A DNA stretch of 64,000 bases from Demequina maris (GTDB lineage: Bacteria; Actinomycetota; Actinomycetes; Actinomycetales; Demequinaceae): the NCBI RefSeq assembly GCF_000971155.1, contig NZ_BBLX01000001.1, positions 289,879 through 353,878 on the forward strand, given 5' to 3'. The first letter of the stretch is position 1; each line of letters opens with the position of its first letter. The position numbers and the translations under genes are program-made. Under the pieces are notes generated by a model. The model searched no databases and was not told the DNA's origin. It worked only from the letters and a program-made list of their open reading frames with translations. Shown here in pieces: positions 1 to 64,000 of this stretch.

Positions 1-654
1 GTCGTCAGCACGCTCCCAGCCGCCTCCGAGCAGGGGGCGCAGCCGTCTGCGGAGGACGGCCGCGGGCACGGTCCGGCCGACGGCCACGATGCGGGCGGCG
101 AGCAGGGCGGCGCCGCGGGCCGCCCACGTGCGGGCCGCCGGAGAGGCACTCGCCCGGCGCTCGAGCGACGCGGCGGCGAGGATGTCCGCGAGCTGCGCCT
201 CGTCCTCGTCCGGCACCTCGCCCCACGCGCTGCGCGCCAGCAGCGATCGCAGCTCGTCCGGGCCCTCGGCACTGCTCAGGAGCGTCCAGGAGGTCTCCAT
301 CGCACCGAGGTCGTACGGGCGTTCGCGGGCGCCGCCGCGGAGCTCCCGCATCCGCATGAGGATGTTGTCGCGCTCGAAGTCCGCGGCGGCCGCGCGCATC
401 AGGCGGGTGCCGCCTGCGGGCGCCCATCCCGCGAGCACGCGCAGCTGCCACAGCAGCGTCTCGCGCGCCGCGCGCTGGAGTCCCTCGGGCGTCGACGGTC
501 CCACGACCCGGGCACCGTAGCTCCAGGAGCGCATCAGCTCCGCCGCCTCGTCGAGCGTCGGCGCCGCCGCGAGCCGGGCGGCCCCCTGCGGCCCCGCGCG
601 GCCCGCCGCCAGCGCGCGCACGCGCACCGCGGCGCCGACCCACGCGGCGCTCAC
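1..654 (-). CDS. V/A-type ATPase subunit C (AC39-like), 3' part missing
   Basis: The frame is open from a GTG at 654 to the left edge (218 codons), so the C-terminus lies outside the window. The translation contains LLWQLRVLAGWAPAGG followed by FERDNILMRMREL, which resembles the helical 'socket' subunit C/d family that joins the V1/A1 sector to the membrane rotor. That is a family recognition, not a database match. The start GTG overlaps the stop of the upstream gene (GTGA at 651-654), which implies translational coupling. Together with the upstream gene it looks like the beginning of a V-type ATPase operon. Such operons occur sporadically in actinobacteria in addition to the F-type enzyme. 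Family call fairly confident; direction of ion pumping cannot be told. Confidence 0.7.
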   Translation of the reverse strand, partial: MSAAWVGAAVRVRALAAGRAGPQGAARLAAAPTLDEAAELMRSWSYGARVVGPSTPEGLQRAARETLLWQLRVLAGWAPAGGTRLMRAAAADFERDNILMRMRELRGGARERPYDLGAMETSWTLLSSAEGPDELRSLLARSAWGEVPDEDEAQLADILAAASLERRASASPAARTWAARGAALLAARIVAVGRTVPAAVLRRRLRPLLGGGWERADD

Positions 655-1082
655 GAGGTCCCTCGCAACCCGGCGGCGAGCCGGTTGACCACCGCGTCGG
701 CCGCCTCGTCGATCCGGGGCGAGCGCGAGGCGAGCAGGGCGTCCGCGCGCGCCTGCGCCTCCTCGAGCAGCCGCGCGTCCGCGGCCTCCGCCGCGTCCCG
801 CACCGCCGCCGCGGCGACCGCCTCACGGCCCGGCGCCTCGGCGCGCGCCGCGGCGATGACCTCCGCACCCGCGGCACGTGCCCGTGCGACGCGCTCCTCG
901 GCGCTCGCCTCACCGGATGCGGCGAGCGCGGCCGCGGCGGCGAGGTCCTCGTCGAGCGCGGCGAACACGGGAGCGAGCTCGAGCGCGATCCCCGTGCGTG
1001 CGGCGGCATGCGCGGCAGACTCAGCCGCGCCTCCCGGCGCCGTCGCCGGGCGGAAGCGGTCGAGGATCTCCTGCCAGCGCAT
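651..1082 (-). CDS. V-type ATPase stalk-like (subunit G/H-like) protein
   Basis: A 143-residue, Ala/Glu/Arg-rich, almost entirely helical protein starting MRWQEILDRFRP. The composition (long runs of Ala with regularly spaced Arg and Glu) fits a coiled-coil peripheral stalk such as the G/H or E subunit of V/A-type ATPases. It is the first gene of the apparent V-type ATPase operon and overlaps the subunit C-like gene by four bases. There is no catalytic motif. The assignment rests mainly on position and coiled-coil character, and the low-complexity sequence makes similarity searches unreliable. Confidence 0.5.
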   Translation of the reverse strand: MRWQEILDRFRPATAPGGAAESAAHAAARTGIALELAPVFAALDEDLAAAAALAASGEASAEERVARARAAGAEVIAAARAEAPGREAVAAAAVRDAAEAADARLLEEAQARADALLASRSPRIDEAADAVVNRLAAGLRGTS

Positions 1083-1198
1083 CTCTCTTCCTCGCGCGAG
1101 CGGCGACGCGGGCGTCCCGGTCGCCCATCTTCTTCGAATCTACCCCCGGCGCGCGGTCCCGCGAGGGTCAAGAGTCCTCGTACGGGCGCGCGAGCGCG

Positions 1199-2896
1199 TC
1201 AGTTCGCGACGGGCGAGAACGTGTCGTACTGCTCGATGACGAACCGGATGCGGTCGATCGCGTCGGCGTCGAGCCCGGCGTCGCCGGTGACCTGGTGGAG
1301 GCCGTCGACGGCGAGGTTGCCGTACTTGTGTCCCGCATCCTCAGGCACCGCCGTCGACAGGATGAGGTCGACGACGCCCTGGAACGCCGTGACCACCGGG
1401 ATCCACACCATGTCGTCGCTCACGGACTCCGAGCGCTGGCCCGGCTTGAGCCATTCCGGCTCGGCCCAGATCACGCGCGGGCCGATCCACACGATGGGGT
1501 CGTTGCCGTGCTGCAGGTACGCGAGCCGCGTGGAGTCCCACGCTCCCCCGAGCGTCTCGAGCCCGCCCCAAGCATCGGCCCACCGCACGTGCTCGCCGTC
1601 GTCGAGCACCGGCAGGGTGTACGGGCTGCCCTCGTCGCGGGCGTCCTGCTCCTGGCTCCAGATCGGCGTGAACGACGGCGTGCCGGCCAGCACCGCACCC
1701 TCGGTGGAGGCGAGCAGGTCCGCCGCGTCGTCGTAAGCGGCCTGGATCCCGAAGCTTCCGAGGCTGAGCCCATACACGACCAGCTGCGGCCGATCGTCCT
1801 CGGGGAGCGTGGCCCACCACTCTGTGACGGCGTGGACGAGCGCGGACGTGCCGTCCTGCGACAGGTCGGGCGTGAGCAACGCGGACACCGGGCTGCCGGT
1901 GGCGCCGTACTGCAGCGCGACGAGGGCGGTATCGCCGGCGTGCAGGTACTCGAAGCCGTCGATCGCGGCCGGGTCCAGCCACCCGGAGCCCGTGGTCCCG
2001 GCGATCATCAGCACCGAGCGGTCCGCGGCCCCGGTGCGCTCGAGCTCGTCGACCGCGAGCTGGGCCCGCTCCTCGAACGTGCCGGGCACGTCGACGCCGA
2101 CGTACACGCGGACCGGCTCCTCGGCGGGGACGCCGGTGACGAGCTCTATCTCGGCGGCGGTCGGTCCTCCGGCCACGACCTTCACACCGGCCTGCCCGAG
2201 CTCCTCCCACGCGACGAGGCTGTCGGGGCTGCCCGAGCGGAGCGGGCTGGTCGGCTGGGCGTACTCCGGGTCGTACTGCCGGTTCGCGTGCTGGGAGGCG
2301 AGCGTCAGCAGCAGCGACAGCGCCGACAGCCCGAGCGACGCCACGACCAGCATCGCCACCACCGTGGTGGCGCCGGAGGCGACCGCGGCGAGCCGCGGGC
2401 GGGTCTCACGCCCGGGCATGCGGGGCGAGATGAGCGCCCACAGGCGGCGGTAGCCGGCGGCGACGCCACGACCGATGGCGAACGCGAGCCACGAGCCCGC
2501 GGCGAACCCGAGCGCGGCGACCAGCCAGTCGAATCCGTTCGTGTCGGGCATCCCCACGGCCTCGCGCACCGAGTTCTGCCAGCCGAGCGCGAACGGCATG
2601 ATCACCGCGGCGCCGGCCAGGCCGATGAGGGCCACGATCCACGCGCGCGCCTCCGCCGCATCGGGCAGACGTCCCGGTGACAGCCGGGCGATGCCCCTCC
2701 ACAGCAGCACGCCCACGCCGTAGCCGACCGCGAACGCGAGCCCCGACACGAGGCCCTGGCCCCACGCGGGCCGCGGCAGCAGCGACGGCGTCAGCGACAC
2801 CGCCATGGCGACCAGGCCGACCGTCGCTCCCGCGACGTCCAGCCGTGAGCCGATGCGCACCACACGGATCACAGCGTCCTCCCTCGTTGCGCCCAC
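1199..2896 (-). CDS. Integral membrane alpha/beta hydrolase (Abhydrolase_9 family)
   Basis: A 565-residue protein with two parts. Residues about 20-200 form five hydrophobic segments (near 23-41, 48-68, 86-103, 124-143 and 172-201). Residues about 210-565 form a cytoplasmic or extracytoplasmic alpha/beta hydrolase domain with the nucleophile elbow GLSLGS (Ser about 378). This two-part architecture matches the actinobacterial Abhydrolase_9 family (formerly DUF2319), known from mycobacteria and relatives. The substrate is not known for most members; a lipid or cell-envelope ester is an inference from membrane anchoring. The gene is monocistronic, followed by the LpqC-like gene 39 bases downstream of its start region on the same strand. 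Length is normal for the family. Confidence 0.85.
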   Translation of the reverse strand: MGATREDAVIRVVRIGSRLDVAGATVGLVAMAVSLTPSLLPRPAWGQGLVSGLAFAVGYGVGVLLWRGIARLSPGRLPDAAEARAWIVALIGLAGAAVIMPFALGWQNSVREAVGMPDTNGFDWLVAALGFAAGSWLAFAIGRGVAAGYRRLWALISPRMPGRETRPRLAAVASGATTVVAMLVVASLGLSALSLLLTLASQHANRQYDPEYAQPTSPLRSGSPDSLVAWEELGQAGVKVVAGGPTAAEIELVTGVPAEEPVRVYVGVDVPGTFEERAQLAVDELERTGAADRSVLMIAGTTGSGWLDPAAIDGFEYLHAGDTALVALQYGATGSPVSALLTPDLSQDGTSALVHAVTEWWATLPEDDRPQLVVYGLSLGSFGIQAAYDDAADLLASTEGAVLAGTPSFTPIWSQEQDARDEGSPYTLPVLDDGEHVRWADAWGGLETLGGAWDSTRLAYLQHGNDPIVWIGPRVIWAEPEWLKPGQRSESVSDDMVWIPVVTAFQGVVDLILSTAVPEDAGHKYGNLAVDGLHQVTGDAGLDADAIDRIRFVIEQYDTFSPVAN

Positions 2897-2935
2897 AGTA
2901 GCGGCGGGCGAGCGGGAGCCCGGACGGCGCCGCGC

Positions 2936-3871
2936 CTACGACCGCGGGTGCGCGAGCAGGAAGTCGATGAGGTCCGGGACGACGTCGGGCTGGAAGTCCA
3001 TCGTGTGGTCGCCGCCCTCGACGGTCCAGAGCTCGAGCCCGATGCCGGTCGGGCAGCCCGAGACGGCCGACACCTCCGTCTCGTCGCCGGGCACCGACGA
3101 GTCCGCATCGCGGCTCTCACCCGTCGGCGCGAGGCTGCCCTCGCACCCGTCGTAGGCCGCCCAGGCGGCCACCGACTCGGGGGCCGACGGGTAGGCCGCG
3201 TCGATGTTCGCGCCGCCGTCGAACGCGATGATCTCGTCCGCGGTGCCGTGCACCTCGACCAGGCTCACCGGCTCCGAGGGTGCGCAGTCCTGCGGATCCA
3301 GGTAGGTGGCGCCCGCGATGCTCACGATCGCCGCGACCGTGTCGGCGTGGTCGCACGCGAGCCGGTAGGCCATGAAGGCGCCGTTGGACACCCCGAGCGC
3401 CACCACCCGGTCCTCGTCGACCCGGTAGTCGGACGCGACCTGGGCGATCACCGCGGCGAGGTAGCCCGAGTCGTCGACGTCGATCCCGCCGGCGTTGCAG
3501 CAGGCGTCGGTGGCGTTCCAGAAGCGTTCGCCGTCGGCGTCGACCGTGCCGTCGGGCGCGACGTAGAGCACGCCCCGCTCGTCGGCCAGGGCGGACACGT
3601 CGTAGATGTAGGCCAGCTCCTCCCCCGTCATCCCGTAGCCGTGCAGCAGGACCAGGAGCGGGGCCGCCTCCGAGCCGTCGTAGGACGGCGGTACGTGGAC
3701 CTCGTACGGGCGGTCGGCGAGCGGGCCCGCCTCCGCGGGCGAGGGCGCCTCGTCGACGCCGTCACCACCGCCGCAGGCGGAAGCGAGGAGCATCGCAGCG
3801 GCCGCGAGCGCCCACCACCGTCGCGGTCGGCCCCGGCGCGACCGCGCGTGCTGTCCGCGCGACGACCCCAC
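2936..3871 (-). CDS. Secreted lipoprotein esterase, LpqC / PHB-depolymerase-like
   Basis: A 311-residue protein read from a GTG at 3871. It begins with a basic stretch, a hydrophobic core (WWALAAAAMLLASAC) and a lipobox Cys at 33, so it should be a lipid-anchored extracytoplasmic enzyme. Alpha/beta hydrolase signatures follow: oxyanion region LLHGYG (75-80), nucleophile GVSNGA with Ser162, acid region HGTADEI with Asp212, and GGDHTM with His289. The NATDACCN segment (119-126) is typical of the LpqC / feruloyl-esterase / poly(3-hydroxybutyrate) depolymerase-like group. The natural substrate cannot be told. The start is uncertain because no well-spaced Shine-Dalgarno is visible; the lipobox supports a start near here. 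Confidence 0.8.
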   Translation of the reverse strand: MGSSRGQHARSRRGRPRRWWALAAAAMLLASACGGGDGVDEAPSPAEAGPLADRPYEVHVPPSYDGSEAAPLLVLLHGYGMTGEELAYIYDVSALADERGVLYVAPDGTVDADGERFWNATDACCNAGGIDVDDSGYLAAVIAQVASDYRVDEDRVVALGVSNGAFMAYRLACDHADTVAAIVSIAGATYLDPQDCAPSEPVSLVEVHGTADEIIAFDGGANIDAAYPSAPESVAAWAAYDGCEGSLAPTGESRDADSSVPGDETEVSAVSGCPTGIGLELWTVEGGDHTMDFQPDVVPDLIDFLLAHPRS

Positions 3872-3997
3872 CTCTCGATCGTAGGACCGAGCCACGCGCC
3901 GGGACGGGGCGCCCGGGAATACCGCGGCGCATCGTCCCGGTTGCCCTGAACACGACGGGCCGGCACGGGCGCCGGCCGCGGGGACGGGAGGGCGGTC

Positions 3998-5569
3998 ATG
4001 AGCGAGGTACCCGACGCGTCGGACGTCACGCCCCTGCTCAGCAGCCCGCTCGGGACCGAGGACGCGCTGCGCGCCGTGCCCGGCGAGGACGGCCGCACCC
4101 CGCTCGTGCTGGTGCTCGGCGCGACCGGCTACATCGGGGGCCGGCTCGTGCCGCGCCTGCTCGCCGGCGGTTATCGCGTGCGGACGCTCACGCGGTCCGG
4201 CGCGCGCGTGGCCGCCCTGCCGTGGGCGGACGACGTCGACGTGGTGGAGGGCGACGCGGCGGACGTCGGCGCGATGGACCGCGCGATGGACGGCGTCGAC
4301 CTCGTCTACTACCTCGTGCACTCGATGCACAGCGGCCGCGACTACGGCCGGCTCGATCGGGCCATCGCCCTCACCGTCGCGAAGGCGGCGGCGGCGCACC
4401 GGGTCGGGCGCATCGTCTACCTCAGCGGTCTCCATCCCGAGGGCGTCGAGCTGTCGGCGCACCTGGCGTCGCGCCAGGAGGTCGGCGACATCCTGATCGC
4501 CTCGGCCACGCCGACGCTGGTCCTCCAGGCGGGCGTGGTGATCGGCTCGGGGTCCGCGTCGTTCGAGATGATCCGGCACCTCACGGAGGTGCTGCCGTAC
4601 ATGCCCGCGCCGCGCTGGGTGCGCAACCTCATCCAGCCGATCGCGGTGCGAGACGTCGTGTACTACCTGCTGGCGGCCGCGCGGGCCGAGGGCGATCTCA
4701 ACCGCGAGTACGACATCGGCGGGCCGGACGTGATGCGGTACTCCGAGATGATGAACGGCTACGCCGAGGTGGCGGGGCTGCCCCGGCGCGGCATCACGGC
4801 GCTCCCGGTCCTCACCCCCAGCCTCGCGTCGCACTGGGTGGGGCTCGTCACCCCGGTGCCGCGGCAGATCGCGCGCCCGCTGGTCGAGTCGCTCCTGCAC
4901 TCGTGCGTGGTGAAGGACGATGCGATCGACGCGTTGATCCCGCCGCCGCCGGAGGGGCTGACGGGCTACCGCGACGCGGTGCGGCTCGCGCTGGGCCGTA
5001 TCGAGATCGACCAGGTGGAGACGAGCTGGGTCGACGCCCGGGTCACGGGCGCGCCGAGCGACCCGATGCCGAGCGACCCGGAATGGGCGGGGCGGACCGT
5101 CTTCCAGGACGCACGCCGACGACGCACGACGGCGGACCCCGACGCCGTGTGGCGCGTGATCGCGCAGATCGGCGGCGCGACCGGGTGGTACTCGGCCTCC
5201 GTGCTGTGGGCGACGCGAGGCCTGCTCGACCGCGTGACGGGCGGCGTGGGCGCGCAGCGGGGGCGGCGGACACTCGCTCAGGTGACCGAGGGCGACGCGA
5301 TCGACGTGTGGCGGGTCGAGCGGGTCGAGCCCGGACGGCTGCTGCGGCTGCGTGCCGAGATGCGGGTGCCGGGCAAGGCCTGGCTCGAGCTCGGTGTCGA
5401 TCCGAGCGCGGACGGCTCGGAGTACTGGCAGCGCGCCGTGTTCTTCCCCCGCGGGCTCACCGGGCGGCTCTACTGGCTCTCGATGCTGCCCTTCCACGGC
5501 CTCGTCTTCAGCGGCATGGTCAACCGCATCGTCGCGGAGGCCGAGCAGGCACCGGCCGCCGACGCGTGA
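3998..5569 (+). CDS. NAD(P)-binding oxidoreductase with C-terminal DUF2867 domain
   Basis: A 523-residue protein. The N-terminal half is an atypical/extended SDR: dinucleotide motif GATGYIGGRL at 41-50, then VVEGDAADVGAM and VYYLVHSMHSG, as in NAD(P)H-binding proteins of the YesF/NmrA-like type. The C-terminal half (about 350-510) is a SRPBCC-like DUF2867 domain including WYSASVLWATRGLLDR and the closing PFHGLVFSGMVNRI. This fusion is widespread in actinobacteria, but the substrate is unknown. The start is an ATG preceded by GGGAGGGCGG at a good distance. The GH15 gene follows on the same strand after a gap of about 80 bases. Confidence 0.85.
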   Translation: MSEVPDASDVTPLLSSPLGTEDALRAVPGEDGRTPLVLVLGATGYIGGRLVPRLLAGGYRVRTLTRSGARVAALPWADDVDVVEGDAADVGAMDRAMDGVDLVYYLVHSMHSGRDYGRLDRAIALTVAKAAAAHRVGRIVYLSGLHPEGVELSAHLASRQEVGDILIASATPTLVLQAGVVIGSGSASFEMIRHLTEVLPYMPAPRWVRNLIQPIAVRDVVYYLLAAARAEGDLNREYDIGGPDVMRYSEMMNGYAEVAGLPRRGITALPVLTPSLASHWVGLVTPVPRQIARPLVESLLHSCVVKDDAIDALIPPPPEGLTGYRDAVRLALGRIEIDQVETSWVDARVTGAPSDPMPSDPEWAGRTVFQDARRRRTTADPDAVWRVIAQIGGATGWYSASVLWATRGLLDRVTGGVGAQRGRRTLAQVTEGDAIDVWRVERVEPGRLLRLRAEMRVPGKAWLELGVDPSADGSEYWQRAVFFPRGLTGRLYWLSMLPFHGLVFSGMVNRIVAEAEQAPAADA

Positions 5570-5647
5570 GGCACCCGACGGGTCACGGGCGCCCGGGTGC
5601 CGCCCGCTCCCGTGTGCCACGATGAGGATGACGGCCGGGAGGGATAC

Positions 5648-7585
5648 GTGACGGACTATCCGAGCATCGAGGACCACGGCCTGATCGGCGATCTCCAGAC
5701 GGCGGCGCTCATCGCGACCGACGGCACGCTGGACTGGTTCTGCGCCCCCCGCTTCGACTCGCCGAGCATCTTCGCCTCCCTGTTGGACGCGGAGCGGGGC
5801 GGGCACTGCCGGATCCGCCCGACGGTCGACGACTACGTGACGCGCCAGCTCTACCTGCCGGACACCGCGATCCTGGTCACCCGGTTCCTCACCGACGACG
5901 GGGTGGGCGAGGTCGTCGACTTCATGCCCGTGGTCGGTACCGAGCCGACCGCGCGGCACCGCATCGTGCGCCTCGTCCGGGTGGTGCGCGGCACCATGGA
6001 GTTCACCGGCGAGATCCAGCCGCGCTTCGACTACGGACGTGTGGGGCACACCCTCGACAACCTGAGCGAGGACGGCGCCGTCTTCACCGCCGGCGACCAG
6101 TCCCTCACGGTGCACCGCATCGGCGACGTCGTCATGCACGGCGACCAGCGCGCCGGCGGCATGGTGGCGGAGGGCGACGGCCTGCGCCTCACCGGGACCC
6201 TGCACGAGGGCGACGTCACCGGCGCGGTGCTCGAGACCGGCGGGGCCGCGCCCGCCCGGGTCGCGCCGGACGAGGTCGAGGCGCTGCTGCGGGAGACGAG
6301 CCGCTTCTGGCGCGAGTGGAACGGACGCTCCACCTATCGCGGTCGCTGGCGCGAGACGGTCGCCCGCTCCGCCATGACGCTGAAGCTCATGACGTACGCG
6401 CCCACCGGCGCGCTCGTCGCGGCCCCGACCGCCGGCCTGCCCGAGCAGGTCGGGGGTGAGCGCAACTGGGACTACCGCTACACGTGGGTCCGCGACGCGT
6501 CGCTGTCGGTGCACGCGCTGCTGGGCCTCGGCTACACGGAGGAGGCCGCCGCCTTCGGGGTGTGGCTCATGGACCGCGTGCACGAGAGCGTCGGCGAGCG
6601 GTCCGGGCCGCTCAAGATCATGTACCGCGTCGACGGCACGTGCGACCTCGTCGAGGAGAGCCTCGACCACCTCGACGGATACAAGGGATCGCGCCCGGTC
6701 CGCATCGGCAACGGCGCCTCCGACCAGGTCCAGCTCGACATCTACGGGGAGGCGCTCGCCGCGCTGTTCGTGGCCGCCGAGGCCGGGCTCGAGCTCTCCC
6801 ACGCGGGCTGGAGCCAGCTCACCGCCCTGCTCGACTGGGTGAGCGAGCAGTGGGACCAGCCGGAGGAAGGCATCTGGGAGACGCGGGGCGGCCCGCAGAA
6901 CTTCACCTACGGCCGGGTGATGTGCTGGATCGCCCTCGACCGCGGCATCCGGCTCGCCCGCCTGCACGGCCGGCCCGCGCCGCTCGACGCGTGGACCCAG
7001 GCCCGGGACGCCATCTACCGGCAGGTGATGGAGCGCGGCTGGGACGGCGGCCGCGGTGCCTTCGTCCAGCACGACCGCACCGACGTGCTCGACGCGTCCC
7101 TGCTGCTCATGCCGATCCTGGGCTTCGTCGCGCCGCTCGACCCCATGTGGCTCTCCACGCTCCGCGCGATGAAGGACGAGCTCGTCTCGGACAGCCTCGT
7201 GTACCGCTACAACCCGGCGGCCTCCCCGGACGGCCTGGCCGGCTCGGAGGGCACGTTCACGCTGTGCTCGTTCTTCTACGTCGACGCGCTCGCCCGGTCG
7301 GGCTTCCTCGAGGAGGCGGAGCTGACGTTCGGCAAGATGCACACATACGCCAACCACCTGGGCCTCTACGCCGAGGAGATCGGCCTGACGGGCGAACAGC
7401 TCGGGAACTTCCCGCAGGCCTTCAGCCACCTCGCGCTCATCAACGCCGCGATCGTGCTGGACCGCCAGCTCGACCAGGAGCAGGACCTCGTGGGACCGAC
7501 CGTACGCGAGGCGATGCGGCGGCTCGACGAGCCGGGACGCGGTGACGGTTCCTGGCGGGTGCCGGGGACGGACGACGGCGCGTAG
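5648..7585 (+). CDS. Glycoside hydrolase family 15 protein (glucoamylase/trehalase type)
   Basis: 645 residues from the GTG at 5648, which has a strong Shine-Dalgarno (GGGAGGGA, 5638-5645); a longer frame upstream is unlikely to be translated. The N-terminal beta-sandwich begins DHGLIGDLQTAALIATDGT and contains LDWFC, both hallmarks of bacterial GH15. The (alpha/alpha)6 barrel carries NWDYRYTWVRDAS, then EEGIWETRGGPQNFTYGRVM with the presumed general acid Glu, and GLYAEEIG with the presumed base Glu. Related mycobacterial enzymes are trehalases, while others cleave alpha-1,4-glucans. Which applies here cannot be decided from sequence. There is no signal peptide, so it acts in the cytoplasm, probably on storage or protectant sugar. 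Confidence 0.9.
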   Translation: MTDYPSIEDHGLIGDLQTAALIATDGTLDWFCAPRFDSPSIFASLLDAERGGHCRIRPTVDDYVTRQLYLPDTAILVTRFLTDDGVGEVVDFMPVVGTEPTARHRIVRLVRVVRGTMEFTGEIQPRFDYGRVGHTLDNLSEDGAVFTAGDQSLTVHRIGDVVMHGDQRAGGMVAEGDGLRLTGTLHEGDVTGAVLETGGAAPARVAPDEVEALLRETSRFWREWNGRSTYRGRWRETVARSAMTLKLMTYAPTGALVAAPTAGLPEQVGGERNWDYRYTWVRDASLSVHALLGLGYTEEAAAFGVWLMDRVHESVGERSGPLKIMYRVDGTCDLVEESLDHLDGYKGSRPVRIGNGASDQVQLDIYGEALAALFVAAEAGLELSHAGWSQLTALLDWVSEQWDQPEEGIWETRGGPQNFTYGRVMCWIALDRGIRLARLHGRPAPLDAWTQARDAIYRQVMERGWDGGRGAFVQHDRTDVLDASLLLMPILGFVAPLDPMWLSTLRAMKDELVSDSLVYRYNPAASPDGLAGSEGTFTLCSFFYVDALARSGFLEEAELTFGKMHTYANHLGLYAEEIGLTGEQLGNFPQAFSHLALINAAIVLDRQLDQEQDLVGPTVREAMRRLDEPGRGDGSWRVPGTDDGA

Positions 7586-7594
7586 CGGGCGCCC

Positions 7595-8029
7595 TCAAGT
7601 CGCCGATGCGCCGGTCTCGCAGCGCGCCTTGAGCCCGTTGGCCTCGTTCGCCAGGTAGCGGTCGGTCAGCCCGCGGTAGAGCCTTCCCATGATCGCGCCG
7701 AGGGCGCCGGACTGCGCCACGGCGAGGCGGACGCGGGCGCCGCCGCCGGGCAGCGGCTCGACCTGGTGCGTGGCGGTCGTCACCAGTCCAGGACGCGTCG
7801 CCACCCAGGTGAACCCGGATCCCGCGATGAGGTCGGTGACGACGTACTCCGCATCGGCGAGCCTCGGCTGCACGACGGTCGCGCGGCTTCCCACCGCGAA
7901 GGCGCCCTCGTCCGCGCGCCGCACCGAGGTGACCGTCGGGGTCCACTCTGGCCATCGAGCGACGTCGCTCAGCACCTCCCACACGCGGGCGGGCGGGGCC
8001 GCGATGTCGATCGACGCGCTCCGGGTCAC
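7595..8029 (-). CDS. SRPBCC family (polyketide cyclase/dehydrase-like) protein
   Basis: A 144-residue START/Bet v1-type protein. The opening SIDIAAPPARVWEVLSDVAR and WPEWTPTVTSVRR are typical of the polyketide_cyc2 family, a hydrophobic ligand-binding fold with no conserved catalytic residues. It is convergent with the GH15 gene and divergent from the DEAD-box helicase. Two GTG starts are possible: 8029 (chosen, because the family begins right there) and 8074, which would add 15 poorly conserved residues. The function of such stand-alone proteins is generally unknown. Confidence 0.8.
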   Translation of the reverse strand: MTRSASIDIAAPPARVWEVLSDVARWPEWTPTVTSVRRADEGAFAVGSRATVVQPRLADAEYVVTDLIAGSGFTWVATRPGLVTTATHQVEPLPGGGARVRLAVAQSGALGAIMGRLYRGLTDRYLANEANGLKARCETGASAT

Positions 8030-8141
8030 GTCTCGATTGTCGCGCCGCGCCCGCCATCCGTCGAGAACTTGCACGCCCGCTGACGAGGGTGCGCGGCCCG
8101 CGCATCGTCCCTCATGCCTCCTGAACGCCTACGGTGGTGTC

Positions 8142-9968
8142 ATGACCTCCGATGACGCCTCCGCCGAGGCCACCGACGGACCCACCCAGACCTTCGCCGA
8201 TCTGGGCCTCGACGGGCCGATCCTTAAGTCCCTCAAGTCCGTCGGCTACGAGACGCCGTCCGCCATCCAGGCGGAGACGATCCCCCTCCTGCTCGAGGGC
8301 CGCGACGTGGTCGGGCTCGCGCAGACCGGCACGGGCAAGACCGCGGCCTTCGCGCTCCCAATCCTCGCGCGCCTCGACAAGGGCCAGAAGGCGCCGCAGG
8401 CGCTCGTGCTCGCCCCGACGCGCGAGCTCGCGCTCCAGGTCTGCGAGGCGTTCGAGCGCTATGCCGCCGACCTCAAGGGCGTCCACGTGCTGCCCGTGTA
8501 CGGCGGCCAGGGCTACGGCGTCCAGCTGTCGGCGCTGCGGCGAGGCGTCCACGTGGTGGTCGGCACCCCCGGGCGCATCATGGACCACCTCGACAAGGGC
8601 ACGCTCGACCTGTCCGAGCTCAAGTACCTGGTGCTCGACGAGGCCGACGAGATGCTCAAGATGGGCTTCGCCGAGGACGTCGAGACGATCCTCGCCTCCA
8701 CGCCCGACGACAAGCAGGTCGCGCTGTTCTCGGCCACGATGCCGGCCCAGATCCGCCGCCTGTCCCAGCGCTACCTCCACGATCCGGCCGAGATCACGGT
8801 CAAGCGCAAGACGACCACCTCGTCCACGATCACCCAGCGCTACCTCATCGTGTCGTACCAGCAGAAGATGGACGCGCTCACGCGTCTCCTCGAGGTCGAG
8901 AACTTCGAGGCGATGATCGTGTTCACGCGCACCAAGAACGACACCGAGACGGTCGCCGAGCGCCTGCGCGCCCGCGGCCTCGCGGCGGCGGCGATCAGCG
9001 GCGACGTCGCGCAGGCGCAGCGCGAGCGCACCATCAAGCAGCTCAAGGACGGCAAGCTCGACATCCTGGTCGCGACCGACGTCGCCGCGCGCGGCCTCGA
9101 CGTCGACCGCATCAGCCACGTCGTCAACTTCGACATCCCCATCGACACCGAGTCGTACGTCCACCGCGTGGGCCGCACGGGCCGCGCGGGCCGCACGGGC
9201 GACGCGATCAGCTTCATCACGCCGCGCGAGCGTCGCCTCCTCACGGCGATCGAGAAGGCGACCCGCCAGCCCCTCACCGAGATGCACTGGCCGTCCGCCG
9301 ATGAGGTCAACGCGACCCGGCTCGCGCGCTTCGACGACTCGATCACGTCGGCGCTCGAGCAGAGCGACCGCATCAGCCGCTTCCGCGACATCATCGCCCA
9401 CTATGTCGAGCACCACGACGTGCCCGAGGCGGACGTCGCCGCTGCGCTCGCGGTGGTCGCGCAGGGCGAGACTCCGCTGCTGCTCGACCCGGCGGACGAG
9501 CCCAAGCGGCAGTCCTTCGCCCCCGACCGCCGGTCGCGCGACGAGCGCGGCGACCGACGGGACGATGCGCGGGGCGGCGGGCGCGAGGACCGCGGCAGCC
9601 GCGCGTCGCGCGCCCCGGGCGAGGGCTTCACCGCCTACCGCATCGAGGTGGGCAAGCGTCACAAGGTCGAGCCCCGCCAGATCGTGGGCGCGCTCGCGAA
9701 CGAGGGCGGCCTGTCGCGCGGCGACTTCGGCAAGATCACGATCCTGCCCGAGTTCTCGCTCGTCGAGCTCCCCTCGACGCTGCCGCCCTCGGCGCTGGAC
9801 CGGCTGAGCGGGACCCGCATCTCGGGTCGCCTGATCGACATCCGGCCCGACGGCGGGGGGCCGTCGCGGAGCGGCGGGTCTCGCGGCAGGCGCGACGGCG
9901 GCGGCTACGGCGACCGTGACCGCGGCCGGCGGGACGACCGCGGGCCGCGCAAGCCGCGGCGGTACTAG
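8142..9968 (+). CDS. deaD: DEAD-box ATP-dependent RNA helicase with DbpA-type RNA-binding domain
   Basis: 608 residues from the ATG at 8142. Helicase motifs appear in order: Q motif region FADLGLDGPIL, Walker A AQTGTGKT, PTRELALQV, TPGRIMDHL, DEAD, SAT, and HRVGRTGRAGR. After the helicase core come an acidic/basic low-complexity linker (RDERGDRRDDARGGG), a DbpA/CsdA-type RRM-like domain (YRIEVGKRHKVEPRQIVGAL), and a Gly/Arg/Asp-rich tail ending KPRRY. This is the CsdA/DeaD layout used in ribosome assembly and cold-related RNA remodelling. A copy of the dispersed motif CGCATCGTCC lies 31 bases upstream of the start, and another falls in the linker. Confidence 0.92.
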   Translation: MTSDDASAEATDGPTQTFADLGLDGPILKSLKSVGYETPSAIQAETIPLLLEGRDVVGLAQTGTGKTAAFALPILARLDKGQKAPQALVLAPTRELALQVCEAFERYAADLKGVHVLPVYGGQGYGVQLSALRRGVHVVVGTPGRIMDHLDKGTLDLSELKYLVLDEADEMLKMGFAEDVETILASTPDDKQVALFSATMPAQIRRLSQRYLHDPAEITVKRKTTTSSTITQRYLIVSYQQKMDALTRLLEVENFEAMIVFTRTKNDTETVAERLRARGLAAAAISGDVAQAQRERTIKQLKDGKLDILVATDVAARGLDVDRISHVVNFDIPIDTESYVHRVGRTGRAGRTGDAISFITPRERRLLTAIEKATRQPLTEMHWPSADEVNATRLARFDDSITSALEQSDRISRFRDIIAHYVEHHDVPEADVAAALAVVAQGETPLLLDPADEPKRQSFAPDRRSRDERGDRRDDARGGGREDRGSRASRAPGEGFTAYRIEVGKRHKVEPRQIVGALANEGGLSRGDFGKITILPEFSLVELPSTLPPSALDRLSGTRISGRLIDIRPDGGGPSRSGGSRGRRDGGGYGDRDRGRRDDRGPRKPRRY

Positions 9969-10007
9969 CCCGCAGGGTCGCTCCACCCCGCGCCGGCGGG
10001 CGCTCGC

Positions 10008-10013
10008 TAGCAT
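10008..10013 (+). promoter_or_regulatory. -10 box of a probable leaderless promoter
   Basis: TAGCAT ends six bases before the ATG at 10020. In actinobacteria a TANNNT box 6-7 bases before a start codon is the usual mark of a leaderless transcript, and there is no Shine-Dalgarno here. No clear -35 is seen. Confidence 0.5.
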
Positions 10014-10019
10014 CGCCCC

Positions 10020-11378
10020 ATGGGGGACATGACGGTGGAGGCCGCCGTGGCGGCGACGCCCGCGACGCGTGACCGCTACGTCGACCTGGTCCGCGTGGGA
10101 TCGCTGCTCGGCGTGGTGCTGGGCCACTTCGCGATGGCGGCCGTGGTGCTCGACCACGCGACCGGGACCGTCGAGGTCGCGAACGTCCTCGAGACCGCGG
10201 CGTGGACGCGCCCGCTCACCCTCGCGTTCCAGGTGATGCCGCTGTTCTTCGTGGTCGGCGGCTTCGCGCACGCGACGTCCTGGCGATCGCTGCGCGCGCG
10301 GGGCGGGGGCTACGCCGACTTCGTGCACGCGCGCATCGGTCGACTTCTCCTGCCCACGGCCGTGTTCGTGGGGGTCTGGCTCGTCCTCGGCGCCGCCGTC
10401 GAGCTGCTCTGGCCCGACTCCCCCGCGACGGCGCCGCTGCTTCAGATCTCCGGCCAGCTGCTGTGGTTCATCGGGATCTACCTCATCGCGGCGGCCTTCG
10501 CGCCCGCCCTGCTCGCGGCGCACGACCGCTGGGGCGGGTGGACCCTCGCCGTCCTCGTGGGGGCCGCTGTGGCCGTGGACGCGTTGCGGCTGGCGGCCGG
10601 GCTCGACGGGGTGAAGTGGCTCAACTTCGCGTTCGTCTGGCTCGCGATCCACCAGCTCGGTTTCTTCTACGCCGACGGCGTCGCGGAGCGGGTCGGTCCG
10701 CGAAGGCTCGGGGGGACGATGCTCGGGCTGGGCACGGCGTCGCTGGCCGCCCTGGTGGCGTGGGGACCGTACGGCTGGTCGATGGTCTCGTACGACGGCG
10801 AGCCCCTGTCGAACCTCGCGCCGCCGACGGTCGCCCTGCTGGCGTTCGCGTGCGCCCAGGCGGGGCTCGCGCTGCTGCTGCGCGAGCCGGCCCGGCGCCT
10901 GCTCGAACGGCGCCGCGTCTGGACGTTAGTGGTCGCCGGCGGCGCGGTGGCGATGACGGCGTTCCTGTGGCATTTCACCGCGCTCGTCGCGGTGCACGCG
11001 GGCCTCTGGGGCGTGGGCGTGGACCTCGCGGGCGACCCGACCGCCGCACCGTTCTGGTGGGCCAAGCTCGCCATGCTTCCCGCGTTCCTCGCCCTCGTCG
11101 CCGTCCTGGTGCTCGCGTGGCGGCGCTTCGACCGGCCGCCGGGGCGCACGGACCTGGCGGGGCCGTCGGCGTGGCGCGCGTGCGTCGCCGGCCTCTCGGT
11201 CGCGTGCGCGATCGTGGGCATGCTCGGTTTCGCGGTGGTCGGATTCCGCGGCGTCACGACCGGATACGTGGGCCACGTGGCCGTGCTGCCGATGAACGTG
11301 TGGGCCGCGGCGGGGCTGACCGCCGCGGCGATCGCGCTGTCGCGGCTCGCGGTGGCGGCACCGGCGCGGCGGCGGTAG
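10020..11378 (+). CDS. Membrane acyltransferase family 3 protein
   Basis: A 452-residue polytopic protein with about ten to twelve hydrophobic helices. The N-terminus has RYVDLVRVGSLLGVVLGHF, the R-x10-H pattern of acyltransferase_3 enzymes (OafA/NolL type), and then VMPLFFVVGGFAHATSW, also characteristic of this family. Such proteins transfer acyl groups from the cytoplasm to sugars or lipids of the envelope. The target here is unknown and no sugar-biosynthesis genes are adjacent. The promoter appears leaderless. It is convergent with the lipoprotein hydrolase that follows 12 bases later. Confidence 0.85.
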   Translation: MGDMTVEAAVAATPATRDRYVDLVRVGSLLGVVLGHFAMAAVVLDHATGTVEVANVLETAAWTRPLTLAFQVMPLFFVVGGFAHATSWRSLRARGGGYADFVHARIGRLLLPTAVFVGVWLVLGAAVELLWPDSPATAPLLQISGQLLWFIGIYLIAAAFAPALLAAHDRWGGWTLAVLVGAAVAVDALRLAAGLDGVKWLNFAFVWLAIHQLGFFYADGVAERVGPRRLGGTMLGLGTASLAALVAWGPYGWSMVSYDGEPLSNLAPPTVALLAFACAQAGLALLLREPARRLLERRRVWTLVVAGGAVAMTAFLWHFTALVAVHAGLWGVGVDLAGDPTAAPFWWAKLAMLPAFLALVAVLVLAWRRFDRPPGRTDLAGPSAWRACVAGLSVACAIVGMLGFAVVGFRGVTTGYVGHVAVLPMNVWAAAGLTAAAIALSRLAVAAPARRR

Positions 11379-11390
11379 CGCTCTCGACCC

Positions 11391-12245
11391 TCACAGCTCG
11401 TCGAGCAGCTCGCGCACCTGGGCGACGACCGCCACCTGCGGAGGCGTGTCCTCCCAGATCTCGATGTGCTCGCCGCCCTCGACGAGCACGACCTCGGCGT
11501 CGTAGCCCGCCGCGCGGAGCGCATCGGCGAAGTCCTCGGAGGCGCTCAACGGGATGTCGAACCAGGAGAAGTCCTCGGCGTCACCATGGAGCAGGCGCAG
11601 CACCAGATCGGGGTTCCCGCCGATCTGCGCGTACGGATCCGCGGCCTCGTCGCCCGGAGGGTCGAGCGGCGCGCGGTCGTTCGTGTAGTCGACGGTCGCG
11701 ACGTCGTAGGGCCCCTCGTAGCCGACGAAGGCGTCGGGAAGCCGGTCGGCCTCCGCCCCGACCGCGCAGCCGTCGAGATGAGCGGCGCCGCCGAGCGCGG
11801 CCGCTGCGCCGATCCCGGCGCCGAGCGAATGCCCGACGTACACGACCCTGGCGGTGTCGCCGCCGTGCGCGGCCGCATCGTCCACCGCGACGCTGATCGC
11901 GCAGGCGAGGCTGTCCACGGCCTCCTCCGCGGGCCCGACGCCGGACGGCCACTCCACGTTGTAGGTGAGCGCGCCGCCCGCGGCGATCCCGGTGGCCCAG
12001 TCGCTCACGGCCGAGCGGTGCTGCACCGAGCCGTGCGCGAGGATGACCACGGGCCAGCTCCCGTCGTCCGCCGGACCAATGATGGTCATCTCCCGCAGCA
12101 CCGATGCCGGCTCGGTGTAGCCCAGCGTGCGCGGCTCGGCGAGCTCGCAGCCCTCGGTGGGGCACGCGGACGGGCCTTCCTGAGCCGAGCAGCCCGCCGC
12201 GCACAGGAGGCCTGCGGCGATCGCTACCGCTGTCATGCCACGCAT
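11391..12245 (-). CDS. Alpha/beta hydrolase lipoprotein
   Basis: 284 residues from the ATG at 12245, preceded by an AGGGGG ribosome site. The signal sequence ends in the lipobox LLCAAGC (Cys19), so the protein should be anchored outside the membrane. Hydrolase features: ILAHGS (68-73), nucleophile VGHSLGAG with Ser140, HGDAED as the probable acid region and EGGEHIEIW with the probable catalytic His. The family resembles secreted chlorophyllase/dienelactone-hydrolase-like esterases; the substrate is unknown. The upstream gene on the same strand is another lipoprotein about 90 bases away, but it is probably a separate unit. Confidence 0.75.
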   Translation of the reverse strand: MRGMTAVAIAAGLLCAAGCSAQEGPSACPTEGCELAEPRTLGYTEPASVLREMTIIGPADDGSWPVVILAHGSVQHRSAVSDWATGIAAGGALTYNVEWPSGVGPAEEAVDSLACAISVAVDDAAAHGGDTARVVYVGHSLGAGIGAAAALGGAAHLDGCAVGAEADRLPDAFVGYEGPYDVATVDYTNDRAPLDPPGDEAADPYAQIGGNPDLVLRLLHGDAEDFSWFDIPLSASEDFADALRAAGYDAEVVLVEGGEHIEIWEDTPPQVAVVAQVRELLDEL

Positions 12246-12338
12246 CGGCCACCCCCTGCCGGCGGCGGGTCCCCCTCCTTCCATCCTGGCACCGCGAACC
12301 CCGCCTCGCGCGGCCTCGGCGGCACCCCTCGGGGGCCG

Positions 12339-12845
12339 TCAGCGGTCGAGGAGCCCGTCCTGGTCGAGGACCTCGGCGGCGGCGGTGATGGTCTGCTCTC
12401 CGCCGTCCCACGTCACGTTGACGACGACCTCGTCTGCGAGGTCGGCCACCTCCGCCAGGTAGTCGCCGGCGCCGTCGAGGTGCCGCGTGTCCTCGAACTC
12501 GATCCCGACCGCGCCCTCGGACGGCACCTCGTCGCGAGGCGTGTCGGCGGGATAGATGCGGTCGACGCCGTCGACCGGAAGCGTCGCCGCACCTGCCGGC
12601 ATGTACGCGTCGAGCGCATCGTCGAGGACGACGGCCACGGCCACGTCATCCAGCACGACATCCGTGACGTTGACGACCGTGCCGCCGATGCGGAGCGCCG
12701 GGCCCTCGTCGGTGGCGACGATCGCCACCGTCGGGTCGGTGAGCTCGAAGGCGTTCGCGTCGCTCGCGGCGCTCGAGCACCCCGCCAGGACAACCGCTCC
12801 GACGACCACGATCGTCCGCGCCGCGCGCCGCTCAGATCCCACCAT
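12339..12845 (-). CDS. Lipoprotein of unknown function (FxLYD-like beta fold)
   Basis: A 168-residue protein with a signal peptide and lipobox (VVVGAVVLAGC), then mostly beta-strand sequence with many acidic residues. The pattern GGTVVNVTDVVLDDVAV is reminiscent of small immunoglobulin-like lipoproteins (DUF4352/FxLYD type), but I cannot assign it with confidence. No catalytic residues stand out. It is transcribed divergently from the histidine kinase, leaving a 329-base shared upstream region. Confidence 0.7.
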   Translation of the reverse strand: MVGSERRAARTIVVVGAVVLAGCSSAASDANAFELTDPTVAIVATDEGPALRIGGTVVNVTDVVLDDVAVAVVLDDALDAYMPAGAATLPVDGVDRIYPADTPRDEVPSEGAVGIEFEDTRHLDGAGDYLAEVADLADEVVVNVTWDGGEQTITAAAEVLDQDGLLDR

Positions 12846-13097
12846 GATGCCCCCGTCCCGCGCGCGGTCCTCGATGACGACGTCGCTGGTAGCGGGAGCA
12901 TATCGCCCCGGGAGCCCGCTCGCGCGGGCGGCCGCACCGGCGTGCCGTCTGGACCGCGATCGAGTCCGGCTCCGCCGGCGCGACGATGGCGCCGGCCTCG
13001 AGATCTGGATCGGGACGGTTCACCACGGGCACCTCCTGCGTCGCCGCCGGGTCGGACACGCCCGGCCAAGGACGAAAGCCCCGTCGGCGCGCATCTT

Positions 13098-13126
13098 TTG
13101 ACGGTCTGCCAGGGCGCACGTACGTT
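13098..13126 (+). promoter_or_regulatory. Sigma-70-type promoter for the histidine kinase operon
   Basis: -35 TTGACG (13098-13103), a spacer of exactly 17 bases, and -10 TACGTT (13121-13126). The predicted transcript starts near 13133. It therefore excludes the upstream in-frame ATG at 12986 and supports the internal start at 13175. Confidence 0.65.
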
Positions 13127-13161
13127 GAGGAGAAATCCGCGCGACGCCGCGCCGTTCCAGC

Positions 13162-13167
13162 GAGGAG
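13162..13167 (+). promoter_or_regulatory. Ribosome binding site pointing to an ATT start
   Basis: GAGGAG sits seven bases before an in-frame ATT at 13175. No ATG, GTG or TTG lies in frame between the promoter and the first conserved receiver-domain residues. Confidence 0.55.
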
Positions 13168-13174
13168 CGCCGCC

Positions 13175-15403
13175 ATTCCTGACACCGGCCTGATCCTCAT
13201 CATCGGAGACGACCCCGCCTGCGCCGCGGAGCTGCAGGAGGTCGTCGAGGCCGGCGGCTACGCGGTCACCACCGCGGCCGGCAGCGCCTTCGCGATCGAC
13301 GCCGTCATGCGCGTCTCCCCCGACCTCGTCATGGTCGATCCGAGCATCTCGGGCGTCCACCCGTCCACGTTCATCCGTGACCTCAAGGCGAACCCCCGCA
13401 CGCAGGACACCCCCGTCATCCTCATCGCCAACGCGGACGACCCGACCTCGCGCGCGCTCGGACTCGAGGCGGGCGACGACCTGATCAGCCGACCCTTCGA
13501 CCCCCGCGAGGTGCTCGCGCGGGTGGAGCGCCAGGTCACCGTGTCGAAGGTGCGCATGGCGCTGCGCGAGTCGGAGGCGAAGTTCAGGTCCGTGATGGAG
13601 TCCGCCATCGACGCGATCATCTCGGCGGACGCCCGCGGACGGATCCGGTCGTGGAACACGGCCGCGGCGGCGCTGTTCGGCTACACCGAGGACGAGGTGA
13701 TCGGACGCCCGCTCGAGCTCATCATCCCGCCGACCTACCGGCAGCAGCACCGTACCGGCGTGGACCGCGTCTCGGGCGGCGGCGAGACCCATGTGATCGG
13801 CAAGACGGTCGAGCTCTCCGGGCTGCGCGCGAACGGCACCGAGTTCCCCGTGGAGCTGTCGCTCGCGACCTGGTTCCTCGACGACTCGCGCTACTACACC
13901 GGCATCATCCGCGACATCAGCGAGCGCAAGCAGGCCGAGGAGAAGTTCCGGTCCGTGACCGAGTCGGCGATCGACGCGATCATCTCGGCGGACCACTCGG
14001 GCGAGATCATCAGCTGGAACAAGGCCGCCACCAGGATCCTCGGCTACACGGAGGACGAGGTGGTCGGGCACCGGCTCGAGATGATCATCCCGCCACGGTT
14101 CCACGAGGCGCATCGCGCGGGCATGGCACGCTTCACCGCGACCGGCGAGGCGCACGTGATCGGCAAGACCGTCGAGCTCGCCGCGATCCACCGGTCCGGC
14201 GAGGAGCTGCCGATCGAGCTGTCGCTGTCGACCTGGACGGTGCGGGACACGCGCTACTACACAGGCATCATCCGCGACATCCGCGAACGCAAGCGCGCCG
14301 AGGACGCGCTGCGTACCAGCGAGGCCGAGCTGCGCGAGCGCACCGAGGAGCTCGGGCGCAAGAACGATGCGCTGGTGGAGACCCTGGCCCGGTTGAACGA
14401 GATGCAGGACCAGCTGGTGATCCAGGAGAAGATGGCCTCGCTGGGCAAGCTCAGCGCCGGGATGGCGCATGAGATCAACAATCCAGCGGCGTCCGCGCAG
14501 CGCGGAGCGGCTCAGCTCCGTGCGGCCTTCACGCGGCTCGACCGGATCCACCGGCGGCTGTGCGCCGTCGGTCTGACCCCGCCCCAGCACGCGGAGATCG
14601 ATCGGCTCGACACCCTCATCGTCGACCGGGCGCTGCGTCCGGCGGAGCTCAACGCCGTCACGCGCAGCGATCGCGAGGAGCAGCTCGAGGAGTGGCTCGA
14701 GGAGCTCGACGGCGAGGTCGCCGGCGACGTGGCCGCATCGCTCGTCAGCCTCGGGTTCACCACCGAGGACCTGGAACGACTCCGCTCCACCTTCGACGAT
14801 GCGGCGATGCCGACGGTGGTCGAGTGGGTCGGCTTCACCTACACGGTCCATTCCCTCTTCTCCGAGATCGCCGTCGGCACGAGCCGGATCGTCGAGCTGG
14901 TGAAGGCGCTGAAGACCTACACCTACATGGACCAGGCACCGGTGCGGGAGACGGACGTTCGCGAGGGGCTCGACAACACCCTGATCATCCTGCACAACAA
15001 GCTCAAGAAGGGCGTGACCGTCGTGCGGGAGTACGAGGAGGCCCTTCCCCGGATCCAGGCGTTCGCGAGCGAGCTCAACCAGGTGTGGACCAACATCGTC
15101 GACAACGCCGTCGACGCCATGAACGGCGAGGGACGGATCGTCGTGCGGGCGTTCCACCGCGACCCGTGGGTGGTGGTGCAGATCGAGAACGACGGCCCCG
15201 TGATCCCCCGCGAGGTCAGGTCGCAGATCTTCGACCCGTTCTTCACCACGAAGGGCCCCGGTGAGGGAACCGGCCTCGGTCTCAACATCTCGAGGTCGAT
15301 CGTCGTGCAGAAGCATCACGGCGAGATCGATGTCACCTCGCGGCCAGGCCAGACCTGCTTCGAGGTCAGGCTCCCGGTCGACTACACGCCGCCGGAGCTC
15401 TAG
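13175..15403 (+). CDS. Hybrid receiver/tandem-PAS sensor histidine kinase, apparent ATT start
   Basis: About 742 residues if translation starts at ATT 13175. Domains: an N-terminal receiver (DLVMVDPSISG, phospho-acceptor Asp about 55; the usual Lys is Arg in LISRPFDP); two near-duplicate PAS domains (about 134-255 and 256-378), both containing ESAIDAIISAD, GYTEDEV and RYYTGIIRDI; a short coiled coil; HisKA with MAHEINNP; then an ATPase domain with N-box NIVDNAVDAM, IFDPFFTTK and GEGTGLGLNIS. There are no membrane segments, so it is cytosolic. It is followed ten bases later by the response regulator/flavoprotein fusion, its likely partner. The ATT start is inferred from the promoter and ribosome site and is unusual. 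Alternatives are the ATG at 12986, upstream of the promoter, or the CTG at 13190. Confidence 0.85.
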   Translation: MPDTGLILIIGDDPACAAELQEVVEAGGYAVTTAAGSAFAIDAVMRVSPDLVMVDPSISGVHPSTFIRDLKANPRTQDTPVILIANADDPTSRALGLEAGDDLISRPFDPREVLARVERQVTVSKVRMALRESEAKFRSVMESAIDAIISADARGRIRSWNTAAAALFGYTEDEVIGRPLELIIPPTYRQQHRTGVDRVSGGGETHVIGKTVELSGLRANGTEFPVELSLATWFLDDSRYYTGIIRDISERKQAEEKFRSVTESAIDAIISADHSGEIISWNKAATRILGYTEDEVVGHRLEMIIPPRFHEAHRAGMARFTATGEAHVIGKTVELAAIHRSGEELPIELSLSTWTVRDTRYYTGIIRDIRERKRAEDALRTSEAELRERTEELGRKNDALVETLARLNEMQDQLVIQEKMASLGKLSAGMAHEINNPAASAQRGAAQLRAAFTRLDRIHRRLCAVGLTPPQHAEIDRLDTLIVDRALRPAELNAVTRSDREEQLEEWLEELDGEVAGDVAASLVSLGFTTEDLERLRSTFDDAAMPTVVEWVGFTYTVHSLFSEIAVGTSRIVELVKALKTYTYMDQAPVRETDVREGLDNTLIILHNKLKKGVTVVREYEEALPRIQAFASELNQVWTNIVDNAVDAMNGEGRIVVRAFHRDPWVVVQIENDGPVIPREVRSQIFDPFFTTKGPGEGTGLGLNISRSIVVQKHHGEIDVTSRPGQTCFEVRLPVDYTPPEL

Positions 15404-15412
15404 GGGTTCACC

Positions 15413-17074
15413 ATGGCCAAGCCGATCATCCTCGCCGTCGACGACGAGCCGCACGTCCTGAACGCCGTCGCGCGCGACCTCCAGGAGCGCTACCGCGGCG
15501 ACTACCGCATCGTGAAGGCGCTGTCCGGGCAGGAGGCCCTCGAGGCGGTCCAGGAGTTCAAGCGGCGCGGCAACGCGGTCGCCCTGTTCGTGGTGGACCA
15601 GCGGATGCCGGGGATGAGCGGCGTGGAGCTGCTGACCGAGGCCATCACGTTCTATCCCGACGCGAAGCGGGTGCTGCTGACGGCGTACGCCGACACCAAC
15701 GCAGCGATTGCCAGCATCAACGAGGTCGCCCTCGACTACTACCTGATGAAGCCGTGGGATCCTCCCGAGGAGCAGCTCTACCCCGTCCTCGACGACCTGC
15801 TGGACGGCTGGGCCGCGGACGTCCCGGTGCCCTACGACGGCATCAGGGTGGCGGGCACGCTGTGGTCGCCTCGCTCGCACGCGGTGAAGGAGTTCCTCGC
15901 GCGCGGACAGATCCCGTACCAGTGGCTCGACATCGAGAAGGACGACGAGGCGCGCGCCCTCGTCGAGGCGTCCACCGGGGACCGGAGCGTGGTCCCCGTG
16001 CTCTTCTTCCCCGACGGGACCCTGCTCGAGGACCCCGACCTGCACGTGCTGGCCGACAAGGTGGGGCTGCGGACGCCGGCGCTCAAGCCGTTCTACGACC
16101 TCATCGTCATCGGCGCCGGCCCCGCGGGCCTCGCGGCCGCGGTGTACGGAGCCTCCGAGGGACTGCGCACGGTGGTGGTCGAACGGGAGGTCCCGGGGGG
16201 CCAGGCGGGGACGAGCGCGCGCATCGAGAACTATCTGGGATTCCCCCAGGGCATCGGTGGGGCGGACCTCGCGAGGCGCGCCGCGACCCAGGCGAGGCGG
16301 CTCGGCGCGGAGCTGCTGGTCGCGCAGGAGGTCACGGGGGTGCGCCTGGAGGGGCCGTACCGCATCGTCACGCTCGACGACGGCAGCGAGCTTCGCTGTC
16401 ATGCGCTGCTGATCGCGACCGGGGTGACCCTCCGGACCCTCGACGTCCCCGGGCTCGAGCCGCTGCTCGGCGCATCGGTCTACTACGGCGCGGCCACATC
16501 GGAGGCGTCGAACTACCGCGACCGGGACGTGCTCGTCGTCGGGGGCGCGAACTCCGCGGGGCAGGGCGCGCTGTTCCTGTCGAGATTCGCGCGCAGCGTC
16601 ACCATCCTGGTGCGCAAGCACTCGCTCCGCCACAGCATGTCCCAGTACCTGATCGACCAGATCGAGCGCACGCCGAACATCGCGGTGAGACCGAGCACGG
16701 AGATCAGCGCCGTCACCGGCGACGCGCGTCTCGAGACCGTGACCCTCGTGGACCGTGGGGCCGGAGAGAGCACGACGATGCCGGCCGACGCGATCTTCAT
16801 CTTCGTGGGCGCGGTCGCGCGGTCGGACCTGGTCGCGGACCTCGTCGAGCTCGACGCCGCGGGCTTCGTCCTGACCGGACAGGACCTGATCGCGGGCGGC
16901 AGGCGCCCGCGCGGCTGGCACCTGCAGCGTGACCCGCTGCTGATGGAGTCGAGCGTCCCGGGCATCTTCGCCGCGGGCGACGTGCGACACGACGTGGTGA
17001 GACGCGTCGCGTCCGCCGTGGGCCAGGGCTCGGTCGCGGTGAGCGCGGTGCACCGGTACCTCGAGACCGTCTAG
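15413..17074 (+). CDS. Response regulator fused to thioredoxin reductase-like flavoprotein
   Basis: 553 residues. Residues 1-130 are a receiver (VDDEP, phospho-acceptor Asp62 in VVDQRMPGMSG, LMKPW Lys113). Residues about 145-220 look like a glutaredoxin/thioredoxin fold, but SPRS stands where the active-site CxxC would be. Residues about 228-553 are a TrxR-type FAD/NAD(P)H oxidoreductase (IGAGPAGLAAA, PGGQAGTSARIENYLGFP, VVGGANSAGQ, GIFAAGDVR). The NADPH domain reads VYYGAATSEA where TrxR has its CATC, and I see only one Cys in the whole chain (ELRCHALL), so it cannot be a standard disulfide reductase. This fusion is a known family whose output is undefined. It lies directly after the kinase and is probably phosphorylated by it. 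Confidence 0.88.
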   Translation: MAKPIILAVDDEPHVLNAVARDLQERYRGDYRIVKALSGQEALEAVQEFKRRGNAVALFVVDQRMPGMSGVELLTEAITFYPDAKRVLLTAYADTNAAIASINEVALDYYLMKPWDPPEEQLYPVLDDLLDGWAADVPVPYDGIRVAGTLWSPRSHAVKEFLARGQIPYQWLDIEKDDEARALVEASTGDRSVVPVLFFPDGTLLEDPDLHVLADKVGLRTPALKPFYDLIVIGAGPAGLAAAVYGASEGLRTVVVEREVPGGQAGTSARIENYLGFPQGIGGADLARRAATQARRLGAELLVAQEVTGVRLEGPYRIVTLDDGSELRCHALLIATGVTLRTLDVPGLEPLLGASVYYGAATSEASNYRDRDVLVVGGANSAGQGALFLSRFARSVTILVRKHSLRHSMSQYLIDQIERTPNIAVRPSTEISAVTGDARLETVTLVDRGAGESTTMPADAIFIFVGAVARSDLVADLVELDAAGFVLTGQDLIAGGRRPRGWHLQRDPLLMESSVPGIFAAGDVRHDVVRRVASAVGQGSVAVSAVHRYLETV

Positions 17075-17127
17075 GAGGGCGCGCTCCCGGCGCGGTCGGC
17101 GGGCCGGGGTCGGCGACGGTGTCGGGG

Positions 17128-17487
17128 CTATCGACGCGCGAGGATGTCCCGCCAGTCCTCCGGCACGCGATCCGCGGGCCCGGGAGCGGGCTGATCCTCC
17201 GGGTGGCTCGTGGGCTCGGCGAGCGGCGGCCCCTCGAGGAAGGCCTCGCCCGGGTAGTCCCAGCACCAGTCCTCCCCGGGCTCGTAGCTCTGGACCACGG
17301 GGTGGCCCGTCGCGGCGGCGTGCCGGCGGGCGTGGGTGCTCAGCGATCCGTCGCAGCACCCGACATGACCGCACCGGGCGCAGCGCCGCAGGTGCCACCA
17401 CCAGCCACCGGTCTGCTCGCACTCGAGGCAACCGGGCCCGCTCGGCGGCACGGTGGTGTCGAAGGCATCAGCTGCTCCGGTCGGCAT
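17128..17487 (-). CDS. ZnF-UBP domain protein
   Basis: 119 residues from the ATG at 17487, with a strong Shine-Dalgarno (GAGGAGGAT). The protein is essentially one zinc finger of the ubiquitin-hydrolase (UBP) type: CLECEQTGGWWWHLRRC, ARCGHVGCCD, THARRHAAATGHPV and GEDWCWDY give the full set of Cys/His ligands. Bacteria lack ubiquitin; these proteins may bind C-terminal peptides or act as metal/redox sensors. Related proteins are often found beside TrxR-like flavoproteins, and here it is convergent with one, ending 53 bases away. Function in the module is inference. Confidence 0.85.
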   Translation of the reverse strand: MPTGAADAFDTTVPPSGPGCLECEQTGGWWWHLRRCARCGHVGCCDGSLSTHARRHAAATGHPVVQSYEPGEDWCWDYPGEAFLEGPPLAEPTSHPEDQPAPGPADRVPEDWRDILARR

Positions 17488-17662
17488 CGCATCCTCCTCA
17501 TCGAGTGGCGCCCCACGGCAGAACACGTGGCCGCCCACCCCGCAGGCGCAGAGTCGGGCGGACCGCTGATGACGAGGGTAGCCAGTCGCGTCCTTCCTTG
17601 GGCGGCGGGCCGAGACGGGAGGCCGGAGAGCATCGCACCGGACCTCGCTCCGTCTCCCCGCA

Positions 17663-17706
17663 CCGCTGCGACGGCTCGCACCCGAGGGTCCGAGCCGCCG
17701 CAGCGG
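17663..17706 (-). terminator. Hairpin terminator of the small secreted protein gene
   Basis: Stem CCGCTGCG/CGCAGCGG continued after one mismatch by CGGCTCG/CGAGCCG, with a 12-base loop. It begins about 20 bases past the stop of the small secreted gene. There is no T-run, as is common in high-G+C actinobacteria. Confidence 0.6.
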
Positions 17707-17727
17707 TCCAGGGTGCGCGAACGCGCG

Positions 17728-17937
17728 TCAGTCGCAGAACCCGTCCGCGGCCAGGGCGCGCGCCAGCGCGTTCTTGCCCTGACCCTTGTCGTCGAAGGAC
17801 TGGACCAGCGGGCCGACGTCGACCGCCTTGTGGATCTGGCCGAAGCAGGCGGCGTCGGCGGGCGCGGCGTTCGCGGTGCCTGCGAAGCCGACCACGGCGA
17901 GAGCGGTGATGAATCCGGTGGCGATGATGCGCTTCAT
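17728..17937 (-). CDS. Small secreted protein of unknown function
   Basis: 69 residues from the ATG at 17937, with ribosome site GAAGGAGAAG. The N-terminus (MKRIIATGFITALAVVGFAG) is a signal peptide with a probable cleavage after TANA (residue 24). The mature chain of about 45 residues holds two Cys (31 and 68), which could form a disulfide linking its ends. No enzymatic motif and no family recognised. A clear start, a good ribosome site and a terminator make it a convincing gene. It is divergent from the sirtuin. Confidence 0.75.
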   Translation of the reverse strand: MKRIIATGFITALAVVGFAGTANAAPADAACFGQIHKAVDVGPLVQSFDDKGQGKNALARALAADGFCD

Positions 17938-18205
17938 TGGGCTTCTCCTTCCATCGGCGGTCGCCCGGTGCGACCGCTTCACCCCGTACTTCCGACGGAG
18001 GCGGCCGTTTGGATGCAACCGCCGCAGATTCTGCTCTGAGCGAACACTCGCGCGATGCGGCGGAACCCGCGCCAGCAGTACTGCGCCGTGCGGTCGTGCC
18101 GGGCACCACGAGGACCGCGAGACGGTCCGCCGTGGCGCCTCGCCGCGGCAGGCGTGCGACCATCGTCAGCAGCGCACGATGCGATGGACCATCAGGAGGA
18201 TCCAC

Positions 18206-19051
18206 GTGGCAGCAGTGGGAACGGAGAGCTCTGAGCTCGTGGCGTCGCAGATCTCGCGCGCACTCGAGGCGCTCGCGGGACGCAGCATCGCGGTCCTCAC
18301 CGGCGCGGGCGTGTCGACCGACTCCGGCATCCCCGACTACCGCGGCGACGGTTCCCCTCGGCGCACGCCCATGACGTTCCAGGAGTTCACGGGCGACGAG
18401 GCGAAGCGACGACGTTACTGGGTCGGTTCGCACCTGGGCTGGAGGTCCTTCTCCTCCACGCGCCCGAACCGCGGGCATCGCGCTCTCGCCGCGCTCGAGG
18501 CCGCTGGCACGGTCACCGGCCTGGTCACCCAGAACGTGGACGGGCTCCACCTACGGGCGGGCTCGCGCGCGGTGGTGGAGCTGCACGGGGACATGCGGAG
18601 CGTGTCGTGCCTCGCGTGCGGCACCCGCTTCCCTCGCGAGCTGGTCGCCAGGCGGCTCGAGCGCGACAACCCGGCGCTCGCGCTCCCCGATGGTGTCGCG
18701 CTCGGACCCGACGGCGACGTGCTGCCGCAGTCGTGGGAGGACGTCACGGTGCCCGACTGCACCGTGTGCGAAGGGATCCTCAAGCCCGACGTGGTCTTCT
18801 TCGGGGAGCTCGTGCCCGCCGCGCGGACCCGCGTGGCAGAACAGGTCGTCGACGATGCGGAGGCCCTCCTGGTCGCGGGATCGTCGCTCGCCGTGAACTC
18901 CGGTCTCCGGCTCGTGTCGCGCGCTCATCGGCGCGGGTCGCCGATCGTGATCATCAACCGCGGCGGCACCAAGGGCGACGGCCGTGCCGACGTCAAGATC
19001 GACGCCGGCACCACAGAGACCCTCGAGGCTCTCGCGTCCGCGTTGATGTAG
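18206..19051 (+). CDS. Sir2-family NAD-dependent protein deacylase
   Basis: 281 residues from the GTG at 18206, which follows an AGGAGG ribosome site. Sirtuin signatures are complete: GAGVSTDSGIPDYR (33-46), TQNVDGLH (108-115), catalytic His127 in ELHGD, a zinc site with Cys135/Cys138 and Cys185/Cys188, FFGELVP and GSSLAVNSG. The GIPDYR/TQNVDGLH variants resemble class II (SIRT4-like) sirtuins more than CobB. It should remove acyl groups from protein lysines using NAD. The following SDR gene has its own leaderless promoter. Confidence 0.92.
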   Translation: MAAVGTESSELVASQISRALEALAGRSIAVLTGAGVSTDSGIPDYRGDGSPRRTPMTFQEFTGDEAKRRRYWVGSHLGWRSFSSTRPNRGHRALAALEAAGTVTGLVTQNVDGLHLRAGSRAVVELHGDMRSVSCLACGTRFPRELVARRLERDNPALALPDGVALGPDGDVLPQSWEDVTVPDCTVCEGILKPDVVFFGELVPAARTRVAEQVVDDAEALLVAGSSLAVNSGLRLVSRAHRRGSPIVIINRGGTKGDGRADVKIDAGTTETLEALASALM

Positions 19052-19113
19052 ACGGTCCGTGACGACCCGGCCGCGGCGCCGCTCCCGGTCGGCGACGCGG
19101 GCGGTGTCGCCGG

Positions 19114-19119
19114 TACCAT
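19114..19119 (+). promoter_or_regulatory. -10 box of a leaderless promoter
   Basis: TACCAT ends seven bases before the GTG at 19127, and no ribosome site is present. This is the actinobacterial leaderless layout. Confidence 0.55.
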
Positions 19120-19126
19120 CGACCGA

Positions 19127-20647
19127 GTGCCCGACACCCCCGCCCCCGCATCCGCCCCGCACGTCATCGATCCCGCGGACCTCGAGGTCACGCTGCGGGT
19201 GCTGGCGGCGCTGAGCGACGTGGACGAGGACGATCCCGACTTCACCGCCGTGCGCAACGCGACCGCGAGCATGATCAAGTCCGTCAAGCGCGCGCGTCGC
19301 CGCGAGCGCCGCAACGCCATCAACGTCGCCGACTCCGCCATCGTCGCCGCGACCGCGACCGGGGCGGCGGACCGGATCGACGACGAGACGCGGGGGCTGA
19401 CCCTCACCGCGCGCGCCGCCGCGCCGACGGTCGGCGACTACGTCAAGGCGCGCCCCTGCTACATCTGCAAGCAGAAGTACACGCAGGTCGACGCGTTCTA
19501 CCACCAGCTGTGCCCCGCGTGCGCGGAGACAGGACACGCCAAGCGCCACGCACGTGCGGATCTGCGCGGCCGTCGCGCGCTGCTCACCGGCGGTCGGGCC
19601 AAGATCGGCATGCACATCGCGCTGCGTCTCCTGCGTGACGGCGCGGACCTCACGCTCACCACCCGGTTCCCCCGCGACGCGGTGCGCCGCTTCGCGGCGA
19701 TGCCTGATGCGCCCGAGTGGCTGTCGCGCCTCACCGTCGTCGGCATCGACCTCCGGGACCCGGCCCAGGTGGTCGCTCTCGCGGACTCGGTCGCGGCGCA
19801 CGGACCGCTCGACATCCTCATCAACAACGCGGCGCAGACGGTGCGTCGCTCCCCCGGCGCCTATGCGCCGCTCGTGGACGCCGAGAACGCACCGCTCGCG
19901 CCGGGCCTCTGGCAGGAGGGCTCCGGACCGAGCCTGCTGACCTTGGGTCGCACCCACGACGCGCACCCCGTGAGCATCGAGGCCTCCGCGACGGCGCACC
20001 CGCTCCTCGCCTCGGCGCATGCGGCGGAGACCGGCGTGCGCGAGGCGCAGCGGCTCACCGACCTGGCACTCGCCCCGGGGTCGTCGTCGCTCGAGCGGCT
20101 CGCCGACGGCACGGCCATCGACGCCGGCGGGCTGGTGCCCGATACCCACGACACCAACTCGTGGGTGCAGGCGGTCGGCGAGGTCACCCCGCTCGAGCTG
20201 CTCGAGGTGCAGCTGTGCAACTCGACCGCGCCCTTCATCCTCATCAACCGCCTGCGCCCATCCCTGGCCGCCGCGGCCGCCGCATCGTCCACCGGCCGCT
20301 CCTACGTGGTCAACGTGTCCGCGATGGAGGGCGTGTTCGAGCGCGGCTACAAGGGCCCCGGCCACCCCCACACCAACATGGCGAAGGCGGCGCTCAACAT
20401 GCTCACGCGCACCAGCGCGCGGGAGATGTTCGAGACGGACTCGATCCTCATGACCAGCGTCGACACCGGCTGGATCACCGACGAGCGTCCCCACCCCACC
20501 AAGGTGCGGCTCGCCGAGGAGGGCTTCCACGCACCGCTCGACCTGGTCGACGGCGCAGCTCGGGTCTACGACCCCGTGGTGCGCGGCGAGGCGGGCGAGG
20601 ACCTCTTCGGGGTGTTCCTCAAGGACTACGCGCCGTCGAAGTGGTGA
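19127..20647 (+). CDS. Atypical SDR protein with N-terminal zinc ribbon
   Basis: 506 residues. Residues 111-132 hold two CxxC pairs (CYIC and CPAC) that form a probable zinc ribbon. From about 150 comes a Rossmann domain (LLTGGRAKIGMHIALRLL) with INNAA at 232-236 and a Ser (about 398) in NVSAMEG. At the position of the catalytic YxxxK the sequence is HPHTNMAK: Lys420 is present but the Tyr position is Thr416. An insertion of about 120 residues separates the two halves. This is a recognisable large SDR-like family, but its substrate is unknown and the altered active site makes ordinary alcohol dehydrogenase chemistry doubtful. The SH3-like gene follows four bases later. Confidence 0.75.
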   Translation: MPDTPAPASAPHVIDPADLEVTLRVLAALSDVDEDDPDFTAVRNATASMIKSVKRARRRERRNAINVADSAIVAATATGAADRIDDETRGLTLTARAAAPTVGDYVKARPCYICKQKYTQVDAFYHQLCPACAETGHAKRHARADLRGRRALLTGGRAKIGMHIALRLLRDGADLTLTTRFPRDAVRRFAAMPDAPEWLSRLTVVGIDLRDPAQVVALADSVAAHGPLDILINNAAQTVRRSPGAYAPLVDAENAPLAPGLWQEGSGPSLLTLGRTHDAHPVSIEASATAHPLLASAHAAETGVREAQRLTDLALAPGSSSLERLADGTAIDAGGLVPDTHDTNSWVQAVGEVTPLELLEVQLCNSTAPFILINRLRPSLAAAAAASSTGRSYVVNVSAMEGVFERGYKGPGHPHTNMAKAALNMLTRTSAREMFETDSILMTSVDTGWITDERPHPTKVRLAEEGFHAPLDLVDGAARVYDPVVRGEAGEDLFGVFLKDYAPSKW

Positions 20648-20651
20648 GCGC

Positions 20652-20846
20652 ATGATCCGCCTCCCCGCGCCGGGCCAAAGGGTGGTCGTGCGCTACGTCC
20701 TGCCCACCGGCCAGGCGACCGATGCGCTCGGTGACCTCGTGAGCGTGACCGCCGAGGAGGTGGTGGTGGAGACCAAGCGCGGCACCGCGCGGATCGTCGG
20801 CGACACCATCATCGCGGCGAAGGAGGTGCTGCCGGCGCGCGAGTGA
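20652..20846 (+). CDS. Small SH3-like domain protein (Rv0428c N-terminal type)
   Basis: 64 residues. The sequence (GQRVVVRYVLPTG, DALGDLVSVTAEEVVVETKRG, IIAAKEVLP) resembles the SH3-like domain found at the N-terminus of mycobacterial Rv0428c-type GNAT proteins, here as a free-standing protein. It starts four bases after the SDR stop, so the two are probably co-transcribed. There are no catalytic residues; a binding role is likely. Confidence 0.65.
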   Translation: MIRLPAPGQRVVVRYVLPTGQATDALGDLVSVTAEEVVVETKRGTARIVGDTIIAAKEVLPARE

Positions 20847-20932
20847 CTGCGCGCTGGGGTGATCGCCGCCCGCGCCTGCGTCGCCACGGTCGCGCAGCGT
20901 TCGAGGTCCCGCTCTCCGCCGCGCACGTGTGA

Positions 20933-20938
20933 CAGATT
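20933..20938 (+). promoter_or_regulatory. Possible leaderless -10 box
   Basis: CAGATT, one mismatch from TANNNT, ends six bases before the GTG at 20945, with no ribosome site nearby. Confidence 0.35.
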
Positions 20939-20944
20939 GGCGGG

Positions 20945-21898
20945 GTGAGCGAATCCTCCCTGGTGGCACCTGCAGAGGCCGTCCGTGTCGCAGCGGAGAA
21001 CCGCGCACGCCGCAGGCATGTCGCTGCGCAGCTTGAGACCGCCGCGACTCTGGTCGCCACGCGACGGGATGAGCTGGCCGAGCTCGAGCGCACGCTGCAG
21101 GCGGAGCGCGCGGATGTGGGCCGTCTCGAACAGCTGTCGCTGACGAGAATCTGGGCGGCCCTGCGCGGAGACACCGCCGATCGCCTGGCCGTCGAGAGGG
21201 CCGAGGCTGACGCGGCCTCGCTGGCCGTGGCCTCAGCGCAGAGACGGTTCGACAGCGCCCATCGCGAGTACACCAAGGTGCGTCGCGAGCACGATGGGTT
21301 GAGCGGTGTCGACCGCGCGTACACCGATGCGCTCGCCGAGTACGAGTCCGCGCTCCGCGCGGCTGGAGGACGCGGTGCGGCGGAGCTGACGACTATCGCC
21401 GAGGACCTGGGCACCGCTGGCGCGCGTCGGCGCGAGATCACGGAGGCCGTCGGCGCGCTGCAGGACACCCGGCAGGCGCTCGGCCGCGCACTCGAGAGCC
21501 TGGACAGTGCGGGAGGCTGGTCGACGTACGACACCTTCTTCGGGGGTGGGTTGGTGGCCGACATGGTGAAGCACTTCAAGATCGACGCCGCCACGGAGGC
21601 CTTCACACGGGTGAATCGCGCGCTCGAGCGGCTGTCGGTGGAGCTGGCGGACATCGGGGTATCCGCGCTCGACGGTGTGGACATCTCGACCACGCTGGCG
21701 GTGTTCGATGTGCTGTTCGACAACATCGTGAGCGACTGGATGGTGAGGGATCGGATCGCGCAAGCCAGGTCGCGCGCCTACGATCTGCGCGATCGCCTCG
21801 CTGATCTGGCCGACGAGCTCGCCGCTCACGCGCGGGACAACGCTGCCGGCATCACCGCGCTGCTCGCGCGACGCGAGGAGATTCTCACCGCGGTCTGA
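20945..21898 (+). CDS. Coiled-coil protein of unknown function
   Basis: 317 residues with heptad-like coiled coils over about 20-80, 85-130 and 265-300. Between them is a more globular part, including STYDTFFGGGLVADMVKHFK (about 198-217) and a helical region predicted from DGVDISTTLAVFDVLFDN. No signal peptide and no transmembrane segment. The TYDTFFGGG-type segment occurs in some uncharacterised actinobacterial coiled-coil proteins, but I cannot name a family. Starts with GTG, probably on a leaderless transcript. Confidence 0.7.
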   Translation: MSESSLVAPAEAVRVAAENRARRRHVAAQLETAATLVATRRDELAELERTLQAERADVGRLEQLSLTRIWAALRGDTADRLAVERAEADAASLAVASAQRRFDSAHREYTKVRREHDGLSGVDRAYTDALAEYESALRAAGGRGAAELTTIAEDLGTAGARRREITEAVGALQDTRQALGRALESLDSAGGWSTYDTFFGGGLVADMVKHFKIDAATEAFTRVNRALERLSVELADIGVSALDGVDISTTLAVFDVLFDNIVSDWMVRDRIAQARSRAYDLRDRLADLADELAAHARDNAAGITALLARREEILTAV

Positions 21899-21924
21899 CG
21901 GGGCGTCCGAAGACCGTCCACGGC

Positions 21925-21930
21925 TAGGCT
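21925..21930 (+). promoter_or_regulatory. -10 box of a leaderless promoter
   Basis: TAGGCT ends six bases before the GTG at 21937, the start of a short leader ORF in front of the methyltransferase gene. Confidence 0.5.
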
Positions 21931-21936
21931 TTCACG

Positions 21937-22038
21937 GTGATCGGCCCCCACCCCCGCATCGTCCCCACGCGCATCCGTACGCGCCCGCTCGCCCTTGCCC
22001 TGGCGGCTCGGTGCGAGGACGGCGATGTGATGCGGTGA
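21937..22038 (+). CDS. Putative 33-codon leader ORF upstream of rlmG
   Basis: The frame runs GTG (21937) to TGA (22036-22038) and encodes an Arg/Pro/Ala-rich peptide of 33 residues beginning VIGPHPRIVPTRIR. Its start sits six bases after a TAGGCT box, so the transcript would be leaderless. Its TGA overlaps the GTG start of the methyltransferase (GTGA at 22035-22038). That layout suggests translational coupling, since the methyltransferase start has no well-spaced ribosome site of its own. It carries a copy of CGCATCGTCC. Whether the peptide itself matters is unknown; it may only deliver ribosomes. Confidence 0.4.
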   Translation: MIGPHPRIVPTRIRTRPLALALAARCEDGDVMR

Positions 22039-23153
22039 GCGCGATCTTCGACGCGCTGCGGCGCTGGCCCGATGTCGAGGCGCCGGACCTGGTCGCCGTC
22101 GACGCGGCGGATCGATTGATCCTGGACGAGTCCGCAGAGCGGCGCGCGTCCGCCCTGCCAGGCGACATCGTGGTGATCAACGACTCCTACGGCGCGCTCA
22201 CCCTCGGGGCGGCCCATGCCGGCGCGAGCGGGATACGCACGCACATCGACGCGATCACCGGCGAGCGCGCGCTCGAGGCCAATGCCTCGCGCGTGGACCT
22301 CAGCGGCCACTTCCGCTCCGTCCCTCTCGACGCTGAGCTGGTGAACGGGGCTCGGATCGTCCTGCTGCGCCTGCCCCGCACCGTCGACGCGCTGCGCGAC
22401 ATCGCCGGCCTGATCGCCGCGCATGCCGATCCGAGCGTGGTGGTCTTCGCGGGCGGGCGCCTGAAGCACATGTCGGTGTCGATGAACGCGGTGCTGCGCG
22501 AGAACTTCGGGCAGCTGGATATCAGCCATGCCCGGCAGAAGTCGCGGGTGCTCATCGCCCGCGCGCCCCGGGATGGCCGAGACCCCACTCCCGCCGCCGC
22601 TCATGTCGATGGTCTTGAGGTGCGCGCGTTCGGCGGTGCCTTCGCTGGGGCGCGGCTCGACATCGGAACCCGGCTGCTCCTCGAGAACCTCCCCGACGCA
22701 CCCGTCGGCGGGACGCCGGATGATCCCCTCATCGATCTGGCCTGCGGCACGGGGATCATCGGTGCGTGGATGGCGACGCGGTATCCCGGCGCGCACGTGC
22801 ACTCGTGCGATCAGTCGTCCGTCGCGGTCGCGTCGGCGCACGCGACGATGCTCGCCAACGGCATCGAGGACCGCGTCACGGTGGTGCGCGACGACATGCT
22901 GGGCGCCAGGCCTTCCGCCAGCGCGTCCTTCATCGCGTTGAACCCGCCGTTCCACTCAGCCGCGGCCGTGACCGACCTCATCGCGCCACGGATGTTCGGA
23001 GACGTGGCCAGGGTCCTGCGCCCCGGGGGTCAGCTCTGGTGCGTGTGGAACTCCGGACTCAGGTATCGGCCGCTGCTCGAGCGCGCGATCGGCCCCACCG
23101 AGCAGGTCGCCCGCAACGCCAAGTTCACCGTCACCGTCTCGACGCGTCGATGA
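22035..23153 (+). CDS. RlmG/RsmC-type rRNA guanine-N2 methyltransferase
   Basis: 372 residues. There is an N-terminal degenerate methyltransferase-like domain (AVDAADRLIL, GDIVVINDSYGALTLG) and a C-terminal catalytic domain with DLACGTGIIG (SAM motif I) and NPPFHSA (the NPPF motif of N2-guanine methyltransferases). The overall layout and the end (RNAKFTVTVS) match E. coli RlmG, which makes m2G1835 in 23S rRNA, more closely than RsmC, so 23S rRNA is the likely substrate. The GTG at 22035 is chosen because the family alignment begins there. A GTG at 22011 is also in frame. The gene ends before a hairpin terminator shared with the opposing tRNA. Confidence 0.8.
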   Translation: MSAIFDALRRWPDVEAPDLVAVDAADRLILDESAERRASALPGDIVVINDSYGALTLGAAHAGASGIRTHIDAITGERALEANASRVDLSGHFRSVPLDAELVNGARIVLLRLPRTVDALRDIAGLIAAHADPSVVVFAGGRLKHMSVSMNAVLRENFGQLDISHARQKSRVLIARAPRDGRDPTPAAAHVDGLEVRAFGGAFAGARLDIGTRLLLENLPDAPVGGTPDDPLIDLACGTGIIGAWMATRYPGAHVHSCDQSSVAVASAHATMLANGIEDRVTVVRDDMLGARPSASASFIALNPPFHSAAAVTDLIAPRMFGDVARVLRPGGQLWCVWNSGLRYRPLLERAIGPTEQVARNAKFTVTVSTRR

Positions 23154-23187
23154 GCCTGCGATGAGGGGCCGTGCCCTACCAACAAGA

Positions 23188-23221
23188 AAAGTCCTGGCAA
23201 CCCGTGAGTTACCAGGACTTT
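23188..23221. terminator. Bidirectional hairpin terminator
   Basis: Perfect 10-bp stem AAAGTCCTGG/CCAGGACTTT with a 14-base loop, between the methyltransferase and the convergent tRNA gene. On the minus strand it is followed by TTTTCTTGTT, giving a classical intrinsic terminator for the tRNA. Confidence 0.8.
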
Positions 23222-23235
23222 CCGCTTGCTACACG

Positions 23236-23309
23236 TCGGGCTGACAGGATTTGAACCTGCGACCCCCTGACCCCCAGTCAGGTGCGCTACCAAGCTGCGC
23301 CACAGCCCG
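23236..23309 (-). tRNA. tRNA-Pro (anticodon GGG)
   Basis: 74 nt without encoded CCA. Acceptor CGGGCTG/CAGCCCG, D-arm GCGCAGCTTGGTAGCGC, anticodon stem CCTGA/TCAGG with loop CTGGGGG (anticodon GGG), and T-arm with GGTTCAAATCC. A TATAGT -10 box lies at 23328-23323, 13 bases before the mature 5' end; no good -35 is seen. The leader repeats the first bases of the tRNA (CGGGCTGT twice). Confidence 0.93.
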
Positions 23310-23322
23310 TGACAGCCCGATA

Positions 23323-23328
23323 ACTATA
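23323..23328 (-). promoter_or_regulatory. -10 box for the tRNA-Pro gene
   Basis: TATAGT on the minus strand, in an AT-rich pocket (GATATAGTTATC) that stands out from the G+C-rich surroundings and is placed correctly for a short tRNA leader. Confidence 0.5.
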
Positions 23329-23485
23329 TCGGAATCCGACGGCGCCGCTGACCACTTCCGCCCACTCGCGGAAAGAATCCCCCGGATAACTTGGTCACCC
23401 CTGGATCCGCCGACACGCACGACCCCTCCCGCGAAACCCCAGGCAGCCCCTACTATCGCGGTACTGCTCAACGACGAGGAGAACC

Positions 23486-24766
23486 GTGCTCGACACCGCC
23501 ATCATCGGCGCCGGTCCCGCGGGCCTGGCCGCCGCCCACGCGCTCAAGGAGCGCGGGCTCCCCTACACGCACCTCGAGCGCCACACGGCCGTGGGCGGGC
23601 TGTGGGACATCGACGCCCCCGGCACCCCCATGTACGAGTCCGCGCACTTCATCTCCTCCAAGACGCTGTCCGGCTTCCCGTCGTTCCCCATGCCCGACGA
23701 CTACCCCGACTACCCGGACCACCGGCAGATCCTCGCCTACCTGCGCGCCTTCGCCTCAGAGAACGACCTCGACGAGGGCATCGAGTACGACACCGCGGTC
23801 GAGCGGGTCGAGGCGACCCCCGAGGGCTACCGCGTCACCCGTGCGGACGGGCGGGCCACCGAGCACGCGCACGTGGTCATCGCCTCGGGCGTGCAGTGGA
23901 TCCCGAACATCCCCGACCTGCCCGGCACCTTCGACGGCGAGATCCGCCACACCGTCACGCACCGCAGCGCACGCGAGCTCGAGGGCCGCCGCGTGCTGGT
24001 GGTGGGCGCGGGCAACTCCGGCGCCGACATCGCGTGCGACGCCGCCCGCTCCGCCGACCACGCCGTCATCAGCCTCCGGCGCGGCTACCACTTCATCCCC
24101 AAGCACGTCTTCGGCGTCCCGTCCGACGTCTTCGCGGACGGCGGTCCCACGATGCCGATGTGGCTCGAGCAGCGCGTCTTCGGCGCCCTGCTGCGCGTGC
24201 TCAACGGCGACGTCACGCGCCTCGGGCTGCAGAAGCCCGACCACAAGGTCTTCGAGACGCACCCGCTGATGAACACGCAGCTGCTGCACCACCTGGGCCA
24301 CGGGGACATCACCGCCCGCCCGGGCATCGCGGACGCCGCGGGCACCACCGTCACCTTCACGGACGGCACCCAGGAGGAGGTCGACCTCATCCTGCTGGCC
24401 ACCGGCTACCAGCACGCCGTGCCCTACGCGCCGGAACTCGTCGGCGACGGCCCGCAGACCGACTTCTACCTCACCGCGTTCTCCCGCCATGCCGGCCTAT
24501 ACGGCCTCGGCTTCGTCGAGACCAACGGCGCCGCCTACGTGCTCATGGCGCAGCTCGCGGCGATGGTCGCCCAGCACATCGAGGACCGCACCGCGCGCCC
24601 TGCACGGTGGCGCGAGTTCGAGACGCTCATCGCCACGGACACGCCGGATCTCACGCGCGGCATCCGCTTCGTCGACTCGCCCCGCCACGCGGGCTACGTC
24701 GACGGGGTCGCCATCACCAAGTACCTCGAACGCACCGCGAAGCGCATGGGCTGGAGCATCCCGTGA
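23486..24766 (+). CDS. Flavin-containing monooxygenase (class B)
   Basis: 426 residues from the GTG at 23486 (ribosome site GAGGAGAA). FAD-binding GAGPAGLAAAHAL (residues 8-20), GGLWD, the fingerprint FDGEIRHTVTHRS (an FxGxxxH-type FMO/Baeyer-Villiger motif), and NADPH-binding VVGAGNSGADIA, then LLATGYQ. It should insert one oxygen from O2 into a ketone or a soft nucleophile using NADPH. The next gene is an SDR, and the facing operon encodes esterases and acid-activating enzymes. That context suggests a ketone-to-ester step in a catabolic route, but the substrate is unknown. Confidence 0.88.
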   Translation: MLDTAIIGAGPAGLAAAHALKERGLPYTHLERHTAVGGLWDIDAPGTPMYESAHFISSKTLSGFPSFPMPDDYPDYPDHRQILAYLRAFASENDLDEGIEYDTAVERVEATPEGYRVTRADGRATEHAHVVIASGVQWIPNIPDLPGTFDGEIRHTVTHRSARELEGRRVLVVGAGNSGADIACDAARSADHAVISLRRGYHFIPKHVFGVPSDVFADGGPTMPMWLEQRVFGALLRVLNGDVTRLGLQKPDHKVFETHPLMNTQLLHHLGHGDITARPGIADAAGTTVTFTDGTQEEVDLILLATGYQHAVPYAPELVGDGPQTDFYLTAFSRHAGLYGLGFVETNGAAYVLMAQLAAMVAQHIEDRTARPARWREFETLIATDTPDLTRGIRFVDSPRHAGYVDGVAITKYLERTAKRMGWSIP

Positions 24767-24774
24767 GGCGGCGG

Positions 24775-25647
24775 ATGGACCTCACGGACCGCATCGTCGT
24801 GGTCACCGGCGGCGCGGGCGGCATCGGCAGCGCCTTCGGAGCGCTCGCCGCAGAGCGGGGCGCACGCATCGTCGTGGTCGACGTGCGGGACGATGCGGCG
24901 GCCGCGGCCGTCGCGTCCCTCCCGGGCGACGAGGGCCGGCACGCCGCCGAGTCCTGCGACCTCACCGATCGCGCGCAGGTCGAGGCGCTGCTCGCGCACA
25001 TCGGCGACCGGCACGGCCGCATCGACGTCCTCGTGAACAACGCCGGCATGACGAGCGCCGACCGATTCGACGTGCGCTCGGTCGAGAGCATCGAACGCGA
25101 GCTCGCCGTCAACCTCACGGCTCCCCTGGTGCTCACCCGCCTGGCCGTGCCGCTGCTGCGCGCGTCCGACGACCCGCGCGTCCTCACGACCGTCTCGCTC
25201 GGCGGGATCTTCCCGCTCGGCGAGACCCCCATCTACACGGCGTCCAAGTTCGGGCTGCGCGGCGCGATGCTGTCGATCGGCCTCGACCTGCGCGACAAGG
25301 GCATCACCGTGAGCTCGGTGCTGCCGTCCGCGACCGACACCCGCATGCTGCGGCAGGAGGCGCTCGAGGGCGGCAACACGCTCCAGTTCCAGGACCCGCC
25401 GCAGTCCCCCGCGCACGTCGCGCGCACCATGATCGGCCTGCTCGACCGGCCCCGGCTCGAGGCGTATCCGCGCACGAGCGAGTCGTGGCTCGTGCGCGCG
25501 GCCATGCTGGTCCCGGACGCCCTGCCCCGGCTCATGCCGCTGTTCCGCGGCAAGGGCGAGCGCGGGCAGGAGCGCTACCTGCAGGGCCTGCGCGAGCGCG
25601 GGCTCATCGCGACCGTCGACGGCGTCGAGCAGGCCGTCGACGGCTGA
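24775..25647 (+). CDS. Short-chain dehydrogenase/reductase
   Basis: 290 residues. Classical SDR: TGGAGGIGSAFG at the N-terminus, NNAGM, and catalytic Ser with YTASK (TTVSLGGIFPLG then PIYTASKFG). A GTG at 24763 overlapping the monooxygenase stop (GTGA) is also in frame and would add four residues; either way it is coupled to the monooxygenase. It probably oxidises an alcohol to the ketone used by the monooxygenase, or reduces its product. The C-terminal part (LVPDALPRLMPLFRGKG) is longer than in many SDRs. It is convergent with the hydrolase gene. Confidence 0.85.
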   Translation: MDLTDRIVVVTGGAGGIGSAFGALAAERGARIVVVDVRDDAAAAAVASLPGDEGRHAAESCDLTDRAQVEALLAHIGDRHGRIDVLVNNAGMTSADRFDVRSVESIERELAVNLTAPLVLTRLAVPLLRASDDPRVLTTVSLGGIFPLGETPIYTASKFGLRGAMLSIGLDLRDKGITVSSVLPSATDTRMLRQEALEGGNTLQFQDPPQSPAHVARTMIGLLDRPRLEAYPRTSESWLVRAAMLVPDALPRLMPLFRGKGERGQERYLQGLRERGLIATVDGVEQAVDG

Positions 25648-25656
25648 GCCGCCGGC

Positions 25657-26730
25657 TCAGCCCAGGTGCTCGACGAGCGCGTCGAGGAACGCGCCCGGAC
25701 GCTCGAGGTGGGGCGAGTGCCCGCAGCCGTCGAACGCGATCTCGCGGTAGGTGCCGCCGTTCGCCACGTAGCGGTCCAGCACCGCGCGCGTCTGCGCGAT
25801 CATCGGCTGCGCGGGCGCCTCGTCCTCGCCGGGCCAGCCCGGGATCGCGCCGAGCGCGCCCAGGTGGTTGAGGTCGAACAGCGAAGTGTCGGAGACGATC
25901 GCGTCCTGCTCGCCCCGCACCCACAGGACCGGCGGCTTCGCCTCGGACTCGGCGATCCCGGACACGTCGAACCAGCACGGCGCCATGGTGTTGAGCACGC
26001 CGCGCCGGCCCGGACCGAAGCCCGGCCAGCCCTCCGCCGGACCCGCGTCCCCGGGGTAGTTGTCCTCGCCGGTAGCCGTCGTCAGCATCGACTCGACCCA
26101 CAGGTCCTCGAGCACCGCGGGCTCCGCCGCGGCCGCCACGTAGGCGGTCCGGAACACCGACCGGGGCGACACCGGCTGATCCGCGGTGCGGTCCCCCGCC
26201 GCGATCGCCGCGACGAAGGCCGGGTTGGCGCCGCCGCCGCCGGTGCCGGCGCAGTCCTCGCGCAGCAGCCGGCCCTCGGGTCCGGCGGTGCCGCCGAAGC
26301 CGTACGGAGACACGGGTGCCACGAGCGTCAGCCCGGACACCAGCTCGGGCCGGTCGAGGAGCAGCTGCATCGCGACGCCGCCGCCCATGGACCAGCCGAC
26401 GAGCTCCACCGGGCCCGTGCCGAGCTCGTCGAGCACCGAGGCGACGTCGTCGGAGAAGTCCCGCACGCCGCGGGTCGCGTCCACCGGCAGCGTCTCGGAG
26501 GTGCCGAAGCCGCGCAGGTCGATGGCGAGCGCGCGCACGTCCGCGGGCAGGCCGAGCATCGTCGGCTGCCAGAACAGCGCCGAGGAGACGTTGCCGTGCA
26601 CGAAGACGACGGTGTGCCGCGGCGTCGCCGCCTCCCGCTCGATCACGTGCGCGACGAGCCGGGGCGTCGTCACGAGCCGCGAGCTGAGCCCCTCCATCGG
26701 CGCGATGCGGTCCTCCTGCGTGGCGGTCAT
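25657..26730 (-). CDS. Alpha/beta hydrolase (last gene of the catabolic operon)
   Basis: 357 residues. Oxyanion motif FVHGN (43-47), nucleophile GWSMGGG with Ser114, acid in VRGEQDAIV and His in FDGCGHSPHLERP. DLRGFGTSE is typical of C-C bond hydrolases, lactonases and esterases. An insertion between the nucleophile and the acid (PSPRSVFRTAYVAAA region) forms the lid. The start ATG overlaps the stop of the preceding hydrolase gene (ATGA). It probably cleaves an ester or lactone intermediate, which fits the facing monooxygenase. Exact substrate unknown. Confidence 0.82.
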   Translation of the reverse strand: MTATQEDRIAPMEGLSSRLVTTPRLVAHVIEREAATPRHTVVFVHGNVSSALFWQPTMLGLPADVRALAIDLRGFGTSETLPVDATRGVRDFSDDVASVLDELGTGPVELVGWSMGGGVAMQLLLDRPELVSGLTLVAPVSPYGFGGTAGPEGRLLREDCAGTGGGGANPAFVAAIAAGDRTADQPVSPRSVFRTAYVAAAAEPAVLEDLWVESMLTTATGEDNYPGDAGPAEGWPGFGPGRRGVLNTMAPCWFDVSGIAESEAKPPVLWVRGEQDAIVSDTSLFDLNHLGALGAIPGWPGEDEAPAQPMIAQTRAVLDRYVANGGTYREIAFDGCGHSPHLERPGAFLDALVEHLG

Positions 26731-27632
26731 GCGGTGCTCCTCTCCCCTGCCAAGGCGCCTGCCACGGTGGGGGCGACGGCGTCGGCGCCCTCCGGTGACA
26801 TCACCAGCGTGTAGTGGTTGACGTCGTCGACCCGCACGTGCCGGATGGCGGGCAGGTCGGCGAGCATGGATTCCAGGCGGGACTCCTCGTACAGGCCCGG
26901 CTCCTCGTCGAGCAGGCCGCGCGGCGCGGTCATGAGCAGCGTCGGCTTGTCGAGCGCCGCGAGCGCCTCCCGGAGCGCGGCCCCGGTGTTGAGGTCGATC
27001 GTGTCGTCGACCGTGGTGGCGTAGCTGGTCGCCGGCCGCAGGCCGCCGTCGCCGGGCACGAGGTCGTACGCGAAGTAGGCCTCGAGCTCGCGGGTCCAGT
27101 GGTGCGCGAACGCGGGGTGCCCGCGCCAGAAGTCGAGGTAGGCGTCGACGTCGGGGAACCGCATCGACAGCCGCGCCGCCGTCGGGCCGAGGATCGCGGC
27201 GACGGTGTCCTCGGCGGACAGCCCCTCGGGCACCGCGAGCGGCAGGCCGCCGTCCAGCAGCACCAGGCGGGACACCCGCGCGGGGGCACGATGCGCGAGC
27301 ACCACCGCGACGAACGCGCCCATCGAGTGGCCCACCACGGGCACCTCGTCGAGGCCGAACGCGTCGAGCACCGCGACGAGGTCCCGGGCGTGGGCCTCCA
27401 TCCCGGCGGGCCCGCGCACGCCGTGGCTGCCGCCGCGGCCGCGCAGGTCGGGCGCGATGAGCCGCATGCCGGGGAGCCGCCGCGCGAGGTGCGTGAAGGC
27501 GAGGTGCGAGCTGGTGACGCCATGCACGAGCAGAGCGGTGCCCGTAGGCTCGCCCGCGGGCTCCCACACGCCGACCGCGAGGTCTCCGCCCTCGACGGGC
27601 ACCGTGATGCGCCGGTAGCCGGGGGCGCTCAT
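26727..27632 (-). CDS. Alpha/beta hydrolase (second of the pair)
   Basis: 301 residues. LVHGVTSS (35-42), DLRGRGGS, nucleophile GHSMGAF with Ser103, and a His in VDDVNHYTLV near the end. It is only distantly similar to its neighbour, so this is not a recent duplication. Overlaps both adjacent genes by four bases (ATGA). Expected to hydrolyse an ester, thioester or lactone in the same pathway. The second hydrolase suggests either two ester bonds in the substrate or sequential steps. Confidence 0.82.
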   Translation of the reverse strand: MSAPGYRRITVPVEGGDLAVGVWEPAGEPTGTALLVHGVTSSHLAFTHLARRLPGMRLIAPDLRGRGGSHGVRGPAGMEAHARDLVAVLDAFGLDEVPVVGHSMGAFVAVVLAHRAPARVSRLVLLDGGLPLAVPEGLSAEDTVAAILGPTAARLSMRFPDVDAYLDFWRGHPAFAHHWTRELEAYFAYDLVPGDGGLRPATSYATTVDDTIDLNTGAALREALAALDKPTLLMTAPRGLLDEEPGLYEESRLESMLADLPAIRHVRVDDVNHYTLVMSPEGADAVAPTVAGALAGERSTA

Positions 27633-28378
27633 CGCGCCGTCCAGCCGCCGTCGATCGTGTACGAGGCACCCGTGGCCATGCCGGCCGCGTCGGACGTGAG
27701 CCAGCCGACCAGCGACGCCACCTCCTCGGGCTCGACCAGGCGCTTGACCGCGGTCTCCGTGAGCATGATCCGCTCGACCACCTCGTCCTCGGGGATCCCG
27801 TGCACCCGCGCCTGATCCGCGATCTGCTTCTCCACCAGCGGCGTGCGCACGTACGCGGGGTTGATGCAGTTGCTCGTGACCCCGTGCGGGCCGCCCTCGA
27901 GCGCCGTCACCTTGGACAGCCCCTCGAGCCCGTGCTTGGCGGACACGTACGCCGACTTGTAGGCGGACGCCCGCAGCCCGTGCACCGACGAGACGTTCAC
28001 GATGCGCCCCCAGCCTCGCTCGTACATGTGCGGCAGGGCGGCGCGGATGAGCAGGAACGGCGCGATCAGCATGATGTCGTGCAGGAGACGGAACGTGTCC
28101 GGGTCGAACTCGTCGATCGGCGACACGCGCTGCAGGCCCGCGTTGTTGACGAGCACGTCGACGTCGAGCGTGAGCGCGTCGAGCTCCCGCGTGCGGGACA
28201 GGTCGACGTGCCAGGCCTCGCCGCCGATCTCGGCGGACGCGGCCTCCGCGGCCTCCGCGTTGATGTCCGCCACCACGACGCGGGCGCCGCGGCCGGCCAG
28301 CTCCCGCGCGCACGCGAGCCCGATGCCGCTCGCGCCGCCCGTGACCAGTGCCTTGCGGCCCTCGAGATCGGTCGCCAT
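27629..28378 (-). CDS. 3-hydroxybutyrate dehydrogenase-like SDR
   Basis: 249 residues. TGGASGIGLA, NNAGLQRVSPI, Ser and YVSAKHG catalytic residues, and TPLVEKQIADQA, a segment characteristic of D-3-hydroxybutyrate dehydrogenases, followed by TGASYTIDGGW at the end. It would interconvert 3-hydroxybutyrate (or a similar 3-hydroxy acid) and acetoacetate with NAD. The acyl-CoA synthetase two genes upstream could activate the product. Overlaps the downstream hydrolase by four bases and the upstream TetR gene by one. Confidence 0.85.
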   Translation of the reverse strand: MATDLEGRKALVTGGASGIGLACARELAGRGARVVVADINAEAAEAASAEIGGEAWHVDLSRTRELDALTLDVDVLVNNAGLQRVSPIDEFDPDTFRLLHDIMLIAPFLLIRAALPHMYERGWGRIVNVSSVHGLRASAYKSAYVSAKHGLEGLSKVTALEGGPHGVTSNCINPAYVRTPLVEKQIADQARVHGIPEDEVVERIMLTETAVKRLVEPEEVASLVGWLTSDAAGMATGASYTIDGGWTAR

Positions 28379-29025
28379 CACCCTTCCTCCCCGGCGGTCA
28401 GCGCGTTGCGCACCACCCTCATCACGGACTCGAACACGTCGTCGGGCAGCCGCGGGGCGCCCTCGTCGGTGCGCTCCCACAGCAGGTAGCGCATCCCGAT
28501 GAGCTCGCCGATGCCCATCAGCGTCCACGCGGTGACCTCGGGGTCGAGGCCGCGGTCGACGTCGCCGTCGGCCTGCGCGCGGCGCAGTCCGTCCTCGTAC
28601 CCGGCGACGATGCGCTGATAGTGCTCGCGCATCGTCCCCGGCGAGACGTACTCGGCCTCGCGCACCACCCGGTACAGCGCGGGGTGCTCCGAGGTGAACC
28701 GGAAGAAGCCGGCGAAGCCCGCGCGCTCGGCCTCGATGCGGGTGCTCGCACCCGCCATCTCCTCGCTCATCGCGTGGCGCACGCGCCGGTTGAGGTCGAG
28801 CACCAGCGCCTCGAAGATGGCCTGCTTGGAGTCGAAGTAGAGGTAGAACGTGCCCAGGCCGATGCCGGCGCGCTCGGTGATCTTGACGATCGACGCGTCG
28901 TGATAGCCCTGGTCGGCGAACACGTGCTCCGCGGCCTCGAGCAGCCGGCCGCGGGTCTTCTCGCCCCGCTTGGTCAGCGGCTTGCCGGCCGCCGACGTGG
29001 GCTCCTCGATCTCATCCACGCTCAC
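28378..29025 (-). CDS. TetR-family transcriptional regulator
   Basis: 215 residues from the GTG at 29025 with an excellent ribosome site (AAGGAGGTG). The N-terminal helix-turn-helix reads KTRGRLLEAAEHVFADQGYH and GLGTFYLYFDSKQAIF, as in TetR proteins. The C-terminal domain should bind a ligand, probably an acyl or acyl-CoA compound handled by the operon. It is embedded inside the operon: its first 14 bases overlap the end of the acyl-CoA synthetase gene and its stop overlaps the dehydrogenase start. A likely operator is the palindrome at 35324-35343. Confidence 0.88.
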   Translation of the reverse strand: MSVDEIEEPTSAAGKPLTKRGEKTRGRLLEAAEHVFADQGYHDASIVKITERAGIGLGTFYLYFDSKQAIFEALVLDLNRRVRHAMSEEMAGASTRIEAERAGFAGFFRFTSEHPALYRVVREAEYVSPGTMREHYQRIVAGYEDGLRRAQADGDVDRGLDPEVTAWTLMGIGELIGMRYLLWERTDEGAPRLPDDVFESVMRVVRNALTAGEEG

Positions 29026-30562
29026 GGGACACCTCCTTCGCGACGCGCGCAGCACGGTCCCTCAAGAGCGTGCGGCGGACCTTCTGGGACCCGGTGCGGG
29101 GCAGCTCGTCGACGAGCACGATCCGCACCGGCACCTTGAAGCCGGCGAGCTGGGTGCGTGCGTGCGCGAGGAGCTCGTCCTCGGACACCAGCGCCCCGGC
29201 CCGCGGCTCGACGAACGCGACGCCGCGCTCGCCCCACACCGGGTCGGGCGCCCCCACCACGGCCGCGGCCTCGACGAGCGGGTGGCGCTCGAGCGCCCGC
29301 TCCACCTCGGCGGGCGCGACGTTCTCGCCGCCCGAGATGTAGATGTCCTTGAGCCGGTCGACCACCCGGTACACGCCGGACGCGTCGCGTGCCGCGAGGT
29401 CGCCGGTGCGCAGCCAGCCGTGCTCGAGCGCGCGGGCGGTCGCCTCGGGGTCGCCCAGGTAGCCGGCGAACACGCTCGGTCCGCGCACCTGCAGCTCGCC
29501 GGTCGCCGGGCCGTCGAGCGTGAGCCCGGTGTCCGGGTCGACGAGCCTCACCTCGACGTGCGGGTAGGGCCGGCCGACGGCGCCGACGTGCGCCTCCGCC
29601 TCCGCGGCAGGGAGGCACAGCACGTTCGGGCCGGCCTCGGTGAGCCCGTAGCCCGCCGTCAGGGCGACGCCGCGGTCCGCCCAGGCCGCGAGCAGGTCCG
29701 GGGCGGCGGTCGCGCCGCCGACCACGGCGAGCCGTAGCGAGGACACGTCCGCGGCGTCCCAGCCCGGGTCGTCGGCGAGCAGCCGGTACTGGGTGGGCAC
29801 GCCCATCGTGCAGGTGACGCCGCGCTCGGCGATGAGGCGCAGCACGCGCGACGGCTGGAAGGTGCTCTCGAGCACCACGGTCGCGCCGCGCCACCAGGCG
29901 AGCAGCGGCTGCACGTTCCACGCCGCCACGTGGAACTGCGGCAGCATCGCGAGCACCACGTCGTCCTCATGCAGCGGCAGGGCGCCGGACAGCGCGAGGT
30001 TGTTCCAGAAGCAGCCCTCGTGCGTGAGGATCGCGCCCTTGGGCTCGGCCTCGGAGCCGGAGGTGTAGACGATCAGCAGCGCGTCGCCGTCGCGCACCGC
30101 GCGGGGTGTGCCGTCACGGCCGGAGGCCGGCACCCGGGCCTCGAGCCCGGCGCTGCCGAGCGTCGCGACGGGCGGCGCCTGGCCGTCCCAGCCGGCGGCC
30201 TGCATGGCCTCGGCCACGAGCGTCGCGTGCTCGTCGTCGGCCGCCACGATCGCCGGACGGGTGCGGGCGAGGAGCTCCCCCAGCTCGGCGGCGGTGAGCC
30301 GCCACGACAGTGGGACGAACGCGACGCCGGCGAGGGCGCAGCCGAAGAACAGCGTGACGTGGTCGGCCGAGCTCGCGGACACGGTCGCGATCCGGTCGCC
30401 GGGGCCGTAGCCGGCGTCGCGCAGCCGCGCGGCGAGCGCCACGGCGCGGTCCGCCAGCGTCCGGTAGTCGACGGTGAGGCCGCGGTCGTCGATCGCGATG
30501 CGCTCGGGCGAGCGCGCCGCGCGGTCGACGAGCCAGCGTCCGACGGTGTGCGACGCGGTCAC
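29012..30562 (-). CDS. AMP-dependent acyl-CoA synthetase
   Basis: 516 residues from the GTG at 30562. ANL-family motifs: P-loop YTSGSEAEPKGAILTHEG, PQFHVAAWN, YGLTEAGPN, WLRTGDLA, the hinge DRLKDIYISGGENVAP, and the C-terminal Lys in RTGSQKVRR. It activates a carboxylic acid to its CoA thioester with ATP. Substrate length cannot be judged safely, but the neighbours (importer, hydroxybutyrate dehydrogenase) favour a short or branched acid. The P-loop differs from the usual TSGSTGxPKG by having EAE, which is tolerated in the family. Confidence 0.88.
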   Translation of the reverse strand: MTASHTVGRWLVDRAARSPERIAIDDRGLTVDYRTLADRAVALAARLRDAGYGPGDRIATVSASSADHVTLFFGCALAGVAFVPLSWRLTAAELGELLARTRPAIVAADDEHATLVAEAMQAAGWDGQAPPVATLGSAGLEARVPASGRDGTPRAVRDGDALLIVYTSGSEAEPKGAILTHEGCFWNNLALSGALPLHEDDVVLAMLPQFHVAAWNVQPLLAWWRGATVVLESTFQPSRVLRLIAERGVTCTMGVPTQYRLLADDPGWDAADVSSLRLAVVGGATAAPDLLAAWADRGVALTAGYGLTEAGPNVLCLPAAEAEAHVGAVGRPYPHVEVRLVDPDTGLTLDGPATGELQVRGPSVFAGYLGDPEATARALEHGWLRTGDLAARDASGVYRVVDRLKDIYISGGENVAPAEVERALERHPLVEAAAVVGAPDPVWGERGVAFVEPRAGALVSEDELLAHARTQLAGFKVPVRIVLVDELPRTGSQKVRRTLLRDRAARVAKEVSRERG

Positions 30563-31710
30563 GACCGCGCCTCCTGCCCCGCCGTCTCCAGGACCTGCTC
30601 GGCGCCCTCGATCCGCCCGGCCGGCGCATCGTCCGACATCTCGGCGTCGCCGTGCGCGCTGCCCGCCCGACGCCGGCTCATCCACGAGTCGACGGTGCCG
30701 GCGATGCCGCCGGGCAGGAACATCACCACAAGGATGAACAGCGCGCCGAGGATGAACAGCGGCTCGGACAGCGGCACCCGCAGCACCGACGGCAGCGACT
30801 CAATCATGTCGGAGCCGGCGAGCACCGTGAGCCGCTGGTCGAGGATCGTGTAGACCACACCGCCCACGATCGCACCCCAGCGGTAGCCGACGCCGCCCAG
30901 CACCACGATGACGAGCACCGTGATGGTGAGGTCCGCCGACACGGAGCGGGGCACGGTGCCGGACTGCAGCAGCATGTACGCCACGCCGACGAGCGACGCG
31001 CAGAGCGCGGCGATGACGAACACGAGGAGCCGGGCGCGCGAGGGCTCGAGGCCGAGCACCCGCACGCGGAGCTCGTTCTCGCGGGTCGCCCGTGCGAGGT
31101 GGCCCAGGCGCGACCGGTCGACCCAGACCGAGACGAGGTACACGACGAGGAGCACCGCGAGGGTCGCCCAGTAGAGGTTGCGGGTGTTGACCACGCCGAC
31201 CAGCCAGTCGGGCACGCCGGCCGTGTTGAGGCTGAGGCCCTCCTCGCCGCCCGTCACCGACGAGTTCCGTCGCACCAGCACGGAGCCAGCCTGCGCGAAG
31301 GCGAGCGTCACCATCGCGAACGGGATGCCGGATACCCGCATCGACACCGCACCCGTGACGAGCGCGATGACGAGGCCGCCGATCAGCGCGACGAAGACGC
31401 CGGGCCACAGCGGCACCCCGAGGTTCTCGAGGCCGATGCCGAGGCCGTAGGCGCCGGCGCCGAAGTAGAGCGCGTGACCGAACGAGAGCATGCCCGCGGT
31501 GCCGAGCAGCATGTTGTAGCTGAGCGCCAGCGCCGCGAAGATCATCGCGAGCGACAGCAGCGCGAGGGTGCCGGGCTGGTAGGTGGGCGTGGGCAGCACG
31601 CCGGGCACCGAGATGTTGAGCAGCGGCAGGCACGCCATGAGGATGACGAGCCCCACGCCCACGACGAGCGGGACGGGGATGCGGCGCGCGGCCGCGACGG
31701 CGGCGGTCAT
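30559..31710 (-). CDS. livM: Branched-chain amino acid-type ABC permease (LivM-like)
   Basis: 383 residues with about nine to ten membrane helices and the LivM signature segments NMLLGTAGMLSFGHALYFGAGAY, GIPFAMVTLAFAQ and RATRENELRVRVLGL, shown here in part. A hydrophilic tail of about 40 residues (after SWMSRRRAG) extends beyond the last helix. It forms the membrane channel with LivH. Both ends overlap the neighbouring genes by four bases. Confidence 0.9.
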   Translation of the reverse strand: MTAAVAAARRIPVPLVVGVGLVILMACLPLLNISVPGVLPTPTYQPGTLALLSLAMIFAALALSYNMLLGTAGMLSFGHALYFGAGAYGLGIGLENLGVPLWPGVFVALIGGLVIALVTGAVSMRVSGIPFAMVTLAFAQAGSVLVRRNSSVTGGEEGLSLNTAGVPDWLVGVVNTRNLYWATLAVLLVVYLVSVWVDRSRLGHLARATRENELRVRVLGLEPSRARLLVFVIAALCASLVGVAYMLLQSGTVPRSVSADLTITVLVIVVLGGVGYRWGAIVGGVVYTILDQRLTVLAGSDMIESLPSVLRVPLSEPLFILGALFILVVMFLPGGIAGTVDSWMSRRRAGSAHGDAEMSDDAPAGRIEGAEQVLETAGQEARS

Positions 31711-32585
31711 GCGAACCTCCTTCCGAGAAGGCCGGACGGTCGCACGAGCAGCACGCCCGCCAGGGCGACGACGACGATGATGTCGCCCGTGCCGCCCAGG
31801 TAGTAGTTGGCGAACTGCTGCAGGACCGCGACCATGACGGACGCGATGGCCGCGCCCGGCAGCGAGCCGAGCCCGCCGATGACGGTGACGATGAACGCGA
31901 AGATCAGCAGCGTCGAGCCGAGGTGCGCGGACACGTAGCCCGTGTAGTGCGCGGCCAGCACGCCGCCGACGCCGGCGGCGGAGCCGCCGATTGCGAAGAC
32001 CAGCAGGAACGCGGTGCGGACGTCGATGCCGAGCGCGGTGACCATGGCCCGGTTCTCGACGCCGGCGCGGATGATCGTGCCGAAGCGCGTGTAGCGCAGG
32101 AAGACCACCAGGGAGATCAGCAGCGCCGTGGCGGCCGCCATGAGCACCCAGTACGTGTTGGGCACCTGCGCGCCGAGCACGCCGGTGGTCTCCCGCATCC
32201 ACGCGGGCGCCTGGATGTAGATGGGGTCCGAGCCCCAGATGCCCTCGTACAGCGCGACCGCGGCGAACGCGAGGCCGACGGTCACGAGCACCTGCTCGAT
32301 GTGTCGCTCGTACAGCGGCCGGATGAGCGCGAGCTCGGTGAGGGCCGCGACGCCCGCGCCGACGAGCCCGCCGACCAGGATCGACACCGCGAACGCCCAC
32401 CACGAGGTGGAGTCGAGGCGCCGGGCCACCTCGAAGCCCATGAAGGCGCCGAGGGTGAGGAACGCGCCGTGGGCGAAGTTGAGGACGTGCATGAGGCCGT
32501 AGATGAGGCTCAGGCCGGAGGCGACCAGGAAGTACAGCGCGCCCAGGCCGATGCCGGTGAGGAGGACGAGGACGAGGGTGCTCAT
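31707..32585 (-). CDS. livH: Branched-chain amino acid-type ABC permease (LivH-like)
   Basis: 292 residues, about eight membrane helices. LivH hallmarks are GLGALYFLVASGLSLIYGLM, LNFAHGAFLTLGAF and TVIGGLGSLPGA. Partner permease of LivM. Overlaps livF upstream and livM downstream by ATGA junctions, so all subunits are made in proportion from one transcript. Confidence 0.92.
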   Translation of the reverse strand: MSTLVLVLLTGIGLGALYFLVASGLSLIYGLMHVLNFAHGAFLTLGAFMGFEVARRLDSTSWWAFAVSILVGGLVGAGVAALTELALIRPLYERHIEQVLVTVGLAFAAVALYEGIWGSDPIYIQAPAWMRETTGVLGAQVPNTYWVLMAAATALLISLVVFLRYTRFGTIIRAGVENRAMVTALGIDVRTAFLLVFAIGGSAAGVGGVLAAHYTGYVSAHLGSTLLIFAFIVTVIGGLGSLPGAAIASVMVAVLQQFANYYLGGTGDIIVVVALAGVLLVRPSGLLGRRFA

Positions 32586-33301
32586 CGGGCGCCTCCCGTC
32601 GCGGGCGCCACGCCGACGCCGAGGAGGCGATGCGTGAGCTCTTCGTCGCCGAGGATGTCCGCGGCGCGGCCGGTGTGGACCACGCGGCCGCCGCTGATGA
32701 CGATCGCGTCGGTGGCGAGGCGACGGACGACCTCGAGGTTCTGCTCGACCAGGAGGATCGGCACGGTGGCGGACGCCTCCTCGAGCGCGTCGGCGACCTG
32801 GTCGACGATGAGCGGGGCGAGGCCCTTCGTCGGCTCGTCGACCAGCAGGAGCCGGTTGTCGTTGATGAGCGCGCGGGCCAGCGACACCATCTGCTGCTGG
32901 CCGCCCGAGAGCGTGCCCGCCATCTGGCGGCGCCGCTGCACGAGGTCCGGGAACAGGGCGTCCACGAGCTCGCGGCGCGGCTGGCGCTGGCGGACCGCCA
33001 GCTGGAGGTTCTCCTCGACGGTCAGGCTGCCGAAGACCTCGCGGTCTTCCGGCACGTAGCCGACGCCCTTGCGGACGATGCGGTGAGTGCGCAGGCCGTC
33101 GATGCGCTCCCCCGCGAGGCGCACCTCGCCGCCGCGGTCGATGAGGCCGAGGATGGCCCGGAGGGTCGACGTCTTGCCGACGCCGTTGCGGCCGAGCACC
33201 GCCGTGATGCCCGTGGCGGGCACGGTGAACGACACGTCCTCGACGACCTGCTGGCCGTTGATGGAGGCGTGGAGGCCCTCGACCTCGAGGATGGTGCTCA
33301 T
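32582..33301 (-). CDS. livF: ABC transporter ATPase (LivF-like)
   Basis: 239 residues. Walker A GRNGVGKTS, signature LSGGQQQMV, Walker B LLLVDEPTKGLAP and switch His in LVEQN context (VPILLVEQNLE). The 'TKGLAP' after Walker B is typical of LivF. Powers uptake together with LivG. Lies between livG and livH with four-base overlaps. Confidence 0.93.
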   Translation of the reverse strand: MSTILEVEGLHASINGQQVVEDVSFTVPATGITAVLGRNGVGKTSTLRAILGLIDRGGEVRLAGERIDGLRTHRIVRKGVGYVPEDREVFGSLTVEENLQLAVRQRQPRRELVDALFPDLVQRRRQMAGTLSGGQQQMVSLARALINDNRLLLVDEPTKGLAPLIVDQVADALEEASATVPILLVEQNLEVVRRLATDAIVISGGRVVHTGRAADILGDEELTHRLLGVGVAPATGGAR

Positions 33302-34062
33302 GCGGCGCTCCCCAGGTAGGCGGCCTGGACCCGCGGGTCGGCCATGATCCGTTCCGGCGTGTCGAAGGCGACGATGCGGCCTGCGACCAGCACCGCCACC
33401 TTCTCGACGAGGCCCATGAGGACCTCGAGGTGGTGCTCCACCATCAGCACGGTGCAGCCCTTGACCCGGTGCAGGTCGCGGATCCGCTCGACCAGGCCGG
33501 GGACGTCGCCCGAGCCCACGCCCGCCATCGGCTCGTCGAGGAGGACGAGCCGCGCGTCGGTCGCGAGCAGCACGGCGATCTCGAGCTTGCGCTTGTCGCC
33601 GTGGGAGATGTCCCCGGCCGGGACGTGCGCGCGGTGCTCGAGCCCCACCTGGGCCAGGGCGTCGCGTGCGGCCGCCGTCGCCGCATCGTCCCCACGCGGG
33701 AAGCGCAGGAGCGAGTAGCTGCCGCCGCGGGAGGCCTGCGCGGCCACCCGGACGTTCTCGAGCACGCTCAGCCGGGGGAAGTTGCTCGAGGTCTGGAACG
33801 TGCGGCCGAGTCCCGCCCGCGCCCTCGCGGGGACCGAGGTCCCCGTGATGTCACGGTCGTCCATCAGCACGCGGCCCGACGTAGGCGTCACCACCCCGGA
33901 GATCGCGTTGAAGAGCGTCGTCTTGCCGGCCCCGTTGGGGCCGATGACGCCGACGAGCGAGCCGGGCGGGATGTCGAGGTCGATGCCGTCGAGGATGGTG
34001 GCGCCGCCGATCTTGAGGCCGAGGCCCTCGATACGGAGCGCGGACGGGACTGCGGTGCTCAT
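33298..34062 (-). CDS. livG: ABC transporter ATPase (LivG-like)
   Basis: 254 residues. Walker A GPNGAGKTTLFN, Walker B LVLLDEPMAGVG and the LivG-specific GLGRTFQTSSNFPRLSVLEN. The signature motif is ISHGDKRKLEIA instead of LSGGQ, as is common in LivG proteins (usually LSYGQQR). Starts eight bases after the stop of the substrate-binding protein gene. Confidence 0.92.
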   Translation of the reverse strand: MSTAVPSALRIEGLGLKIGGATILDGIDLDIPPGSLVGVIGPNGAGKTTLFNAISGVVTPTSGRVLMDDRDITGTSVPARARAGLGRTFQTSSNFPRLSVLENVRVAAQASRGGSYSLLRFPRGDDAATAAARDALAQVGLEHRAHVPAGDISHGDKRKLEIAVLLATDARLVLLDEPMAGVGSGDVPGLVERIRDLHRVKGCTVLMVEHHLEVLMGLVEKVAVLVAGRIVAFDTPERIMADPRVQAAYLGSAA

Positions 34063-34070
34063 GCGTCCGG

Positions 34071-35291
34071 TTACTCCGCCTCGGCCGGCGACACGTCGGC
34101 GGCGGGGACCGTCGCGACGAGCTCGGGCGAGTAGGAGTCGCCGTCGGCGACGAGCTTCACCTGGAACATGTCCTGCAGCAGGGCGTGGTCGCCCTCGCGG
34201 ACGGTCATGGTGCCCTTGGGACCCTCGAACGAGAAGCCCTCGAGCGCCGCGATCATGGCGTCGACGTCGCCGGCGCCCTCCTGGATGGCCTGGACCACCA
34301 TGAGGGCGGCGTTGAATCCGTCGGGGCTGAACAGGTCGGCGGTGCCGCCCGCGGCCTCGATGTGCTCGACCATCGCGGCGTTGACCTCGTTGTCGGTCGC
34401 GCCCGCGAAGTAGTGGTTGAGGAACTTGATCGACTCGGAGGCCTCACCGTACGCGCCGTACGTGGCGACGTCGCCGAGGCCGGTGACGACCGGGACCTCG
34501 TCGAGCACGCCCTGCTGGCTCATCGACTGCCACATCGCGCCCGAGGTCGCGCCGGCCCAGGCCACGAACACCAGGTCCGGCTTGGCGTCGAGCACCTGCT
34601 GGGCGAACGTCGTGAACTCGGTGATGTCCTCGGCGACGAGGATCGAGTCGACCTTCGCACCCTGAGCACCGAGGATCGCGTCGACCGCGGCGAAGTTGCC
34701 CTGGCCGAACGCGGTGTCCTGGGCGAACACGAGCACCTTCTTGCCCTCGACGTCGTCGAGGAAGGTACCGGCGGTGGCCACGTCCTGCGAGCTCTGACGG
34801 CCCGAGCGGAACGTGTACTCGTTGATGCCGGTGATCGCGTCCGCGGCCGCGGGACCCGAGATGTACAGCACCTGGTTCTGGGCGGCCTGCTCGGCGACCG
34901 CGAGCGCGACGCCCGAGGACACCGTGCCCGTGAGGATGTTGACGCCCGAGCCGATGAGCTCCTTGGCGGCGGTGACGGCCTTGTCGGCGTCGCCCGCATC
35001 GTCGCGGTTCTCGATCACGATGGTGGTGTCGCCCACCATGTTCGTGCCGTCCGTCGCATAGTCGAGGCCGGCCTCGAAGCCCGCGAGGAACTGCTCGCCG
35101 TAGCCGGCGAGGACGCCGGACTCGCTGGTGATGACGCCGACGGTGACCTCGGTCGCCTGGGACATCCCCGACGAGGAGGAGGACGAGCTCGACGGCTCGG
35201 TGCCGGGAGACTCGGAGGTGGGAGCACAGGCTGCCAGGATGGTGGTCAACGCGGCTACGGCGCCGATGAGCGCCGCCTTCTCTTTACGCAT
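34071..35291 (-). CDS. ABC transporter substrate-binding lipoprotein (LivK/amide-binding type)
   Basis: 406 residues from the ATG at 35291. Signal peptide with lipobox (ALTTILAAC), then a Ser-rich linker (eight Ser in a row), then a periplasmic-binding fold type I (VTVGVITSESGVLAGYGEQF, VLYISGPAAADAI, VLVFAQDTAFGQGN). It captures the ligand outside the membrane. It is the first gene of the ten-gene operon and sits behind a consensus promoter and a palindromic operator candidate. Ligand class unknown: despite the 'branched-chain amino acid' label, such proteins also bind amides, aromatic acids and short carboxylic acids, and the catabolic neighbours favour an acid. Confidence 0.9.
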   Translation of the reverse strand: MRKEKAALIGAVAALTTILAACAPTSESPGTEPSSSSSSSSGMSQATEVTVGVITSESGVLAGYGEQFLAGFEAGLDYATDGTNMVGDTTIVIENRDDAGDADKAVTAAKELIGSGVNILTGTVSSGVALAVAEQAAQNQVLYISGPAAADAITGINEYTFRSGRQSSQDVATAGTFLDDVEGKKVLVFAQDTAFGQGNFAAVDAILGAQGAKVDSILVAEDITEFTTFAQQVLDAKPDLVFVAWAGATSGAMWQSMSQQGVLDEVPVVTGLGDVATYGAYGEASESIKFLNHYFAGATDNEVNAAMVEHIEAAGGTADLFSPDGFNAALMVVQAIQEGAGDVDAMIAALEGFSFEGPKGTMTVREGDHALLQDMFQVKLVADGDSYSPELVATVPAADVSPAEAE

Positions 35292-35323
35292 GGGAACTGC
35301 CCTTTCGCCATTGAAAGTTGCGT

Positions 35324-35343
35324 ACCTGAAAGGCGATTCAGGT
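35324..35343. promoter_or_regulatory. Palindromic operator candidate of the catabolic operon
   Basis: ACCTGAA-N6-TTCAGGT, a perfect 7-bp inverted repeat placed at and just after the predicted transcription start. Size and position fit repression by the TetR protein encoded in the operon. I found no second copy upstream of the monooxygenase gene. Confidence 0.5.
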
Positions 35344-35351
35344 TATGGGTC

Positions 35352-35380
35352 ACGCTAGGGGCGTCGAGCGTTCGAGTCAA
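35352..35380 (-). promoter_or_regulatory. Sigma-70-type promoter of the catabolic operon
   Basis: On the minus strand: -35 TTGACT (35380-35375), a 17-base spacer, and -10 TAGCGT (35357-35352). It drives the substrate-binding protein gene and probably all ten genes. Confidence 0.65.
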
Positions 35381-35413
35381 GCGGCGGCGTGTCCCGGAGT
35401 GTCGCGGGGCCGC

Positions 35414-36589
35414 TCACAGGGCTCGCTCGGGCTCCTGGCCGTGCACGCGCACCGTGTCCCTGCCTGCCGCCTTCGCCTCGTACAGCGCCGCGTCGGCGCG
35501 CGCGATCAGCGCCTCGAGCGGGACGCCCCGCTCCACACGGGCGACGCCGTGGCTCGCGGTCGGCGAGCCCGGACCGCCGCCGTCCTGGGCCGCGACGAAG
35601 CGCCGCGTCACGGCGTCCGCGCGCTCCGCCGCCCGCGCGGGGCTCACGCCGACCAGCACCGCCACGAACTCGTCGCCGCCCATGCGTCCGATGAGATCGC
35701 CGGGGCCGAGCTCCTGCCGCCACGCCTGCGCGAAGCGCACGAGCGCCCGGTCGCCCTCCGCGTGGCCGTGGGTGTCGTTGACCCGCTTGAAGAAGTCGAG
35801 GTCGGAGACGACGATCGCGTCCTCGCGTCCGGCGGGGCGTGAGGCGAGGAGGCGCGCCGCCCGCGCGAGCAGCTCGCCGCGGCCCAGCACGCCGGTGAGG
35901 TCGTCCGTGGTGGCACGGCGCCGCAGCTCGTCCCGGTGGCCCGCGTCAGCGAGGTGCGTGACCGCCAGCGTGACCGCGGTGACGGTGGCGATGAGGATGA
36001 GCGTCGTGAGGCCGGTGCCGCCCACGGAGGTGAAGAGCTCGCTGCGCGGTCCCTCCACCACGTAGAGCGCCCAGCGCACGGCGTAGAACGCCGCGTACAC
36101 GGTGCCGGCGACCGCGAAGGTGAGGAGCGCGCCCCGCGCCGAGGGGTGCGCCTGGGTCGGGGCGGCGTCCCGGTCGCGCCACAGCCGCCACACCTCCCGC
36201 GCCGCCACGCCGACCGTCGCGCCCATGGCCGCGAGGAAGTACGCGCCGCCCGCCCAGGTCTCGTGCGCGGGGTCCCCGGCCAGGGCGGTGCCGAGGGCGC
36301 CCGCGAGCACCGTGGCGGCGAGCCACCACGGGAGCGGTCGACCGCGCAGGGAGCGCGCCGCGCCGACCACGCACAGCCCGCCCAGCACGCCGGCGGTGTT
36401 GGCGAGCGGCACCGTGATCGCCTGCAGCGGCGAGCCGTTGCCCAGGTACAGCACCGTGCTCGAGCCGTACGCGGCGAGCGCGCACGCCCACCATCCGACC
36501 ACGGGCGCGTGCGACGTGCGGCGGAGCACGAGCACGGTGTGCACCGCGGCGAGGACGACCACGACGGCGAGCGCGAGGCGCACGCTCAT
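35414..36589 (-). CDS. Membrane-bound GGDEF protein (putative diguanylate cyclase)
   Basis: 391 residues from the ATG at 36589; a GTG at 36601 is also in frame. The N-terminal half holds about six membrane helices (MSVRLALAVVVVLAAVH onward). The C-terminal half is a GGDEF domain: DDLTGVLGRGELL, DLDFFKRVNDTHGHAEGD, and the intact active-site loop RMGGDEFVAVL. It should make cyclic di-GMP. There is no obvious RxxD inhibitory site five residues before GGDEF. It is not co-transcribed with the importer. Confidence 0.88.
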   Translation of the reverse strand: MSVRLALAVVVVLAAVHTVLVLRRTSHAPVVGWWACALAAYGSSTVLYLGNGSPLQAITVPLANTAGVLGGLCVVGAARSLRGRPLPWWLAATVLAGALGTALAGDPAHETWAGGAYFLAAMGATVGVAAREVWRLWRDRDAAPTQAHPSARGALLTFAVAGTVYAAFYAVRWALYVVEGPRSELFTSVGGTGLTTLILIATVTAVTLAVTHLADAGHRDELRRRATTDDLTGVLGRGELLARAARLLASRPAGREDAIVVSDLDFFKRVNDTHGHAEGDRALVRFAQAWRQELGPGDLIGRMGGDEFVAVLVGVSPARAAERADAVTRRFVAAQDGGGPGSPTASHGVARVERGVPLEALIARADAALYEAKAAGRDTVRVHGQEPERAL

Positions 36590-36733
36590 CGGATCGATCA
36601 CGGGGCCACCGTACGGAAGCCCGCGGGCCGCGGGAAGGGCGGTGTGGGCGTTCTCACATCGGGTCCCGCGCACGCCACCAGGGACGATGCGCGGGACCGG
36701 TGGCGTCGCGACCTCCGACGGCGTGCCACGGCC

Positions 36734-36739
36734 TACCCT
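36734..36739 (+). promoter_or_regulatory. -10 box of a leaderless promoter
   Basis: TACCCT ends six bases before the ATG at 36746, and no ribosome site is present. Confidence 0.5.
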
Positions 36740-36745
36740 GGACGC

Positions 36746-37696
36746 ATGGCCCGCGTCCTCATCACCGCCTTCGAACCGATGCCCGGCGCCACCGCGGAGG
36801 CGTCCGCGGATGCCGTCAGGATCCTCGCCGAGACCTGGCACGGCAGCGCCGAGATCGTGCACCGCGACCTGGAGCCCGCGTACAAGGAGGCCGCGCGCCG
36901 CCTCCGCGCCTCCGTGGCCAAGCACCTCCCCGACGCGGTCATCGTCGTGGCCACCGCGCCCGGCGCCGACGCGGTCACGATCGAGCGCCTCGCCGTCAAC
37001 CTCGACGACGCCGCGACGCCCGACGCCCACGGCGCCCAGCCCGTCGACGCCCCGGTGGTCGAGGGCGCCGCCGCGGCGCTGTGGTCGACCCTGCCCGGCA
37101 AGGACATCGTCGCGGCGCTCGCGGAGCGCGGGCTGCCCGCACGGCTGTCGCTCAACGCCGGCAGCGGCCTCGCGAACCACGTGTTCTACGTGATGCAGCG
37201 CGAGCTGGCCGAGTGGGGCGTCCCCAGCGGCCTCGTGCAGCTGCCGGCGACCCCGGAGATGGGTGCGCCCGGGCCGGCGCTCCCCGCCGAGGTCCTCGCC
37301 GAGGCGCTGCGCACCATCGTCGAGACCGTCATGGGCGAGCACCCCGAGCCCGAGCCGGAGATCGACGAGGAGGACGAGTCCGAGGCGACCCAGCCGTTCC
37401 TCATGCCCATCACGGCGCCGATCCCGGGCGACACCCCCGCGTTTGGCCTGCCCGTGGCGCCCGAGGCCGAGCCCGACGCCGCCGAACCGCTTCCCGAGCT
37501 CACGCCCGCCTGGTCGCCCACCTCGGGCGAGGTGCCCGAGGTTACGCAGGAGGCCGCCGCATCGTCCGCGCCGGAGGAGGAGCCCGAGCCGGAGCCCGCG
37601 CGCGACGACGAGGAGCCGGCCGCGCCGGACGAGGCACCCGCGTACCGTCATCCCACGTGGGACGAGATCATCTCGGGCGCCCGCACGGAGTCCTGA
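36746..37696 (+). CDS. Pyroglutamyl-peptidase-like pseudoenzyme with acidic tail
   Basis: 316 residues. Residues 1-215 have the fold signatures of pyrrolidone-carboxylate peptidase (family C15): start RVLITAFEPM, VIVVATAPGADAVTIERLAVNL with the conserved Glu80, and LNAGSGLANHVFY. The catalytic Cys position (usually VCNHVFY) is Ala143, and the catalytic His position (usually HVP) is Gln165, so two of three catalytic residues are lost. Residues about 216-316 are a Glu/Pro/Ala-rich, probably disordered tail ending HPTWDEIISGARTES. It is unlikely to be a peptidase; a binding or scaffold role is inference. It starts from a leaderless promoter and precedes the deaminase gene by 23 bases. Confidence 0.8.
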   Translation: MARVLITAFEPMPGATAEASADAVRILAETWHGSAEIVHRDLEPAYKEAARRLRASVAKHLPDAVIVVATAPGADAVTIERLAVNLDDAATPDAHGAQPVDAPVVEGAAAALWSTLPGKDIVAALAERGLPARLSLNAGSGLANHVFYVMQRELAEWGVPSGLVQLPATPEMGAPGPALPAEVLAEALRTIVETVMGEHPEPEPEIDEEDESEATQPFLMPITAPIPGDTPAFGLPVAPEAEPDAAEPLPELTPAWSPTSGEVPEVTQEAAASSAPEEEPEPEPARDDEEPAAPDEAPAYRHPTWDEIISGARTES

Positions 37697-37719
37697 CCCG
37701 CATCGTCCCCGGAGGAGAC

Positions 37720-38328
37720 ATGGCCCACGGCCTCGCCACCAGCGTCACCCTGTCCCTGCCCGCCTGGCTCGTCGACGAGATCCCCGCCCTTCCGGACGCG
37801 CTCGCGACGCCCGAGGAGCAGATGGCGCTGGTGCACCGGCTCGCGGATCGCAACTGGCGCGAGGGCGGCGGGGGGCCGTTCGCGGCCATCGTCGTCGACG
37901 GCACCACCGGCGAGCTCGTCTCGGTGGGCGTGAACGTGGTGCTCGGCACCGGCATCAGCGCGGGCCACGCGGAGGTCATGGCCCTCGCGCTCGCGCAGGC
38001 CCGCCTCGGCTCCTGGGACCTGGGCGCGGAGCGCGACCTCGCGCTCGTCGTCAACTGGCGCCCGTGCGTGCAGTGCTACGGCGCGACGCTGTGGTCGGGG
38101 GTGCGCCGGCTCGTGGTGGCCGGCGAAGGCCCCGAGCTCGAGAAGCTCACCCGCTTCGACGAGGGACCCGTGGTCGCCGACTGGGCCGAGCAGTTCGAGG
38201 CCCGCGGCATCGCCGTCACCAGCGACGTGCTGCGCGCCGAGGCGCTCGAGGTCTACCGCGCGTACGGCGAGTCCGCCTCGACCGTCTACAACGCGCGCGG
38301 CACGGGGCCGGTCGAGCAGGTCCGGTGA
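37720..38328 (+). CDS. Nucleoside/guanine deaminase-like zinc enzyme
   Basis: 202 residues from the ATG at 37720 (ribosome site GGAGGAG). Cytidine deaminase-like fold: HAEVMAL with the zinc His83 and proton-shuttle Glu85, and PCVQC with Cys116 and Cys119 (usually PCxxC). The context GGGGPFAAIVVD resembles guanine deaminase and tRNA-adenosine deaminase-like proteins. Substrate uncertain: guanine or a related purine base, or a cytosine analogue. Overlaps the next gene (GTGA), so the two are coupled. Confidence 0.82.
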   Translation: MAHGLATSVTLSLPAWLVDEIPALPDALATPEEQMALVHRLADRNWREGGGGPFAAIVVDGTTGELVSVGVNVVLGTGISAGHAEVMALALAQARLGSWDLGAERDLALVVNWRPCVQCYGATLWSGVRRLVVAGEGPELEKLTRFDEGPVVADWAEQFEARGIAVTSDVLRAEALEVYRAYGESASTVYNARGTGPVEQVR

Positions 38329-38864
38329 CCGAGCCCGCGAACGCCGGCGCCATCGCGCGCGCCACCGGTCGCGCCTGGGAGGGTTGGGTCGCCGCCTTCG
38401 AGGACGCGGGAGGCGCGGAGCTCGATCACCGGGGCCTCGTCGCGGTGGCCGCGCGCGACCTCGGCCACGTGGACAACCCGGGCTGGTGGGCGCAGACGGT
38501 CGCCGTCGCGTACGAGCAGCACCTCGGGAGGCGCACCCTCGGCCAGCGCCAGGACGGCAGCTACGAGGCCTCGGCGAGCCGCACGCATGGCGGCACGCTC
38601 GACGAGGCCATCGGGGCCTGGCGCGCGGTCGTGGACGGGCTGACCGCGCTGGGAGGCGTGCCCTTCGCGGACGCGCCCACCGAGACCGCGACCGACGGCT
38701 ACCGCCGGTGGCGCGTCACGCTCGCCGACGGCACGCGCGTTCTCGCGCAGGCGAGCCTGCGGTCCGGGCGCGCGGTCCTCACGCTCACCTGGTCGCGGCT
38801 CGCGTCCGACGAGGACCGGGAGCGCAAGCGCGCCGAGCTCAGGGCGCTGCTCGCACGGCTCTGA
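38325..38864 (+). CDS. DUF4287-like protein
   Basis: 179 residues. The first about 70 residues (GRAWEGWVAAFEDAGG, NPGWWAQTVAVAYEQHLGRR) match the DUF4287-type helical domain found in actinobacteria, often next to an AHSA1/SRPBCC domain. The remainder (YRRWRVTLADGTRVLAQASL) looks like the beta part of such a domain. No function is established. Translationally coupled to the deaminase. Confidence 0.7.
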   Translation: MTEPANAGAIARATGRAWEGWVAAFEDAGGAELDHRGLVAVAARDLGHVDNPGWWAQTVAVAYEQHLGRRTLGQRQDGSYEASASRTHGGTLDEAIGAWRAVVDGLTALGGVPFADAPTETATDGYRRWRVTLADGTRVLAQASLRSGRAVLTLTWSRLASDEDRERKRAELRALLARL

Positions 38865-38873
38865 TCCCGCCCG

Positions 38874-39020
38874 CCGGGACACTGAGTACTCCCCCACGGT
38901 GTTCCGGCGCCCGTGCGGGACGCTGAGTACTCGCTGTCCGCCGAGCCTCTCCGACCGACCCGAGTTCCGGGTGTCCCGCAGCGCGAGCGAGATGCGTGGG
39001 AGGAGTACTCAGTGTCCCGG
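38874..39020. repeat. Three copies of a GAGTACTC-containing repeat in a convergent gap
   Basis: Copy A at 38875-38891 and copy C at 39003-39019 (opposite strand) are perfect 17-bp inverted copies, CGGGACACTGAGTACTC; similarity continues to about 25 bp with one mismatch. Copy B at 38916-38932 is direct and differs by one base (CGGGACGCTGAGTACTC). Each contains the palindrome GAGTACTC. They occupy the gap between two convergent genes and could fold into a large hairpin that serves as a terminator, or be a dispersed repeat. Confidence 0.75.
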
Positions 39021-39035
39021 CCGTGGTGGTGGACG

Positions 39036-40388
39036 TCAGCGGGCGTCGATCTTGACGAACAGCATCGCGACGAGCCCGAGCGCGACGACCGTGATGAGGC
39101 CCAGCACGCCCCAGATGGTCGCGCCGGTGAGCGCGATCGCGAGCGTCCACATGAGCGGCGCGAGGAACGAGACCGCGCGGCCCGTGGTGGCGTAGAGCCC
39201 GAAGATCTCGCCCTGCTTGCCCGGGGGGCACACGCGCGCGAGCAGCGACCGCGATGCGGACTGCACCGGACCCACGAAGAGGCACAGGGTCAGCCCCGCG
39301 ATCCAGAACACGATCGGCCCGACGTCGTGCAGGAAGGCGACCGCGAGCCCCGCGACCACCATGCCGCTGAGCGAGCCGATGATGAGCCGGCGCGGACCGA
39401 TCCGGTCGTCGACCAGGCCCGCGAGCATCGTCGCGAGCCCCGCGACCAGGTTCGCGGCGATGCCGAACATGATGACCTGGGTCGGGTCGAAGCCGTACGC
39501 GACCGAGGCGATCACGGCGCCGAAGGCGAACACGCCGGCCAGGCCGTCGCGGTAGACCGCGCTCGCGCCGAGGAACCACACGGTCGGACGGGACTCGCGC
39601 CACAGGGCCACGAGGTCGCCCCACAGCCGCGTGTAGCTGCCGAGCAGCGACACCTGCGGGCGTCCGGTCGCGGGCGCCTCCGGGACGTAGCGGAACACGG
39701 GCCACGCGAAGATCACGGCCCACACCGCGCACCCGACCGCGATGAGGCGGTACGCCATGCCGTTGGAGGTGTCCATGCCCCACCAGTCGGCGCCGTCGGC
39801 GACCACGACGATGACGAGCGCGACGATGCCGCCGACGTACCCGAAGCCCCAGCCCAGCCCCGACACACGACCGACGTTGCGCGGGCTGCTCACCTGCGAG
39901 ATCAGCGCGTTGTAGTTGACGCCGCCGATCTCGCCGAAGACGCTGCCGAGCGCGATGAGCCCCACGCCGAGCGCGAAGAACGGCGGCGCGGCCTGGACGA
40001 AGAAGAGCCCGAGCATGCACAGCACGAGCAGCCCGGTGAAGAGCGCGAGCCAGGCCTTGCGCTTGCCCGACGTGTCGGCGCGCTGACCCAGCACGGGCGC
40101 GAGCACCGCGACGAGGATGCCGGCGACCGTCATCCCGGTGCCCAGGCCGCCCGCGAGCTGGGACAGGCCGAGGTCGTACGCGGGGTGCCCCTCGCCGAGC
40201 GACGCGATCTCGGGATCGAGGAAGGACTCGGAGGTGAGGTACAGCGCCACGAAGACGAACGTGACGATGACGGAGTTGAACGGCTGCGTGGCCCAGTCCC
40301 ACAACGCCCACGCGACGACGCGGCCCCACCGCGTCGGCCGGGCCGCATCGTCGGGGGCCGCCGCGTGCGAGGTCGCCTCGGAGGTCAT
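39036..40388 (-). CDS. MFS transporter, Atg22/UMF1 family
   Basis: 450 residues with about twelve membrane helices. The start WALWDWATQPFNSVIVTFVF is the signature of the UMF1/Atg22-like family, relatives of the yeast vacuolar amino acid effluxer. Other segments include LGQRADTSGKRKAWL and GPVQSASRSLLARVCPPGKQ. Bacterial members are thought to export small metabolites, but substrates are undefined. Monocistronic, divergent from the hydrolase gene. Confidence 0.9.
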   Translation of the reverse strand: MTSEATSHAAAPDDAARPTRWGRVVAWALWDWATQPFNSVIVTFVFVALYLTSESFLDPEIASLGEGHPAYDLGLSQLAGGLGTGMTVAGILVAVLAPVLGQRADTSGKRKAWLALFTGLLVLCMLGLFFVQAAPPFFALGVGLIALGSVFGEIGGVNYNALISQVSSPRNVGRVSGLGWGFGYVGGIVALVIVVVADGADWWGMDTSNGMAYRLIAVGCAVWAVIFAWPVFRYVPEAPATGRPQVSLLGSYTRLWGDLVALWRESRPTVWFLGASAVYRDGLAGVFAFGAVIASVAYGFDPTQVIMFGIAANLVAGLATMLAGLVDDRIGPRRLIIGSLSGMVVAGLAVAFLHDVGPIVFWIAGLTLCLFVGPVQSASRSLLARVCPPGKQGEIFGLYATTGRAVSFLAPLMWTLAIALTGATIWGVLGLITVVALGLVAMLFVKIDAR

Positions 40389-40478
40389 GGCCCAAGAGTG
40401 CCGTCCCCGGGTGAACTATGCGCGACCAACACGCCAACGGGGGCTGAACGTCGGGGCCGGAGGTGGCACGATCGGGGT

Positions 40479-41405
40479 ATGGACGACGCCGGGACCTGGG
40501 GCGACGATGTGCTCGCCGGGTTCGAGGCACGCCCGCTGGGTCCCGCGACGCTCATCCGCTCGACGGCTCCCCCGCCGCACCCGCGGGGCGCCGTCCTGCA
40601 CGTCCACGGCTACAACGACTACTTCTTCCAGGCGCACCTGGCGGAGTTCTTCGCGGGGCTCGGGCTCGCGTTCCACGCGCTCGACCTGCGCCGGGCCGGC
40701 CGGTCGCTGCGTCCCGGCGACACGCCCCACCTCATCCGGGACATCACGGAGCTGGGCGACGACATCTCCGCCGCCGCCGACGCGATCGCGGCGGAGCATC
40801 CCGGCCTGCCGCTCGTGATCCACGCGCACTCCACGGGCGGGCTCGCCGCGGCCATCTGGGCGTCGGACCGTCCCTCGCCCACGCTCACGGGCCTCATCCT
40901 CGACAGCCCGTTCTTCGCCCGGCCGGACAACCGGCGCGAGCGGGTGCTGCTGCACGCCGTCGGACCCGTCGCGCGCGTTCGACCCGGCGCCGTGCTCGCG
41001 CACCACCCGTCGCGCTACGCGGCCCACCTGCTGTCCGACGAGGGCGGGGCGTGGGGCTTCGACCCCGACTGGAAGACGCCGCTCGGCGTGCCCGCGCGCG
41101 CCTCCTGGCTCGCCGCGGTGCGGCGCGCGCAGCGGCGGGTCGCGCGCGGCCTCGACATCCGAGTGCCGGTGCTGGTCGCGCGGTCCCACAGCTCGGGCCC
41201 GGACACGCCCGACAACCCGCTCCTGGGCGTCCAGGACACCGCCGTCGACGTGGGTGCGATCGCGCGGCTGGCGCCGGGACTCGGTCCGGACGTCACCGAG
41301 GCGGTCATCACCGGCGGGGTCCACGAGCTGTCCCTGTCGTCCCCGGTGCCGCGCGCCGCGTACCTGGCCTCCATCCGCTCCTGGCTCCCGAAGGCGATCC
41401 CATGA
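40479..41405 (+). CDS. Alpha/beta hydrolase (serine lipase/lysophospholipase-like)
   Basis: 308 residues. HVHGYNDYF oxyanion region (41-49), DLRRAGRS, and the nucleophile HAHSTGG with Ser118. The acid and His lie in the C-terminal part (GGVHELSLSS). The sequence resembles monoglyceride-lipase/lysophospholipase-type enzymes. The stop overlaps the start of a glycerophosphodiester phosphodiesterase gene (ATGA), which supports a joint role in phospholipid or glycerolipid turnover: deacylation, then release of glycerol-3-phosphate. Confidence 0.82.
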   Translation: MDDAGTWGDDVLAGFEARPLGPATLIRSTAPPPHPRGAVLHVHGYNDYFFQAHLAEFFAGLGLAFHALDLRRAGRSLRPGDTPHLIRDITELGDDISAAADAIAAEHPGLPLVIHAHSTGGLAAAIWASDRPSPTLTGLILDSPFFARPDNRRERVLLHAVGPVARVRPGAVLAHHPSRYAAHLLSDEGGAWGFDPDWKTPLGVPARASWLAAVRRAQRRVARGLDIRVPVLVARSHSSGPDTPDNPLLGVQDTAVDVGAIARLAPGLGPDVTEAVITGGVHELSLSSPVPRAAYLASIRSWLPKAIP

Positions 41406-42172
41406 CCCCCACGCGCCCCGACCACCCGTACTTCGACGCCCCGTTCGCCGCGCTCGCGCACCGGGGCTTCTCGCGCGACGGCCTCGAGAACTCCATGACC
41501 GCGTTCCAGTCCGCGGTCGACCTCGGCTTCTCCTACGTCGAGACCGATGCGCACGGCACCGCCGACGGCATCGCCGTCGCGCTCCACGACTCGTCGCTCG
41601 ACCGCACCACCGACGCGGAGGGCGAGGTCTCGGAGCTGCCGTGGTCGGAGGTCAGGGCCGCGAGGATCGGCGGGGTCGAGCCGGTGCCGCTGCTCGAGGA
41701 CCTGCTCGGCACCTGGCCCGAGCTCCGCGTGAACATCGACGTCAAGGCCGAGTCCGGCATCGTCCCCATCGCGGAGGCCATCGAGCGCACGGGCGCGCAC
41801 GATCGCGTCTGCGTCGCATCGTTCTCCACCGCCCGCCGCGAGGCGACCGTCGCGAGGCTGAGCCGGCCGGTCGCCACCAGCGCGGGGACCGGCGAGGCGG
41901 CACGCTTCCTCGTGGGCGGGCTGCTCGGCCTCGGGACGCTGCGCTCGCTCGCGCACGTGCACGGCCTGCAGATCCCGTGGCGGGTCGGCGTGCTGCCGGT
42001 GCTGACCGAGCGGCACGTGCGGCTCGCCCACGAGGCGGGCAGGGTGGTCCACGTCTGGACGGTCAACAACCGCGCCGAGATGGAGTCGCTCCTCGATGCG
42101 GGCGTCGACGGCATCGTCTCGGACCGCGCGGACCTCCTCCGGGAGGTGCTCGAGGCGCGCGGCCTATGGTGA
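41402..42172 (+). CDS. glpQ: Glycerophosphodiester phosphodiesterase
   Basis: 256 residues. GDPD motifs: AHRGFSRDGLENS (His20, Glu29 area), YVETDAHGTADG, HDSSLDRTTD, VNIDVKAES and, at the end, VWTVNNRAEMESLLDAGVDG. It hydrolyses glycerophosphodiesters to glycerol-3-phosphate and an alcohol using a divalent metal. No signal peptide, so it is cytoplasmic. Translationally coupled to the upstream hydrolase. The gene symbol is by family only. Confidence 0.9.
   Translation: MTPTRPDHPYFDAPFAALAHRGFSRDGLENSMTAFQSAVDLGFSYVETDAHGTADGIAVALHDSSLDRTTDAEGEVSELPWSEVRAARIGGVEPVPLLEDLLGTWPELRVNIDVKAESGIVPIAEAIERTGAHDRVCVASFSTARREATVARLSRPVATSAGTGEAARFLVGGLLGLGTLRSLAHVHGLQIPWRVGVLPVLTERHVRLAHEAGRVVHVWTVNNRAEMESLLDAGVDGIVSDRADLLREVLEARGLW
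42165..42170 (+). promoter_or_regulatory. Leaderless -10 box inside the GDPD gene end
   Basis: TATGGT ends six bases before the ATG at 42177. The intervening GAGGGG could also act as a weak ribosome site, so the next gene may be expressed both ways. Confidence 0.4.
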
Positions 42173-42176
42173 GGGG

Positions 42177-42593
42177 ATGAACAAGACCGTCCCCACCGAG
42201 GTCCCGGTCGAGGCGTTCGTCGCGGCCGTCGAGCCGGCACGCCGCCGCGAGGAGGCTGAGCGCGTCGTCGCGCTGCTGACCGAGGTCACCGGCGTCGAGC
42301 CGGTCATGTGGGGCCCGTCGATCATCGGCTGGGGCACGATGCACTACCGGTACGCGACGGGCCGCGAGGGCGACATGCCCAAGGTCGGCTTCTCGCCGCG
42401 CAAGGCGCAGCTGACGTTCTACGGGCTCAAGGACACCCCCGAGGGCGCGGGGCTGCTGCCGTCGCTCGGCCCCTCCACCGAGGGTGCCGGCTGCGTCTAC
42501 GTCAAGCGCCTCGACGCGATCGACCTCGACGTGCTCGCCGACCTCGCGGAGATCGCCTTCGCCCGCGGCGACTACGACGCGGCCGCACGGTGA
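42177..42593 (+). CDS. DUF1801 domain protein
   Basis: 138 residues. VTGVEPVMWGPSIIGWGTMHY, VGFSPRKAQLTFYGL and GAGCVYVKRLDAIDLDVLADL are the conserved blocks of the DUF1801 (YdhG/YjhX-like) family. The protein fold is known for this family but its function is not. Starts four bases after the GDPD stop. No unusual features. Confidence 0.85.
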   Translation: MNKTVPTEVPVEAFVAAVEPARRREEAERVVALLTEVTGVEPVMWGPSIIGWGTMHYRYATGREGDMPKVGFSPRKAQLTFYGLKDTPEGAGLLPSLGPSTEGAGCVYVKRLDAIDLDVLADLAEIAFARGDYDAAAR

Positions 42594-42635
42594 TGCGGTC
42601 GGCGGCCCAGGGTCGCGTGGAGGAGGGAGCCGCCG

Positions 42636-42824
42636 ATGGGCGACCGTGACGGCGAGCCGCCGATCCGGCCGTTGCCGTTCGCGGCCGGCATGCTGCTGGG
42701 CGCGATCACCGGCTTCCTCATCTGGATCGCGACCGACACGTTCGCCCTCTTCCCCGCCTTCGTGGGTCTCGGCTTCGTGCTGGGCCTGGTGTTCTCCCGG
42801 ATGAGCGGCGGCGGCCCGCAGTAG
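42636..42824 (+). CDS. Small two-helix membrane protein
   Basis: 62 residues from the ATG at 42636 with ribosome site GGAGGGAG. Two hydrophobic segments (about 14-32 and 35-53: LPFAAGMLLGAITGFLIWIA and FVGLGFVLGLVFS) separated by a short loop. Short charged ends. No family recognised. The good ribosome site and helix-turn-helix hairpin topology support a real gene. Confidence 0.65.
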   Translation: MGDRDGEPPIRPLPFAAGMLLGAITGFLIWIATDTFALFPAFVGLGFVLGLVFSRMSGGGPQ

Positions 42825-42882
42825 CCGTCGGCCGGGCGGTGTTCGTGCCCCGGCCCCGGCACCGACCACCCCATGTTCGCGC

Positions 42883-42906
42883 CTGTTCCAGGATTCACTG
42901 AAACAG
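42883..42906. promoter_or_regulatory. Operator-like palindrome, copy 1
   Basis: CTGTTCCA-N8-TGAAACAG, seven of eight arm positions complementary. It matches copy 2 (42976-42999) in arm sequence and spacing. Confidence 0.5.
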
Positions 42907-42975
42907 CCTGCGGTTCAGGATCCCGGCGGTCGCCCTACCAGGCACGATGCGGGCGGCTCAGCCCGGGGTCGCCCA

Positions 42976-42999
42976 CTGTTTCAACCCGATGTGAAACAC
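42976..42999. promoter_or_regulatory. Operator-like palindrome, copy 2
   Basis: CTGTTTCA-N8-TGAAACAC, with a perfect 7-bp inner inverted repeat (TGTTTCA/TGAAACA). Its centre is 93 bases from that of copy 1, close to nine helical turns. Confidence 0.5.
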
Positions 43000-43050
43000 G
43001 TGGGAGAGAACCCCGCGCGCGCGCGACGACACGCCGCAAACGGCGGCCCA

Positions 43051-43152
43051 GGAAGCGGGTCGATCCCGCATCGACCCGCCTGACGTGCCGGAACCGGCAC
43101 GCGTGGCGGGTCGATCGTGGAAGGACCCGCTTCCGAGGTCGGAGATCCGACC
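43051..43152. ncRNA. Candidate structured RNA or attenuator-like element
   Basis: Segments: 1 (43051-43064, GGAAGCGGGTCGAT), 2 (43070-43080, ATCGACCCGCC), a hairpin CGTGCCGG/CCGGCACG (43084-43101), 3 (43105-43115, GGCGGGTCGAT), 4 (43124-43134, GACCCGCTTCC). Pairing is possible for 1-2 (10 bp), 2-3 (11 bp), 3-4 (7 bp) or 1-4 (11 bp), so alternative folds compete as in an attenuator. A further hairpin GGTCGG-AGAT-CCGACC lies at 43137-43152 and may be the terminator of der. Whether it is transcribed as an RNA is not known, and it could simply be a compound terminator. Confidence 0.4.
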
Positions 43153-43169
43153 CCGAACGCGCCCGCGCC

Positions 43170-44651
43170 CTACTTCCTCCGCGCCCGCTTCTCGCGCACG
43201 CGCACCGAGATCTGGATCGGCGTGCCCTCGAAGCCGAAGTTCTCGCGCAGGCGGCGCTCGATGAAGCGGCGGTACTGCGGGTCGAGGAAGCCCGAGGCGA
43301 AGATCACGAAGCGCGGCGGGCGGGTCGCCGCCTGCGTCGCGAACAGGATCTTCGGCTGCTTACCGCCGCGGACCGGATGCGGGTGCTCCGCGACGAGCTC
43401 GCCGAGGAACGAGTTGAGCCTGCCGGTGGAGATGCGCTGGTCCCAGCTCGACAGCGCGAGGTCGAGCGCAGGGAGCAGGCGGTTGGTGTGCCAGCCGGTC
43501 TTGGCCGACAGGTTCACGCGCGGGACCCAGGTGTGCTGGACCATGTCCTGCTCGATCGAGCGCTCGAGCAGGAAGCGCTCGTCCTCGCCCACGAGGTCCC
43601 ACTTGTTGTAGACGAAGATCATCGCGCGGCCGGCGTCGACCACCTGCTGCACGACGCGCAGGTCCTGGTCGGTCAGCGCCACCGAGGCGTCGAGCAGCAC
43701 GAGTGCCACCTCGGCACGCTCGATCGCGGTCTGCGTGCGCAGCGAGGCGTAGAAGTCCGCGCCCTTGGTCATGTGGACGCGGCGGCGGATGCCGGCGGTG
43801 TCGACCAGGGTCCACGGGCGGTCGCCGATCTCGACGACCTCGTCGACCGGGTCGCGGGTGGTGCCCGCGATCTCGTTCACGACCACGCGCTCGGAGCCCG
43901 CGAGCTTGTTGAGCAGCGAGGACTTGCCGACGTTGGGGCGCCCGACGAGCGCGATGCGGCGGGGCGCGTGCTCGTCGATCTCGATCTGGTGCATCTCCGT
44001 GGGCAGGATCGCCATCGCGGCGTCGAGCAGGTCGCCCGTGCCGCGGCCGTGGAGCGCGGACACCGGGTACGGCTCGCCCAGGCCGAGGTTCCACAGCGCG
44101 GCGGCCTCGAGCTCGCCCTGCGGGCCGTCGACCTTGTTGGCGGCGAGCACCACGGGCTTCTCGGCCTTGCGCAGCAGGCGCACCACCTGCTCGTCGGTCG
44201 CGGTGGCGCCGACCATGGCGTCCACCACGAACAGGACCGCGTCGGCCATCTCGATCGCGGCCTCGGCGGCCTGCGCGACCGACAGGTCGATGCCGGTGAC
44301 GTTCTTCTCCCAGCCGCCGGTGTCGAGCAGCGTGAAGTCGCGTCCCGCCCACTCGGCGCGGTACGCGACTCGGTCGCGGGTGACGCCCGGGGTGTCCTCG
44401 ACGACGGCGAGGCGCTTGCCGATGATGCGGTTCACGAGCGTCGACTTGCCCACGTTCGGGCGGCCCACGATCGCGAGGACGGGCAGCGCCTCCTCGGTCT
44501 CCGGCAGCGGCTCGCCCGCCAGCTCGGCGAGGTCCTCCGGGGTCAGGTCGTACTCGTCGAGGCCCGCGCGCAGCGCGGCCTCGCGGATCTCGTCGAGCGT
44601 CTCGGGCGCGTCCGACTCGTGGGGCGCCGGAAGCGGCTGCTCGTCCGTCAT
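43170..44651 (-). CDS. der: Ribosome-associated GTPase Der (EngA)
   Basis: 493 residues with two GTPase domains in tandem: [22 protein letters not shown] and NKVDG in the first; [22 protein letters not shown] and NKWDL in the second. A KH-like domain follows, ending in a basic tail ([10 protein letters not shown]). Required for 50S subunit maturation. An N-terminal acidic extension of about 50 residues is usual in actinobacteria. Last gene of the conserved xerD-to-der cluster; overlaps plsC by four bases. Confidence 0.96.
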
Positions 44652-45346
44652 GCGTGGTCCTTCTCTTCGCGCGTCTCGCGGCGCGGGTCGTCGAGCGGAA
44701 GCTCGAGGTCTGTCGTGTCAAGGGTACGTGTCACCTGGTCGCGGAGCGTCTCGGCGAGCCTCTCGGCCGCCCACGCCTGCTTCGCGCGGCCGCCGCGCAC
44801 ATCGTCCGGCGGGGTCAGCACCACCGGCTCGCCGAACGCGACCAGGAGCCGCCGCCCGGGCCGCGGCCACACGTTGACGGACTCGCCGGTGTGCCGCGAG
44901 CCGACGATCGCGGTCGGCACCACCGGGGCGCCGGACTGGATCGCGAGCCACGCGGCGCCGCCGTGCACGGCCTCGGCGGTGCCGCCGCCGCGGGTGCCCT
45001 CGGGGAACACCCCGATGACGTCGCCGCGACGCAGCACGGCGAGGCCCTGCGCGAGCGCCTCGCGGCCCGACTCCCGCACGGTGATCTGCTGGGCGGCGTT
45101 GAGGATGGCGCCGAGCGGGCCCGACATCATCCCCTCACGGATCAGGAAGTGCGAGCCGCGCGGGATCACGCCGTGCACCACGGGCCCGTCGATCAGGCCG
45201 ACGTGGTTGCAGACGATGATCGCGGCGCCCTCGGCGGGCACGTTGCCGCGACCCCGGACCTCGGTGCGCCACAGCACGCGCGCGAGGAAGCGGCCCACCC
45301 AGCGGGACCAGCGCGGGCCCCAGCGGCTCGGGACGGGGGCGCTCAC
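44648..45346 (-). CDS. plsC: 1-acyl-glycerol-3-phosphate acyltransferase-like
   Basis: 232 residues from the GTG at 45346. PlsC motifs: NHVGLIDGP (H-x4-D) and FPEGTR, with a preceding amphipathic region. It transfers an acyl chain to lysophosphatidate, or to a related acceptor, at the inner membrane face. In actinobacteria it is often found between cmk and der. Both ends overlap neighbours (GTGA/ATGA), making one translational unit. Confidence 0.88.
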
Positions 45347-46080
45347 TCCCCTGCCTCGTCGGCGGCCTCGGCCGCGGGGGTCGCCGCCGCATCGTCCTCG
45401 CCGTCGCCGCGGGTCTCCGCGACGAGGTCGAGCACGGCCTGGACGGCCTCCTCGATGGTGAGGTCGCTGGTGTCGAGCGTGTGGACGCCGTCGGCCGCGG
45501 TGTGGAACGACACGACCGTGGCGTCCTTCTTGTCGCGGCCCAGCACGGCCTCGCGCACGGTGGCGAGGTCCGCGCCCTCGCCGGCGCGGCGCGCGACGCG
45601 GATCTCCTCGTCGGCGGTCATGAGGATCCGCACGTCGGCGTCGGGCGCGATGATCGTGGTGATGTCGCGCCCCTCGGAGACGATGCCGCGGCCGTCGGAG
45701 TAGCCGCCCTCGAGCTCCGCGGCGATGACCTCGCGCTGCCAGTGGCCGAGCGCCGCCCGCGCCTCGAGGTTGGTGGCGACCTTGGAGACGGTGAGCGCGA
45801 CGGCGTCCGAGCGGATGAGCGAGGACACGTCCTCGCCCTCGAGCAGCACGCGCGGGTTGCCCGGGTCGAGCACGAGACCCACGTTCATGGTCTCCACCAT
45901 GGCGGCGACGTCCGACTCGATGGTCAGGTCGACGCCCTCGCGCATGCACCACAGCGTGGCGACGCGGTAGGTGGCGCCCGTGTCGAAGTACGCGAGCTGG
46001 AGCCGTCGGGCGACCTCCTTGGCCACCGTCGACTTGCCGGTGCCCGCGGGCCCGTCGATCGCGATCGAGATTCCGGTCAT
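45343..46080 (-). CDS. cmk: Cytidylate kinase
   Basis: 245 residues. P-loop AIDGPAGTGKSTVAK, DTGATYR, SEGRDITTIIAPDADV and RILMTADEE. Converts CMP and dCMP to the diphosphates. The C-terminal 25 residues ([21 protein letters not shown]) form an acidic Ala-rich extension beyond the family core. Overlaps tyrA upstream by four bases. Confidence 0.94.
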   Translation of the reverse strand: MTGISIAIDGPAGTGKSTVAKEVARRLQLAYFDTGATYRVATLWCMREGVDLTIESDVAAMVETMNVGLVLDPGNPRVLLEGEDVSSLIRSDAVALTVSKVATNLEARAALGHWQREVIAAELEGGYSDGRGIVSEGRDITTIIAPDADVRILMTADEEIRVARRAGEGADLATVREAVLGRDKKDATVVSFHTAADGVHTLDTSDLTIEEAVQAVLDLVAETRGDGEDDAAATPAAEAADEAGE

Positions 46081-47123
46081 GATGCAGCGATCTCCCAACC
46101 CTGCCGCTCGAGCGCCGCCACCAGGTCGGGCGCGCGCGAGGGCAGCACGTAGAGCGTCGTGAGTCCCACCGGCTGCCGCGGCGAGTGCTCGATGGCGATG
46201 TCCTCGACGTTGACGTCGACCTCGGCCGTGTGCGCGAGCAGGCGCAGCAGCTGGCCGGGAGTGTCGGGGACGATGACGGTGACCGGCGTCCAGTCGCGCG
46301 TGGCCCCGCCGTGCTTGCCGGGGATGCGCGCGGTCTCGAAGCGGCCGCGGTCGATGAGGTCGGTGAGGGCCTCGCCGATGTCGTCGGCCTCCCTCACCTC
46401 CTCGAGGTCGGCGATGATGTGGTCGAGCGTCTCGACCAGGTGCCCACGGTTGAGGCGCGCGATGTCCGCCCACATGCCGGGCAGCGACGCCGCGATGCGG
46501 GTGACGTCGCGCAGGCCCTGGCCCGCGAGGGCCACGTCGTCGGCGTCGAGGATGCCGAGCGCGGCGGCGACCGCGGAGGCCGCGACCTGGGGCGCGTGCG
46601 AGACGCGCGCGACCGCCGCATCGTGCGCCTCCGCGTCCATCGTCACCACGTCGCACTGCAGCGCGTCGGGGATGCGCGCGACGAGCGCGATCGCGTCCGC
46701 GGTGGCGCCGTTCGGGCACAGCACCCACGGGCGCGCCTTGAACAGGTCGCCCTGCGCGCCCAGGCCGCCCGAGACCTCGCGGCCCGCCATGGGGTGGGAG
46801 CCGACGTAGCGGGACGATGCGCCGGTGGCGTGGGCCGCGGCGGCGATGGGGGCCTTGACGCTCGCGACGTCGGTGACGACGGCGTCCGGGTAGCGGCCGA
46901 GCGCGGCCGCGACGACCGCGGCGGCGGCGGACGGCGGGACGGCGACGATGACGAGCTCGGGCTGCGCGTCCGCGGGCGCGCCGCCCGCGCCGATCGAGCG
47001 CGCGAGGGCCTGCGCCTCGGGGTCGTTGTCCTCGATCGTGACGGCCCAGCCCTCGGCGGACAGGCCGATGCCGATGCTCGCGCCGATCAGGCCGGCGCCG
47101 ACGATGTGCGTGCGGGGAGACAT
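46077..47123 (-). CDS. tyrA: Prephenate dehydrogenase with C-terminal ACT-like domain
   Basis: 348 residues. Rossmann start VGAGLIGASIGIGLS, VPPSAAAAVVAA, DVASVKAPI and SHPMAGREVSG are TyrA hallmarks. An ACT-like domain (about 270-345: VTVIVPDTPGQLLRLL, VNVEDIAIEHS) could give feedback control by tyrosine. Oxidises prephenate to 4-hydroxyphenylpyruvate. Next to aroH, the chorismate mutase that supplies prephenate. Confidence 0.93.
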   Translation of the reverse strand: MSPRTHIVGAGLIGASIGIGLSAEGWAVTIEDNDPEAQALARSIGAGGAPADAQPELVIVAVPPSAAAAVVAAALGRYPDAVVTDVASVKAPIAAAAHATGASSRYVGSHPMAGREVSGGLGAQGDLFKARPWVLCPNGATADAIALVARIPDALQCDVVTMDAEAHDAAVARVSHAPQVAASAVAAALGILDADDVALAGQGLRDVTRIAASLPGMWADIARLNRGHLVETLDHIIADLEEVREADDIGEALTDLIDRGRFETARIPGKHGGATRDWTPVTVIVPDTPGQLLRLLAHTAEVDVNVEDIAIEHSPRQPVGLTTLYVLPSRAPDLVAALERQGWEIAAS

Positions 47124-47130
47124 GCCGCTC

Positions 47131-47493
47131 CTACTGGGCCAGGTCGCGGCGCAGCTTGACGGCGTCGCGCAGGTACACGTGCGCGATCTCGTCGCGCGGG
47201 CGCTCGAGGTGCGCGTGCATCATCACGCGCACCACCAGCGGGAGCGCGCCGGGCACGTCCATCTCCTGCGCGCACATGAGCGGGACGGCGCCGAAGCCCA
47301 GCGCACGGGCGGCGGCCGCCGGGAAGTCGCTGTGGACGTCGGGTGTGCACGTGAAGATCACCGAGATGAGGTCGTCGGTGGAGAGCGAGTTCTCCCGCAT
47401 CAGCGCCTCGATCAGCTCGATGGTGCGCTCGTGCAGGTGGTCCTTCTCGTCGCGGTCCAGGGTGATGGCGCCACGGATCGCACGGATCGTCAT
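47131..47493 (-). CDS. aroH: Chorismate mutase, AroH type
   Basis: 120 residues. Monofunctional AroH fold: RAIRGAITLDRDE at the start, LISVIFTCTPDVHSDFPAAAAR, VPLMCAQEMDVPGALPLVVRVMMH shown here in parts. Converts chorismate to prephenate, the substrate of the adjacent TyrA. A second Met three residues upstream (47502) is an alternative start. Eight bases separate it from tyrA. Confidence 0.93.
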   Translation of the reverse strand: MTIRAIRGAITLDRDEKDHLHERTIELIEALMRENSLSTDDLISVIFTCTPDVHSDFPAAAARALGFGAVPLMCAQEMDVPGALPLVVRVMMHAHLERPRDEIAHVYLRDAVKLRRDLAQ

Positions 47494-47540
47494 GGCGTCC
47501 ATCGTATCGGTCGCGGGGGTCCCGTCCGGGCCCCTCCCGG

Positions 47541-48290
47541 CTACATGCCGGCGGCGTCCATCAGCCGGCCGACGTCCACGGGGCCCAGCTGGCGGACCTC
47601 GCCGGGCGCGAGGGTGCCCAGGCGGATCGGGCCGAACTGGGTGCGCACGAGCTCGAGCACGGGGTGGCCCATCTGGTCGAGCATGCGGCGGACGATGCGG
47701 TTGCGGCCCTCGTGAAGCTCGACCTGGACGAGCGACGAGTCCTGGGTGACGTCGAGGATGTGGCACGCGGTGGCGCGCACGGGGCCGTCGTCGAGGTCGA
47801 TGCCCTCCTTGAGGTGCGTGCACAGGTGCTTGGACACGCGGCCCTTCACCTTCGCGACGTACACCTTGGAGACGCCGTGCGTGGGGTGCGCGAGGCGGTT
47901 CGCGAGGTCGCCGTCGTTGGTGAGCAGGATCAGCCCGGTGGTCTCCGCGTCGAGGCGGCCCACGTGGAACAGGCGCTCGTCGTACTGCTGGACGAACTGG
48001 TCGAGGGCGGGACGTCCCTGCGGGTCGCTCATGGTGCTCACCACGCCGAAGGGCTTGTTGAGCACCACGGTGATGTGGCTCGCGTCGACGGCGATGCGCT
48101 CACCGTCGACCTCGATGACGACCTCCTCGGGCACGACGCGCACGCCGAGCTGGTCGACGACCGAGCCGTCGACCTTGACGCGGCCGGCCTCGATGAGGTC
48201 CTCGCACTTGCGGCGCGAGCCGACGCCCGCGGAGGCGAGCACCTTCTGGAGGCGGATGCCCTCGGGGCGGTGGATCTCGAGCTCGGCCAT
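47541..48290 (-). CDS. rluB: 23S rRNA pseudouridine synthase (RluB family)
   Basis: 249 residues. S4 domain at the N-terminus (RLQKVLASAGVGSRRKCEDL), then the synthase domain with VVLNKPFGVVST and GRLDAETTGLILLTNDG holding the catalytic Asp. Makes pseudouridine near position 2605 of 23S rRNA in family members. The start ATG overlaps the stop of scpB by one base (TGATG). Conserved position between scpB and cmk. Confidence 0.93.
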   Translation of the reverse strand: MAELEIHRPEGIRLQKVLASAGVGSRRKCEDLIEAGRVKVDGSVVDQLGVRVVPEEVVIEVDGERIAVDASHITVVLNKPFGVVSTMSDPQGRPALDQFVQQYDERLFHVGRLDAETTGLILLTNDGDLANRLAHPTHGVSKVYVAKVKGRVSKHLCTHLKEGIDLDDGPVRATACHILDVTQDSSLVQVELHEGRNRIVRRMLDQMGHPVLELVRTQFGPIRLGTLAPGEVRQLGPVDVGRLMDAAGM

Positions 48291-48835
48291 CAGCGGCCCT
48301 CCCCATCGATATCGGCCAGGTCGGGCAGGTACGGAGCGAGCGGCGGGAGGTCGTCGAGCGTGGACATGCCCATGCGCTCGAGGAACTCCGTCGACGTGCC
48401 GTAGAGGACGGCGCCGGAGCTCTCCCCCACCTCGGTGACGAGCCCGCGCGCGGCGAGCGTCTTCATGACGGAGTCGACGTTGACCCCACGGATCTGCGAC
48501 ACCTGGCCGCGGGTGACGGGCTGCCGGTAGGCGACCACGGCGAGGGTCTCGAGCGCCGCCTGCGACAGACGCGCGGACTGGCCCTCCACGATGAAGCGGC
48601 CGACCACGTCCGCGAACAGCCGCGACGAGTAGATGCGCCAGCCGCCGTCGACCTCGCGCAGCTCGAAGCCGCGCGGCGCCTCGGGGTCGGCGTACTCGTC
48701 GCGCAGGCCCTCGAGAGCCGCCTCGACCTCCGCCACGGGCACCTCGACGGCGGCGGCGAGCTCGGCCGCGGGCACGGGCTCGTCGACGACCATGAGCACG
48801 GCCTCGAGCGCGCCTCGCAGGGCTGCTGGGTTCAC
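48290..48835 (-). CDS. scpB: Condensin accessory protein ScpB
   Basis: 181 residues from a GTG. Two winged-helix domains; typical segments are ALETLAVVAYRQPVTRGQVS, IRGVNVDSVMKTLAARGLV and LYGTSTEFLERMG. Forms the SMC-ScpA-ScpB complex that compacts and segregates the chromosome. Overlaps scpA (GTGA). Confidence 0.95.
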   Translation of the reverse strand: MNPAALRGALEAVLMVVDEPVPAAELAAAVEVPVAEVEAALEGLRDEYADPEAPRGFELREVDGGWRIYSSRLFADVVGRFIVEGQSARLSQAALETLAVVAYRQPVTRGQVSQIRGVNVDSVMKTLAARGLVTEVGESSGAVLYGTSTEFLERMGMSTLDDLPPLAPYLPDLADIDGEGR

Positions 48836-49692
48836 GACGGCTCCTCACCGGGTGCGGCCGCGATCCCCGCGGCCTCGGAGGCGACGCCCATCGCATCGTC
48901 CTCGTCGAACTCCGCCGACACCTCGACGGCGGAGTCGCCTCCGGTCCACCGGACCGTCAGCTCGCCGAGGGAGCGTACCTGATCGAAGGCCACCACGGCC
49001 TCCCGGAACAGCTCGAGCAGCGCGAGGAAGCGCGCGACCACCACGCCGGTGCTGCCCGCGTCGCGCACGAGCGAGCGGAACGACACCGCGCCCTCGCGCT
49101 GCAGGCGGTGGGTGATGACCGCGGCCTGCTCGCGCACGCTGACGGCCGGGTTGTGCAGATGGGCGATGCTCACGGTCGGCGCCGCCTTGGGCTGCAGCGC
49201 GTGCGCCGCGAGCTGCGCGAGCAGCTCGGGCGTCGCGGTCCACACCAGCTCGGGCAGCAGCATCGCGAACTGCGGCTCGAGCGGCACGTCGCGCGGGACC
49301 CGCCGGGGCGCGGACAGCATCTCCGCGAAGCCGCCGGCGGCCTGCTTGAAGGCGCGGTACTGGAGCAGCCGCGCGAACAGCAGGTCGCGCGCCTCTAGCA
49401 GCTCGAGGTCCTCGACGTCGTCGACCTCGCCCTGCGGCAGCAGGCGCGCGGCCTTGAGGTCGAGCAGCGTCGCCGCGACCACGAGGAACTCGGAGGCCTG
49501 CGACAGGTCCCAGTCGTCCTCGCGCTCGGCGATGGTGGCCAGGAACTCGTCGGTCACCCGGGCGAGCGCGACCTCGGTGATCTCGAGCTGGTGCTTCGAG
49601 ATCAGGCTGAGGAGCAGGTCGAAGGGCCCCTCGAAGTTATCGAGGTGGACCTCGAAGCCCTTCGAGGACTCGGTCGCGACCTCGGCGGTCAC
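48832..49692 (-). CDS. scpA: Condensin kleisin subunit ScpA
   Basis: 286 residues. FEVHLDNFEGPFDLLLSLI, ISKHQLEITEVALA and YLVV-type helix EFLVVAATLLDLKAARLLP are kleisin hallmarks. Bridges the two SMC heads. Its stop overlaps scpB and it starts one base after the ParA-like gene stop, so the cluster is translated as one unit. Confidence 0.95.
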   Translation of the reverse strand: MTAEVATESSKGFEVHLDNFEGPFDLLLSLISKHQLEITEVALARVTDEFLATIAEREDDWDLSQASEFLVVAATLLDLKAARLLPQGEVDDVEDLELLEARDLLFARLLQYRAFKQAAGGFAEMLSAPRRVPRDVPLEPQFAMLLPELVWTATPELLAQLAAHALQPKAAPTVSIAHLHNPAVSVREQAAVITHRLQREGAVSFRSLVRDAGSTGVVVARFLALLELFREAVVAFDQVRSLGELTVRWTGGDSAVEVSAEFDEDDAMGVASEAAGIAAAPGEEPS

Positions 49693-49693
49693 G

Positions 49694-50509
49694 CTAGGCG
49701 GCGACCCCGCGCGCCACGAGCTCGCACGCGAGCTGACGGTAGGCCTCGGCGCCGGTGTGCGACGGGGCGAACGTGGTGATGGGCTCCGCGGCGACGGTCG
49801 CGTCGGGGAACTTCACGGTGCGGTGGATCATCGTCTCGGTGACGCTGTCGCCGAACGCGTCGCGCACCCGCTCGACGACCTCCTGAGCGTGCAGCGTGCG
49901 GCCGTCGTAGAGGGTCGGCACGATCGCGTCGATCGTGAGGCGCGTGTTGAGGCGGTCCTGCACCTTGCGGATCGTGTCGACCAGGAGCTTGACGCCGCGC
50001 ATCGCGAAGTACTCCGCGGCGAGCGGGATCACCACGCCGTGCGCGGCGACCAGCGCGTTCACGGTGAGCAGGCCGAGCGACGGCTGGCAGTCGATGAGGA
50101 TCGCGTCGTAGTCGTCCAGCACCGGGCGCAGCGCGCGCGCCAGGGCGCTCTCGCGCGCGACCTCGCCCACCAGCTGCACCTCGGCGGCCGACAGGTCGAT
50201 GTTCGCGGGCAGCAGGTCGAGCCCGGGCACCTTGGTCTCGAGGATGACGTCGCGGGTGGCGACGCCGGTCTCCATGAGCAGGTTGTAGACCGTGTTCTCG
50301 AGCGCGTCCGCGTTGATCCCGAGCGCGGCCGAGGCGGCGCCCTGCGGGTCGAAGTCGATGAGCAGCACCTTGCGCCCGTACTCGGCGAGCGCCGCCGCGA
50401 GGTTGACCGACGTGGTGGTCTTGCCCACCCCGCCCTTCTGGTTGCACAGCGCGACGACGCGCGCGGGACCGTGGCTGGGAAGGGGTTCGGGTACGGGGAA
50501 GTCGGTCAC
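49694..50509 (-). CDS. parA: ParA/Soj-family ATPase
   Basis: 271 residues from a GTG at 50509. Deviant Walker A CNQKGGVGKTTTSVN, IDFDPQGAAS, IDCQPSLGLLTVNAL and VPTLYDGRT. Standard length for chromosomal ParA-like proteins located beside scpA in actinobacteria. There is no parB next to it, so it is probably the second ParA-like ATPase of the genome rather than the oriC-linked one. Confidence 0.92.
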   Translation of the reverse strand: MTDFPVPEPLPSHGPARVVALCNQKGGVGKTTTSVNLAAALAEYGRKVLLIDFDPQGAASAALGINADALENTVYNLLMETGVATRDVILETKVPGLDLLPANIDLSAAEVQLVGEVARESALARALRPVLDDYDAILIDCQPSLGLLTVNALVAAHGVVIPLAAEYFAMRGVKLLVDTIRKVQDRLNTRLTIDAIVPTLYDGRTLHAQEVVERVRDAFGDSVTETMIHRTVKFPDATVAAEPITTFAPSHTGAEAYRQLACELVARGVAA

Positions 50510-50541
50510 GCGCCAACCCTACCGCCTGGTCGCAGCCCTGC

Positions 50542-51459
50542 TCAGCGGGCGCGCGGGTGCGTCGCGGCGTACACCTCGCGGAGCGTGTCGCGGGTCACGA
50601 GCGTGTAGATCTGGGTGGTCGTCACGGACGCGTGACCCAGCAGCTCCTGCACCACGCGCACGTCCGCGCCGCCGTTGAGCAGGTGCGTCGCGAACGAGTG
50701 CCGCAGCGTGTGCGGCGACACGTCCTCGACGCCCGCGCGCTCGGCGGCCGCCCGCAGGATGGCCCACGCGGACTGGCGCGAGAGCCGCCCGCCGCGGGTG
50801 TTGAGGAACAGCGCGGGGGTGCCGCGGCCGGCCTGTGCGAGCGGCCCACGGGCGCGCACGAGGTACGCGTCGAGCGCGTCGACGGCGTAGCCGCCCACGG
50901 GCACGATGCGCTCCTTGCGGCCCTTGCCGCGCAGCAGCACGGTCTCCTCGCCCCGGTCGAGCACCACGTCGTCGACGTCGAGCCCCACCGCCTCGGAGAT
51001 GCGCGCGCCGGTCGCGTAGACGAGCTCGAGCAGCGCGCGGTCCCGCAGCGGGGACGCGCCGTCGCCCATGCCGGCCTGGACGAGGATCCGGTCGACCTCG
51101 TCGGTGCTGATCGCCTTGGGCAGGCGCTTGGGGATCGCGCGCGGCTTCACCTGCGCGGACGGGTCCGCGACGGTCCAGCCCTCGAGCACGGCGAAACGGT
51201 GCCAGCCGCGCACGGCGACCACGGTGCGGGAGGCCGATGCGGGGGCCAGGGCGCGGCCGCCGTCGTCCCCGGTGCTCACCCCCTGGGCGAACGCGGCCAC
51301 GTCCTCGCGGGTGACGTCCTTGAGGTCGTCGAGCCCTCGCGTCGCGAGGAACGCCGCGTAGCGGTCGAGGTCCCGGCGGTACGCGGCGACCGTGTTGGGG
51401 CTGAGGCCCCGCTCGACGGCGACGTGCGCGAGGTACGCGTCACGCTGCCGGGCGAGCAT
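50542..51459 (-). CDS. xerD: Tyrosine recombinase XerD
   Basis: 305 residues. Core-binding domain ([20 protein letters not shown]) and catalytic domain with [12 protein letters not shown] (Arg), [15 protein letters not shown] (His-x-x-Arg), [12 protein letters not shown] (His/Trp position and Tyr nucleophile). Resolves chromosome dimers at dif with XerC. The conserved position at the head of the parA-scpAB cluster identifies it as XerD rather than a phage integrase. Confidence 0.93.
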
Positions 51460-51461
51460 CG

Positions 51462-52415
51462 TCAGCGGACCGACAGCACGTCGGTGAGGAACGGGTCGAC
51501 CATCACTGCGGCGAACACGATCGAGAGGTAGGTGATCGAGTCCCGGAACAGCCGCATCTCGTGCAGCTTCGACTCCCCCGCGCGCGAGCGGCGGTACATG
51601 CGGACGCAGCCCGCGAGGAACCAGGCGCCCGCCGCGGCGGCGACGCCGACGTAGACCCAGGTCATGCCGGCCACCCACGCCAGCGCGAGCGACACCGCCA
51701 CCATCGCGGCGGCGTAGCCGAGCATCTCGACGGCGACCTTCCGCACCGGCGCCACGACGGGCAGCATCGGCACGCGCGCCTGCTCGTAGTCGCCGCGGAA
51801 CTTCATCGACAGCGGCCAGTAGTGCGGCGGCGTCCAGAAGAAGATGATGAGGAACAGCAGGAACGGCGTCCACGCGAGCTCGTTGGTGACGGCCGCCCAG
51901 CCGATGAGCACCGGCATGCAGCCCGCGATGCCGCCCCACACGATGTTCTGCGCGGTACGGCGCTTGAGGATCATCGTGTAGCCGACCACGTAGCCGAGGA
52001 TCGCGAGCACCGACAGGACCGCCGCGAGCGGCGAGCCCACCACGAACCAGAACCACAGCGTCGAGAGGATCGACAGCGCCCACGCGAACACGAGCGCCCC
52101 GCGCTCGGACACGGCGCCCGTGACGAGCGGCCTGCGGCGCGTGCGCTTCATGACGGCGTCGATGTCGCGGTCCAGGTAGCTGTTGAACACCTGGGCGCCG
52201 CCGGCCGAGAGCGAGCCGCCGATCAGCGTGCCCGCGAGCAGCCCCAGCGAGGGCCAGCCGTCGGCGGCGAGGACCATGGTGGGGATGGTGGTGACGAGCA
52301 GCAGCTCGATGATCCGCGGCTTGGTCAGCGCGACGTACGCGCCGACCGTCGCCAGCACCCGGCGGGGGGCCGCGACGGGCGCGGCGGCATGAGCCTCGGT
52401 GGTGGCGATCGGCAT
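51462..52415 (-). CDS. ctaB: Protohaem IX farnesyltransferase (haem O synthase)
   Basis: 317 residues with about nine membrane helices. Prenyltransferase motif [34 protein letters not shown] and a second Asp-rich loop. Adds a farnesyl group to haem B on the way to haem A for cytochrome aa3 oxidase. Divergent from tkt, an arrangement typical of actinobacteria. The start is seven bases after a TACACT box, so it is probably leaderless. Confidence 0.94.
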
Positions 52416-52422
52416 GCGGACA

Positions 52423-52428
52423 AGTGTA
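52423..52428 (-). promoter_or_regulatory. -10 box of a leaderless ctaB promoter
   Basis: TACACT on the minus strand, seven bases before the ctaB ATG. No ribosome site; -35 not clear. Confidence 0.5.
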
Positions 52429-52530
52429 ACCGCGCGTACCGGGACCAGGGTCCGTGGCAGGCCCGTCCCAGCGCGTGAGATGGCACCGCTCCCAGAAATG
52501 TGAACGTACTACAAAGCCGCGCGGCCCGGG

Positions 52531-52536
52531 TAGGCT
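52531..52536 (+). promoter_or_regulatory. -10 box upstream of tkt
   Basis: TAGGCT, 36 bases before the tkt GTG. Unlike several neighbours tkt has a ribosome site (GAGGGAGA), so it has a short leader. No consensus -35. Confidence 0.4.
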
Positions 52537-52572
52537 GGCCCCCGTACCCGATACCTGTCGAGGGAGACACCT

Positions 52573-54636
52573 GTGACCATCAACTGGACCGACGTCGACC
52601 GCCGCGCCGTCGACACCCTCCGCGTCCTCGCCGCCGACGCCGTCGAGAAGGTGGGCAACGGCCACCCCGGCACGGCCATCTCGCTGGCGCCCGCCGCGTA
52701 CCTCCTCTTCCAGAACGTCATGAAGCACGACCCGGCCGACTCGAAGTGGCTCGGCCGCGACCGCTTCGTGCTGTCCGCGGGCCACTCGTCGCTCACCCTG
52801 TACCTCCAGCTCTTCGCGTCCGGCTACGACCTGACGCTCGAGGACCTCAAGTCGCTGCGCACCGAGGGCTCGCGCACCCCGGGCCACCCCGAGTACGGCC
52901 ACACCGACGGCGTCGAGATCACGACCGGCCCGCTGGGCACCGGCATCGCCTCCTCCGTCGGCATGGCGATGGCCTCCCGCCGTGAGCGCGGCCTGCTCGA
53001 CCCCGACGCCGCGCCCGGCACCTCGCCGTTCGACCACCACATCTACGTGATCGCCGGCGACGGCGACCTGCAGGAGGGCGTCTCGCACGAGGCGAGCGCG
53101 CTCGCCGGCACGCAGGAGCTCGGCAACCTCATCGTCATCTGGGACGACAACCGCATCTCGATCGAGCACGAGACCGACATCTCGTTCACCGAGGACGTCG
53201 TCGCCCGCTACGAGGCGTACGGCTGGCACACCCAGCACGTGTCGTGGGTCACCGAGGACGGCTACCAGGAGGACCCCGCCGCGCTGTACGAGGCGATCCA
53301 GGCCGCGAAGGCCGAGACCGGCAAGCCCTCGTTCATCCGCCTCAGCACCATCATCGGCTGGCCCTCGCCTACCAAGCAGAACTCCGGCGGCGTCCACGGC
53401 TCCGCGCTCGGCGCCGCCGAGGTCGCGGGCCTCAAGGAGGTGCTCGGCTTCGACCCCGAGCAGAGCTTCGCCGTCGAGCCCGAGGTCCTCGCGCACATGC
53501 AGCAGGTCAAGGAGCGCGGCCAGGCCGCCCACTCCGAGTGGAACGCCACCCTGTCGCGCTGGGAGGCCGAGAACCCCGAGCGCGCCGCGCTGCTCGCGCG
53601 CCTCGTGACCCGCACCCTCCCCGAGGGCTGGGACGATGCGCTGCCCACCTTCGAGGTCGGCGGCTCGGTCGCGACCCGCTCGGCGTCCGGCAAGGTGCTC
53701 ACCGCCCTCGCCCCCGTGCTGCCCGAGCTGTGGGGCGGCTCAGCCGACCTCGCCGGCTCGAACAACACCACGATGGACGGCGAGCCGTCGTTCCTGCCCC
53801 CGAACCGCGCGACCCACTCGTGGCCGAACGCCGACTGGTACGGCCGCACGCTGCACTTCGGCATCCGCGAGTTCGGCATGGGCACGATCCTCAACGGCAT
53901 CACCCTGCACGGCCTGACCCGCACGTACGGCGGCACGTTCCTCGTGTTCTCCGACTACATGCGCGCCTCGGTCCGCCTCGCGGCCCTCATGCAGATCCCC
54001 ACCACGTTCGTGTGGACGCACGACTCGGTGGGCCTCGGCGAGGACGGCCCGACGCACCAGCCGATCGAGCACGTCGCGACGCTGCGCGCGATCCCGGGCC
54101 TCGACGTGCTCCGCCCCGCGGACGCCAACGAGACCGCCTTCGCGTGGAAGACGATCCTCGAGACCACCGACCGCCCGTCGGCGATCATCCTCACCCGCCA
54201 GAACGTCCCCACCCTCGAGGGCACCTCGGCGGAGGGCGTCGACAAGGGCGCGTACGTGATCGCTGGCGCCGACGAGGACGCCGACGTGCTGCTCCTCGCC
54301 ACCGGCTCCGAGGTCTCGGTCGCGCTCGGCGCCCGCGAGCTCCTCGCGGCCGAGGGCGTCAAGGCGCGCGTCGTCTCGATGCCGTCGCGTGAGCGCTTCG
54401 CCCGCCAGGACGCGGCCTACCAGGAGTCGGTGCTCCCCGCCGCGCTCAAGGCCCGCGTCTCGGTCGAGGCCGGCTCGACGCTCGGCTGGCGCGAGCTGGT
54501 CGGCGACGCCGGCCGCATGGTCGGCGTGGACCACTTCGGCGAGTCCGCCTCGGGCGGCCTGCTGCTCAAGAAGTACGGCTTCACCGCGGAGAACGTCGCC
54601 GCGCAGGCACGCGAGAGCATCGCCGCCGCCGGCTGA
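52573..54636 (+). CDS. tkt: Transketolase
   Basis: 687 residues from a GTG. Thiamine diphosphate enzyme with [19 protein letters not shown], the cofactor motif [16 protein letters not shown] ending in [17 protein letters not shown]-type block [14 protein letters not shown], and [19 protein letters not shown]. Transfers two-carbon units in the pentose phosphate pathway. In most actinobacteria tal (and often pgi) lies between tkt and zwf; here zwf follows directly. A terminator lies after the stop. Confidence 0.96.
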
Positions 54637-54650
54637 CGCACGCCGCACGC

Positions 54651-54684
54651 ACGAAGGGGGTCCCGTCCGCGGGGCCCCCTTCGT
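54651..54684 (+). terminator. Hairpin terminator after tkt
   Basis: ACGAAGGGGG pairs with CCCCCTTCGT, continued by a T-G wobble and CCC/GGG around a six-base loop. It separates tkt from zwf, whose own -10 lies downstream. Confidence 0.75.
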
Positions 54685-54759
54685 CGTCCCCGCCCCCGGC
54701 CCGCGCATCGTCCCGCCGCCCGTCTCACCAGATGGCGCCGCCGCATCGTGCCCGCGGAA

Positions 54760-54765
54760 TAGGAT
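54760..54765 (+). promoter_or_regulatory. -10 box for zwf-opcA-pgl
   Basis: TAGGAT about 50 bases before the zwf start. -35 unclear. It lies downstream of the tkt terminator, so zwf-opcA-pgl can be a separate transcript. Confidence 0.45.
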
Positions 54766-54814
54766 GGCGGGAGCATCGACGCCTGACCCGACGTCCCCCC
54801 TGGAAGGTCTCAGA

Positions 54815-56328
<1,514 letters not shown>

Positions 56329-56332
<4 letters not shown>

Positions 56333-57249
56333 TCATCGAGATCCCCGACACCACGACCGGCGAGATCAACAAGCGCCTCGTCGACTCGCGCAAGGAGGGC
56401 GGCGTCATCACGCTCGCCCGCGTGATGACGCTCGTCATCGACGCGACGGACGCGGACGCGGAGCAGGCGATCGCCACCGCCAACGTGGCCTCGCGCGAGC
56501 ACCCGTGCCGCATCATCGTCATCGCCCCGGGCAGCGCCGAGGAGGCGCGCCTCGACGCGGAGATCCGCGTGGGCGGCGACGCCGGCGCCTCCGAGGTCAT
56601 CGTGCTGCGCCCGTCCGGTGCGCAGATCGGCCACGACGACACGCTCGTGACGCCGCTGCTGCTGCCCGACGCCCCCATCGTGGTGTGGTGGCCGGCCGGG
56701 GTCCCCGACGACATGGCGGAGTGCTCGCTGGGCCGCATGGCGCAGCGCCGCATCACCGACACCAAGGGCGAGCCGGACCCCGTCGCGACGCTGCTCTCGC
56801 TCGCGCAGTGCTACCGCCCGGGCGACACCGACCTCGCGTGGACGCGGCTCACCCGCTGGCGCGCGCTGCTCGCCGTCGCGCTCGAGCAGGTGCCGGACCC
56901 GCAGGTCACGCGCGCCCGCATCCACGGCGACACCAACAGCCCGTCGATCTTGCTGCTCGGCGCGTGGCTCAAGCGCGCGCTCGGCTGCGAGGTCGAGGCG
57001 GAGTACGACGACTCGGTCGCCGCGCTCCAGAGCATCGTGCTCGAGACGCCGTCCGGGCAGATCTCGATCAGCCGCCCCGACCGCTACAACGCGCGCATCA
57101 CGCAGCCGGGCCAGCCCGACCACGTGATCGCGCTGCCAGCGCGCTCGCTCGAGGAGGCGCTCGCCGAGGAGCTGCGCCGCCTCGACTCCGACGAGGTCTA
57201 CGGCGAGGCGCTCGCCTCGTTCACCGCCGAGACGGTGGTGCCGCTGTGA
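56329..57249 (+). CDS. opcA: G6PDH assembly protein OpcA
   Basis: 306 residues. DTTTGEINKRLVDSRKEGG at the start and VWWPAGVPDDM, RDQRRITDT-like RMAQRRITDTKGEPDP, and NSPSILLLGAWLKRALG are OpcA hallmarks. In actinobacteria and cyanobacteria it allosterically activates Zwf. Coupled to zwf (ATGA) and to pgl (GTGA). Confidence 0.94.
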
Positions 57250-57980
57250 GCGGCGTCTCCGACCACGCGACCCGCGTCGTCGTCCACCCGTCCGCCGAGG
57301 CGGTGGCGGACGCGACCGCGGCGCGCCTGCTGGTGACGCTCATCGACACGCTGTCGGTGCAGGACCGCGCCGACGTGGTGGTGACCGGCGGCACCGTCGG
57401 CATCGCGACACTCGCCTCGGTCGCGCGCTCCCCCCTGGCGTCCGCCGTCGACTGGACCAGCGTGCACGTGTGGTGGGGCGACGAGCGCTTCGTGCCCGTC
57501 GGCGACCCCGACCGCAACGAGGGCCAGGCGCAGGAGACGCTGCTGGGCACGCTGCCGCTGCCGGAGGAGAACATCCACCGGATGGGCGCGTCGTCGGCGT
57601 TCGACACGGCCGAGGAGGCCGCCTTCTCGTACGCCGAGGACATCGCCGCCGAGGGCGCGCCGGCCTGGGACGTCCTCATGCTGGGCATGGGCCCCGACGG
57701 CCACGTCGCCTCACTGTTCCCTGGCCACCCCGGCTACGCCGAGCGTGGCGCCGAGGCGATCGCGGTGCACGACTCCCCCAAGCCCCCGCCCACGCGCGTC
57801 TCGCTCACGCTCGAGTCGATCCGCCGCGCGCGCCGCGTGTGGGTGGTCGCCGCGGGCGCCGCGAAGGCCGACGTGGTCGCCCGCGCGCTGCACGGCGACC
57901 TCGAGCTCCCCGCGGCCGCGGTCCGCGGCGCGGACGAGACGCTGTGGCTCGTCGACGCGGAGGCCGTCGCCAAGGTCTAG
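57246..57980 (+). CDS. pgl: 6-phosphogluconolactonase
   Basis: 244 residues from a GTG overlapping opcA. VHVWWGDERFVPVGDPDRNEG (in part), DVLMLGMGPDGHVASLFPGH and TLTLESIRRARRVWVV-type segment SLTLESIRRARRVW identify DevB/Pgl. Hydrolyses the lactone made by Zwf. Last gene of the unit; a very long palindrome follows. Confidence 0.94.
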   Translation: MSGVSDHATRVVVHPSAEAVADATAARLLVTLIDTLSVQDRADVVVTGGTVGIATLASVARSPLASAVDWTSVHVWWGDERFVPVGDPDRNEGQAQETLLGTLPLPEENIHRMGASSAFDTAEEAAFSYAEDIAAEGAPAWDVLMLGMGPDGHVASLFPGHPGYAERGAEAIAVHDSPKPPPTRVSLTLESIRRARRVWVVAAGAAKADVVARALHGDLELPAAAVRGADETLWLVDAEAVAKV

Positions 57981-57994
57981 CCGCCCGTCCCGCT

Positions 57995-58091
57995 TGACAC
58001 TGGCAACGGAATCCAGTTCGACACGCCGACGGCCGGCCCCGTTTCGGGGCCGGCCGTCGGCGTGTCGCGTTGAGATCCGTTCCTGGTGTCA
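57995..58091. terminator. 97-bp symmetric palindrome between convergent genes
   Basis: Perfect 22-bp stem (58019-58040 with 58046-58067) around a GTTTC loop. Moving outward on each side come eight unpaired bases, a 6-bp stem (AACGGA/TCCGTT), four unpaired bases, and another 6-bp stem (TGACAC/GTGTCA). The arms are 46 bases each and perfectly symmetric in spacing. It probably terminates pgl and the opposing SelW-like gene, but its length and symmetry exceed what a terminator needs. Confidence 0.8.
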
Positions 58092-58105
58092 GGGGCGGCG
58101 GTGGC

Positions 58106-58387
58106 TCAGTGGCGCTTGCCCATGAGCAGGTCGCGGCCCTCGGCGTCGACGCCCTCACGCGCAGGCAGCTTCTCGCGCACGGTCGAGACGATGCCCTCGA
58201 TGTCGAACTCGGCGGGCTTGGCGTAGATCTCCTCGCCGTCGGCGCGGAACGTGAAGACGCCCTTGCGGCCCGTCTTGAGGGTCACGCCGGAGAGCGCGTT
58301 GCCGAACTCCTCCAGCAGGCGGGTCTGGGCGGCGGTGGCCCGCGGCAGGTAGCCGCACGGCACGCAGTACTCGATCTCGATCTGCAT
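58106..58387 (-). CDS. Rdx-family (SelW/SelT-like) protein, Cys form
   Basis: 93 residues. Starts MQIEIEYCVPCGYLPRAT, the CxxC (Cys8/Cys11) of the thioredoxin-like SelT/SelW/SelH family; where eukaryotic members have selenocysteine this has Cys. TGRKGVFTFRADGEEIYAK and FDIEGIV complete the fold. A redox role is likely. The gene is convergent with pgl and divided from it by the large palindrome. Confidence 0.85.
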   Translation of the reverse strand: MQIEIEYCVPCGYLPRATAAQTRLLEEFGNALSGVTLKTGRKGVFTFRADGEEIYAKPAEFDIEGIVSTVREKLPAREGVDAEGRDLLMGKRH

Positions 58388-58556
58388 GGTGGATCCTTTC
58401 GTTCGTGCTGGGGCCAACGGTAGCGGCGCCTCAGAGATTCCTGCGCCGCCGGCGGTACGGCCGGGACGCGGGTGGACGATGCGCGGGCCGGCGGCCGCGC
58501 GCGGAGACGACGAGGGGCCGCTCCCCTGCTGGGGAGCGGCCCCTGTCACGACCGTG
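58388..58556. other. Intergenic region before the SelW-like gene
   Basis: On the minus strand a TACCGT box lies near 58423-58418, placed for the SelW-like gene. The region also holds one copy of GGACGATGCG (58474-58483) and the rbpA terminator. Confidence 0.4.
58513..58544 (-). terminator. Hairpin terminator of rbpA
   Basis: Perfect 14-bp stem AGGGGCCGCTCCCC/GGGGAGCGGCCCCT with a TGCT loop, 13 bases past the rbpA stop. No T-run. Confidence 0.8.
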
Positions 58557-58919
58557 TCAGTCGGCGACCGCGAGGTCTCCGCGACGGACCCGCAGCGAGG
58601 TCAGCGCCTCATCCAGGAGGGCGGCGCCCTCCTCGTCGCTGCGACGCTCCTTCACGTACGCGAGGTGCGTCTTGTACGGCTCGTTCCGGATCGGCTCCGG
58701 CGGGTTGTCCGGGTCCAGGCCACCGGGGAGCCCGCAACGCGGGCAGTCCCACTCGACCGGGATCTCCTGGTCGTCGCCGGTGGCGAAGCTCGGCGAGGTC
58801 ACGTGACCTCGCGCACAGTAGTAGGAGACGACCTGACGCGGCGCGGATTCGCCCCGCTCGTCCTCTCCCATGGGCCCGGCGCCTACGCGCGAGCCTCGGA
58901 TGGCGTTGCCCCCTGCCAT
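58557..58919 (-). CDS. rbpA: RNA polymerase-binding protein RbpA
   Basis: 120 residues. The N-terminal GGNAIRGSRVGAGPMGEDERG is the strongly conserved RbpA tail; the core carries Cys pairs (YYCARGH and CPRCG), and the C-terminal helix LAYVKERRS binds the sigma subunit. It stabilises open complexes with the housekeeping sigma factor and is restricted to actinobacteria, so it is a solid taxonomic marker. Next to secG as in many Micrococcales. Confidence 0.95.
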   Translation of the reverse strand: MAGGNAIRGSRVGAGPMGEDERGESAPRQVVSYYCARGHVTSPSFATGDDQEIPVEWDCPRCGLPGGLDPDNPPEPIRNEPYKTHLAYVKERRSDEEGAALLDEALTSLRVRRGDLAVAD

Positions 58920-58941
58920 GGGTACGACCTCCGTCGCCTTG

Positions 58942-59187
58942 CTAGAGGGAGAACCGGGACATGAGCCCGAGCAGCACGACCACGGCCACCCAGACGATCG
59001 CGGTGCCCCACGTGATGCGCGTGAGGTTGCGCTCGCCTACGGCGGACGACTGGACGCCGGACGCGATGCCGCCGCCGAACATGTCCGTGATGCCGCCGCC
59101 ACGACCGCGGTGGATGAGCACCAGCGCGATGATCAGCAGCGAGGTCACGACGAGCATGACCCACAGGATGGTCTCGAGGATGTCCAC
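58942..59187 (-). CDS. secG: Protein translocase subunit SecG
   Basis: 81 residues from the GTG at 59187, with ribosome site GGGAGAA. Two membrane helices (ETILWVMLVVTSLLIIALVLI in part, and WGTAIVWVAVVVLLGLMS) and the loop GRGGGITDMFGGG, which is the SecG signature. A TATCCT box near 59223-59218, just after the tpiA terminator, may give secG its own promoter. Confidence 0.93.
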   Translation of the reverse strand: MDILETILWVMLVVTSLLIIALVLIHRGRGGGITDMFGGGIASGVQSSAVGERNLTRITWGTAIVWVAVVVLLGLMSRFSL

Positions 59188-59235
59188 TGTTCTCCCAGAT
59201 GATGGATTGCGCTCACAAGGATACGCGACGCACGG

Positions 59236-59269
59236 CACCGGGCCGGCCCCTCGAGGGGCCGGCCCGGTG
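59236..59269 (-). terminator. Hairpin terminator of tpiA
   Basis: Perfect 15-bp stem CACCGGGCCGGCCCC/GGGGCCGGCCCGGTG with a TCGA loop, right after the tpiA stop. Confidence 0.8.
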
Positions 59270-59274
59270 GCGTG

Positions 59275-60066
59275 TCACATCGCGACGTTGTGCGACTTGA
59301 AGCGCGCGATCTTCGAGAACTCCTCGGGGTCGAGCGAGGCGCCGCCGACGAGGCCGCCGTCGACGTCCTCCTCGGCCATGAGCTGCGCGATCGACGACGA
59401 CTTCACCGAGCCGCCGTAGAGGACGCGGACGCCGTCCGCGAGCTCCTGGTCGTACAGCTCCGCGAGACGGCCGCGGATGGCCGCGCAGACCTCCTGCGCG
59501 TCCGCCGGGGTCGCGACCTCGCCGGTGCCGATGGCCCACACGGGCTCGTAGGCGATGACGACGTCCTTGGCCTGCTCGGCGGGGAGGTCCTTGAGCGCGC
59601 CGTCGACCTGCGCGAGCGTGTAGGACACGTGCTCGCCGGCCTTGCGGATGTCGAGGCCCTCGCCGACGCAGACGATCGGCACGATGCCGTGTTCGAAGGC
59701 GGCCTTCGTCTTGGCCGCGACGACGTCGTCGGTCTCGCCGTGGTACTGGCGGCGCTCGGAGTGGCCGACGGCCACGAACGAGACGCCGAGCTTCGACAGC
59801 TGGGTGCCGGAGACCTCGCCGGTGTACGCGCCGGAGGTGTGCTCGGAGATGTCCTGGGCGCCGTACTTGAGCTCGAGCTGGTCGGCGTCGACGAGCGTCT
59901 GCACCGAGCGCAGCGAGGTGAACGACGGCAGGACCGCGACCTCGACCTCGGAGAAGTCGTGCTTGGCGTCACGGAGCAGCCAGGCGAGCTTCTGGACGGT
60001 GTGCGTCGCCTCGAGGTGGTCGAGGTTGAGCTTCCAGTTGCCGGCGATGAGCGGGGTGCGTGCCAT
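59275..60066 (-). CDS. tpiA: Triosephosphate isomerase
   Basis: 263 residues. [16 protein letters not shown] (substrate Lys), [12 protein letters not shown] (catalytic His), [14 protein letters not shown] (catalytic Glu) and [10 protein letters not shown]. Glycolysis/gluconeogenesis. Five bases after pgk. Confidence 0.96.
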
Positions 60067-60071
60067 GGGTA

Positions 60072-61262
60072 TCAGTCCTCCAGAACGGCGAGGCCCGGCA
60101 GGACCTTGCCCTCGAGCAGCTCGAGCGACGCGCCGCCGCCCGTCGAGATGTGGCCGAAGCCGGCCTCGTCGAAGCCGAGCAGGCGCACGGCCGCAGCCGA
60201 GTCGCCGCCGCCGACGACCGAGAAGCCGTCGGAGTCGATCATGGCCTGGGCCACGGCCTTGGTGCCGGCCGCGAAGGCCTCCATCTCGAACACGCCCATG
60301 GGGCCGTTCCAGACGATGGTCTTGGCGTCGGCGAGCTTGGACGCGAACAGCGCGGCCGAGTCGGGGCCGATGTCGAGGCCCATGCGGTCCGCGGGGATCG
60401 CGTCCGCGGCGACGACGATCGCGTCGGCGTCGGCGGCGAACTTGTCCGCGGCGACGATGTCGGTCGGGAGCACGATCTCGACGCCGTTCTCCTCGGCGGT
60501 CGCGAGGTAGCCCTTGACCGTGTCGAGCTGGTCGGCCTCGAGCAGCGAGTTGCCGACCTCGTAGCCCTTGGCCGCGAGGAAGGTGAAGACCATGCCGCCG
60601 CCGATGAGGAGGCGGTCCGCCTTGGTGAGCAGGTTCGCGATGACGCCGAGCTTGTCGGAGACCTTCGAGCCGCCGAGGACCACCGCGTACGGGCGGGCCG
60701 GGTCGGTCACGGCCTTGCCCAGCGACACGACCTCCTTCTCGACGAGCGTGCCGGCCGCGGCGGGCAGCTTCTTGGCGATGTCGTAGACCGAGGCCTGCTT
60801 GCGGTGGACCACGCCGAAGCCGTCGGAGACGAAGACGTCGGCGAACGCGGCGAGCTCGGCGGCGAGCGCCTCGCGCTCCTCGTCGACCTTGGAGGTCTCG
60901 CGGGCGTCGAAGCGGACGTTCTCGAGCATCGCGACCTGGCCGGGCTCGAGGGCGTCGGTGACGGCCTTGGCAGACGGGCCGACGAGGTCCTCCGCGAGCG
61001 TGACGGGCTTGCCGAGCAGCTCCGCGAGGCGGGCCGCGGCGGGCGCGAGCGAGTACTTGTCCTCCGGGGCGCCCTTGGGGCGGCCCAGGTGCGCGGTGAC
61101 GATGACGGCGGCACCGGCGTCGAGGAGCTTCTGGATGGTCGGGACGGAGGCGCGCACACGGCCGTCGTCGGTGATCGTGGTGCCGTCGAGCGGGACGTTG
61201 AGGTCCGAGCGGACGAGCACCTTCTTGCCGGCGAGGTCGCCAAGCGAGTCGATGGTCTTCAT
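60072..61262 (-). CDS. pgk: Phosphoglycerate kinase
   Basis: 396 residues. [37 protein letters not shown] and the ATP-loop [13 protein letters not shown], all complete. Makes ATP from 1,3-bisphosphoglycerate. Standard length. Confidence 0.96.
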
Positions 61263-61309
61263 GGAGGTTCCTGTCCTAGTGGAGTGGGAAGGGGATGCGG
61301 GGTGACGCG

Positions 61310-61347
61310 ACGACGGCCGCACACGTCAGAGCGTGCGCGGCCGTCGT
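61310..61347 (-). terminator. Hairpin between gap and pgk
   Basis: ACGACGGCCGC/GCGGCCGTCGT (11 bp), one mismatch, then CACG/CGTG, with a six-base loop. It can act as a full or partial terminator, reducing pgk-tpiA relative to gap. Confidence 0.65.
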
Positions 61348-61367
61348 TGCGTTCACATCGAGCGTGC

Positions 61368-62483
<1,116 letters not shown>

Positions 62484-62546
62484 CTACTACTTACCCGTTG
62501 CGCCGCCAGCCGGACAGAAGTCCCAGGTGAGGGCCTCGCGGGGGGC

Positions 62547-63530
62547 CTAGTCGTCCTCGAGGAGCTCCTGGCTGATGCCCGCCTCGGTGTCCGGGATGCC
62601 CAGCTCCTCGGCACGCTTGTCGGCGGTCGCCAGGAGGCGCCGGATGCGGCCCGCGACGGCGTCCTTCGTGAGCGGCGGGTCGGCGAGCTTGCCCAGCTCC
62701 TCGAGCGACGCCTCGCGGTTCGCCAGGCGCAGCTCGCCGGCCTCGCGCAGGTGCTCGGGCAGGTCCTCGCCGAGGATCTCGAAGGCGCGGGCGACGCGCG
62801 CGCCGGCCGCGACGGCCGCACGGGCGCTGCGGCGCAGGTTCGCGTCGTCGAAGTTCGCGAGGCGGTTGGCGGTGCCGCGCACCTCGCGGCGCGTGCGCTT
62901 CTCCTCCCACGCGAGGACGGAGTCGTGCGCGCCGAGCCGGGCCAGCAGCGCGGAGATCGCGTCGCCGTCACGGATCACCACGCGGTCGACGCCGCGCACC
63001 TCGCGCGACTTCGCGCCGATGCCGAGGCGACGGGCCGCGCCCACGAGCGCCAGGGCGGCCTCGGGTCCGGGCGACGTCACCTCGAGCGCGGACGAGCGGC
63101 CGGGCTCGGTGAGCGAGCCGTGCGCGAGGAAGGCGCCGCGCCAGGCGGCGACGGTGTCCTCGATCGCGCCGCCCACCACGTGCGGCGGGAGGCCGCGCAC
63201 GGGCCGTCCGCGGTGGTCGAGGAGGCCGGTCTGACGCGCGAGCGCCTCGCCCTCCTTGACCACGCGCACCACGTAGCGGTTGCCCTTCTTGAGCGCGCCT
63301 CCGGAGACCACGATGATCTCGGAGCCGAGCCCGTAGGTCTCGTGGATGTAGGTGCGGAGCCGCCGCGCCGCGGCGGCGGTGTCGAGCTCCGCCTCGATGA
63401 CGATGCGCCCGGAGACGATGTGCAGCCCACCCGCGAAGCGGAGGGTCGCCGCGATCTCCGCCTTGCGTGCGGAGACCTTCTCGACCGGGACGCGCGCGAG
63501 CTCGTCCTTCACCTGTGCCGTCAATGCCAT
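62547..63530 (-). CDS. whiA: DNA-binding regulator WhiA
   Basis: 327 residues. LAGLIDADG-like N-terminal domain ([34 protein letters not shown]) and a C-terminal helix-turn-helix ([37 protein letters not shown] in part). In sporulating actinobacteria it controls development, and in others cell division. Starts 20 bases after the yvcK stop. Confidence 0.95.
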
Positions 63531-63550
63531 GGCGACAATCCTGCCATCAC

Positions 63551-64000
63551 TCAGCGCGCGAGCGCTCCGCCGCTGCGGACCCAGGACACGAGGGCCTGAT
63601 ACTGCTCGCGCAGGAGGCCCGCATCGTGACGGTCGAGCGTGCCCGGCTCGCGCACCGGCGCGACGACGTAGCGCGCCCCCCAGGACTCGACGGCGGCCCT
63701 CAGGGCCGCATCGTCCTCCGAGGCGTCGACCAGGACCGCCGCGGGGACGAAGCCGGGCGCGGCGTCGCGCAGCGCCGCGAGGTCGTCGACGCGGTCGGTG
63801 CCCGCGGTCTCCTCGTCCTCGTGGGCGATGTTGAGCGTGAGGATCGTGCGCGGGCCGGCCTCGACGAGCGCGGCCGCGACGCGCGGCACCAGGAAGTGGG
63901 TGAGCACGGACGTGTACCAGCTGCCGGGTCCGAGGATCACGGCGTCGGCCTCAGCGATCGCCTCGAGCGTGGCGGCCGGCACCGCGGGTTCGACCGGGTC
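63551..64000 (-). CDS. yvcK: YvcK-like gluconeogenesis factor (CofD family), 5' part missing
   Basis: The C-terminal 149 residues, in frame to the right edge. The segment [23 protein letters not shown] is the YvcK hallmark (usually GPGSLYTS; here Trp replaces Leu), followed by [16 protein letters not shown] and a C-terminal region less conserved than in Bacillus. Binds UDP-GlcNAc in characterised members and is needed for morphology under gluconeogenic growth. Position before whiA is conserved in Gram-positive bacteria. Confidence 0.88.

What the first reader, a model, noticed from the sequence alone, without database searches (positions are those of the whole stretch)
13175..17487. Kinase, response regulator-flavoprotein fusion and ZnF-UBP protein as a redox signalling module
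A receiver domain joined to a thioredoxin-reductase-like flavoprotein is an unusual output: phosphorylation could gate electron transfer. The flavoprotein lacks the CxxC in its NADPH domain and in the thioredoxin-like linker, with one Cys in 553 residues, so it must reduce something other than a classical disulfide relay. The kinase also has its own receiver, in which the usual Lys is Arg. A ZnF-UBP protein ends 53 bases away. The family is known but its reaction and signal are not.
Basis: partly seen in the sequence, partly recalled or inferred. Interest (0 to 1): 0.6.

Follow-up and report, generated by a model that had tools for sequence, protein, structure and literature searches.

The report
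Kinase-controlled flavin enzyme without cysteines
A bacterial sensor kinase sits beside an enzyme that looks like a thioredoxin reductase but has lost the cysteines that do that enzyme's chemistry; the same pair, often with a small zinc protein, recurs in many bacterial groups, yet what it reduces is unknown.

Summary
In detail: a REC-PAS-PAS histidine kinase (HK), a REC + glutaredoxin-like + thioredoxin-reductase-like flavoprotein (RR) with one Cys, and a convergent ZnF-UBP gene. The module is real and widespread. In 296 genomes of the class, 107 have both RR and this HK type, 189 neither, none just one; 103 of 109 close RRs have the HK within 5 kb, at least 29 a UBP. The Cys loss is no frame error: of 125 distinct relatives 122 lack both CxxC motifs; the exceptions are two thiol-type glutaredoxin-reductase fusions and the genome's ordinary thioredoxin reductase. 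Kept are FAD and NAD(P)H motifs, a Glu in all 118 RR rows where thioredoxin reductase has Asp, and a complete phospho-acceptor REC in 113 of 118 rows; five rows of an HK-less paralogue group lack it. In a sister group a cNMP-binding domain replaces REC, beside UBP in three of four loci read. Best reading: a phospho-gated, thiol-free NAD(P)H flavoenzyme as two-component output, with UBP as partner. Acceptor and signal are unknown. The REC-thioredoxin reductase architecture is in print (PMC5847659); I found no functional study.

The parts
13175..15403 (+). Histidine kinase: degenerate REC (13193-13525), PAS1 (13577-13918), PAS2 (about 13958-14287), extended DHp, HATPase_c (15071-15379)
   Evidence: Pfam; possible ATT start after AGGAG and alignment with Agromyces L033; conventional alternative ATG at 12986
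14468..14470 (+). Phospho-acceptor His of the H-box (AHEINNP), residue 432 of the 742-aa reading
   Evidence: H27 of alignment A3 invariant in its 41 rows
14570..14806 (+). About 80-aa four-helix insert between the two DHp helices
   Evidence: AlphaFold2 model mean pLDDT 90.8, helices 64-82, 89-107, 111-120, 125-132 of the modelled 337 aa
15413..17074 (+). Response regulator-flavoprotein fusion, 553 aa
15428..15766 (+). REC domain, residues 6-118; D10 D11 D62 T90 K113 all present
15845..16051 (+). Glutaredoxin/mycoredoxin-like domain, residues 145-213; CxxC replaced by S152-P-R-S155 (15866-15877)
16094..17062 (+). Thioredoxin-reductase-like FAD/NAD(P)H domain, residues 228-550
16484..16504 (+). 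Former CxxC loop, now Y358-G-A-A-T-S-E364; Y358 and E364 in 118 of 118 RR rows (113 distinct genes)
16871..16936 (+). Family-specific insert near residues 487-508 with W502 and R506 (117 of 118 rows each)
17128..17487 (-). ZnF-UBP protein (finger about 17233-17430), convergent with the RR
   Evidence: Pfam; nearest solved structure 2ida

Best explanation
A two-component system with an enzyme, not a transcription factor, as output. The soluble kinase (degenerate REC plus two FixL-like PAS domains here; a cNMP-binding domain in eight of ten relatives scanned) phosphorylates D62 of the REC domain. REC phosphorylation changes how REC and the cysteine-free glutaredoxin-like domain sit on a thioredoxin-reductase-fold flavoenzyme, and so switches its NAD(P)H-to-FAD electron transfer. 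Without cysteines, reduced FAD must hand electrons to a non-disulfide acceptor (quinone, iron-sulfur or flavin protein, metal, O2, or a small molecule). The UBP zinc-finger protein is a partner of the flavoenzyme rather than of the phosphorelay. Shown by computation: domain make-up, loss of both CxxC motifs in the clade, kept FAD/NAD(P)H motifs, kept phospho-site, kinase co-occurrence, UBP association. Inferred: phosphotransfer, gating, the reaction, and the UBP contact.
For: HK and RR have the same profile: 107 genomes with both, 0 with one, 189 with neither, of 296 (lists). 103 of 109 close RRs have the HK within 5 kb. HK and RR distances agree over 31 loci (Mantel r 0.64, 0 of 5000 permutations as high). 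REC residues D10 D11 D62 T90 K113 are complete in 113 of 118 RR rows but in 0 of 5 rows of an HK-less paralogue group (HK within 5 kb of 0 of 19 such matches). A cNMP-binding domain replaces REC in a sister group (L116, L117, L118, L133), and 8 of 10 partner kinases scanned carry the same domain, so the flavoenzyme is the regulated end. UBP lies beside the flavoenzyme in 4 of the 6 RRs that lack a nearby HK and near 7 of 22 partial matches. All 49 thiol-less rows of the tree form one group apart from the three CxxC rows, 100/100. The Asp after CxxC in the three thiol rows aligns with a Glu in 118 of 118 RR rows. The model's reductase part fits the structure titled FR conformation (5mh4 Z 36.3, 1.7 A) better than the one titled FO conformation of the same protein (5mjk Z 31.8, 7.3 A).
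Against: No activity, phosphotransfer or binding data exist here. The protein could be a catalytically weak NAD(P)H/FAD sensor. An AlphaFold2 preference for one conformation was not checked on an ordinary thioredoxin reductase. No UBP was listed within 5 kb of 80 of 109 RRs (the UBP list was cut at 150 matches, so this is an upper bound), nor within 10 kb of the closest relative L033, and in the window it is on the opposite strand. Of the basic residues expected (recalled) to bind the NADPH 2'-phosphate, R401 is kept but 406 varies, so the cofactor is uncertain. 11 of 60 named loci with ample flanks show no HK within 3 kb. The Glu-for-Asp correspondence depends on the alignment: the pairwise one places the gap differently. 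Co-occurrence tests ignore phylogeny.
Confidence: 0.6

Rival explanations
1. The flavoprotein part is a sensor, not an enzyme: it reads NAD(P)H or flavin redox state and adjusts REC phosphorylation (for instance acting back on the kinase), with UBP as the real effector.
For: Both electron-exit motifs are gone; the RR has no other known output domain; UBP is a frequent small neighbour.
Against: cNMP-type relatives have no REC, and no kinase of this type in the stretches read, yet keep the flavoprotein core. The Glu of the active loop is in 118 of 118 RR rows and 4 of 4 cNMP rows, which suggests kept chemistry. The REC sites are kept where a kinase is near and lost in the HK-less group.
Confidence: 0.22
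2. It is a thioredoxin-reductase-like ferredoxin/flavodoxin-NADP reductase that gained a REC domain.
For: Those enzymes also lack CxxC (recalled) and share the fold (8c16_B Z 29.1, rmsd 3.1).
Against: By sequence it is nearer to true thioredoxin reductases (4.8e-49 for 7jyp against 5.1e-16 for the best listed ferredoxin-NADP reductase, 3ab1). The tree held no such reductase, so it does not decide.
Confidence: 0.12
3. Chance neighbours: an ordinary two-component pair with an unrelated UBP gene.
For: UBP is convergent in the window and not found within 10 kb of the closest relative, L033 Agromyces.
Against: UBP within 3 kb in 14 of 80 named loci against 3 more out to about 10 kb in nearly twice the sequence; Streptomyces fungicidicus has RR, kinase and UBP as overlapping genes; 101 of 107 RR genomes have a UBP against 71 of 189 others.
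Confidence: 0.06

Closest known systems
REC-thioredoxin reductase response regulators noted in PMC5847659 (J Bacteriol 2018; two passages and section 23 read)
   Same: Same domain combination, called 'Mycobacterium-like' there and reported in two Heimdallarchaeota.
   Different: In the parts I read only the architecture is given; no Cys loss, kinase pairing, UBP link or function.
Low-Mr thioredoxin reductase (TRX_reduct TIGR01292)
   Same: Fold, FAD and NAD(P)H domains; 233.9 bits over the full model.
   Different: Below the family cut-off of 343.45; CxxC absent in all REC and cNMP forms aligned.
AhpF and glutaredoxin-thioredoxin reductase fusions (L120, L121)
   Same: Thioredoxin-fold domain N-terminal to a reductase domain.
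   Different: L120 and L121 carry WCSDC and CATC; here both pairs are gone and a REC domain is added.
DDOR and FFTR of cyanobacteria (PMC9025218, passages read)
   Same: Thioredoxin-reductase relatives with altered chemistry.
   Different: They keep CxxC and lack the NADPH motif; this family does the opposite.
FixL oxygen sensor kinase
   Same: Both PAS domains match FixL PAS best in the PDB (3.1e-23 and 4.3e-18), with a His in the column that I recall as the haem ligand.
   Different: The distal Arg column (recalled) is not Arg; the kinase core has the DHp insert; haem binding untested.
Bacterial ZnF-UBP protein of PDB 2ida
   Same: 2.1e-36 with the A4 profile.
   Different: Deposited as a hypothetical protein; the Arg used by HDAC6 to hold the ubiquitin tail (recalled) is not conserved.

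Membership tests
Two-component response regulator | Acidic pair, phospho-Asp, Thr/Ser and Lys of REC | tested here: met
   D10 D11 D62 T90 K113 in P0001; complete in 113 of 118 rows
Two-component response regulator | Accepts phosphate from a cognate kinase | not testable with these tools
   Only co-occurrence: 107 of 107 genomes
Low-Mr thioredoxin reductase | Redox-active CxxC in the NADPH domain | tested here: not met
   Y-G-A-A-T-S-E; absent in 128 of 131 rows, 122 of 125 distinct genes
Low-Mr thioredoxin reductase | FAD and NAD(P)H Rossmann motifs and fold | tested here: met
   GAGPAG and GGANSA; Pfam; Z 36.3 to 5mh4
AhpF or Grx-reductase thiol relay | Second CxxC in the thioredoxin-fold domain | tested here: not met
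   S-P-R-S here; of 129 rows with that stretch only L120 and L121 have it
DDOR/FFTR | CxxC kept, NAD(P)H motif lost | tested here: not met
   Opposite pattern (definition from PMC9025218 passages)
Thioredoxin-reductase-like ferredoxin-NADP reductase | Kinship with the FNR branch | tested here: inconclusive
   8c16_B Z 29.1; weaker sequence match than thioredoxin reductases
Histidine kinase | H-box His, N and G boxes | tested here: met
   A3 invariant H27, N235, N239, G269 and the G-rich block; HATPase_c 5e-24
FixL-type haem PAS sensor | Proximal His and bound haem | tested here: inconclusive
   His column kept in both PAS domains; haem not testable; other PAS domains may share this His
ZnF-UBP | zf-UBP profile with Cys/His ligands | tested here: met
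   PF02148 48.8 bits, cut-off 22.7; Cys/His columns kept in 18 aligned rows
Ubiquitin-tail-binding ZnF-UBP | Arg that binds the C-terminal carboxylate (recalled for HDAC6) | tested here: not met
   The profile alignment with HDAC6 shows no conserved Arg at that place; one alignment, with a gap there

The most novel reading that the evidence does not exclude
A control circuit in which a phospho-gated (or cNMP-gated) cysteine-free NAD(P)H flavoenzyme acts through UBP zinc fingers, and the same finger, fused to cation/proton antiporters of the Na_H_Exchanger type in other bacteria, lets it also set ion transport, much as KefF does for KefC (recalled). The UBP finger would be a bacterial receptor for this flavoenzyme, unrelated to ubiquitin. 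In the window's own genome only the standalone UBP exists (one match), so here the circuit would lack the antiporter arm.
Probability: 0.12. Interest if true: 0.85.

Novelty: new variant of a known kind. Interest (0 to 1): 0.6.

Why it matters
Two-component systems mostly end in transcription. Here is a conserved, cross-phylum kinase and enzyme pair whose output looks like regulated electron transfer by a thioredoxin-reductase fold that gave up its cysteines. In the plasmid records listed, named full-length hits are called only 'FAD-dependent oxidoreductase' (one 'NAD(P)/FAD-dependent oxidoreductase'), and the kinase 'ATP-binding protein'. The kinase pairing, the phospho-site, the acid residue and the UBP partner make the reaction and its control directly testable.

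Tried and rejected
Frame error hiding a Cys pair: rejected, because relatives with intact frames also lack it. Anti-phage defence: no PADLOC match for any of the three proteins. Other recurrent neighbours: in clustering of 1196 ORFs from 80 loci only the HK (59 loci near) and UBP (9 near) stand out; the next clusters reach 5 loci. Ten neighbour proteins at loci without a nearby HK were scanned and showed nothing shared. Function in print: ten searches listed no experimental study of this fusion or of its UBP link that I could recognise from titles and abstracts; the library lacks most subscription journals. A cofactor call from sequence was left open (406 varies). No coordinates of the models were available, so distances to the flavin could not be measured. 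An antiporter like that of L071 beside the window's module: tblastn found none in the window or L033.

Limits of the counts: the RR list comes from the matches shown, whose list was cut. I split them by identity and coverage into 109 close (49-57%), 19 of 38-43% and 22 partial; the 19 are not counted as RR. For one search I added five genomes whose partial match is an RR (G132, G259, G111, G152, G212: REC and HK seen in L119, L132, L150, L151, L153; L153 has the RR split over two frames). G198 (L152) was also checked and is an RR; G100 7304855 was not read. The UBP list is cut at 150. The chance figure of about 0.27 UBP neighbours for 109 RRs uses assumed averages of 1.3 UBP per genome and 6 Mb. 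The 80 named loci are the best 80 of at least 590. The kinases were chosen with the insert probe. Of the 131 rows, 125 are distinct genes; of the 118 RR rows. The novel-case odds went from 0.15 to 0.12 on checking, because the own genome has a single UBP match and no such antiporter lies in the window.

Full report
What is there. The kinase (13175-15403) reads REC, PAS, PAS and HATPase_c. The RR (15413-17074) begins 9 bases after the kinase stop and reads REC, glutaredoxin-like, reductase-like. The UBP gene is convergent, 53 bases beyond. In its own genome the RR has one further match, an ordinary thioredoxin reductase on another contig (CATC in L002). The only Cys of the RR is C329, which is not conserved: 55 Cys, 44 Ala and others in 118 rows.

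How common. In 296 genomes of the class, 157 have a match at E<=1e-60. The scan of named bacterial and archaeal contigs gave at least 590 relatives; the best 80 include Actinomycetota, Chloroflexota, Cyanobacteriota, Bacteroidota, Acidobacteriota, Pseudomonadota, Deinococcota and one archaeal MAG. The window copy groups with Agromyces bracchium (71-73% identical) and a Desulfuromonas MAG (support 97/93), inside a mixed clade of 11 rows with Chloroflexota and Actinomycetota (97/90) and apart from the main actinobacterial group, which points to spread between phyla.

The kinase is the partner. A probe from its DHp insert finds a kinase within 3 kb of the RR in 62 of 80 named loci, and in 49 of 60 that have at least 2 kb on both sides. 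In the class sample 103 of 109 close RRs have the kinase within 5 kb, and 111 of 124 kinase matches lie near an RR or relative. By genome, 107 have both, none has one alone, 189 have neither (Fisher p 1.6e-83, phylogeny not corrected). For three of the six RRs without a nearby kinase a kinase match lies 17-23 kb off on the same contig (coordinates). Distances of the two proteins agree over 31 loci, r 0.64 against a permutation maximum of 0.47. The window's kinase core carries an extra set of four helices between the two DHp helices, modelled with high confidence; the 41 aligned cores, which were picked with the insert probe, share it to varying length. Input domains vary: of ten partner kinases scanned, eight carry a cNMP-binding domain, one a REC (L036) and one REC-PAS-PAS (L033). 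The window's version is thus the less common one among those scanned. In its REC the Lys is Arg and the Thr/Ser is Ala; L033 and L032 are also degenerate, and L032 has lost the Asp, so this REC is probably a pseudo-receiver. Both PAS domains match FixL PAS best among solved structures, with His kept in the column I recall as the haem ligand and the distal Arg column (recalled) not kept. That makes oxygen or redox sensing a fair guess and no more.

UBP. Among the named loci, 14 have UBP within 3 kb (425 kb examined) and 3 more out to about 10 kb (786 kb examined). In the class sample at least 29 of 109 RRs have UBP within 5 kb, against about 0.27 expected under rough assumptions. 101 of 107 RR genomes have a UBP against 71 of 189 others. 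In Streptomyces fungicidicus RR, kinase and UBP overlap by a few bases in that order; in Deinococcus aetherius RR and kinase overlap and no UBP is annotated nearby. UBP also sits beside forms with no REC: cNMP-reductase proteins L116, L117 and L133, but not L118 in the stretch read, and a Paraburkholderia oxidoreductase. Four of the six RRs without a nearby kinase have UBP next to them. So UBP follows the flavoenzyme, not the kinase. Bacterial UBP fingers also occur as C-terminal tails of antiporters: of 16 long UBP frames fetched, six were scanned and five are Na_H_Exchanger + UBP; L148 and L149 resemble the TrkA_N type by BLAST; in L071 such an antiporter is divergent from the RR with 67 bases between open frames. 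Against reading too much into this: L071 is the only such adjacency I saw, tblastn finds no such antiporter in the window or L033, and the window's genome has a single UBP match.

The chemistry. 128 of 131 aligned rows (122 of 125 distinct genes) lack both CxxC motifs; the three exceptions are the thiol-type L120 and L121 and the ordinary reductase L002. In the tree all 49 thiol-less rows form one group with 100/100 support apart from those three (midpoint root; L002 is a long branch). In that alignment the two Cys of CATC fall on A360 and S363 (mostly Ala/Ser and Thr/Ser in the family) and the next Asp on E364; Y358 and E364 are in 118 of 118 RR rows; R401 is kept in 117 and position 406 varies. 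The pairwise alignment places a gap differently, so the Asp-Glu match needs a structure. W502 and R506, in a family-specific insert, are kept in 117 of 118, though the four cNMP rows lack W502. The AlphaFold2 model (mean pLDDT 89.6, pTM 0.71) puts the reductase part in the arrangement of 5mh4, titled FR (flavin-reducing) conformation: Z 36.3, rmsd 1.7 over 302. Ranks 11-45 have rmsd 4.8-7.6, among them the two titled FO: 5mjk (Z 31.8, 7.3) and 5w4c (Z 32.2, 5.2). This would place the nicotinamide at the flavin, but no control was run.

Phosphorylation. The five REC residues are complete in 113 of 118 RR rows; three of the other five have gaps there. In five rows of the HK-less paralogue group none has the set, and none of 19 such matches has the kinase within 5 kb. 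Phospho-control is thus kept where the kinase is kept.

Mechanism and status. Best explanation: a phospho-gated, thiol-free NAD(P)H flavoenzyme with UBP as protein partner (0.6). Shown: architecture, conservation, co-occurrence. Inferred: phosphotransfer, gating, acceptor, UBP contact. The REC-thioredoxin reductase combination itself is in print (PMC5847659, two passages and section 23 read). PMC9025218 (passages read) describes DDOR and FFTR, which show the opposite pattern. PMC8945050 was seen only in found passages, one of them on AhpF. Ten library searches listed no functional study.

Noticed in passing
L071 7637-9808 (-); L134, L137, L139, L141, L147; L148, L149: Bacterial UBP zinc fingers as C-terminal tails of cation/proton antiporters (Na_H_Exchanger, some with TrkA_N).
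   Followed up: partly
L122-L126: Paralogue group with a REC-like N-terminus that has lost the phosphorylation residues; no kinase of this type or UBP found nearby.
   Followed up: partly
L116, L117, L118, L133: cNMP-binding domain in place of REC on the same cysteine-free reductase core.
   Followed up: partly
window 13163-13177: Possible ATT start codon of the kinase, 7 bases after AGGAG.
   Followed up: partly
L153: RR coding sequence split over two frames in genome G212, an assembly error or a real frameshift.
   Followed up: no
L157 2871-3743: Universal stress protein gene, opposite strand, next to the three-gene run in Streptomyces fungicidicus.
   Followed up: no
window 13193-13525: Kinase REC domain looks like a pseudo-receiver; degenerate also in L032 and L033.
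   Followed up: partly
L146: A UBP 61% identical to the window's in a long frame that overlaps another reductase-like frame (40% over 212-550).
   Followed up: no
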